Shown here: positions 1-37,754 of the stretch, piece by piece
How positions within the stretch are numbered: the first letter of the stretch is position 1
Layout of the letters: each line of letters opens with the position of its first letter
NCBI GenBank assembly: GCA_005798685.1
Contig: SYIT01000072.1
Coordinates: forward strand, 1 to 37,754
Direction: 5' to 3'
From: Actinomycetota bacterium
GTDB taxonomy: Bacteria > Actinomycetota > Thermoleophilia > Solirubrobacterales > Solirubrobacteraceae
DNA: 37,754 nucleotides
Program-made: the position numbers and the translations under genes
Notes under the pieces: model-generated
Seen by the model: only the letters and a program-made list of their open reading frames with translations
Told to the model about the DNA's origin: nothing
Database searches by the model: none

Positions 1-1
1 C

Positions 2-727
2 GACATCGCCGTCGATCCGCTCGAAGGAACGACGCTGACGGCGAAGGGAATGCCGAACGCGCTGGCAGTGATCGCAGTGTCGCCTCGCGGCACGATGTTC
101 GACCCTGGGCCCTGCGTTTACATGGAGAAGATGGCCGGTGCCAGCGACATCGCCGACCTGCTTGACCTAGATAGGCCGGTCCCCGAGACCTGCGCGCTGA
201 TCGCCGAGCGGCGCAACATTGAGATCGGCGATGTAACCGTCGTCGTGCTCGACCGCGAGCGCCACGAGGAGCAGATTGAGAAGATCCGCGGCGCCGGCGC
301 GCGCGTTCGGCTTATCAGCGACGGCGACGTGAGCGCGGCGCTGCTGGCCGTCAGCGATCGCTCTCCAGTTGACCTCTTGTGGGGCGTTGGCGGCACGCCC
401 GAAGGGGTGATCTCAGCGGCCGCGCTGAAGGCGATCGGCGGCGCCCTAATCGGCCGCATGTGGCCGCGCGACGAAGGCGAGCGCGAGGCGGCGCTGGAGG
501 CCGGCTATGACCTTGAGCAACAGCTCACGCAAGATGATCTCGTCCGCGGCGACGACTGCTTCTTCTCGGCGACCGGCGTAACCGACGGTGACGTGCTGCA
601 AGGAGTCCGCTACGAGGGCCGCGGCGTTGCCTCAACCGAGTCGATCGTGATGCGCTCCAGCTCGGGAACAGTTCGCCGCGTAGAGGCTCGTCACAATCGC
701 GAGAAGATGCGCGGCATGACCGGCTAG
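2..727 (+). CDS. glpX: Fructose-1,6-bisphosphatase class II (GlpX), 5' truncated by window edge
   Basis: Open frame from base 2: DIAVDPLEGTTLTAKGMPNALAVIAVSPRGTMFDPGPCVYMEKMA, then LLWGVGGTPEGVISAAALKAIGG; typical GlpX motifs. Confidence 0.93.
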   Translation, partial: DIAVDPLEGTTLTAKGMPNALAVIAVSPRGTMFDPGPCVYMEKMAGASDIADLLDLDRPVPETCALIAERRNIEIGDVTVVVLDRERHEEQIEKIRGAGARVRLISDGDVSAALLAVSDRSPVDLLWGVGGTPEGVISAAALKAIGGALIGRMWPRDEGEREAALEAGYDLEQQLTQDDLVRGDDCFFSATGVTDGDVLQGVRYEGRGVASTESIVMRSSSGTVRRVEARHNREKMRGMTG

Positions 728-746
728 CCGCGCCAATCACCACCGA

Positions 747-893
747 TTAGCTGCTGCGCCCGCCTTTCCTACAGCGGTCGCTGCAGTACTTGACCGATTC
801 CCAGTCCCGCTCCCATTTCTTGCGCCACACGAATGGGCGCCCGCACGTTGCACAATCTTTGCTCGGTAAATTTGACTTCTTCACGCCCTTCAT
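747..893 (-). CDS. DUF2256-like small Cys zinc-ribbon protein (48 aa), absent from the ORF track
   Basis: Minus-strand translation [49 protein letters not shown]-x2-C ... C-x3-C pattern; ATG overlaps the photolyase stop (ATGA). Confidence 0.85.
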
Positions 894-2395
894 TTCGCCT
901 TGCCCCGTTTCGTTGAGGCCCGCTTGCTCGCTGGCCTGGCGTGTTTTCTCAAGACCCGTAGCTTCTCTGACTTCGCAAATTCGGTTTTCCTCAGCGCGTA
1001 AATTCGAGCCACCATCGGATTGCTTCTGCCCTGCAGTGGGACGACGGGGGAGGGATAATCGCTGCCCACCTCGACGCCGTACAGCAGGCGCTCCATCTCA
1101 GTCATTTTCCAGGGCTGGTGAATCAGATAATTTGGCAAACCAGCCAGCTCAGGCAGCCACAAGCGGACAAAGTCACCGTTGGCATCGTGCTCAAGTCCGT
1201 TCTTCACTGGGTTATAAACCCGAAGCGTGTTGGCCCCGGTAGTTCCGGCCTGCATTTGGAACTGGGTGAAATGAATGCCCGGATCGTAATCGAGGAAATG
1301 CCGCGCCAAGTGGTAGACACCCAAACGCCAGTCGATATCCAAATGGTGAGTTAAAAAGCTCACCAGCATCGCTCGCATCCTGAAATTAATCCATCCCGTT
1401 GCAGCGACGGCGCGCATGTTCGCATCGACTAGCGGATATCCCGTCCTCCCTTCCTGCCAGGCCTGCAGCAACTCTCGATCGTTCTCAGCGCCAAGATCTT
1501 CAAAGGCGCGATTGACGGCGCGGAACTCGTAACTGCACTCCTGCTCAAATTTCTGCACAAAGTGATCGTGCCACTTCACGCGCGCCAGAAAGGCCGACAT
1601 TGCTCGGCCGTTTTGATCCTCTTTCGGCAAGGCCCTAGAGGCTTGGTAAACCTGCTTGATCGATAGGTTTCCCCAAGCAAGGTAGGCCGATAATCTGCTG
1701 CACGACCTCCTGCTAGGCAGAGGTTTCGAAATGTGAAAGTGGTAGCTCTTGTGGCGTTCGCTCAAGAACCCCTGCAGGTATCGTGATGCCAAGGACTCTC
1801 CACCAACCTGCATCCCCGGGGCCGGCAAATCCCAATTAGCTGAGGTTGAGCGGGGCAGGACAAAGGGGTGAAGCAAGGCTTCCCGTTCTGATTCCGATGC
1901 CGGTTGATATTCGTTCGTCACGATCGGCTGGCTCATAACTCCGTACCACTGCTTATCCCAACCTGCTCGGTCTTTGATCCCTCTCACCACGCCGTTGCGC
2001 TGGTACTCCTTCCACTCCACGCCGCGCGAGGCAAAGATCTCTTTGATCAGCTTGTCGCGAGCGAATGTTTTCTCAATGCCCGATTCCTCATACGAATACA
2101 TTCGCGCGACCGAATAGCGCGCCAGCAGCCAGGCAAACACTGCGTCGGCCTCGCCCCAGAACAGATCTACAGTCCTCCCAACGCTCGCCCAACGCTTCTG
2201 CATGTCCTGAATTGATTGCCACTGGAAGCGCAGATGCCGCTCCGAGCAATCGGGATGCGCAACCAGGCTGGGCTCGACGATAAATATCGCGCGGTAAGGC
2301 AAACCTGATCTCTCTGCCTCTGCCAGTGGAGCATGATCCTGCGTCCGTAGATCGCGTTTCAACCAGACCAATTGCATCTGTAATTCAGTGCCCAC
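890..2395 (-). CDS. Cryptochrome/deoxyribodipyrimidine photolyase family protein (alternative ATG start at 2377)
   Basis: [25 protein letters not shown]..., FAD-domain motifs [40 protein letters not shown]...[25 protein letters not shown]. Confidence 0.92.
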
Positions 2396-2413
2396 AGCTA
2401 TTTCATCCCCTAG

Positions 2414-3196
2414 CTAGCTACTCGTAGCCGTGGCGCTGTCGCTGCCTCTGACGGCGCGGTCGCGCGGGCGTGGGCCGCTCGGCGCTGGCAGCTGGTCAAT
2501 CGGCGCGAAGCGCGCCGCCTTCGATTCGGCGAGGTCGCCGCGGGCAATTGAGCGCAGGAAGGCGTAACAGACGAGCACGTGGATCTTCGACTGCGTTGCC
2601 GCGTAGGCCCATTGAGCGATTGAGGCGGCGATTCGTGGGTAGTAATTGGCGATCTCGACGTCAACGTGAAGCGTGTTCATCTCGGGCTTCGCGCCAGGCC
2701 TGCGAGCAACGTCAATCTCGAGGTATCCATCGCCGTCAATGCCCGGCGCGGCTACCAGCACGCCCCGCTCGATCTTCCAGCGCACAACGCCACGAAGATC
2801 ATCCATCTCGTATTCGGGTTTGCGGAAGGCGAGCAGCACGAACGGTCTGCGAACGAAGACGACAAAGCGCTCCTCGTCGGTGTACAGAATTCGGATTAGC
2901 CCGAGCGTGCAGCGCGTCAGGAAGCGCCAGTAGGTGCGCGCGAGGCGCTCCAGGTTAACCGGCGTCCAGATCTCCTCCAGCAGCTCTGAGTTGATCTGCA
3001 GGTCGGCTGACTGAACCGATCGCACGGCGCCACGCTGGTCGCTGTGTGTTGAGTCGTGAAGCGCGCCGATTTCAACTGCGCCGACCCTGCTCGGGCGGCT
3101 GATCAGTTTTGTTCCGAGCGCTACGAGCGCTAGTGCCAGCACTACCAACCCGGCGCTTATGGCCAGCGTTGCAATGATTATCAGGACCGCGTTCAT
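2414..3196 (-). CDS. Conserved hypothetical protein with N-terminal transmembrane helix
   Basis: Open frame with N-terminal hydrophobic segment; ATG overlaps the stop of the upstream SDR gene (ATGA), implying an operon. Confidence 0.75.
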   Translation of the reverse strand: MNAVLIIIATLAISAGLVVLALALVALGTKLISRPSRVGAVEIGALHDSTHSDQRGAVRSVQSADLQINSELLEEIWTPVNLERLARTYWRFLTRCTLGLIRILYTDEERFVVFVRRPFVLLAFRKPEYEMDDLRGVVRWKIERGVLVAAPGIDGDGYLEIDVARRPGAKPEMNTLHVDVEIANYYPRIAASIAQWAYAATQSKIHVLVCYAFLRSIARGDLAESKAARFAPIDQLPAPSGPRPRDRAVRGSDSATATSS

Positions 3197-4104
3197 TTGG
3201 CCTCGGTGGTGCTCTCCAGCATCGCCCGCTCAACGGCTTGGTCAAAGCCCATCGGGCTGTCGTTGATGCCGGCTGGCGGCGGCGTTCGCACGATCATCTC
3301 TTCTTTGAGCCCGTCGATCAGCGGCCGCGCGAGCGCCGGTTCAACGCTGGTTACGAAACGGACCCAGTAAGAGGAGAGTCGCGGCGAAAGCACCGGCACG
3401 GGGATGATCATCGGATCGCGCCGGCCTTCAATCCGCGCAAAGCGCTCCATCATCTGGCGGTAGCTTACGATCTCCGCCCCGCCCAGCTCAACGTCGTTCG
3501 GTGGAGCCTCGAAGTCTGCCAGTACCTCCAGCGCGTTAGTGACGTCATCGGCCGCGATCGGCTGAGTGCGCGTATCGATCCACTTCGGGCCGACCATCAG
3601 CGGCAGCCGGTGAACTAGTTGGCTGAGCATCGTGAACGAAGCGCTGTCGGCGCCGATCACCATCGCGGCGCGGGCGTGAACCGGTTCGGGAACGCTGGCC
3701 GCGAGAATCTCGGCAACCTCAGCGCGGCTCGAAAGGTGCGCCGAGCCACCACCGGAAGGAGGCAGCCCGCCGAGGTAGACGATCCGCCGCACGCCGGCAC
3801 TCTCCGCCGCCCTAGCGAAGTTCTCTGCGCCGATCCGGTCGTTTAGCTCAAAGTCGCCCGGCGAGCGGCCCATCGAATGGATCAAGTAGTAGGCAACGTC
3901 TACGCCTTCGACTGCTGCGTCGAGCCCCGCGCCGCTGAGCACGTCACCCTCGACGACCTCAAGGTCGCCAAGCGACGCCTGAGCCGGGTTGCGCACCAGC
4001 GCCTTGACAGTGTGGCCGCTTTCGAGCAGCTTTGGCAGTAGCGCGCCGCCGACCGCGCCGGTCGCGCCGGTCAGCAAGATTGACTGTGTTTCGTGAGTGT
4101 CCAT
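3193..4104 (-). CDS. NAD(P)-binding SDR/NmrA-like family protein
   Basis: ILLTGATGAVGGALLPKLLESGHTVKALVRNP, extended Rossmann start; YYLIHSMG motif. Confidence 0.9.
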   Translation of the reverse strand: MDTHETQSILLTGATGAVGGALLPKLLESGHTVKALVRNPAQASLGDLEVVEGDVLSGAGLDAAVEGVDVAYYLIHSMGRSPGDFELNDRIGAENFARAAESAGVRRIVYLGGLPPSGGGSAHLSSRAEVAEILAASVPEPVHARAAMVIGADSASFTMLSQLVHRLPLMVGPKWIDTRTQPIAADDVTNALEVLADFEAPPNDVELGGAEIVSYRQMMERFARIEGRRDPMIIPVPVLSPRLSSYWVRFVTSVEPALARPLIDGLKEEMIVRTPPPAGINDSPMGFDQAVERAMLESTTEAK

Positions 4105-4211
4105 GTGTCAGGTACGCGCAGGATTCAGTTCAAGGATGACCTATCTAGGCGGACGCTCCGTATTCAGAAGCTGTGGGGGAGGTCGGAAAGCTTCCGCTTC
4201 AATCTAAGTCA

Positions 4212-5054
4212 ATGAATGATCTAGCCATCAAAGACGTTGCCGAGCAAAGCGGCATTGCTTCGGGGACATTACGCATGTGGGAGCAGCGCTACGGTTTTCC
4301 CAAGCCTCAGCGCAGCTCCAATGGTTACCGCAGCTACAACGCTGAAGACGTAGAGACGCTGCGCCGCGTTCAGGCCTATCGTCACCGCGGGCTTTCAATC
4401 GCCTCGGCGATCGAACGCGCGATCGAAGACGGCAGCCTCTCTGACCGCCCTTCGCTCTACGCCGCTGTCGCCTCCTCCGGTCGTGACGTGCGTCCGCAGA
4501 TTCTGCGCAAGTCGACGCTGATGGCGCTGAGCCGCGCGATCGAGCACGAGACACTGGCCAGCGCGGCGGCGCCGGTTCTGGTCGGCGCCTTTCAGCACGA
4601 ATCGTTCTATCGCGCCGTCGAGCCGCGTTACCGCCAGCTCGCCAAACAGGCCGATGCTGCCGTCGTCTTCGCAGACTTCGAGGCCGAACGCTCGCCGAAG
4701 GGTGGGCCGGTTGAGATTCCGCTAGCTCCTGAGGACGCGCTCGGCAACGAATGGGCGGTTGTCGTCGATGCTCCGGGCTATTGCGCATGCCTGCTGGCCT
4801 GGGAGCAGCATGGGGTCACCGAGCCTGGCGATGACGGTGATCTCGACCGCCGCTTCGAGGCAATCTGGACGCTCGACCCGTTGGCAACGCGCCGCGCAGC
4901 GCAAGTTGCCGCGCGGCTTGTTTCGCGCGCCGATCCGACGCTCGGCGCTGAGCTTGATCAACTTCTGCTTGAGCGCCCGATAGCAGTTAATGATGCGGCG
5001 CCTGCGCTGACGGCGCTAACTAACCGCGTTGTCGCCTACCTCGAAGCCGCTTAG
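4212..5054 (+). CDS. MerR-family regulator with C-terminal DICT-type sensory domain (GTG at 4173 is an alternative start)
   Basis: MNDLAIKDVAEQSGIASGTLRMWEQRYGFPKPQRSSNGYRSYNAEDVETLRRVQAYRHRGLS (MerR HTH), then ALSRAIEHETLASAAAPVLVGAFQHESFYRAVEPRYRQLAKQADAAVVFADF (DICT-like). Confidence 0.86.
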   Translation: MNDLAIKDVAEQSGIASGTLRMWEQRYGFPKPQRSSNGYRSYNAEDVETLRRVQAYRHRGLSIASAIERAIEDGSLSDRPSLYAAVASSGRDVRPQILRKSTLMALSRAIEHETLASAAAPVLVGAFQHESFYRAVEPRYRQLAKQADAAVVFADFEAERSPKGGPVEIPLAPEDALGNEWAVVVDAPGYCACLLAWEQHGVTEPGDDGDLDRRFEAIWTLDPLATRRAAQVAARLVSRADPTLGAELDQLLLERPIAVNDAAPALTALTNRVVAYLEAA

Positions 5055-6235
5055 GGCTGCAGCGAGAGCAGTTCGATCGGGCTGCCGGCGGCGAGCGATC
5101 CTTCGCCGCGAGGGATTACGGCTAGCGCGTCGGCCAGCGCCACCGAGCTGAGGATGTGCGAACCCTGCGGGCCGGTAGCGAATACCTCGCCGCCGTCAAG
5201 ACGCACGCGCACGCACTCGTCGCGGTCGGGATGGCGGGCGATCGCTTCTCCCAGCGTGGCGCTGCTCGTCGCTTGCGGCGAGCGTCCTTGGATAGCGCGC
5301 AGCGCGGGAGCTGCGAAGAGTAGGAAGGTGACGATCGCTGAAACCGGGTTGCCAGGCAGTCCGAAGACGAGCTTCGCCTCGTGACTGCCGAACCATGTTG
5401 GTCGCCCGGGGCGCAGCGCCACGCGCCAGAAGCGCTCTTCGACTCCAAGCTCGATGAAGGCGCCTTTGACGTGGTCGTGAGGCCCAACTGAGACGCCGCC
5501 GGAGCAGACGACGAGGTCGGCTTGGCTCAGCGCCTCAGCGAAGCGGCTCATTGTCGCGGCCGGGTCGTCGCCGACGTGGCTGGCGAGCACTACCTCTGCG
5601 CCGGCCGCTCGGACGAGCGCTTGCAGCGTTGTCAAGTTGGAGTCGTGCAGCTCTCCCGCAGCCAGCTTTGCTCCCGGCTCGCGCAGTTCGTCGCCGGTGC
5701 CGATCACTGCGACGCGGGCGCGGCGCACGCACTGCAGCTCGGCGCGGCCAGCGGCAACGGCGATTCCCAGCTCGACTGGCCCAAGCTCGCGGCCCGGAGC
5801 AAGGACCGCGTCGCCGGCGCGCAGGTCTTCGCCAGCGAGGCGAACGTTGCGCCCGGCGCTTAGCTGCTCCAGCAAGGTCACGTTGGAGCCTTCGTCCTCG
5901 ACGACCTCGATCGGCGCGACCGCGTCGGCGCCTTCGGGCATCACCGCGCCGGTTGAAATCCGTACCGCTTCGCCGTCTCCGACAGTCACATCGCAGGGGT
6001 GCCCGGCGCGCGATTCGCCGATCACGCGCAGCGCGCGGCCAGCCTCGCCTGAGCGCGCCGCGAAGCCATCCATCGCGCTGTTGGCGCGGCTCGGCACGTC
6101 GCCGCTCGCGATCACCTGCTCAGCCAGCACCAAGCCCAGCGCGTCGTCGGCGGCCGTGGTCTCGGCAGGAAGCAGGCTGCTGAAGCCGGCGATCATCGCC
6201 TGGGCCTGCGTGATGTTGAGCGGCTCGTCGGCCAC
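5051..6235 (-). CDS. moeA: Molybdopterin molybdenumtransferase MoeA
   Basis: NSAMDGFA, ISTGAVMPEGADAVAPIE, GTGDELREPG, CSGGVSVGPHDHVK, FGLPGNPVSA motifs. Confidence 0.95.
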   Translation of the reverse strand: MADEPLNITQAQAMIAGFSSLLPAETTAADDALGLVLAEQVIASGDVPSRANSAMDGFAARSGEAGRALRVIGESRAGHPCDVTVGDGEAVRISTGAVMPEGADAVAPIEVVEDEGSNVTLLEQLSAGRNVRLAGEDLRAGDAVLAPGRELGPVELGIAVAAGRAELQCVRRARVAVIGTGDELREPGAKLAAGELHDSNLTTLQALVRAAGAEVVLASHVGDDPAATMSRFAEALSQADLVVCSGGVSVGPHDHVKGAFIELGVEERFWRVALRPGRPTWFGSHEAKLVFGLPGNPVSAIVTFLLFAAPALRAIQGRSPQATSSATLGEAIARHPDRDECVRVRLDGGEVFATGPQGSHILSSVALADALAVIPRGEGSLAAGSPIELLSLQP

Positions 6236-6242
6236 GCTCGAC

Positions 6243-6926
6243 CTAGCTCGCTGCGGGAATCGCGCCGGGCAGCTGTGCGGCGCTCAGCTGCGTCAACTTT
6301 GTGCCGCTGCGCAGCACGTCAACGGCGCCGCGCCCGGTGTTCACGAAGCCGAGCCGCCTAGCGACCTCGATCGTGAAGTCGTAGCTGATGCCGGCGCCGT
6401 AGGGGCCGCGGTCGATCACGGGAACGGTGATCGACTTGCCGCGGAAGGTGAAGTCCAGGAGCGTGCCGCAAGGCAGCGTTTTGTGGGCAACGCCAAGCGT
6501 CTTCTTACGCAGCTTCACGCCGCAGGCCGAGGTTGTGCCGGCTTGGTCGTACCAGGTCGCTTGCGTCTTGTTGTGGACAGTGATTACGGTCGTCGGCGTT
6601 GCCGCCAGCCCGCTCTTGCCCGCGCCCTTATCCACGGCGCGGGCGAGGAAGCGGCCGCTGCGCGGCGCGCGCCAAGCGATTTGGAAGCGGCCGTCGCGAG
6701 CCACCGCGCCGCTAGCAACCTTCAGCCAGACGCCCGCCCGGCCCTGAAGCTGAATCTCGGCGCGGCGGTCGGCGCCGCTGCCGGCGAGCATCCCGCTAAG
6801 CCTAATCACGCTGCCGACCGTTGAATGGGGAGCGCTAAGCAGCGACTCGCCTGCCTCGGTTCCGCCCGGGCCTTGCGCGGGCGCGGGCACGGCGGCGCCA
6901 GCGAGCAGGAGCGCTGCGGCGGGCAC
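6243..6926 (-). CDS. RlpA-like double-psi beta-barrel protein (exported; true N-terminus probably upstream of 6926)
   Basis: ATWYDQAGTTSACGVKLRKKTLGVAHKTLPCGTLLDFTFRGKSITVPVIDRGPYGAGISYDFTIEVARRLGF; hydrophobic N-terminus. Confidence 0.88.
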   Translation of the reverse strand: MPAAALLLAGAAVPAPAQGPGGTEAGESLLSAPHSTVGSVIRLSGMLAGSGADRRAEIQLQGRAGVWLKVASGAVARDGRFQIAWRAPRSGRFLARAVDKGAGKSGLAATPTTVITVHNKTQATWYDQAGTTSACGVKLRKKTLGVAHKTLPCGTLLDFTFRGKSITVPVIDRGPYGAGISYDFTIEVARRLGFVNTGRGAVDVLRSGTKLTQLSAAQLPGAIPAAS

Positions 6927-6974
6927 TGAAAGCAGATGTCGGTACGAAAAGCGGATCTTGTTCTTGTCTCGTTG

Positions 6975-7125
6975 GTGGCCTACGAGGTGAGCTGACGGGC
7001 TCGGGCCAAACGAGCGGCCCTACAGACATCTAGTGTCCGATTCGCCCCAGCGAGCCGAGGCTCGCAGTGGTTCCCCCGCCCGTCTCGCGCAGGGCGCGAA
7101 ACGGTTCGGCATTAAGTCCTCAAGA
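6975..7125 (-). ncRNA. ydaO/yuaA-type c-di-AMP riboswitch, leader of the rlpA-like gene (ends approximate)
   Basis: Minus-strand GACTTAATGCCGAACCG...GGGCGGGGGAACCACTGCGAGCCTCGGCTCGCTGGGGCGAATCGG...GTAGGGCCGCTCGTTTGGCCCGAGCCCGTCAGCTCACCTCGTAGGC matches the actinobacterial ydaO pattern (GGGGGAACCA..GGGGYGAATCGG..GCCCGARCCCGTCAGCTMAC..GTAGGC). Confidence 0.85.
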
Positions 7126-7174
7126 GTACAGCAAGCTGCACTAGGTAGCGGAGGTCCCGTATTGACGGGCTCTG

Positions 7175-7537
7175 CTAGCCGGGCAGCAGGCGCAGCGCTG
7201 CCCGCGTCAGCTCGGTCAGCAGCCCGGCCGGGTCGGCGTTTCCAAAGTTCTTGCCCTGGTCGGGCGTTGCGTAGCCGGCGCGCGGGACGGAGCTGCTGCG
7301 CTTCGGCTCCGCCGTCTTCAGCGGAGCAAGCGGTTCAATCTCGGTCACCAACTTGTCTGCAGCATCACTGTTGGCGGCCGCTGCTTTGGCGCTGGCCTGT
7401 GACATTCTTGCCGCTTCACGGCGCGCGCTTGGGCGCTGGCGCCGGCTGCGCGGAAGGTTCGCCAGCACGTCTTTTTCGCTCGTCGGATCCTTTGGCTCTG
7501 AAGGCGACATCATTCCATTCTGCCACGCCGAAACCAA
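7175..7537 (-). CDS. Small hypothetical protein (120 aa), probably cytoplasmic
   Basis: NLPRSRRQRPSARREAAR ... GYATPDQGKNF; favoured over the antisense 187-aa ORF. Confidence 0.6.
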   Translation of the reverse strand: MVSAWQNGMMSPSEPKDPTSEKDVLANLPRSRRQRPSARREAARMSQASAKAAAANSDAADKLVTEIEPLAPLKTAEPKRSSSVPRAGYATPDQGKNFGNADPAGLLTELTRAALRLLPG

Positions 7538-7714
7538 AGATGCGGGATTTAGCGTGTAAATCTTTCCCGGAGCCGGCGCCGACGGCGGTACCCTGAAGGG
7601 ACTGCACAGTCGTTCGGTTGGCTGCCGGGGGGGAGTCTCAGCGTCGATCTTCTACTGTCACTAGGGTCCGGCTCCGCCGGATCTGGATGATCCTTCGAGT
7701 ATGAAACGGATGTT

Positions 7715-8812
7715 ATGACCGTCACTGAGTTTCAGGAACTGGACGAAATCAAGACGCTTGTAGCCCGCGGCGCGCAGACCGGAGTGCTCTCGCACGCCGA
7801 CATCGCCAGCGCCACCGCCGAGCTCGACCTTGATGATTCGGACCGTGATGAGCTGAAGAGTTGGATCGAAAGCCAGGAGATCGAACTGATCGACGATGAT
7901 CCTTCGGCTCCCGCCGCACAGGCCGAGCGCGCCCCCGACAAGCGCACCCGCCGCCGCGCCAAGGCCGCAATCGACCTGCGTCCGGACATGACGACCGATT
8001 CGCTGCAGCTCTTTCTCAAGGACATCGGCAAGGTTCGCCTGCTGACCGCCCAAGAAGAGGTTGACCTGGCGAAGAAGATCGAGCGCGGCGACCTTGACGC
8101 CAAGCACAAGATGGTTGAGTCGAACCTGCGCCTAGTCGTTTCGATCGCGAAGAACTACCGCAACCAAGGCCTGCCGTTCCTCGACCTAATTCAAGAAGGC
8201 ACGCTCGGCCTCGTCCGCGCGGCGGAGAAGTTCGACTACCGCAAGGGCTTCAAGTTTTCGACCTACGCATCTTGGTGGATCCGTCAGGCGATCGCTCGCG
8301 CGCTGGCCGACAAGGCGCGCACAATCCGCATTCCAGTTCATGTCGTTGAGAAGCTCAACAAGATCGGCCGCGCCGAACGCAAGCTCGTCACCGAGCTGGG
8401 CCGCGAGCCGACGCCGGAGGAGATCGCCGCAGTAACCGGCATTGATCCCGAAGAGGTTGATCAGATCAAGCGTTCAGCCCAGGCGCCTGTCTCGCTTGAG
8501 AAGCCTGTTGGCGACGAGGAAGAGTCCGAGTTCGGCCAGTTCATCGCCGACGAGCGGGCCGAGTCGCCTTACGAGCGCGCCGCAGAGGTCCTCACGAAGG
8601 AGGCCCTGCGCGAAGCGCTGGAGAATCTTTCCTACCGCGAGCGCCGCGTGCTTGAGCTCCGTTACGGACTCGGCGGCGAGCACCCACGCACGCTCGACGA
8701 AGTTGGCCGCACCTTCAACGTCACGCGCGAGCGGATCCGCCAGATCGAGAACCAGTCGCTGAAGAAGCTGCAGTCGCTGGCCGAAGCACAGAAGCTCCGC
8801 GACGTAGCCTGA
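7715..8812 (+). CDS. rpoD: Principal RNA polymerase sigma factor (RpoD/SigA type)
   Basis: [130 protein letters not shown]. Confidence 0.97.
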
Positions 8813-8834
8813 GCGGTTGTGCTGCGCCCTCTGG

Positions 8835-8864
8835 TTGACTGTGCTGTGCGGGCGCGGGTATTGT
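8835..8864 (+). promoter_or_regulatory. Predicted sigma70-type promoter of peptide cassette 1
   Basis: TTGACT (8835-8840) - 18 nt - TATTGT (8859-8864); ATG 79 nt from -10 start, matching the other two cassettes. Confidence 0.6.
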
Positions 8865-8895
8865 GATCGATGTGCTTGCGCGCCTGCTAGCGCGC

Positions 8896-8911
8896 AGTTG
8901 GAAGACCAACT
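8896..8911 (+). other. 5'UTR hairpin of cassette 1
   Basis: AGTTGG-AAGA-CCAACT perfect 6-bp stem, 4-nt loop. Confidence 0.45.
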
Positions 8912-8937
8912 AACTACGAGACGTTTGGAGCTACCCA

Positions 8938-9234
8938 ATGAGTTTTGATCCCCTAATTAAGGCCTTAGAAGAGAACCCAGCGCTCGCTGAGGAGCTCGGG
9001 AACGCTAAAACCCCTCGCGAACGCGACGCAATTCTCGACGCCCACGGAATCGAAAAGCCAACCCTCGACTCACAATTTCCAGATGCCGCCGGTGGCGTAT
9101 TTTTGCTTTCGGTTGCCAGGGCGGGGGCATATGGGCACGCCGCGCGACAAAGGAGGTTGGCAGCTTTGGACGAGGCCGCGGGGTGGGTCGGGGTGCCCCC
9201 GGGGGGCGCGTGGTTACCTCCCAACGAGCGATAG
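8938..9234 (+). CDS. Predicted double-glycine leader peptide precursor 1 (RiPP-like); leader 8938-9096, core 9097-9231
   Basis: MSFDPLIKALEENPALAEELGNAKTPRERDAILDAHGIEKPTLDSQFPDAAGG | VFLLSVARAGAYGHAARQRRLAALDEAAGWVGVPPGGAWLPPNER; GGAG 7 nt before ATG. Confidence 0.75.
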   Translation: MSFDPLIKALEENPALAEELGNAKTPRERDAILDAHGIEKPTLDSQFPDAAGGVFLLSVARAGAYGHAARQRRLAALDEAAGWVGVPPGGAWLPPNER

Positions 9235-9317
9235 CAATTGGTAGCTCCCCTTTAGTACGTAAGTCCAGGTTCTCACCTCGCGTCCTTTGCTACTCACTTG
9301 GCCACTTGGTTCGCGGG

Positions 9318-9345
9318 TTGGCAGGGCTGGCGCCATAAGTATCGT
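9318..9345 (+). promoter_or_regulatory. Predicted promoter of peptide cassette 2
   Basis: TTGGCA (9318-9323) - 16 nt - TATCGT (9340-9345); aligned with the cassette 3 promoter. Confidence 0.6.
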
Positions 9346-9417
9346 AGTGTGTGCCCTTGTGTCCTGTTGGTGCGCAGGCGTAAGAGCAGTTAACCCAACG
9401 ACGGATGGAGCTAATCG

Positions 9418-9615
9418 ATGAGTTTTGATCCGCTAGTTAAGGCCTTGGAAGAGAACCCAGCGCTCGCTGAGGAGCTTGGGAACGCTAAAACCCCTCGCGA
9501 ACGCGACGCAATCCTCGACGCCCACGGAATTGAAAAGCCAGGCCCGGACTCCCAGTTCCCGGAGGCTGGGGGGATAAGGTGGGCGCCCACGATCAGGCGT
9601 GATCCGCGTTTCTAG
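9418..9615 (+). CDS. Predicted double-glycine leader peptide precursor 2 (RiPP-like); leader 9418-9573, core 9574-9612
   Basis: MSFDPLVKALEENPALAEELGNAKTPRERDAILDAHGIEKPGPDSQFPEAGG | IRWAPTIRRDPRF; GGAG 7 nt before ATG. Confidence 0.75.
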   Translation: MSFDPLVKALEENPALAEELGNAKTPRERDAILDAHGIEKPGPDSQFPEAGGIRWAPTIRRDPRF

Positions 9616-9661
9616 ATGGTATCGGACGGTGCTAAGCAACTGGCGTAGCGTGGTTCGCTGG

Positions 9662-9689
9662 TTGACAGGGCTGGGGCCGCGGGTATCGT
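9662..9689 (+). promoter_or_regulatory. Predicted promoter of peptide cassette 3
   Basis: TTGACA (9662-9667) - 16 nt - TATCGT (9684-9689); ATG 76 nt from -10 start. Confidence 0.62.
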
Positions 9690-9759
9690 GGCGTTTGCTT
9701 GTGTGCTGACGCTGCGCAGGCGCAAGAGCAGATAACCCAACGACGGATGGAGCTAATCG

Positions 9760-9981
9760 ATGAGTTTTGATCCGCTAGTTAAGGCCTTGGAAGAGAACCC
9801 AGCGCTCGCTGAGGAGCTCGGGAACGCTAAAACCCCTCGCGAACTCGACGCAATCCTCGACGCCCACGGAATCGAAAAGCCAACCCTCGACTCACAATTT
9901 CCCGAGGCAGCCGGTGGAGGGGGGGACGAAACCGACTGGATGGGGAGTGGGGGAGGGCCCTGGTGGGTGCGGCGCGAGTAG
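9760..9981 (+). CDS. Predicted double-glycine leader peptide precursor 3 (RiPP-like); leader 9760-9918, core 9919-9978
   Basis: MSFDPLVKALEENPALAEELGNAKTPRELDAILDAHGIEKPTLDSQFPEAAGG | GGDETDWMGSGGGPWWVRRE; GGAG 7 nt before ATG. Confidence 0.75.
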   Translation: MSFDPLVKALEENPALAEELGNAKTPRELDAILDAHGIEKPTLDSQFPEAAGGGGDETDWMGSGGGPWWVRRE

Positions 9982-10136
9982 GAGGGGGCGGTACAGGTCG
10001 TGTGTGGAGGGACGGGATCCTGGACGCGTCGTGGTCGCCTTGGTCGTGGGGAGATGAGGCGGGGGCGGGGTAGGTGGAGCATGGGTCGCTGGGCGTGGTA
10101 TAGCGCTGAGATCTCCCTCGTAAGCCCGTAGCGGTC

Positions 10137-10158
10137 GGTCCCCCGCTGTGGGGCCTTT
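10137..10158 (+). terminator. Candidate Rho-independent terminator downstream of the cassette array
   Basis: GGTCCCC-CGCTGT-GGGGCC followed by TTTCGTCCTTT (one bulged base). Confidence 0.4.
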
Positions 10159-10294
10159 CGTCCTTTGGTGCTCACGTGGCCGCCCAGTCCGCTGCGTAGC
10201 CATGTGTACCAACGCTGAACGTATTGCTTGAGGGCAGGATCGACATCGAGGGTGGAGGGCGCCGCGCAATGTGAACGGCACTGCGGCGTCACTT

Positions 10295-10308
10295 CACTTG
10301 GTAAAGTG
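10295..10308 (+). promoter_or_regulatory. Inverted repeat just upstream of the hxlR-type gene, candidate operator
   Basis: CACTT-GGTA-AAGTG, 5 bp upstream of the GTG start. Confidence 0.45.
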
Positions 10309-10313
10309 GTTAT

Positions 10314-10658
10314 GTGGCCGTTGATCCCGAATGCCCCGTCTGCAGAACCGCTGACATCGTCTGCGCCAAGTGGACGCTGCTCGTCGTGCGTGAGCTCGAC
10401 GAAGGTCGCTCGCGCTTTTGTGAGCTCGAGCGCTCACTGACGGGGATCAGCCCGCGCACGCTTTCGCTGCGTCTGCGGGAGCTTGAGGAGGAGGGCATCG
10501 TCGAGCGCCAGCAGCTTCCCGAATTGCCGCCGCGGACCGAGTATGCGCTGACCGACAAGGGTCGCGCGCTGCTGCCGATGATCGAGGACATGCGCTGCTT
10601 TGGCGAGCGCTGGCTCGACCGCGAAGATGGCGCCGTTCTTTCGGCGCCGAGCGCCTAA
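10314..10658 (+). CDS. HxlR-family winged-helix transcriptional regulator
   Basis: ECPVCRTADIVCAKWTLLVVRELDEGRSRFCELERSLTGISPRTLSLRLRELEEEGIVERQQLPELPPRTEYALTDKG. Confidence 0.93.
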   Translation: MAVDPECPVCRTADIVCAKWTLLVVRELDEGRSRFCELERSLTGISPRTLSLRLRELEEEGIVERQQLPELPPRTEYALTDKGRALLPMIEDMRCFGERWLDREDGAVLSAPSA

Positions 10659-10837
10659 GCGCCGCTGCCGCTTAGCGCCGTTGAGGCGAGGATCAGCGCA
10701 GTGGCGATCAGCGAACCGGTCATCACGCGCATCCGGAGCGGCGTCATGAAGCGACTGAGCTTTACGGCCGCAACGGAGCGAATGCCGGTCGCCGCGGCTC
10801 CGGCAGTTGCTGCCCCGATCATGCATTGAACGCACAC
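10655..10837 (-). CDS. Small membrane protein (60 aa)
   Basis: MCVQCMIGAATAGAAATGIRS...MTGSLIATALILASTALSGSGA; convergent with hxlR gene; hydrophobic. Confidence 0.5.
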   Translation of the reverse strand: MCVQCMIGAATAGAAATGIRSVAAVKLSRFMTPLRMRVMTGSLIATALILASTALSGSGA

Positions 10838-10876
10838 ACTGCAAGTAAAGCAGCAGCGCGTTGCTCGGCGCGCAGC

Positions 10877-12106
10877 CTAGTGGGCGTGTTCGTGGCCGCC
10901 GGCGAGCGCTTCGGCCGGCACGCGGACGGCGAGAACCGCGGTCAGCGCCGTTGTTAGCGGCACGCTTGCCATCAGTGCGATCGAGCCGATGATCGTCGCC
11001 ACCAGCGGCTCGGCGAGCAGCTGGCCGTTGAGCGCGTCGCTGATTCCCACGTCAGCCGCCTCGAGCACCAGCAACAGTGGCAGCAGCGTTCCGACGTAGG
11101 CCATCACGAGCGTGTGGATCGTCGCCGCAAGGTGGTCGCGCCCGACTGTGAACCCTTCGTGGTAGAGCTCGCGAACGCCGAGGGTTGGGTTGCTGCGGCG
11201 GACGGCCATCACGGCCGAGGCCTGCGTTACGGCGGTATCGGTAAGCACGCCGAGCGCGCCGATCACCATTCCTGCGAGCACGATCCCCTGCAGCGATATG
11301 CCGGCAACGTTGGCCTGGCTGAGAACCTGAAAATATTCACCGCCGCGGCCGTCGAGCTGCGCGCTATCGAGAGCAAGGCTGCCCAGCAGCGTTGCCAGCA
11401 GCAGGCAGATGCCGATCCCCGTCGCCGCGGCGAGGCTCTGTGCGCTTAGCCCGTAGGTCAGTCCGAGCGTGATGAACATCACCGCCATGCCGGCGACTAC
11501 CGAGACCAAGACCGGTGGCTCTCCGGCGAGGATCGCGGGTACGAGAAAGGTCGTGATCAAGGCAACACTGCAGAGCAGCCCGATCACGGCGAAGAACCCT
11601 TGGCGGCGCGCGACAACGACGCCGATGATCGCGAAGGCGATCACGAGCAGGATCAGTGGCGTGCGGCGGTCAACATCAACGAAGCCATACTTGGCTGCGC
11701 CGGTCGGCGCACTCGAGTCCGTCGAGACGCGGATCGTCGCGCCGGGATCGACCGACTGCGTCGCCTCCTCGGGCCCAAGAGTTAGTACAGCGATATCGCC
11801 TTTATCCGGGCCTTCGCTGACTCTCGCCGTCAGCTCGCGGCAGCGCTGGCCGGCCGGGCCGCAGGGCGTGAGCGAGGTGCTTTGGACTTCGGCCGCCACC
11901 GTCTTTCCGCCGAGCGCTTGGCTCGGCTCGGTCTTGTCCTTCGACGGCCACATCGCAACCATCGCGACGACGGTCGCCAGCAGCAGCGCTGCGGCGATCG
12001 CTGTAAGGACGCGGCCCGCGGTTGAGGCCAGCAGGGCACGCAGCGGCCCTTGCTCATGGACGTTCTCCTGCTGGCCGCCGGCAGCCGGGTTTTGCCTTGT
12101 GGCCAT
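10877..12106 (-). CDS. YibE/F family multi-pass membrane protein
   Basis: RRTPLILLVIAFAIIGVVVARRQGFFAVIGLLCSVALI..., GALGVLTDTAVTQASAV, GRDHLAATIHTLVMAYVGTLLPLLL. Confidence 0.9.
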   Translation of the reverse strand: MATRQNPAAGGQQENVHEQGPLRALLASTAGRVLTAIAAALLLATVVAMVAMWPSKDKTEPSQALGGKTVAAEVQSTSLTPCGPAGQRCRELTARVSEGPDKGDIAVLTLGPEEATQSVDPGATIRVSTDSSAPTGAAKYGFVDVDRRTPLILLVIAFAIIGVVVARRQGFFAVIGLLCSVALITTFLVPAILAGEPPVLVSVVAGMAVMFITLGLTYGLSAQSLAAATGIGICLLLATLLGSLALDSAQLDGRGGEYFQVLSQANVAGISLQGIVLAGMVIGALGVLTDTAVTQASAVMAVRRSNPTLGVRELYHEGFTVGRDHLAATIHTLVMAYVGTLLPLLLVLEAADVGISDALNGQLLAEPLVATIIGSIALMASVPLTTALTAVLAVRVPAEALAGGHEHAH

Positions 12107-12172
12107 TGAGCCTTAGTTCGCCGTCGCTTTGGGCCGTCCTGCCGGAACCAGCTTCGCACTAAAGACGCTAGT

Positions 12173-12185
12173 AAGAACCATTCTT
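12173..12185. promoter_or_regulatory. Candidate Zur-like operator between yibE/F-like gene and zinc transporter operon
   Basis: AAGAA-CCA-TTCTT inverted repeat; partial match to the 16063-16077 palindrome. Confidence 0.4.
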
Positions 12186-12199
12186 GATAAGCTCGAGCC

Positions 12200-14014
12200 G
12201 TGTTTGACCCATTCGCGCTGCCCTTCTTCCAGCGTGGAATCGTCGAGATTCTGATGCTGGCATCTGTTTCCGGCCTGCTTGGCGTCTGGATCGTGCTGCG
12301 CGGGCTGGCTTTTTACGCCCACGCCGTCGGCACCGCCGCCGTCCCCGGACTTGTGCTCGCCGACGGGCTTGGCTTCTCGGCAATCTTTGGAGCGTTTGGC
12401 GCGGCGCTTGTGATGGCGGCCTTGATCGCGCTGCTGCTGCGCCGGCGTTCGGTCGGCGGCGACAGCGCGACGGCGCTTGTTCTTGCCGGCGCGCTGGCGC
12501 TTGGAGTGATTCTCGCCAGTGACGTTTTTGGCTCGCAGGGAAGCGTTGATCGGCTGCTCTTCGGCAGCCTGCTGGCGATCGGCACGCCGGAACTGATCCT
12601 CGCCGCAGTCGCTGCGCTCGCCGCAGCAGTGGCGACAGCGATCTTTGGCCCACGCTGGTTGGCGGCAGGTTTCACCGATCGCAGCGGCAGCAGCGACTCG
12701 CTGCTGATCGCGCTGATCGCGCTTGCCGCCGTTGCCGCGCTTGCCGCCGTCGGCGCTCTGCTTGCTACGGCAATCCTTGTAGTACCGGCCGCGACAACGC
12801 GGCTGATCATCAAACGTTTGCCGCTCTGGCAGCTAACAACCGCCGCGCTGGCCGCGGCAGAAGGAGCGATCGGAATGACCCTCGCCTACCAGTTGAACGT
12901 GCCTCCAGGGGCGGCGATCGCCGTGCTCGCGGGGATCGTCTTCGCGCTCGTCGCAATTGCCGTGCTGATCCATCAACGCCGCCCGCGGCTGGCTCCGCTG
13001 GCGCTAACGCTGCTCGGCCTGAGCGCGCTGGCTGTCGCCGGCTGCGGCAGTGACGACGGTGGCGAAGCTTCCAGCTCCAAGATCACCGTCGCTGCGACGA
13101 CAACCCAGGTCGGTGACCTCGTTCGCGAAGTTGGCGGCGACGCGGTGACCGTTAAGCAGATCCTGACGCCCAACTCCGAAGCCCACGACTATGAGCCGCG
13201 CCCAAATGACGTCGGTGCAGTCGCCGCTTCGAAGATCGTCTTTGCCAGTGGGCTCGGGCTTGACGCATGGTCGACAAAGCTCGTCAAGGAATCAGGTTCG
13301 GAGGCTGAAGTCGTCGATCTCAGTAGCGGGCTGCCTGTCAGCTACGCAACCGGTGAAGGCGAAGTGCACGCCGATGAGAAGGAAGGCGAAGCGCACGCCG
13401 ATGAGAAGGAAGGCGAAGCGCACGCCGATGAGAAGGAAGCGCACGGCCATGGTGAGACCGACCCACACTGGTGGCACGACCTCACCAACCTCGAAGCGGC
13501 GACGACCGAGGTGGAGACGGCGCTGATTGCGGCCGATCCGGCGGCGAAAGATCAGATCACGGCCAACGCCGATGCATACCGCGCCACGATCAAGAAGGTT
13601 GATAAGCAGATTCGTGCCTGCCTGAACAAGGTGCCGGCAAACGAGCGGCTGATCGTCACCGACCACGACGCCTTCATCTACTTCACCGAGCGCTACGGAG
13701 TTACCTCGAAGGGCGCCGCATTCCCCTCAACTTCTACGCAAGGGCAGGCATCTGCCGGTGAGGTCGCGGCGCTTGAGAAGCTGATCCGCGAGGCGAAGGT
13801 GAACGCGATCTTCCCTGAGAGTTCGCTGAACCCGGCTCTTGCCGAGCGAATTGCCAGCGACACCGGCGCTTCATCTGACTACACGCTCTATGGCGATACG
13901 CTCGGCGCTGCCGATTCGCCAGAGGGAACCGTGCTCGGCGCCGAAGCTGCCAATGCCAAAGCGATGGTCGCGGGGATGACCGGGGGTAAGGAGAGATGCA
14001 GGATCGAGCCCTGA
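12200..14014 (+). CDS. Fusion protein: metal ABC transporter permease (ZnuB-like, N-terminal ~265 aa) + zinc-binding lipoprotein SBP (ZnuA-like, C-terminal)
   Basis: N-term EILMLASVSGLLGVWIVLRGLAFYAHAVGTAAVPGLVLADGLG (ABC-3 permease); internal HQRRPRLAPLALTLLGLSALAVAGCGS signal/lipobox; then KITVAATTTQVGDLVREVGGDAVTVKQILTPNSEAHDYEPRPNDV (ZnuA) with His-rich loop. Confidence 0.88.
   Translation: MFDPFALPFFQRGIVEILMLASVSGLLGVWIVLRGLAFYAHAVGTAAVPGLVLADGLGFSAIFGAFGAALVMAALIALLLRRRSVGGDSATALVLAGALALGVILASDVFGSQGSVDRLLFGSLLAIGTPELILAAVAALAAAVATAIFGPRWLAAGFTDRSGSSDSLLIALIALAAVAALAAVGALLATAILVVPAATTRLIIKRLPLWQLTTAALAAAEGAIGMTLAYQLNVPPGAAIAVLAGIVFALVAIAVLIHQRRPRLAPLALTLLGLSALAVAGCGSDDGGEASSSKITVAATTTQVGDLVREVGGDAVTVKQILTPNSEAHDYEPRPNDVGAVAASKIVFASGLGLDAWSTKLVKESGSEAEVVDLSSGLPVSYATGEGEVHADEKEGEAHADEKEGEAHADEKEAHGHGETDPHWWHDLTNLEAATTEVETALIAADPAAKDQITANADAYRATIKKVDKQIRACLNKVPANERLIVTDHDAFIYFTERYGVTSKGAAFPSTSTQGQASAGEVAALEKLIREAKVNAIFPESSLNPALAERIASDTGASSDYTLYGDTLGAADSPEGTVLGAEAANAKAMVAGMTGGKERCRIEP
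13358..13438 (+). repeat. 3 x 27-bp in-frame tandem repeat encoding (GE[VA]HADEKE)3 His-rich metal loop
   Basis: ggcgaagygcacgccgatgagaaggaa x3. Confidence 0.95.
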
Positions 14015-14784
14015 GCTGTGAGCCGCTCGTTCGCAGCAACCGGCTGGCGGCTCGGTATCCGGGAGCGTCTGTCCCTGCGATCAGCAGCATCACCTTCGCC
14101 GTAGAGGCCGGGCAGCGCGTAGCGCTGCTGGGCCCCAACGGTGGCGGAAAATCAACGCTCTTTCGCGTTATCACCGGTGAGCTGGCGCCATCTTCGGGTG
14201 AACTGGAGCTCGGTGTGGGACATTCGGCGTTGGTGCCGCAGAGTGAGCGCTCGCGGCTCGATTACCCGGTCAGCGCGCTCGACGTTGCGCTGATGGGCTC
14301 AGTCTCGCGGTTGCCCTGGTGGCGGCGCCCGTCGCGCGCCGACCGCGCGCTGGCGAGCGAATCGCTGCGCCGCGTCGGGCTTGAAGACGAGGCCAATACG
14401 ACCTTCGGTGAGCTCTCTGGCGGGCAGCGCCAACGCGTGCTGGTGGCGCGCGCGCTGGTGCAGGATTCGCCGCTGCTGCTGCTCGATGAGCCGTTCGCTG
14501 GAATCGACGCTCCCAGCGCCGAATTGCTGGCGGCACTCTTCGATCAGCTCGCCGCCGAAGGCCGTGGGCTGCTGATGGCGACGCATGACATCGAGCAGGC
14601 GCGCAGCTGGGATCTGGTGCTCTGCTGCAACCGCGTTCAAATCGCCTTCGGCGACCCGGCGCAGGTGCTGACGCGCGAAGTGATCGAGCGGACCTACGGT
14701 TCCTCGCTGGTTCCGCTCCCCGGTGACGAGTCGCTGGCAATCACACCGCCCCATCACCATCACCATTTCGAGGCCGATCGATGA
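13996..14784 (+). CDS. znuC: Metal (zinc) ABC transporter ATP-binding protein, His-rich C-terminus
   Basis: LLGPNGGGKSTLFRVITGELAPSSGE; LSGGQRQRVLVARALVQDSPLLLLDEPFAGID; ends HHHHHFEADR; AAGGAG upstream. Confidence 0.92.
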   Translation: MQDRALSCEPLVRSNRLAARYPGASVPAISSITFAVEAGQRVALLGPNGGGKSTLFRVITGELAPSSGELELGVGHSALVPQSERSRLDYPVSALDVALMGSVSRLPWWRRPSRADRALASESLRRVGLEDEANTTFGELSGGQRQRVLVARALVQDSPLLLLDEPFAGIDAPSAELLAALFDQLAAEGRGLLMATHDIEQARSWDLVLCCNRVQIAFGDPAQVLTREVIERTYGSSLVPLPGDESLAITPPHHHHHFEADR

Positions 14785-15668
14785 TCGAGTGGCTGCTTGA
14801 GCCGCTGAGCGAACCGATCGTCGCGCGCAGCCTCGCTGAACTCGCGCTGCTCGGCCTGGTCTCCGGCACGCTCGGCTGCTGGATCGTGCTCGCGGGCCGC
14901 TCTTACAGCGCCGAGTCACTGGCTCACTCGATGCTGCCGGGGCTGGTCGGTGCGGCGCTGCTGGGGCTGCCGCTCGTGCTTGGCGGAGCGATTGGGTTAG
15001 CCGTTGGTGCCAGCCTGATCGCGCTCGTCGGCAGAATCAAAGTGCTCAGCAGCGAGATCGCCGTCTCAGTAGTGATCACATCGCTCTTTGGCGCCGGCGT
15101 GCTGCTCGGGCTGGCGCCCGCCACGCCGGCAGGGCTGGGCGGGATTCTCTTCGGCGACCTGCTCGCCGTTGGCTTTGGTGAGATCGCCTTGGCTGCGGGC
15201 TACGCAGCAATTGTCCTCGCGATCCTGTTCGTGCTCCATCAAGGGTTGCTTGCGACCGGCTTCGATCGTCTGAACGCGAAGGCGCTTGGCCGCTCGCCGG
15301 CGCAACTTGATCTGGTTCTGGCTCTGCTGCTTGCCGGCGCCACGCTCGTCGCCGTACAGGCGCTCGGCAATCTTCTCGTCGTCGCAATGCTGATCGGCCC
15401 AGCGGCCAGCGCGCGGCTGCTGACGCAGCGGATCGGGCCGATGATGATGGTCGCGGTCGCGATCGCCTGGGTTGCCTCGCTGGCGGGGCTCTACGCCTCC
15501 TACCACGCCGAGCTGGCGGCCGGGGCGGCGGTCACCTGCGCGCTCGTCGTCGCCTTCGCCGCCGCGCTGCTAATTCGTTCACTACGCGAGCTGTTAGCTA
15601 GCGACACTCGGCGCAGAAGCCGTGGAGCACAATCTCGTGGCCTTCGACTGCGAAGTCGACGCGCTTAG
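14781..15668 (+). CDS. znuB: Metal (zinc) ABC transporter permease, second permease of the cluster
   Basis: LALLGLVSGTLGCWIVLAGRSYSAESLAHSMLPGLVGAALLG...; ATGA overlap with znuC. Confidence 0.9.
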   Translation: MIEWLLEPLSEPIVARSLAELALLGLVSGTLGCWIVLAGRSYSAESLAHSMLPGLVGAALLGLPLVLGGAIGLAVGASLIALVGRIKVLSSEIAVSVVITSLFGAGVLLGLAPATPAGLGGILFGDLLAVGFGEIALAAGYAAIVLAILFVLHQGLLATGFDRLNAKALGRSPAQLDLVLALLLAGATLVAVQALGNLLVVAMLIGPAASARLLTQRIGPMMMVAVAIAWVASLAGLYASYHAELAAGAAVTCALVVAFAAALLIRSLRELLASDTRRRSRGAQSRGLRLRSRRA

Positions 15669-16044
15669 AAATCGAGTGGACGGCGCGCTCCAGCGCTTCG
15701 TCATCGAAGGCGATCACGGCGCCGCATTTGTCGCAGACGAGGTGATGGTGGTGATGGTCCGGGCGGACCGGCTCATAGCGCGCCTGCGCTTGGCCGAGCT
15801 CGACCTTGCTGACGACGCCCAGCTCGTCGAGCTGTTCGAGGATCCGGTAGATGCTGGCGCGGCCGACCGCTCGCTCGCGCGCTGCGAGAAGCCCTTCGAT
15901 CTCGTAGGCGCTGAGCGCGCAGCTCTGCTCATCGAGCAGCGAAACGACGGCGGCGCGCGCACCGCCGCGGCGGAAGCCCGCCTGAGCCAGCCGCTCGTTC
16001 GTCGAAGCCGCCCACTGCGACTCCCTCTCCTTCGCTTTCGCCAT
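15598..16044 (-). CDS. zur: Fur-family regulator, probably Zur
   Basis: RASIYRILEQLDELGVVSKVELGQAQARYEPVRPDHHHHHLVCDKCGAVIAFDDEALERAV...HGFCAECR; zinc-gene context. Confidence 0.9.
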   Translation of the reverse strand: MAKAKERESQWAASTNERLAQAGFRRGGARAAVVSLLDEQSCALSAYEIEGLLAARERAVGRASIYRILEQLDELGVVSKVELGQAQARYEPVRPDHHHHHLVCDKCGAVIAFDDEALERAVHSISKRVDFAVEGHEIVLHGFCAECR

Positions 16045-16062
16045 CTCCCAAGAGGTTAGCGA

Positions 16063-16077
16063 TGAGACTGATTCTCA
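16063..16077. promoter_or_regulatory. Candidate Zur box upstream of zur
   Basis: TGAGA-CTGAT-TCTCA palindrome, 18 nt upstream of zur ATG, overlapping the stop codon of the His-rich gene. Confidence 0.6.
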
Positions 16078-16413
16078 GGCTAATTCGATGCCGCCGTGAT
16101 CATCACAGTGACCGTCGTGCGGGTGGTGGAGGCGGCCGTCGACGAGGTAATCGGTGTGCTCGCCGTGAGGCACTGACTCGTGGCCGCAGCCAGCGCCGTG
16201 AACGTGCTCACCGCAGTCGTGCGCCTTATTGCAGGCGTCGGGGAGCTCGTCATTGACCGGCAGCGTGTGCTCGTCTACGTGATTACCGTGCGGCTGGTGC
16301 AGATGGCCATCGTGAATGAAGTCGATGTGGCCTTCGTGGACGATCGCCGTGTGGCCGCAGCCGGGCCCGTGGACGTGATCGTGATCTTCGTGGGTATGCC
16401 CTGTTGACGTCAT
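16075..16413 (-). CDS. Histidine-rich putative zinc-binding protein with internal domain duplication
   Basis: HVHGPGCGHTAIVHEGHIDFIHDGHLHQPHGNHVDEH and HVHGAGCGHESVPHGEHTDYLVDGRLHHPHDGHCDDH. Confidence 0.85.
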   Translation of the reverse strand: MTSTGHTHEDHDHVHGPGCGHTAIVHEGHIDFIHDGHLHQPHGNHVDEHTLPVNDELPDACNKAHDCGEHVHGAGCGHESVPHGEHTDYLVDGRLHHPHDGHCDDHGGIELA

Positions 16414-16416
16414 TCA

Positions 16417-17802
16417 TTGAATCTACCGCGCCGGCCAAACGGCAGGATCGGCGGCAGCTTTGGCGAACCGACGCTTATGGGCCTTCGCCAACTGCGCTCT
16501 GCGCTGCACGCATTCACGCAGGAAGCCGCCTGGCAGCTTGCCAGTGACGCCCACGGCGGTCACGAGCTGCCGTTTGAGGTTGTCGAAGAGGGGCGCCGCG
16601 ACACGCCGCTCTACTGCTACCGCCCAATGACGGCAGATTTCATCAATGAGCGCAGCAGCGTGCTTGCGCGCCTACCGACTTTTCTGCCTGCGGCCCACGC
16701 GCTGATCGCGATCGGCAGCCTCGCCGACTACCTCGACTCTCAAGGCGTGCGCCCGCCCGGCCCCAGCCGCCAGAGCGCCGACGCCGCGCTGCACTGCTTC
16801 CTCGCGCGAGTCTTCGTTGATTCCAACGACTTCGTCTTCGACGAGCGCTGCTTCGACAAGGCCTACCTTGAACTTGAGCGCTGCGTCGCCGAGGAGCGCG
16901 CCGAACACACCGTTGTCGCCGTACTGCTCGGCGTTGAGCTTGGCTCGGAAGAGGTAAGCCTCGGTGACGGTTTGACGCTGGCTCGCGGCGAGCGCTTCGA
17001 TGATGCGCCCGACGAGGCGCGCTGGTCGCGGCTCGATGGCAACCCGCAGACGCTCGTGATTGTGCGCCGCGCGCCGGTACCCGGCGACGTTGGGCCACTG
17101 CAGCAGTCGCGCACGTCGCTGCGCAAACTGGCCGCCGGGTTGAGTCTCTACCACCCGGAGCCGGTAGCGATTGCACCGCTCGGTTGGTCACGAATTGGCG
17201 CTGGGCCGTGGCAGCCGGTTGCGATCAACGCTGATGCCGCCGAAGTTGAGCCGCTGGTTCTAATCGAACCGGCGCAGGAGGATGAGCTGCGCGCATTCCT
17301 CAGCCTCGTCGGCCGCCGCGAACCGAAGTCGGGCGAGCTGGCGTGGGCGCTGCGCCGTTACGAGATGGCGCATCAGCGCGTTCTTGCCGCCGAGGCGCTG
17401 ACCGATCTGCTGCTTGCCGCCCGCGCGCTGCTGGAGCCCGAGGGGCCGGCCAGCGGGCGGATGTCCGGTCGCCTTGCGGCGCTCTGCGCGGAACCTGAGA
17501 ACCGCGCCGCAATGACCGAACGGATCGCCCACGCTGCCGCGCTGGAGCCGGCGCTGATCGCCGGAGTTGATCGTGAGCTCAAGCTGCAGCCCTACGTCAG
17601 TGAACTCGACGGCCATTTGCGGGCGCTGCTGCGCGACGCCTGCTGCGGCCACCTCAGCAGCGACCTCGTTGGCCTTGCCGACTCGATTCTGCTCGAAGAT
17701 GGCGAGCCGGAGGCGGCACCAAAGCAGCCGATCGAAGCAATTTCCGAGCCACCGAGCGGCCCCGAGACCGGCCAGTTTGAATCGCTGCGGCCGCCCTTCT
17801 AG
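16417..17802 (+). CDS. Hypothetical protein (461 aa; ATG at 16477 is an alternative start)
   Basis: Long open frame with consistent codon usage between well-defined neighbours; no family recognised. Confidence 0.7.
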   Translation: MNLPRRPNGRIGGSFGEPTLMGLRQLRSALHAFTQEAAWQLASDAHGGHELPFEVVEEGRRDTPLYCYRPMTADFINERSSVLARLPTFLPAAHALIAIGSLADYLDSQGVRPPGPSRQSADAALHCFLARVFVDSNDFVFDERCFDKAYLELERCVAEERAEHTVVAVLLGVELGSEEVSLGDGLTLARGERFDDAPDEARWSRLDGNPQTLVIVRRAPVPGDVGPLQQSRTSLRKLAAGLSLYHPEPVAIAPLGWSRIGAGPWQPVAINADAAEVEPLVLIEPAQEDELRAFLSLVGRREPKSGELAWALRRYEMAHQRVLAAEALTDLLLAARALLEPEGPASGRMSGRLAALCAEPENRAAMTERIAHAAALEPALIAGVDRELKLQPYVSELDGHLRALLRDACCGHLSSDLVGLADSILLEDGEPEAAPKQPIEAISEPPSGPETGQFESLRPPF

Positions 17803-18923
17803 GCGGCTGCGAACAGCTGGTCGTGAATCGCGACCAGCCCCTCAACATCGTGAACGTCGCCAGCTTGTTCTGGCACAATCACCGGTTCCATCTCGCCGGT
17901 CTCCTCGATCAGCCGTTCGATCGCTGCCGCGTCGCGCTCAGCCAGGGCCAGCGCCTCTGAATAACTGCTGAGCAGTTTGGCGGCAAGCGGCGCTTCAAAT
18001 TCGCCGCTCAGCTGACCGGCGACTGTCGCCAGCGCCGGCGCGGGCTCGTTTTCGTTTCCAACAAAGTGGACGCGGTTGATGATCAGTGCGCCAAAGTCCA
18101 TCTGAGCGCTGCGCAGCTTCCCTGCAAAGAAGATCGCCTCCTCGGCGCAGTCACGCTGCGGTGAGGTGATCACGAGAAAGGTCGTTGCGGGGTCAGCCAA
18201 GAGTGCACGCACGGCCTCAGCGCGCTCGCGAAAACCGTCGATCAGCCCGCCAAGGGCCTGAAAGAAGACCGAAAGATCCTCGAGCAGCTCGGCGCCGGTT
18301 ATCCGCTTCAGCACGCCAAGGATTGCGCCAGTTCCAACGCCCAGCGCCCGCGCCGCAAAGCCGGTTGGCGCCAGCAGCAGCTTCAGCGCGCGGCCGTCGA
18401 AGAAGCCGGTCAGACGGTCGGGCGCGTCGAGAAAGTCGAGTGCGTTGCGCGAAGGCGGCGTGTCGAGCACGATCACGTCGAAGCGGCCCGAGCGCTCAAG
18501 CTCGTAGAGCTTCGCGATCGCCGTGAACTCTTGCGAGCCTGCGACGGCGCCGGAGAGCTGCTGGTAAATCCGGTTACCGAGAATCTGGTCGCGCGTCTGT
18601 GGATCGGGCGAGAGCGTTTCGATCAGTTCATCGAAGGTTCGCTGCGAATCGAGCATCATCGCCCACAGCTCGCCTTCGATCTTTAGCCCCACGGCGCTGA
18701 AGCGCTCACCGTCGACTAGCTCCGGTTGGTTTGTCAGCTGCTCCAGCCCAAGCGCGTCGGCCAGCCGACGCGCCGGGTCAATCGTCACCACAGCGACGCG
18801 CTTTCCGCCCGCAGCAAGGCCAGCGGCGATCGCCGCCGCCGCCGTCGTCTTGCCAACGCCGCCGGAGCCAGCGCAGATCACGACCGAACAATCACGCAGG
18901 CTGCTGTGAAGAGAGGGGCGCAT
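17799..18923 (-). CDS. ArsA/GET3-like anion-transporting ATPase family protein
   Basis: From MRPSLHSSLRDCSVVICAGSGGVGKTTAAAAIAAGLAAGGKRVAVVTIDPARRLADALG; VIVLDTPPSRNALDFLDAP; the ORF-track N-terminal extension looks spurious. Confidence 0.88.
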   Translation of the reverse strand: MRPSLHSSLRDCSVVICAGSGGVGKTTAAAAIAAGLAAGGKRVAVVTIDPARRLADALGLEQLTNQPELVDGERFSAVGLKIEGELWAMMLDSQRTFDELIETLSPDPQTRDQILGNRIYQQLSGAVAGSQEFTAIAKLYELERSGRFDVIVLDTPPSRNALDFLDAPDRLTGFFDGRALKLLLAPTGFAARALGVGTGAILGVLKRITGAELLEDLSVFFQALGGLIDGFRERAEAVRALLADPATTFLVITSPQRDCAEEAIFFAGKLRSAQMDFGALIINRVHFVGNENEPAPALATVAGQLSGEFEAPLAAKLLSSYSEALALAERDAAAIERLIEETGEMEPVIVPEQAGDVHDVEGLVAIHDQLFAAA

Positions 18924-19052
18924 TGCTCTAGAGATGCTAGGCGCTGCCGCTTTCAGCGATTTCTGGCAAATGCTCCGATTTCGGGAAGGAATAGCGCTTA
19001 CGGCTGCGAATACAGCGCGAGTACGGGTCCAACAGACGACCGGAGCACTCGC

Positions 19053-19817
19053 ATGGATAAGAAAAAGCCAAAAGTCATCGCATTCGCCAATCAGAAGGGT
19101 GGAGTCGCCAAAACGACGACGACGCTCAACCTCGCTGTTGCGCTTGCCGAATCGGGCCACCGCGTGCTCTGCATCGACATGGATCCCCAGGGCAACCTGA
19201 CGATGTCGCAGGGGATCGACCCTGACACGCTCGACAACTCAATCTACGACGTGCTCGTCCACGACAAGCCAATCCGTGACGTAATCGTCACTCGCGAAAT
19301 CGACCTAGCCCCGGCCTCAATCGATCTTGCCGGCGCTGAGATCGCAATGTCAACGAAGATCGGCCGCGAGCGCTCGCTGCAGAAGTCGCTGAAGGCAGTT
19401 TCCGAGGACTACGACTTTGTCTGCGTCGACACGCCGCCAAGCCTCGGCCTGCTCACGATCAACGCGCTAACGGCAGCGAACAAGGTGATCGTCCCGGTGC
19501 AGTGCGAGTATCTCTCAATGCGCGGCCTGATTCAGCTCCAGAACACGCTCCAGATGATTCGCGAGAACCTCAACCCGGATATCGAGATCGAAGGCATCCT
19601 GCCGACGCTGATGGATACCCGCACCGTTCACGCCAAGGAAGCGATCGAGATTCTCGAGGAGAACTTCGGCGACCGCGTCTTCGCCTCGCGGATCAAGAAG
19701 ACGATCCGCTTTGCCGAGGCTCCCGTCCAAGGGATGTCGGTGCTCAAGTACGAGCCAAACGGCAGCGCCGCAGATTCCTATCGCGCCCTCGCCAAGGAGG
19801 TGCTCTCACATGGCTAA
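19053..19817 (+). CDS. ParA/Soj family ATPase
   Basis: KVIAFANQKGGVAKTTTTLNLAVALAESGHRVLCIDMDPQGNLTMSQGID; FVCVDTPPSLGLLTINAL. Confidence 0.95.
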   Translation: MDKKKPKVIAFANQKGGVAKTTTTLNLAVALAESGHRVLCIDMDPQGNLTMSQGIDPDTLDNSIYDVLVHDKPIRDVIVTREIDLAPASIDLAGAEIAMSTKIGRERSLQKSLKAVSEDYDFVCVDTPPSLGLLTINALTAANKVIVPVQCEYLSMRGLIQLQNTLQMIRENLNPDIEIEGILPTLMDTRTVHAKEAIEILEENFGDRVFASRIKKTIRFAEAPVQGMSVLKYEPNGSAADSYRALAKEVLSHG

Positions 19818-21186
19818 AAACAAGAAAAGCCGCGCCAGCATGCGTGAAGGCCCGCTCTCTGAGCTTTTCCGCCGCACCGAGAAGGGCAAGCCGGAAGGCG
19901 AGCCGACGAAGGCCGCCAGCCCCGATCAGCCGCAGGCTGAGGCCGGCCCCGAGCCGCAGGCGCGCGAAACCCCGACGCCGCAGGAGCGCCTGCGCAGCGC
20001 CTTCAGTTCAGAGATCCCGGACGACATTCTTGACGCGCCGGTGATCGAACCGCCGCTGATGCCACCGGCACCGGACCCGGTCGGTAATCGTTCGCCGAAA
20101 GCCAAAAAGGGTGGCCCCGCCCTGCGCGTGGTCGGCGTTGGCGGAGCAGGCGTAAACGCCGTCGACAGGATGATCGAAGCCGGCATTGCCGGTGTCGAAT
20201 TCATCGCCATCAATACCGACGTTCAATCGATCCAGCAGACCCAAGCCGACGTAAACGTTCACATCGGTGAAGCATTGACGCGCGGGCTTGGCGCAGGCTC
20301 CGACCCTGAGCTCGGCCGCGCCGCTGCGATGGAGGATTACGACCGCATCAAGCATCTGCTGAAGGGCTCCGACATGGTCTTCGTCGCCGCCGGGGCTGGT
20401 GGCGGTACAGGTACCGGCGCTGCGCCGATCGTCGCTCGTATCGCACGAGAGGTCGGCGCATTGACGGTCGGCATAATAACGCGCCCGTTCGGCTTTGAGG
20501 GAACGCGTCGCTCCTCGACTGCTTCGCTCGGGATCGACGCGATGCGCGAAGAGGTCGACACATTGATCGTCGTCCCCAACAACCGCCTGCTCGAAGTGCT
20601 CGACCAACGCACCTCGATGGTCGAAGCCTTCCGCATCGCCGATGACGTTCTGCGTCAAGGCGTTCAGGGCATCTCAGACCTCGTCACGCTGCCGGGGATC
20701 ATCAACCTCGACTTTGCAGACGTTCGCACAATCATGTCCGACGCTGGCCCGGCGCTGCTTGGAATCGGCATGGGAACCGGCGAATCTCGCGCGCTCGATG
20801 CTGCTGCGCAGGCCGTTGCCTCGCCGCTGCTGGAGACCGACATCAATGGTGCGCGCTCAATCCTGCTCTCGATCACCGGCGGCAGCGACCTCTCGCTATG
20901 GGAGATCAACGAGGCTGCCAAGGCGGTTTCTGAGGCAGCGCACCCCGATGCCACGATTATCTTCGGCGCAATGGTTGACGACGCGCTTGATGACCAGGTT
21001 TGGGTCACCGTTGTTGCCACCCGCTACGGCGAATCGGCTCAGCGCGCAAGGCGCCAGCGGGTTGAAGAGCCGGCCGGCGAGCCACGCGTTGAGCGCGGCC
21101 GCAGCGGCCGCAGCGGCAAGAACACGGTTCGCACAGGCACCGGCGTTGACACGCTCGATGTGCCTGAGTTCATGCCTGGCGGTTAG
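19810..21186 (+). CDS. ftsZ: Cell division protein FtsZ with ~100-aa N-terminal extension
   Basis: LRVVGVGGAGVNAVDRMI; FVAAGAGGGTGTGAAPIVARIAREVGALTVGIITRPFGFEG; C-terminal LDVPEFMPGG; start overlaps parA end by 8 nt. Confidence 0.95.
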   Translation: MAKNKKSRASMREGPLSELFRRTEKGKPEGEPTKAASPDQPQAEAGPEPQARETPTPQERLRSAFSSEIPDDILDAPVIEPPLMPPAPDPVGNRSPKAKKGGPALRVVGVGGAGVNAVDRMIEAGIAGVEFIAINTDVQSIQQTQADVNVHIGEALTRGLGAGSDPELGRAAAMEDYDRIKHLLKGSDMVFVAAGAGGGTGTGAAPIVARIAREVGALTVGIITRPFGFEGTRRSSTASLGIDAMREEVDTLIVVPNNRLLEVLDQRTSMVEAFRIADDVLRQGVQGISDLVTLPGIINLDFADVRTIMSDAGPALLGIGMGTGESRALDAAAQAVASPLLETDINGARSILLSITGGSDLSLWEINEAAKAVSEAAHPDATIIFGAMVDDALDDQVWVTVVATRYGESAQRARRQRVEEPAGEPRVERGRSGRSGKNTVRTGTGVDTLDVPEFMPGG

Positions 21187-21200
21187 CCGGTTTCCAGCGG

Positions 21201-22730
21201 GTGAGATCCGCCGCCGTCGCCGTTGCCACTACTTTACGTCCGATGAGCGGCGCTACGGGAATGGTCGCCGCAGGCCATCAGAAGACAGCCGAAGTTGGCG
21301 CCGAGGTTCTGCGCGCCGGCGGCAACGCAGTCGACGCGGCGATTGCAGCGATGCTTGCTTCATGGGTCTGTGAGCCGCTCTTGACCGGGCCCGGCGCCGG
21401 CGGCTACATGCTCGTCGCTGGCGCAGGAGAGGAGCCGGCGCTGCTCGACTTCTTCGTTGCCGCGCCCGGGCACGGCGCAGGCGATGAGCATGCCCCGCTC
21501 GAAGCTGTGGAAGTTTCGTTCGGCGACGCCACTCAGACCTTCCACTACGGAGCCGCCTCCTGCGGCGTGCCCGGCAGCCCGGCCGGAGTCGCCGCCGCCG
21601 TCGAGCGCTGGGGGACGCTGCCGCTGAGCGAGCTCGCCGCGCCGGCAGCGCAGCTGGCGCGCGAGGGCGTGCCGCTAAACGGCCCGCAGGCCTTCGTCTT
21701 TGAAATTCTTGGCGAGATTCTCGCGTCGACGCCGGCCGCGCTGGATGAGTTCACGCGCGGCGGGCGGCCGCTGGCGCTCGGCGAGCCGTTTGCTAGCCCG
21801 CAGCTGGCTGAGACGATTGAGCGGCTTGGCAGCGATGGAGCGGCGCCGTTCTATAGCGGCGACATTGCCGATGCAACCGTCGCTGAGGCGCAGCAGCTCG
21901 GCGGCCTGCTCGACCTCGCCGACCTTGCCGCTTACGAGGTGATCGCGCGAGAGCCCGCGGCCGCGGAGTACCGCGGCCGCACGATTCTCACCAACCCGCC
22001 GCCCTCGGCCGGTGGCGTGCTGCTGGTGCTGGCCTTCTCGCGCCTGCAGCAGCTGTGCCCGAAAGGCGTTCCAACAAACGCGCAGCTGCTCGAAGTGATC
22101 GACGAAATTCAGGCGCTGCGCACGCCGCAGTTCACGGCGGGGCTGATTGACCCTGATTTCCTCCGCCGCTTCCTCGCCGCCAACCTCGGTTCAACGACGC
22201 ACATCAGCGTGATCGATGACGATGGCCGCGCTTGCTCGGTCACCTGCTCGAACGGTGAAGGCTCGGCGGTTGTCGTTCCGGGCACCGGGATTCACCTCAA
22301 CAACATGATGGGCGAGCAAGATCTAAACCCGCTCGGCTTCTTCCGCGCCGCGCCAGGGCAGAGAATGCCGTCGATGATGGCGCCGACCGTCGTGCTGGCC
22401 GCCGACGGGACCGCCGAACTGGCGATTGGCAGCGCCGGTTCGAACCGCATTCGCTCGGCGATTCTCCAAGTGATCGTCAATTTGATTGACCACGGCGGCG
22501 AGGTTCAGGCCGCCGTCAACGCTCCGCGTCTCCACAGCGAAGGTGGCATGCTCTTTGTTGAGCCGGGAGTAGCGCTCGAGGGCATCGATTTAGGGCAGCG
22601 AGAGCTGGTGGAGTTCCGCGCCGAGAATCTCTTCTTTGGTGGCACGCAGGCAGTCGCGCGCGACCTTCAGAGCGGCCGCTGCGAGGGCGGCGGCGACCCG
22701 AGACGCGGCGGCGCGGCGGTGGGGCTGTGA
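21201..22730 (+). CDS. ggt: Gamma-glutamyltransferase family protein (alternative ATG start at 21243)
   Basis: MVAAGHQKTAEVGAEVLRAGGNAVDAAIAAMLASWVCEPLLTGPGAGGYMLV; nucleophile region GSTTHISVIDDDGRACSVTCSNGEG. Confidence 0.92.
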   Translation: MRSAAVAVATTLRPMSGATGMVAAGHQKTAEVGAEVLRAGGNAVDAAIAAMLASWVCEPLLTGPGAGGYMLVAGAGEEPALLDFFVAAPGHGAGDEHAPLEAVEVSFGDATQTFHYGAASCGVPGSPAGVAAAVERWGTLPLSELAAPAAQLAREGVPLNGPQAFVFEILGEILASTPAALDEFTRGGRPLALGEPFASPQLAETIERLGSDGAAPFYSGDIADATVAEAQQLGGLLDLADLAAYEVIAREPAAAEYRGRTILTNPPPSAGGVLLVLAFSRLQQLCPKGVPTNAQLLEVIDEIQALRTPQFTAGLIDPDFLRRFLAANLGSTTHISVIDDDGRACSVTCSNGEGSAVVVPGTGIHLNNMMGEQDLNPLGFFRAAPGQRMPSMMAPTVVLAADGTAELAIGSAGSNRIRSAILQVIVNLIDHGGEVQAAVNAPRLHSEGGMLFVEPGVALEGIDLGQRELVEFRAENLFFGGTQAVARDLQSGRCEGGGDPRRGGAAVGL

Positions 22731-23161
22731 AACGGCTCCTCTGGGCACTGACGCTGGCGGCTCTCGCCGTGGCGGCCGTTGCTGGCTGCGGCGGCCCGTC
22801 GGCCGACCTTTACGTGCTCGAGCGCAGCGGCTCAACCCCGGGCGCGAAGTTGACGATGGTTGTCGGTGACGGTGGCACGGTGCGCTGCAACGGCGGCAAG
22901 GAGTATGAGATCAGTAGTGCGCAGTTAATCGACGCGCGCGCGATCGCCGGTGACCTAAACGGCGACGAGGAAGAACCCGGCCCGGCTCGCGAGACGCTCA
23001 ACTTGGCTCCCGGCAAGTACACGATTCTGCGCTACAACGTTCGAACTGAGTTCGGAACGGTCGCTTTCAGCGACAGCTCGCGGCCGCAGCCGCCGGTCTT
23101 CTTTGCGCTCGCGAAACTAACGCGGGATCTGGCAAAGAACGTCTGCGGCCTGCCGCGCTGA
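22727..23161 (+). CDS. Putative lipoprotein
   Basis: MKRLLWALTLAALAVAAVAGCGG signal peptide and lipobox; GTGA overlap with ggt. Confidence 0.75.
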   Translation: MKRLLWALTLAALAVAAVAGCGGPSADLYVLERSGSTPGAKLTMVVGDGGTVRCNGGKEYEISSAQLIDARAIAGDLNGDEEEPGPARETLNLAPGKYTILRYNVRTEFGTVAFSDSSRPQPPVFFALAKLTRDLAKNVCGLPR

Positions 23162-23165
23162 CCTT

Positions 23166-23804
23166 CTAGCTGAAGCGAACGCGACCGTTTGAGGCAGCAC
23201 GAACCTGCGCGCGCTCAACGAATTCGAGCCGCTTGACTGTTGCTCGAAGCAGCTGCGCGACGAGCCTGATCCGCTTCGCCTCCGAGCGCAGGTCGAGCAG
23301 GCCCTGCTTGGCTTCGGCGCCGAAGTCAACCGTCGCCGCCATCTCGTAGGCGCTTTTCGCGGATAGCTCTTCAGGTTCGAGCTGTTTATCCGTCGCCTGC
23401 TCGACTAAGTCGGCGTAGGCTTCGCAGGCCTCGGCGTGGGCTTCGCTGAAGTCGTCGCTGGGGACATCGATCTCTGCGTCGTCGAGAAATTCGATCACTG
23501 CCGCCGGGTAGGGGAGGTCGTGGCGCTCCTCGACTACGCGAAATGGCCTCGTGCCGCGCGTGACGATGTTCATCCGCCCGTCCTCACTGCGCTCCGTCAC
23601 CTCGGTTACTTCCATCGCGCAGCCGGTCGCGTGGGCGCCGTCTTCGTCTGTCCAAACGATCCCAAACTCGCGCTCGTTGTCGAGGCACTCGGCGATCATC
23701 GTGCGGTAGCGCTCTTCAAATATGTGCAGCGGCACTAGCTCGCTTGGCAAGGCGACAAGTCCCAGCGGGAAGATCGGAAAGTCTTGAACGCGCTCTTCAT
23801 CCAT
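23166..23804 (-). CDS. LON peptidase substrate-binding (N-terminal) domain protein
   Basis: MDEERVQDFPIFPLGLVALPSELVPLHIFEERYRTMIAECL. Confidence 0.9.
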   Translation of the reverse strand: MDEERVQDFPIFPLGLVALPSELVPLHIFEERYRTMIAECLDNEREFGIVWTDEDGAHATGCAMEVTEVTERSEDGRMNIVTRGTRPFRVVEERHDLPYPAAVIEFLDDAEIDVPSDDFSEAHAEACEAYADLVEQATDKQLEPEELSAKSAYEMAATVDFGAEAKQGLLDLRSEAKRIRLVAQLLRATVKRLEFVERAQVRAASNGRVRFS

Positions 23805-23838
23805 ATAATCCAAGTGTACGGCCGCGGCGTACAGTTCG

Positions 23839-25251
23839 ATGATGGACAAGATCGCGATCGTCTGGCTGCGCCGCGACCTGCGCACGCATGATCACCCGGC
23901 GCTGAGCGCAGCCGCTGTGAGCTGCGATCGCGTCGTACCGCTGTTCGTGCTCGATCAGCGACTGCTTGAGGGCCGCTTTGCGAGCGGGCCGCGAACGGCA
24001 TTCATGCTCGACTGCCTGCGCGAGCTTGACGGGCAGCTCAAGGAGTTAGGCGGTGGGCTGTGTGTGCGCTCCGGCTCGCCAGAGGAGGTAGTTCCGCAGC
24101 TGGCCGAGCAGCTAGGCGCCAGCGAGGTTTATTGGACCAGCGACGTTTCGCCGTTCGCGCTGGAGCGTGACCGCCGAGTCACTGAGACGCTGACAGCGCT
24201 CGGGGTCGAAGCAATCCCCTCGCCGGGCAACTTCTGCGCCGATGTGTCACTTCCACGGACCAAGAACGGCAAGCCGTTTAGCGTTTTCACCCCCTTCTGG
24301 AAGGCGGAGCGAGAGCTGCCGCGCCGCCCGGTGCTGGGTCAGCCGAAGGCGCTGCCGCTGCCGGACGGCCTCGATTGCGGCGAGCTGCCGACCGCGCCTC
24401 AGCTTGGCGCCGAGCTAAGCGAACCGTTCTGCCAGCCCGGCGAGCCCGCAGCGCGCGCCGCGCTCGAGCTGTGGCTCGACGGTCCGATCGACGCTTACGC
24501 CGACCGCCATGATGACCTAAGTGGCGGTACCAGCGACCTCTCACCTTGGCTCCGCTGGGGCTGCATCTCGGCGCGCGAGACCGAACATCGGGCGCAAGAG
24601 CGAGGCGGCGCAGGGGCCGAGGCATTCGTCCGTCAGCTCGCCTGGCGCGACTTCTACGCCCACGTGCTGCTGATGTTTCCGGACAACATCAAACTCGAAT
24701 ATCAAGAGAAGTTTCGCAAGCTCGAATGGGTCGATGACGAGCAGGGCTTCGCGGCCTGGTGCGAAGGCCAAACCGGCTATCCGCTGGTCGACGCCGGAAT
24801 GCGCCAGCTAGCCACCACCGGCTGGATGCACAACCGCGCCCGAATGGTCGTCGGTTCGTTCCTGACGAAGGATCTGCAGATCGACTGGCGCCGCGGCGAG
24901 CAGTGGTTTGAAGAGATGCTGCTCGACGCCGAGCCGTCGCAGAACAACGGCAACTGGCAATGGATCGCTTCGACTGGCGTTGACCCCGCGCCCTACTTTC
25001 GGCGGATCTTCAATCCGATCCTCCAGCAGGAGCGCTTCGACCCAAGCGGTGAGTACGTCCGCCGTTGGGTGCCGGAGCTTGACGGCGTGCCGCAAGCCCA
25101 GCTCGCAGAGCCGTGGAAGATGAGCGAGCAAGAGCAGCAGCAGGCTGGCTGCGTGATCGGCCGCGACTACCCGGCGCCGGTGGTTGAGCACGCGGCGGCG
25201 CGGCTGGCGACAATCGAACGCTACCGAGCGGTCTCTCCGCCGAAGGACTGA
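23839..25251 (+). CDS. Deoxyribodipyrimidine photolyase, class I CPD type
   Basis: [111 protein letters not shown]. Confidence 0.95.
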   Translation: MMDKIAIVWLRRDLRTHDHPALSAAAVSCDRVVPLFVLDQRLLEGRFASGPRTAFMLDCLRELDGQLKELGGGLCVRSGSPEEVVPQLAEQLGASEVYWTSDVSPFALERDRRVTETLTALGVEAIPSPGNFCADVSLPRTKNGKPFSVFTPFWKAERELPRRPVLGQPKALPLPDGLDCGELPTAPQLGAELSEPFCQPGEPAARAALELWLDGPIDAYADRHDDLSGGTSDLSPWLRWGCISARETEHRAQERGGAGAEAFVRQLAWRDFYAHVLLMFPDNIKLEYQEKFRKLEWVDDEQGFAAWCEGQTGYPLVDAGMRQLATTGWMHNRARMVVGSFLTKDLQIDWRRGEQWFEEMLLDAEPSQNNGNWQWIASTGVDPAPYFRRIFNPILQQERFDPSGEYVRRWVPELDGVPQAQLAEPWKMSEQEQQQAGCVIGRDYPAPVVEHAAARLATIERYRAVSPPKD

Positions 25252-25293
25252 TCGGCGATCGGTCGCACCGCACTCATCCTTGGCGACCAGCTG

Positions 25294-26754
25294 ATGGCCA
25301 CCAACCCAGCGCTCGATGGAGCCGAGCGGGTTGTGATGGTTGAGTCGCTATCGGTACTCGGCAGAGGCCCAGTCCACCGTGCACGCGCGCAGATCGTGCT
25401 CAGCGCAATGCGCCACTACGCGGAGGAGCTGCGCGGCCGTGGCCTTGAGGTGACCGAGCACCGCGGCGCGGCCTCGTTCGAAGCGGCGCTGGAGGGCGAG
25501 CGCGGCGAGATCGTCTGTGCACAGCCCAACCGCACCTCCGCGGCCAAGGCATTGGCAGCGCGCGGAGTGAAGCTGATTGACAGCAACCAGTTTTTGACCT
25601 CGCCGCAGCAGTTTGCGGCCTGGGCCGACGGCCGCAAGTCGCTGACGATGGAGCCGTTCTACCGCGAGCAGCGGCGCAGCTTCGGCTTGCTCGTTGACGG
25701 CGAGGGAGAGCCGGCTGGTGGCCGCTGGAACTTTGACGCCGAGAACCGCCGGCCGCCGAAGAGCGGGGTTGAGGCGCCCGCAGCTTGGCGGCCGAGCGAA
25801 GATCAGATTGACGAGCAGGTGCGCGCCGACTTGGTCGGCTGGGAGCTCGAGCTTTGGGGCGAAGACGAGCCGCGCCGCTTCGCTGTGACGGCGGCCGAAG
25901 CTCAGCTCGCTCTCGCCGACTTTGTCGAGCATCGCCTGCCGCAGTTCGGCGCCTGGCAGGACGCAATGGTTCCCGGCGATCCGTTCCTCTTCCATGCGCT
26001 GCTCAGCGTTCCACTAAATCTCGGGCTGATTGAGCCGCTACAGGTGGCACAGGCCGCGCAGGACGCCTGGGAAGAAGGCCGAGTGCCGATCGAAGCGGCC
26101 GAGGGTTTTATCCGCCAAGTGATCGGCTGGCGCGAGTACGTATGGGGGATGTACTGGCTACGCAGCGGGCAGTGGCAGAGCGATAACGCGCTTGAAGCCA
26201 CCGCTCCGCTCCCCGCCGCCTATTGGGGCGAGCCGACTGGCTGGGCCTGCCTTGATGGCGTCGTTGACGGCGTCCGTCGCCACGGTTACGCCAACCACAT
26301 TGAGCGCCTGATGGTGCTCGGCAACGTCGCGATGCTGGCTGGGCTTGAGCCGTGGGAGGTGGTCGGCTGGTTTGAGCGCGCCTTCGTTGACGGAGCTGAG
26401 TGGGTGATGGCACCGAACGCCGCCGGCATGGCGCTCTACGCCGACGGCGGCGCGATGATGACGAAGCCGTACGCGGCAGGGGGCAACTACATCCACAAGA
26501 TGAGCGGCGGCGCCTGGTGCGCGTCGTGCCAATACTCGCCGAAGAAGCGCACCGGTGAGGATGGCTGCCCGGTAAGCGCTCTCTATTGGGATTTCATCGG
26601 CCGCAACGAGCAGCGCTTCGCCGGCAACCACCGGATGGCGATGGCAGTTCGCGGCTGGCAGAAGTTTGATTCCGCCGAGCAGGCGGCGATCAAGGGCCGC
26701 GCCGCGCTGGCCCGCGACGAGTTAGCCGGGATCAGCCCGGGCGCCGAGCGCTGA
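25294..26754 (+). CDS. Cryptochrome/photolyase of the FeS-BCP (PhrB-like) type; conserved N-terminus begins upstream, near 25258
   Basis: ILGDQLMATNPAL frame; GYANHIERLMVLGNVAMLAG; four Cys of the Fe-S site apparent (GWACLDG; WCASCQYSPKKRTGEDGCPVSALYWDF). Confidence 0.92.
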   Translation: MATNPALDGAERVVMVESLSVLGRGPVHRARAQIVLSAMRHYAEELRGRGLEVTEHRGAASFEAALEGERGEIVCAQPNRTSAAKALAARGVKLIDSNQFLTSPQQFAAWADGRKSLTMEPFYREQRRSFGLLVDGEGEPAGGRWNFDAENRRPPKSGVEAPAAWRPSEDQIDEQVRADLVGWELELWGEDEPRRFAVTAAEAQLALADFVEHRLPQFGAWQDAMVPGDPFLFHALLSVPLNLGLIEPLQVAQAAQDAWEEGRVPIEAAEGFIRQVIGWREYVWGMYWLRSGQWQSDNALEATAPLPAAYWGEPTGWACLDGVVDGVRRHGYANHIERLMVLGNVAMLAGLEPWEVVGWFERAFVDGAEWVMAPNAAGMALYADGGAMMTKPYAAGGNYIHKMSGGAWCASCQYSPKKRTGEDGCPVSALYWDFIGRNEQRFAGNHRMAMAVRGWQKFDSAEQAAIKGRAALARDELAGISPGAER

Positions 26755-27643
26755 GCAGCAGGTTGTAGAAGATCGTCGCCGGCAGTCGTCCCTCAAGCAG
26801 GCTACGGTCAACTTTCTGCAAGGCAAGGTAGCCGCGGAAGGCGTACTGGCGCCAGAACATCGGCACATCCTCAGGCGCGGCGGTCGCTTCCAGCGCGCGG
26901 TTGGTCCAGCCGAACCAGTTGGCCAGCAGCTCCTCGCCGCGCACGTGAATCTCCTCAAAGCCGGCAGCGTCGGTTAACGCCTCAAGCTCAGAGGGAACGA
27001 AGGCGTGAACATCAACGTGCTGCTCAAGGTCGTGGTTGTGCGCACCGCCGTCGCTATCGCCGACGGTTGCTGGCGCGGCCCGCAGCGCCGCACGCCAGAG
27101 CGGCGCGGCCGTCGTCGCTGCGCGCTTTGGCAGCTGCGCGATGCGATCACCGTTGCGCGACGGCTCGCCAGCGAAGATCACAACCGCGCCAGGCTTTAGA
27201 AGGCGGAAGAACTCGGCGAAGGCTTGTTCCAGGTTGGGGATGTGGTGAAGCACCGCGTGGCCGAGCACGAGGTCGAAGCTCCCGTCCTCGAACGGCAGCG
27301 CTTCGGCGTCGCAGACTTCCGTTGCGACGTCAAGGTTGAGCTTGGCGGCGTTGCCCTCCAGCGCCTTAATCATTCCCGCCGAGATGTCTGTGCAGACGGC
27401 CTCATCGATCGCTCCCGCCATCAGCATGTGAAGCGAGAAGTAGCCGGTGCCGGCGCCAACCTCAAGCGAGCGGCCAAAGTGGGGGAGCGGCCCGCCGAGC
27501 GCCTTTTCAAGCTTCGTCAGAACCTGGTCGCGGCCAACCATTCCCCAGTCGATTCCCCACTTGGCGTCGTAGGCTGACGCCGCGCCGCTGTGGTAGCGCG
27601 TGTTGACGTCGCGGATCTCGTCGGCTGTCTTTGGTGCGGCCAT
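26732..27643 (-). CDS. Class I SAM-dependent methyltransferase
   Basis: SLEVGAGTGYFSLHMLMAGAIDEAVCTDISAGMIKALEGNA; LPFEDGSFDLVLGHAVLHHIP. Confidence 0.9.
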   Translation of the reverse strand: MAAPKTADEIRDVNTRYHSGAASAYDAKWGIDWGMVGRDQVLTKLEKALGGPLPHFGRSLEVGAGTGYFSLHMLMAGAIDEAVCTDISAGMIKALEGNAAKLNLDVATEVCDAEALPFEDGSFDLVLGHAVLHHIPNLEQAFAEFFRLLKPGAVVIFAGEPSRNGDRIAQLPKRAATTAAPLWRAALRAAPATVGDSDGGAHNHDLEQHVDVHAFVPSELEALTDAAGFEEIHVRGEELLANWFGWTNRALEATAAPEDVPMFWRQYAFRGYLALQKVDRSLLEGRLPATIFYNLLLSARRPG

Positions 27644-27720
27644 CGCGAAGGCGGAGGCTAGCGATCGGCAGAAATCCGCGGCCTGCTGACGGCTCGGTTA
27701 GAAGCTGCGAAACTGAAGCG

Positions 27721-29094
27721 ATGGCGATCTCAGCCCCAACCGTCCTTGACCTGCCGCCCGGCCCGCGGCAGCCGCGCTATGCGCAGGCCCTGCAGTGGGT
27801 GATGCGCCCACAGGAGTTTGTCGTGCGCCAGCGCGAGCGCTTCGGCGACGTCTTCACGCTGGAGTTCATCGATGGGCTTCCGCTCGTCGTCCTCAGCGAC
27901 CCCGAGGACATCCGCACCGTCTTCACCGGTTCGGCCGAGGTGATGCACGCCGGCGAGGCCAACAAGTTGCTTGAGCCGGTGTTGGGCTCACGCTCGATCC
28001 TGCTGCTCGATGAGGCCGAACACCTGCGCCATCGGCGGCTCTTGTTGCCGCCATTTCACGGCGAGCGGATGCTGCGCTATGAGCAGATCATGGCCGAGGC
28101 CGCGCGGCGCGAGCTGGCAACTTGGCAGGAGGGTGAGACGATCGAGATGCTTCCGCGGATGCAAGCGATCACGCTTGAGGTGATCATGCGGGCCGTATTT
28201 GGAATTGAAGACGGGCTGGAGATGGAGCGGCTGCGCGTGCTGCTGCGGACGATGCTCCAGCAGACGACCGACATGCGCCAGATGGCGCTGAGCCTGATCC
28301 TTGGGCCAGATTCAGAGCGGCTCCAGCAGCGCCTCGATGAGGTTCTTAGGCCGGTCGATGAAGAGCTCTACCGCGTTATCTCGGGGCACCGCGCCGCGGC
28401 CAACCTCGAAGAGCGCGAGGACATCCTCTCGATGCTGCTGTTGGCGCGCGACGAAGATGGTGAAGCGATGACCGACGAGGAGCTTCGCGACGAGCTGATG
28501 ACGCTGCTGCTGGCCGGCCACGAAACGACTGCCAGCTCACTCTCATGGGCCTTTGAGCAGCTGACGCACCAGCCGCAGACACTGGAACGGCTTACGGAGG
28601 AGCTGCGCGATGGCGGCGACGAGCCATACGCCGAGGCTGTGATCCGCGAGACGATGCGGCTGCGGCCGGTGCTTCCAATCGTGATTCGCCTGCTCAAAGA
28701 GCCGATCACTGTTGGCCAAGGGCGCTTTAGGCTGCCCGCCGGAACGCGCGTGGCTCCGGCGATCATCCTCGTCCACCTGCGCGACGACATCTACCCCGAC
28801 CCCTACCAATTTCGCCCCGAGCGCTTCATCGAAACAGCGCCCGGCACCTATACCTGGATTCCCTTTGGCGGCGGCATGCGGCGCTGCATCGGTTCGGCCT
28901 TTGCACAGTTTGAGATGCGCGCTGTGTTGCGCGCGGTTCTGACTAACTTCGATCTTGAGGCGGCTGGAGGGCCGGAGCGGATTACGCGCCGCTCGCTTAC
29001 GATCGTGCCCGATCACGGCGGCCGCGTGCGCCTTCTCAGGCGCGTGAAGCCGGCTGGCAGCGAGGCCACCGGGAAAGGCGCACAAGCACCCTGA
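27721..29094 (+). CDS. Cytochrome P450
   Basis: I-helix LLLAGHETTASSLSW; ETMRLRPVLP (ExxR); heme loop FGGGMRRCIGSAFAQFEMR. Confidence 0.95.
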   Translation: MAISAPTVLDLPPGPRQPRYAQALQWVMRPQEFVVRQRERFGDVFTLEFIDGLPLVVLSDPEDIRTVFTGSAEVMHAGEANKLLEPVLGSRSILLLDEAEHLRHRRLLLPPFHGERMLRYEQIMAEAARRELATWQEGETIEMLPRMQAITLEVIMRAVFGIEDGLEMERLRVLLRTMLQQTTDMRQMALSLILGPDSERLQQRLDEVLRPVDEELYRVISGHRAAANLEEREDILSMLLLARDEDGEAMTDEELRDELMTLLLAGHETTASSLSWAFEQLTHQPQTLERLTEELRDGGDEPYAEAVIRETMRLRPVLPIVIRLLKEPITVGQGRFRLPAGTRVAPAIILVHLRDDIYPDPYQFRPERFIETAPGTYTWIPFGGGMRRCIGSAFAQFEMRAVLRAVLTNFDLEAAGGPERITRRSLTIVPDHGGRVRLLRRVKPAGSEATGKGAQAP

Positions 29095-29909
29095 TGGGGG
29101 CTGGTGAGGCGCCCGAGCGCACCGACCCCGGCGCGCCGCGGATCTTCCAATCGGGCCAGCCTGCAGGCGTGCCACCGCTCGAGCTGACCGGCGAGCGAAC
29201 GCTCCCTGATGTTCCCGAGGAGAACTATTGGTATCGCCGCCACTCTGTCGTCTACGAGTGGATCGGCGCCCGCGTTGGCGGCCTGCGGGTGGTCGACTTG
29301 GCCTGCGGCGAGGGGTACGGAAGCGCGGTGCTGGCGCGCAGCGCCGCCGACGTTGTCGGCGTTGACGCCAACCCGGAAGCCCACGCCCACGCCGCGGCCC
29401 GCTACGCCCGCCCCGGACTCAGCTTCGAGCGCACGCTGATCGATTCCTACGACGAGCCCCGTGACGCCGTCGTCTTCCTCCAGACGATCGAGCACGTAAC
29501 CAATCCGGGGGAGATCCTCGACCACTGTCGTGGCTTGGTCGAGCAGGGCGAGAATCCTGCCGTCTACATCTCGACCCCCAACGTGCTGACGCTGGCGCCG
29601 GAGGGCGCCGATCGCTCCGGCAACCCATGGCACGTTCACGAGTACCTCCCCGGCGAGTTCCGCGAGCTCTGCTCAGCCCACTTTGGCGAGGTAGAGATCT
29701 TTGGCCTTCATCACGCCCGCGCGCTGCGGGCCCATCAGGTTGCGATCGAACGCTTTGGCTGGGATTCGATTCACCGAAGGCTGAAACTGACGAAACGGTT
29801 CTACGACCGTTTCGTGCCGGCGATCTCGGAGCGTGACTTCGCGCTCGTGAGCGAGCGTCAACGCTCGCTCGACGGCGCGCTCGACCTGCTCGCAGTGATG
29901 AGGCCCTGA
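29094..29909 (+). CDS. SAM-dependent methyltransferase, Rv3030-like
   Basis: LTGERTLPDVPEENYWYRRHSVVYEWIG...VVDLACGEGYGSAVLARSAADVVGVDAN; TGATG overlap with P450. Confidence 0.88.
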   Translation: MGAGEAPERTDPGAPRIFQSGQPAGVPPLELTGERTLPDVPEENYWYRRHSVVYEWIGARVGGLRVVDLACGEGYGSAVLARSAADVVGVDANPEAHAHAAARYARPGLSFERTLIDSYDEPRDAVVFLQTIEHVTNPGEILDHCRGLVEQGENPAVYISTPNVLTLAPEGADRSGNPWHVHEYLPGEFRELCSAHFGEVEIFGLHHARALRAHQVAIERFGWDSIHRRLKLTKRFYDRFVPAISERDFALVSERQRSLDGALDLLAVMRP

Positions 29910-29911
29910 CG

Positions 29912-31303
29912 ATGGCGCGGCCCGGGCAGGTGGCGGTTCTCCTCCACACTCACATGCCTTACGTCGAGGGCTTCGGTACCTGGCCGTTTGGCGAGGAGTG
30001 GCTCTGGGAGGCGATCGCCACCTCCTACCTGCCAATCGCCGACCTGCTCGACGACGGCGCTCCTTTGACGCTGTCGCTGACCCCCGTCCTTTGCGACCAG
30101 CTTGAGGCGCCCGGCGTGGCGGACCGATGCGCGGCGTTCCTGCGCGAGCTGCGGCCGCAGTCGCACCGGCTCGACGCGGAAGGTTGCCGCGCAGGCGGCC
30201 GCGATGACCTTGCCGAGGAGCTGGACCGTGCAGCCGGCCAGTACTCGGATGCGCTAACCGCGGTTGATCGCTGCGGCGGCGATCTGCTGTCGCGACTTGC
30301 GCCGCACGCCGCTTGGACCAGCAGCGCGACGCACGCGATTCTGCCGCTGCTGGCGACCAACTCCGGCGTGAGGCTCCAGGTCGAGAACGGCGCCGCAAGC
30401 CATCGCAGGCGGTTCCAGCGCAAGTGGCGCGGCGGCTTCTGGATTCCTGAGTGCGCGCATGAGCCGTGGATCGATCGCTTGCTTGAGGAGGCGGGCGTTC
30501 ACGCGGCCTGCGTTGAGCTGACGCAGCACTTCGGCGCCGGCGACCCGCGCCAATTGCGGCCGCTGCGCAGCGCCGATGGTCCGCTGCTGGTGCCGATCGA
30601 CCGCGCATTAATTGAGCTCATCTGGGGCTCGGGCGGCTATCCGGCTGGCGGCGCTTACCGCGACAACCACCAGCGCACGACCTACGACCATCGCCCGTGG
30701 GCCAACGACGGCGAGGTTTATGACAGTCAGCGAGCCGAGCAGCAGGCCAAGGACGACGCCGACGATTTCGCCGAGCGCTGCGCCGAACGCGTGGCTGGCG
30801 GCGGGCTCTGCACGCTGGCTTTCGACACTGAGCTCTTCGGCCTCTGGTGGCATGAGGGCCCGACTTTTCTTGCGGCCTTCGTAGAAGCCTGCCAGCGGCG
30901 CGGCGTTGGACTCGCCCCGCTCGACGACGCGCTCGAGCAAGTCGAAGCTGACCCCTGGCCGATCGGGCTCGACCGCGCAACGAGCTGGGGTAAAGCGAAT
31001 TCGCTGCGCACTTGGTCGTCACCGAAGGTCGCTGCGATCACCGGCCCAGCTCGCGACGCCGAGCTGCGCGCGCTCGCCGCCGGCCCGAGCCTCGCGCCTC
31101 GCGCAGCGCGCGAGCTATTGGCGCTGCAGGCCAGTGACTGGGCCTTCCTGGAGGCAGATGATCTCGCCGGCCCTTACCCGATTGAGCGCTTCAGCGGTCA
31201 CCTCGATAACTTCAACGCCGAGCTGGTCTCGGTACCCTTAGGCGAGGCTGCGCTTCGCAATCTCGCGCCAGCGCTGAGCCTCGCACCGCTGCTTGAGCCA
31301 TGA
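29912..31303 (+). CDS. Glycoside hydrolase family 57 protein (alpha-glucan branching enzyme-like), Rv3031-like
   Basis: VAVLLHTHMPYVEGFGTWPFGEEWLWEAIATSYLPI; FWIPECAHEPWIDRLL; LAFDTELFGLWWHEGPTFL. Confidence 0.9.
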   Translation: MARPGQVAVLLHTHMPYVEGFGTWPFGEEWLWEAIATSYLPIADLLDDGAPLTLSLTPVLCDQLEAPGVADRCAAFLRELRPQSHRLDAEGCRAGGRDDLAEELDRAAGQYSDALTAVDRCGGDLLSRLAPHAAWTSSATHAILPLLATNSGVRLQVENGAASHRRRFQRKWRGGFWIPECAHEPWIDRLLEEAGVHAACVELTQHFGAGDPRQLRPLRSADGPLLVPIDRALIELIWGSGGYPAGGAYRDNHQRTTYDHRPWANDGEVYDSQRAEQQAKDDADDFAERCAERVAGGGLCTLAFDTELFGLWWHEGPTFLAAFVEACQRRGVGLAPLDDALEQVEADPWPIGLDRATSWGKANSLRTWSSPKVAAITGPARDAELRALAAGPSLAPRAARELLALQASDWAFLEADDLAGPYPIERFSGHLDNFNAELVSVPLGEAALRNLAPALSLAPLLEP

Positions 31304-32493
31304 CGCGAGCCTTGATTCTTTCCTGGGAGTACCCACCGGTTGTTGAGGGCGGGCTGGCGCGCCACGTGCGCAAGCTCGCCGAGCAGCTAGTCGTTCAGGG
31401 CGTTGACGTTCACGTGCTCACCCGTGGCGACGGCGAATTGGCCGCTGAGGAGGAGGTCGCCGGCGTTGTCGTTCACCGCGTGCCCGAACCCAGGCGCCCC
31501 GGCGACCTTGGCGAGTTCGTCACTTGGATCGAGCACATGAACGCCGACATGCTGGCGGCCGGCGTTGAACTCGGCGACCGCTATGACTTCGACGTCGTCC
31601 ATGGCCACGACTGGCTCGTCTTCGTGGCCGGCGACCACCTCGCCAACCGCTATCGCTGCCCACTGATCGTGACGATTCACGCGACCGAGTACGGCCGTCA
31701 TCAGGGCTGGGTCGACAAGCACCCCCAGAGCTGGATTCATGGCGTTGAGCGGGCGATGGCGGCGCGCGCTGACCGGGTGATCACCTGCTCCTATTACATG
31801 CGTGGCCATGTAGCCGACATCCTCGACCTCGACGAGCAGAGCATTGACGTGATCGCCAACGGGATCGACCCGCTCGACCTGCAGCCTATCGATGACCTTG
31901 AAACGCTGAAGGCCAAGTTCGCGCAGCCCGACGAGCAGCTCGTGATCCTCGTCGGCCGCCTCGTTTACGAGAAGGGCTTCCAGCTCGCGCTTGAAGCGCT
32001 GCCGCCAATCATTGAGCGGGTCGGCAAGGTCCGCTTCCTCGTCGCCGGCTCCGGCACCCACGAAACGGCACTCAAACAGCAAGCGGAGGAGCTAGGGCTG
32101 AGCGAGTACGGAACTTTTCTCGGCTGGATCGGCGACGACGTGCTCCATTCGCTCTATCGGATCGCCGACCTCTGCGTGATCCCAAGCCTCTACGAGCCGT
32201 TCGGGCTCGTTGCGCTTGAGGCGATGGCCAGCGGCTGCCCCTGCATCGTTGCCGACACCGGCGGGCTGCGCGAGGTCGTCCCTGGCGGTGACCGCGTGGG
32301 GCTGCGGTTCAACGGCGGCGACGCCGATCACCTCGGTGTGATGATTGAACGGATGCTGACCGACACTGAGCTGCGGGAGAGGCTGATCGCCGAGGCCTCC
32401 GAGCACGTGCTCGGCTTCGACTGGGTTGATGTGGCGCGCGAAACGAACGAGCTTTACGGCGAGGCCCTGGCTGCCTCGCGCAGCAAGGCTTAG
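31300..32493 (+). CDS. Glycosyltransferase family 4 (glycogen synthase-like), Rv3032-like
   Basis: LILSWEYPPVVEGGLARHVRKLAEQL; VVHGHDWLV; TIHATEYGRHQGW; PSLYEPFGLVALEAMASG; ATGA overlap with GH57 gene. Confidence 0.93.
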   Translation: MTRALILSWEYPPVVEGGLARHVRKLAEQLVVQGVDVHVLTRGDGELAAEEEVAGVVVHRVPEPRRPGDLGEFVTWIEHMNADMLAAGVELGDRYDFDVVHGHDWLVFVAGDHLANRYRCPLIVTIHATEYGRHQGWVDKHPQSWIHGVERAMAARADRVITCSYYMRGHVADILDLDEQSIDVIANGIDPLDLQPIDDLETLKAKFAQPDEQLVILVGRLVYEKGFQLALEALPPIIERVGKVRFLVAGSGTHETALKQQAEELGLSEYGTFLGWIGDDVLHSLYRIADLCVIPSLYEPFGLVALEAMASGCPCIVADTGGLREVVPGGDRVGLRFNGGDADHLGVMIERMLTDTELRERLIAEASEHVLGFDWVDVARETNELYGEALAASRSKA

Positions 32494-33176
32494 CGCCAGC
32501 GCAAAGTTTCAGGCCGCTCGCGCATCCGCAGCACGCGCGCAGGGGAGCCGCCGACGACGGCGTTCGCTTCAACCTCACGCGTGACTACGGCAAGGCTGCC
32601 GATGATCGAGTTGTCGCCAACGGTGACGCCGCGCAGCAGGCAGGCGCCGTAGCCGATCCAAACATTGTTGCCAACGCGCACGTCGCGCTTGTAGATCCCT
32701 TGGTCACGGATCGGCCGCTCGACGTCGTTGGTGGCGTGGTCAAAGTCGATCAGCATCACGCGGTCGGCGAGAATGCACTCGCTGGCAATCGAGATGTGCT
32801 GAAAGGCCGAGATCGTGCACTCCTGCCCGAGCACGGTGCGGTCGCCGATCCTCACGAGGCCCTCGTGCGCGCGAATCTTGCAGCCGTCGCCGATCCACGA
32901 CCAGCGACCGATCTCAACGACCGCCTCGCGGCCGATCTGGAAGGTCACATTCGGGCAAACGAAGAAAAGGCCGTCGCCGCGCAGGCGCCCGCGCCAACGC
33001 AGCCTCAGCCAAGCCCAGCGCGCAACCAGCCGCGCGTACTTGGCGTTCAGCATCCCGTTGGCGGCCGCGAAGCGCAGAAAAGCGATCGGTCCACCGCGCA
33101 GCGGGGCGGGGGCAGTGCGCTGCGGCGGCTGATCCTGCGCGCCGGCCGGATCACTCGTTGGAACGGCTGTTTCCAT
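32490..33176 (-). CDS. Left-handed beta-helix (hexapeptide) acyltransferase, Rv3034c-like
   Basis: VEIGRWSWIGDGCKIRAHEGLVRIGDRTVLGQE; LIDFDHATNDVERPIRDQGIYKRDVRVGNNVWIGYGACLLRGVTVGDNSIIGS. Confidence 0.9.
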   Translation of the reverse strand: METAVPTSDPAGAQDQPPQRTAPAPLRGGPIAFLRFAAANGMLNAKYARLVARWAWLRLRWRGRLRGDGLFFVCPNVTFQIGREAVVEIGRWSWIGDGCKIRAHEGLVRIGDRTVLGQECTISAFQHISIASECILADRVMLIDFDHATNDVERPIRDQGIYKRDVRVGNNVWIGYGACLLRGVTVGDNSIIGSLAVVTREVEANAVVGGSPARVLRMRERPETLRWR

Positions 33177-33247
33177 CGCCCCGCAAGCCTAGCCGGGGAG
33201 CCCCATCGATCGCCCAACCACCGGCCCGCCCGCTAACCTCGAAGGCA

Positions 33248-34201
33248 GTGAATCCTGCCGCCGCCGACACCCTCGCAGAGCGCCTGCTTGCCGGGGATCA
33301 GCGCGCGCTGGCGCGCGCGATTACGCTCGTCGAGTCCGACGATCCGCGCGGCTGGGAGCTTGTCCGCGAGGTCTACCCGCAGACCGGCAAGGCGGCAATC
33401 GTTGGCTGCACGGGAGCCCCCGGCGCCGGCAAGTCAACGCTGATCAGCTCGCTTACGGCTCTGCGCCGCGAGCAGGGCCGCAGCGTCGGTGTGCTCTCAA
33501 TCGACCCGTCCTCGCCGTTCACGCAGGGCGCGCTGCTCGGTGATCGAATCCGCCTGACCGACCACTTTCTCGATCAAGGCGTTTTCATCCGCTCGATGGC
33601 CAACCGTGGCGCGCTCGGCGGCCTCAGCGAAGCGGCGCTGCAGACTGCGCTGCTGATGGACGCCGCCGGCCGCCAGGACATCTTCCTCGAGACGGTTGGC
33701 GTCGGCCAAGCCGAGGTTGACATCATCGACCACGCTGACACGATCGTGCTCGTCCTGATGCCTGGCTCCGGTGATTCGATTCAGGCGCTGAAGGCCGGCG
33801 TGATGGAGATCCCCGACATCATCGTCGTCAACAAGTGCGACCACCCGATGACGGAGACGATGGTGCGCGAGATTCGTGGCGTGCTGAGCCTCGCACCGGC
33901 CGACGGACGGCCGACGCCGATCGTGAAAACCGAGGCGCTGCGCGGCGACGGCGTCGCCGAGCTGGCCGAGGAGCTCGACGCCCACCGCGCCTTCATTGAG
34001 GCCGAAGGAACATTGGCTGAGCGCCGCCGCCGCAACCTGCGCAGCGAGGTGATCTCGATCTGTACACATCGGATGCGCCGCGACCTCGAGCAGCGCGTTG
34101 ACGGGGACGAAAGCTTCCGCAAACTCTTTGACGCGGTCGTCGAACGCAAACTTGACCCTGCCAGCGCTGCGACCGAGATTCTCGAGCAGCTGGGCGACTA
34201 G
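33248..34201 (+). CDS. meaB: Methylmalonyl-CoA mutase-associated GTPase MeaB (ArgK/LAO family)
   Basis: AAIVGCTGAPGAGKSTLISSLTALRREQGRSVGVLSIDPSSPFTQGALLGDRIRLTDHF; IFLETVGVGQAEVDI. Confidence 0.94.
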   Translation: MNPAAADTLAERLLAGDQRALARAITLVESDDPRGWELVREVYPQTGKAAIVGCTGAPGAGKSTLISSLTALRREQGRSVGVLSIDPSSPFTQGALLGDRIRLTDHFLDQGVFIRSMANRGALGGLSEAALQTALLMDAAGRQDIFLETVGVGQAEVDIIDHADTIVLVLMPGSGDSIQALKAGVMEIPDIIVVNKCDHPMTETMVREIRGVLSLAPADGRPTPIVKTEALRGDGVAELAEELDAHRAFIEAEGTLAERRRRNLRSEVISICTHRMRRDLEQRVDGDESFRKLFDAVVERKLDPASAATEILEQLGD

Positions 34202-34216
34202 CGAGCCGCGGCGGGC

Positions 34217-35539
34217 TCAGCCGCCGAAGATGCTCCATGGCAGCGGCCCGCTGAGCGGTGCCAACCCGGCCGCGGCCGCAATCCGCGCGGCGATCAGCAG
34301 CCAAATCGTCAATGCGATCCCTACGACTGCCAGCGCGACGCCGAGCTTTGGATAGCGGCGCATTCCCCACGAGCTGAGCGCCGCTGCGGTTGGAAGCGCA
34401 ACGACAAGCGGCTCGCCGGGGGAGAGCCCGCTGAGCGTCGGCAGAAAGAAGACGGCGCCGATCACCGTGGCGGCGCAGATTGCCGTCATCAGCTGGGCGG
34501 CGACCTCAACATCGGCCGCTTCCGGCAGCGCCCGTGCCAGCCGCGCGCGCCGTGAACGCCAAGCCAGCGCGATCGAAACGAACGCCATGCCCAGCAGCGG
34601 CGCCGTCAGCAGAAGGCCAAGCTGCGGCGTCACGAATAGCTCCGCCAGCCTTGGGATGCGGTCGATGTAATCAGCGACATTGGTTGCGCCGGTTGGGGGG
34701 TTGGAGATTGCGGAGGCCGCCATTGGCGTCAGGCCGCCGAAGAGGCGGGCGTTGATCGAGACGTAGAAGACGGCCGAAACGAGAACCAGCTCGATCGCGA
34801 TCAAGCCGATCCAGCCGCGCGAGCGCTGCCGCAGCCAACGGAAAAGGGTCAGCGCGATGATTAGGCCGGGGAGAATCCCGATCAGGCCGATCCACGGCAG
34901 CAGCGCCAGCAGCGCACCAGCCCCGAGCGACGAGCGCGTCCTCGGCGACTCGCGGACCCGCAGCGCCAGCAGCGCGGCCGCTGCAACGATCGCCGCGCAG
35001 GTCGCTGCCGGCCGAATCGCAGTGGCGGCGATGACGATCGGCGGGCTGCAGCCAATCGCGATCGCGGCGCCGCTGGCCCACGGGTCGGGCACCAATCTGC
35101 GCGCCAACGCCGCCGCCGCGACGGCCCCACGCGCCGTGATCAGTGCCAGCAGAGCCTGCACTAGGGCTGTGCCACCAAGCGCGTAGGCCGGCGCCAGCAG
35201 CGTCGGAAAGAGGAAGCCGTGCGGCTCGATCAAGCGGCCGTTGACGAGCACGCCGGCCGGCTGCACCGGCGAGCCACCGAAGGCTCGCCAAGCTTGCTCG
35301 CGGTACTGATTGGTCAGCTCGAAGTCGCCGTCATCCAGCAGCGAGGTAGTCGTCAGCAGGATCCGCGTCTCGGCCGGGGCAAACTGCGCGCTAGGCGTTG
35401 CTGGCAGGCCAATACCGGCTAGATAGACGGCAAAGCAGATGACGAATACCAGCAGCCCCGAGCGGCCGTTGCCTCGGGTCGCCGCGCGCGCAATCCGGCC
35501 GGGCTCGAACTCTGCGGCTGGGGTGGCGGCTTCGCTCAC
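34217..35539 (-). CDS. Multi-pass membrane protein, possible GT-C-type glycosyltransferase
   Basis: Multiple hydrophobic segments; N-terminal luminal loop pattern FAPAETRILLTTTSLLDDGDFELTNQYREQ. Confidence 0.65.
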   Translation of the reverse strand: MSEAATPAAEFEPGRIARAATRGNGRSGLLVFVICFAVYLAGIGLPATPSAQFAPAETRILLTTTSLLDDGDFELTNQYREQAWRAFGGSPVQPAGVLVNGRLIEPHGFLFPTLLAPAYALGGTALVQALLALITARGAVAAAALARRLVPDPWASGAAIAIGCSPPIVIAATAIRPAATCAAIVAAAALLALRVRESPRTRSSLGAGALLALLPWIGLIGILPGLIIALTLFRWLRQRSRGWIGLIAIELVLVSAVFYVSINARLFGGLTPMAASAISNPPTGATNVADYIDRIPRLAELFVTPQLGLLLTAPLLGMAFVSIALAWRSRRARLARALPEAADVEVAAQLMTAICAATVIGAVFFLPTLSGLSPGEPLVVALPTAAALSSWGMRRYPKLGVALAVVGIALTIWLLIAARIAAAAGLAPLSGPLPWSIFGG

Positions 35540-35558
35540 AGCTGCCGATTCTCGCCGA

Positions 35559-36704
35559 TTAGCTCGTCAGTGCGCGGGCGATCACCATCTGCTGAATTTC
35601 GTCGGTCCCTTCGCCGATCGTCAGCACCTTGGCGTCACGGTAGAAACGGCAGACCGGGTACTCCTCGATGTAGCCGTAACCGCCGTGAATCTGAACCGCC
35701 TCCTCGGCGCAGCGCACGGCCAGGCGCCCGGTCTTCAGCTTCGCCTGCGCGGCGGTGAGGCTGAAGTTCATCCCCTCGTCCTTCTCCCAAGCGGCCTTGT
35801 AGGTCAGGAGCCGCGCGGCCTCAATCTCGGTCGCCATGTCGGCGAGCTTTGCGCCGATCGTCGGGAATTGGCCGATTGACTGGCCGAATGCTTGCCGCTC
35901 GGCCGAATACTTGATCGCCTCGTCAAGCGCGCCTTGAGCCAGCCCAACGCCCATTGCGGCAACACCGATCCGGCCTGAGTCGAGCACTTTTAGGAACTGA
36001 CGCAGCCCGGCGCCGCGCGGCCCGAGCAGGTTCGCTTCCGGCACGCGGCAATCGTCGAAGGTCAGCGGGCGCGTGTCGGAGGCGTTCCAGCCCATCTTGC
36101 GGTAGGGCTCGCCCTGCTCGTAGCCGGCCGTTCCGTTCTCAATGATGATGTTCGAAATCTCTGGCCGACCGTCGGCCTCGCCGGTGATCGCGGTGATCGC
36201 CACGTGGCCTGAGATCTCTGTTCCGGCGTTGGTAATGAACTGCTTTGAGCCATTGATCACCCATTCGCCGTCCTCGAGCACGGCGCGCGTGCGAAGCGCG
36301 CCAGCGTCGGAGCCAGCTTCAGGTTCGGTCAGGCCGAAGGCGCCGAGCTTCGCTCCAGAGCAGAGCTCCGGCAGCAGCCGCTCTTTCTGCTCGTCGCTGC
36401 CAAACAGTTCAATCGGCTGAATTCCTAGCGAGGAGTGCGCGCAGAGCGTGATCGCGACCGATGAATCGACCCGCGCCAGCTCCTCAACGCAGATCGCGTA
36501 GGCCAGCGTGTCGGAGCCGCCGCCGCCGTACTGCTCGGAGAAGGCTATTCCCATCCAGCCGAGCTCGCCGATCTGTTTGACGATCTCGTAGGGGAAGGCC
36601 TTCGTGCGGTCGAGTTCTTCAGCGACCGGTGCGATCTCGCGCTCAGCGAAGTCGCGAACCGTCTGGCGCAGCAGTTTGTGATCGTCGGAAAGGCCAAAAT
36701 CCAT
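35559..36704 (-). CDS. Acyl-CoA dehydrogenase
   Basis: MDFGLSDDHKLLRQTVRDFAEREIAPVAEELDR; AFGLTEPEAGSDAGALRTRA; QIHGGYGYIEEYPVCRFYRDAKVLTIGEGTDEIQQMVIAR. Confidence 0.96.
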   Translation of the reverse strand: MDFGLSDDHKLLRQTVRDFAEREIAPVAEELDRTKAFPYEIVKQIGELGWMGIAFSEQYGGGGSDTLAYAICVEELARVDSSVAITLCAHSSLGIQPIELFGSDEQKERLLPELCSGAKLGAFGLTEPEAGSDAGALRTRAVLEDGEWVINGSKQFITNAGTEISGHVAITAITGEADGRPEISNIIIENGTAGYEQGEPYRKMGWNASDTRPLTFDDCRVPEANLLGPRGAGLRQFLKVLDSGRIGVAAMGVGLAQGALDEAIKYSAERQAFGQSIGQFPTIGAKLADMATEIEAARLLTYKAAWEKDEGMNFSLTAAQAKLKTGRLAVRCAEEAVQIHGGYGYIEEYPVCRFYRDAKVLTIGEGTDEIQQMVIARALTS

Positions 36705-36800
36705 GCCGCAACCCTAGGGCTAAATCGTCGCCAGTTGTCGCTGGCAGCGCTGCGCGACTAATATTACCTGGCTACGACCGTCAGCCGATCAGGAGCCTCA

Positions 36801-37754
36801 ATGCCTACGACCGTAATTCTTGGGAGCGCCCGCACCCCCGTTGGAAAGATGGGCGGCGCGCTGGCCTCGATGCCAGCAACCGAACTTGGCGGCATCGCGA
36901 TTGCCGCTGCGCTTGAGCGATCAGGCGTCGCTCCCGAGCAGGTTGACCACGTCGTGATGGGGCAAGTGATTCAGGCCGGGCAGGGGCAGATCCCTTCGCG
37001 CCAAGCGCAGATTGCGGCCGGTATTCCCAAGGAGGTCTCGTCGGAGACGATTAACAAGGTCTGTGCGTCAGGTATCCGCGCGCTCGTGATTCTCGACCAG
37101 GGAATCCGTGCAGGCGACGTTGAGGTTGGCGTTGCCGGTGGCATGGAATCGATGTCGAACGCTCCTTACCTGCTTCCAGGCGCGCGCTTTGGCTTCCGCA
37201 TGGGTGAGACAAAGGCGCTTGACGCGATGGTCAACGACGGCCTCACGAATCCCTTTTCTGGCCGCCAGATGTTCGATGAGGCGACCGAGATCGGCGACGA
37301 GCTTGAGCTCGCGCGCCCCGACCTTGACCGCTGGGCTGTCCGCTCTCATGAGCTGGCGATCGCCGCAACCGATGACGGCCGCCTGCCGGAGGAGATCGTC
37401 TCGGTGATGATTTCGAGCCGCAAGGGCGACACCGTCGTTGAGGTTGACGAGGCGCCGCGCCGCGAGACTTCGCTCGAGACTTTGGCCAATCTGCCTGGGC
37501 TTGCAAGCAAGGAAGGCAGCCACACGGCAGGCAACTCGCCGGGAGTCAACGACGGCGCCGGCGCGATCGTTGTCGCCTCCGATCAGTGGGCTGAGGCCAA
37601 CGGCCACGAGCCGCTCGCTGAGGTCGTCGCTCACGCGCAGTCGGCCAACGACTTCGCCTACCTCGCAACGACGCCGGCCAGCGCTTCGCTCAAGGCGCTC
37701 GAGAAGGCTGGGCTGCAGCCTGGTGACATCGATCTGTGGGAGATCAACGAGGCC
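36801..37754 (+). CDS. Acetyl-CoA acetyltransferase (thiolase), 3' truncated by window edge; absent from ORF track
   Basis: MPTTVILGSARTPVGKMGGALASMPATELGGIAI; INKVCASGIRAL (catalytic Cys); VAGGMESMSNAPYLLP; AGGAG 5 nt upstream of ATG. Confidence 0.95.
   Translation, partial: MPTTVILGSARTPVGKMGGALASMPATELGGIAIAAALERSGVAPEQVDHVVMGQVIQAGQGQIPSRQAQIAAGIPKEVSSETINKVCASGIRALVILDQGIRAGDVEVGVAGGMESMSNAPYLLPGARFGFRMGETKALDAMVNDGLTNPFSGRQMFDEATEIGDELELARPDLDRWAVRSHELAIAATDDGRLPEEIVSVMISSRKGDTVVEVDEAPRRETSLETLANLPGLASKEGSHTAGNSPGVNDGAGAIVVASDQWAEANGHEPLAEVVAHAQSANDFAYLATTPASASLKALEKAGLQPGDIDLWEINEA

What the first reader, a model, noticed from the sequence alone, without database searches (positions are those of the whole stretch)
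8831..9981. Three tandem 'same leader, different core' peptide genes: candidate undescribed RiPP or secreted-peptide family
SEEN: three consecutive small ORFs share a near-identical 52-53 aa N-terminus (MSFDPL[IV]KALEENPALAEELGNAKTPRE[RL]DAILDAHGIEKP[TG][LP]DSQFP[DE]A(A)GG). Similarity stops exactly at a Gly-Gly; the C-termini are unrelated in sequence and length: VFLLSVARAGAYGHAARQRRLAALDEAAGWVGVPPGGAWLPPNER (45), IRWAPTIRRDPRF (13), GGDETDWMGSGGGPWWVRRE (20). ESTABLISHED: a conserved leader with a double-Gly boundary and hypervariable core is the signature of Nif11/NHLP-type RiPP precursors and other C39-peptidase substrates; the L..ALEENPALAEELGNAKTPRE..AILDAHGIE segment loosely resembles the Nif11-like leader. 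INFERENCE: these are peptide precursors modified and/or exported by enzymes encoded elsewhere. No maturase, protease or C39 transporter is seen in this window. The cores lack Cys and have few Ser/Thr, which argues against lanthipeptides.
Basis: partly seen in the sequence, partly recalled or inferred. Interest (0 to 1): 0.92.

Follow-up and report, generated by a model that had tools for sequence, protein, structure and literature searches.

The report
Exported peptides with interchangeable cores
A small-genome actinobacterium carries a scattered family of genes that all make the same "address label" followed by completely different short peptides, and the same genome encodes an export-and-cleave machine of a type known to handle such labels, although no known peptide-modifying enzyme was found.

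Summary
Three tandem genes (8938-9234, 9418-9615, 9760-9981, +) share a 52-53 aa leader and a promoter/5'UTR; DNA similarity between copies falls to background right after the Gly-Gly. The leader is a diverged Nif11-type leader (17 of 18 family members hit PF07862, best E 1.7e-5). A fourth copy lies elsewhere in the genome, a congener has ten, another actinobacterial MAG three. Leaders are under purifying selection (pN 0.08, pS 0.41); cores are hypervariable yet not random ORF tails (0 Cys against about 12 expected; Phe and Pro enriched). In a second MAG a family member follows ABC2 by 54 bp; in a third a leader relic shares a 9-kb contig with the exporter. No LanC-like, YcaO or SPASM-radical-SAM gene was found in six genomes. 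Best reading: leader-guided, C39-cleaved, exported hypervariable peptides, possibly unmodified; prochlorosin-like in design but without a recognised maturase and with a non-canonical cleavage motif. The block is a clean insertion (about 1.45 kb) after rpoD, and the rpoD-adjacent copy has swapped its whole core between two species.

The parts
8816..10262 (.). About 1447-bp insertion block carrying the three genes, between rpoD and an HxlR-type regulator gene; absent at the same site in six congeners
   Evidence: in G007, G009, G010, G011, G014 and G001 DNA matching window up to 8815 continues directly at 10263; junctions read. Boundaries good to a few nt.
8938..9234 (+). Precursor gene 1: 53-aa leader + 45-aa core
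   Evidence: Positional orthologue in G012 (91% DNA identity from rpoD through the leader) has a wholly different 25-aa core.
9418..9615 (+). Precursor gene 2: 52-aa leader + 13-aa core
9760..9981 (+). Precursor gene 3: 53-aa leader + 20-aa core
8876..9103 (+). 228-nt repeat unit copy 1 (5'UTR + leader)
   Evidence: further copies 9356-9583 and 9698-9925
8835..8864 (+). Promoter-like site of gene 1: TTGACT-18-TATTGT
   Evidence: consensus match conserved in position across paralogues, not proof of function
9318..9345 (+). Promoter-like site of gene 2: TTGGCA-16-TATCGT
9662..9689 (+). Promoter-like site of gene 3: TTGACA-16-TATCGT
   Evidence: the same TTGACA-16-TATCGT (or TACCGT) at 70-73 nt before ATG occurs in five G012 copies
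7715..8812 (+). Sigma-70-family factor gene (rpoD-like), 5' neighbour, not part of the system
   Evidence: sequence; conserved flank

Best explanation
Each gene encodes a precursor made of a conserved helical Nif11-type leader and a variable 13-46 aa core. The precursors are most likely recognised through the leader by an NHLM-type exporter encoded elsewhere in the genome (contig 103: HlyD-like subunit, ABC1 with an N-terminal C39 cysteine peptidase, ABC2). The exporter cuts after the small-residue (mostly Gly-Gly) boundary and releases the core outside the cell. One exporter thus serves a dispersed set of independently transcribed precursors whose cores are free to diverge or be swapped. Shown by sequence: the leader family and its Nif11 affinity, purifying selection on leaders, hypervariable Cys-free cores, the exporter in the same genome with an apparently intact C39 active site, direct linkage in a second MAG, and a relic beside an exporter in a third. 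Inferred: that this exporter cleaves and exports these peptides, and that the cores leave unmodified (about 0.5) rather than altered by an enzyme class not searched for.
For: Leader: Nif11 PF07862 is the only family hit by more than one leader (17 of 18, best E 1.7e-5); three helices predicted at residues 5-35 and a disordered core (moderate confidence). Exporter in G000:C103: ABC1 777.8 bits to TIGR03796, ABC2 625.0 bits to TIGR03797, weak HlyD-like TIGR03794; C39 domain above Pfam cut-off; Cys (ECGAA), His and Asp (NDP) present by alignment. Linkage: in G374 a precursor starts 54 nt after an ABC2 72% identical to the window genome's; on KLAP17 contig L026 HlyD, ABC1 (878 bits, above the TIGR03796 cut-off), ABC2 and a leader relic lie within 9 kb. 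Of 17 genus genomes only G000 and G013 hold an NHLM-grade ABC2 (625.8 and 523 bits), both leader-positive (Fisher p 0.02 against intact leaders). Selection: leaders pN 0.079, pS 0.41 over paralogues; in the one orthologous pair leader dN/dS is about 0.11 while the core reaches dN about 0.28 (dN/dS about 0.9) beside a 3' flank only 3% diverged. Cores: 0 Cys against 11.8+-3.2 expected from their own bases, Phe and Pro in excess, Arg depleted; lengths tighter than random tails (KS p 0.02).
Against: ABC1 and ABC2 of G000 and the leaders of the window fall below the curated cut-offs of their NCBIfam/Pfam models. G012, with ten copies, shows no C39 peptidase; but its contig breaks inside the gene next to the exporter's site, so absence is not shown. 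The exporter is not linked to the precursors in the window's own genome. The residues before the cleavage site (KPxLDSQFPEAGG) lack the hydrophobic -4/-7/-12 helix described for C39 substrates (PMC6363468). No expression or mass data.
Confidence: 0.78

Rival explanations
1. Classical RiPP: the cores are modified by a leader-dependent maturase encoded elsewhere (lanthionine, azole, radical-SAM or another class) before export.
For: Nif11 precursors are usually associated with maturases (PMC2887384). In KLAP17 the gene upstream of the exporter, cut by the contig end, weakly resembles lanthionine synthetases (NF038151 E 1e-6). Cores contain Ser, Thr, Trp, Tyr and Asp/Glu that could be modified.
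Against: No LANC_like, YcaO or SPASM match in six genomes including several at 92-94% completeness, with controls ringing. No Cys in 17 cores. No enzyme gene in the inserted block or beside the G000 exporter.
Confidence: 0.3
2. Repetitive promoter-leader cassettes whose open frames merely run into whatever DNA lies downstream; cores are accidental tails.
For: DNA similarity ends at the leader end. The core of one G012 copy is antisense to, or abuts, a decayed reverse-transcriptase gene. One copy (G12_C3c) is truncated by a stop in the leader. Core 1 of the window looks compositionally random.
Against: No Cys at all, Phe and Pro excess, Arg depletion, narrower lengths than random; leaders under purifying selection; the orthologous pair keeps frame, ends and length of the core through heavy divergence; linkage to an exporter.
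Confidence: 0.12
3. The Nif11-like domain is a protein-binding or regulatory domain and the tail is irrelevant; no cleavage or export.
For: G011 has a 152-aa protein with two leader-like domains in tandem and no Gly-Gly core. The canonical C39 docking motif is missing.
Against: Exporter linkage in two other MAGs; conservation ends at the expected boundary; accelerated, composition-biased tails.
Confidence: 0.1

Closest known systems
Nif11-derived peptide precursors (N11P, TIGR03798) with the NHLM exporter (TIGR03794/03796/03797), Haft et al. 2010, PMC2887384
   Same: Nif11-type leader, end of conservation at Gly-Gly, hypervariable short core (they give an average of 26 aa for the LanM-associated NHLP group; mean here 24), paralogous expansion, matching exporter families
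   Different: Shorter, diverged leader (52-53 aa) under the TIGR03798 and (for the window copies) Pfam cut-offs; cores without Cys; no known maturase found; actinobacterial
Prochlorosins (ProcA/ProcM) of Prochlorococcus and Synechococcus (PMC10783134)
   Same: Many dispersed precursors with one leader and unrelated cores in a small-genome aquatic bacterium; presumably one set of enzymes serves all
   Different: Prochlorosins are Cys-containing lanthipeptides made by a LanM; here no LanC-like gene and no Cys
Lah cluster (LahA1-9, LahT C39 transporter), PMC6363468
   Same: Nif11 leaders with diverse cores cleaved by a C39 domain at a double Gly
   Different: LahT substrates dock through a helix with hydrophobic -4/-7/-12; here this stretch is PxLDSQFPEAGG, proline-containing and polar
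Unmodified double-glycine (class II) bacteriocins (comparison from general knowledge)
   Same: Possibly exported without modification after C39 cleavage
   Different: Leader is Nif11-like and long; no recognisable immunity gene beside the precursors; cores not cationic as a class

Membership tests
Nif11 domain family (PF07862) | Match to the domain profile | tested here: inconclusive
   17 of 18 members hit Nif11, best E 1.7e-5, with one stray other hit, but the three window copies score 18.7-19.9 bits, below the 23.8-bit cut-off
Nif11-like leader RiPP precursors (TIGR03798) | Score above the curated cut-off | tested here: not met
   13.7-13.9 bits against 32.3; third copy no hit
Nif11/NHLP-type precursors (general plan) | Conserved leader ending at Gly-Gly, hypervariable core | tested here: met
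   a few copies have AAG, GAG or GR at the boundary
NHLM export system (TIGR03794/03796/03797) | HlyD-like + C39-ABC1 + ABC2 in one operon | tested here: met
   G000:C103 8645-9442, 6416-8632, 3877-6477 (-); bit scores somewhat below equivalog cut-offs, HlyD weak
NHLM export system (TIGR03794/03796/03797) | Physical linkage to a precursor | tested here: met
   G374 precursor 54 nt after ABC2; KLAP17 leader relic on the same 9-kb contig; not linked in the window's genome
C39 (PCAT/AMS) substrates | Hydrophobic residues at -4, -7, -12 in a helix before Gly-Gly | tested here: not met
   Sequence KPxLDSQFPEAGG; no helix predicted beyond residue 35; criterion from PMC6363468
Class II lanthipeptides / prochlorosins | LanM with LanC-like domain in the genome; Cys plus Ser/Thr in core | tested here: not met
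   No PF05147 match in six genomes; 0 Cys in 17 cores. MAGs are incomplete
TOMM/LAP azole peptides | YcaO | tested here: not met
   No PF02624 match in six genomes
Radical-SAM (SPASM) RiPPs | SPASM-domain maturase | tested here: not met
   No TIGR04085 match in six genomes; radical SAM enzymes without SPASM not tested
Secreted peptide | Leader-free core outside the cell | not testable with these tools
   Needs mass spectrometry or reconstitution

The most novel reading that the evidence does not exclude
A mobile promoter-leader cassette that makes new exported peptides by being placed in front of arbitrary DNA, even antisense to a dead reverse-transcriptase gene: a leader-capture route to de novo peptides, feeding one exporter with no modifying enzyme.
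Probability: 0.25. Interest if true: 0.75.

Novelty: new variant of a known kind. Interest (0 to 1): 0.6.

Why it matters
If right, it extends the one-exporter, many-cores design of marine prochlorosins to a small-genome actinobacterial lineage, in a form with no recognised modifying enzyme and a non-canonical cleavage motif. It also gives clear cases of gain and core replacement: empty sites in six congeners, and a swapped core at the same locus in two species. So it makes the origin of new core peptides open to direct comparison.

Tried and rejected
Leader in viral contigs: none. Leader beyond the genus: of 399 genomes sampled from the class only G374 outside the genus, plus the KLAP17 relic. 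LanC-like, YcaO and SPASM maturases: none. Reverse transcriptase as a diversity generator: only two frame-shifted fragments in G012 and none in the eleven other genomes searched, so treated as a relic; no plasmid match either. First reading of exporter absence in G012 and G374 was rejected as evidence because the contigs end at or inside that locus. The 'all lengths within the observed range' probability is post hoc and not relied on; the KS test is used instead. TAG stop preference in cores (12 of 16, p 0.008 against genome ORFs) noted but unexplained. Papers: none found that mentions Nif11 together with Solirubrobacter.

Full report
OBSERVATION. The three ORFs are present as described. Each is preceded by its own promoter-like site (TTGACT-18-TATTGT, TTGGCA-16-TATCGT, TTGACA-16-TATCGT, ending 70-73 nt before the ATG) and a conserved 5'UTR with a GGAG motif (sequence). 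They are copies of one repeat, but the repeat stops at the end of the leader.

FAMILY. The leader finds a fourth copy in the same genome (contig 43), ten in congener G012 on four contigs, one in G013, a degenerate one in G009 and a diverged tandem-domain protein in G011. G374, a MAG binned to another family of the class with 9% contamination, has three. Public record titles call the hosts Solirubrobacterales and Actinobacteria; the G012 records are titled Bifidobacterium breve, evidently wrong given the kinship reported here. The distribution is narrow: 5 of 121 relatives, and only G374 outside the genus among 399 class genomes. Nif11 (PF07862) is matched by 17 of 18 leaders, with the window copies just below cut-off. 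AlphaFold gives three helices in residues 5-35 and disorder beyond (mean pLDDT 65).

LEADER AGAINST CORE. Leader paralogues differ at 8% of non-synonymous but 41% of synonymous sites. DNA identity between paralogues drops to about 27% beyond the boundary. Gene 1 and the first precursor behind rpoD in G012 are positional orthologues, 91% identical from rpoD through the leader, with the match ending at window 9092, inside the Gly-Gly stretch; their cores are unrelated. In the one orthologous pair with a recognisable core (contig 43 and G013) the core is the most divergent stretch (dN about 0.28, dN/dS about 0.9) although it keeps its frame, its ends and nearly its length, while the leader has dN/dS about 0.11 and the downstream flank differs at 5 of 150. 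One shared 42-nt piece joins the cores of G12_C26c and G12_C3a. Seventeen cores (411 aa) hold no Cys; over the 16 independent ones about 12 would be expected from their own bases. Phe and Pro are in excess and Arg depleted. So the tails are not random read-through, with the possible exception of core 1 of the window.

EXPORTER. Contig 103 of the same genome has an HlyD-like gene, a 738-aa ABC transporter with a C39 peptidase domain and an 866-aa second ABC transporter in one run; best NCBIfam matches are NHLM_micro_ABC1 (777.8 bits), NHLM_micro_ABC2 (625.0 bits) and, weakly, NHLM_micro_HlyD. The peptidase keeps the Cys, His and Asp expected of a C39 enzyme by alignment. G013 has the same ABC2 (97% identical over 187 aa, cut by a contig end) beside the same hydrolase gene. 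In G004 and G011 that site is empty: the flanking hydrolase and fumarase genes are adjacent. In G374 a precursor starts 54 nt after an ABC2 72% identical to that of the window's genome. In KLAP17, a more distant MAG, a leader relic with a broken N-terminus shares a 9-kb contig with HlyD, ABC1 (above the equivalog cut-off) and ABC2. Haft et al. found that NHLP and Nif11 precursors cluster with just these three exporter families and argued for NHLP that the exporter, rather than the maturase, keeps the leader conserved (PMC2887384).

MATURASE. None found: LANC_like, YcaO and SPASM models give no match in six genomes while some control genomes ring. This does not exclude other enzyme classes, and the MAGs are 78-94% complete. 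In KLAP17 the gene upstream of HlyD, cut by the contig end, weakly resembles a lanthionine synthetase (E 1e-6), so relatives may be lanthipeptides. The stretch before the boundary lacks the hydrophobic -4/-7/-12 helix of known C39 substrates (PMC6363468), so the cleavage mode, if it occurs, should differ.

MOBILITY. In six congeners rpoD is followed directly by the HxlR-type gene; in G000 and G012 about 1.45 kb and a longer block with three and four precursors are inserted at that point. No integrase or transposase gene and no inverted repeat was seen in the window's block. In G012 the block ends in a frame-shifted reverse-transcriptase fragment (RVT_1 E 0.003, below the family cut-off), and the core of the last precursor runs antisense into it. 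Prochlorosin genes too have been linked with recombination genes and transposases (PMC10783134). How the cassettes move here is unknown.

VERDICT. Real, more than chance, and best read as a dispersed family of Nif11-type precursors with swappable cores, exported by an NHLM-type C39/ABC system, possibly without modification. New variant of a known kind.

Noticed in passing
G012:C26 3178-3494 (L041, L020, L099, L100): Decayed, frame-shifted reverse-transcriptase fragment at the end of the precursor block; the neighbouring precursor's core runs antisense into it.
   Followed up: partly
L057 (G013:C215) 1343-5462 and 7065-8762: A second NHLM-ABC2-like pair (523 bits) without an evident C39 domain, close to a subtilisin-like protease gene and a beta-lactamase-like gene.
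   Followed up: no
L044 (G011:C13) 20-478, minus strand: 152-aa protein with two Nif11-like leader domains in tandem and no Gly-Gly core.
   Followed up: partly
L026 (KLAP17) 8887-9186, minus strand: C-terminal part of a possible lanthionine synthetase directly upstream of the NHLM operon, cut by the contig end.
   Followed up: partly
window 12200-14014 +: One 604-aa ORF that reads as a metal-ABC permease fused to a periplasmic binding protein with a His/Glu-rich tandem repeat (GEVHADEKEGEAHADEKE).
   Followed up: no
cores of the family: Stop codon of the precursors is TAG in 12 of 16 independent cases (genome long ORFs 42%).
   Followed up: partly
window 10209-10231 and just after the stop of the G374 precursor (L025 about 3329): Shared motif CAACGCTGAACGTATTGCTT(G)AGGG at the 3' side of two otherwise different loci; possible end of a mobile unit.
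   Followed up: no
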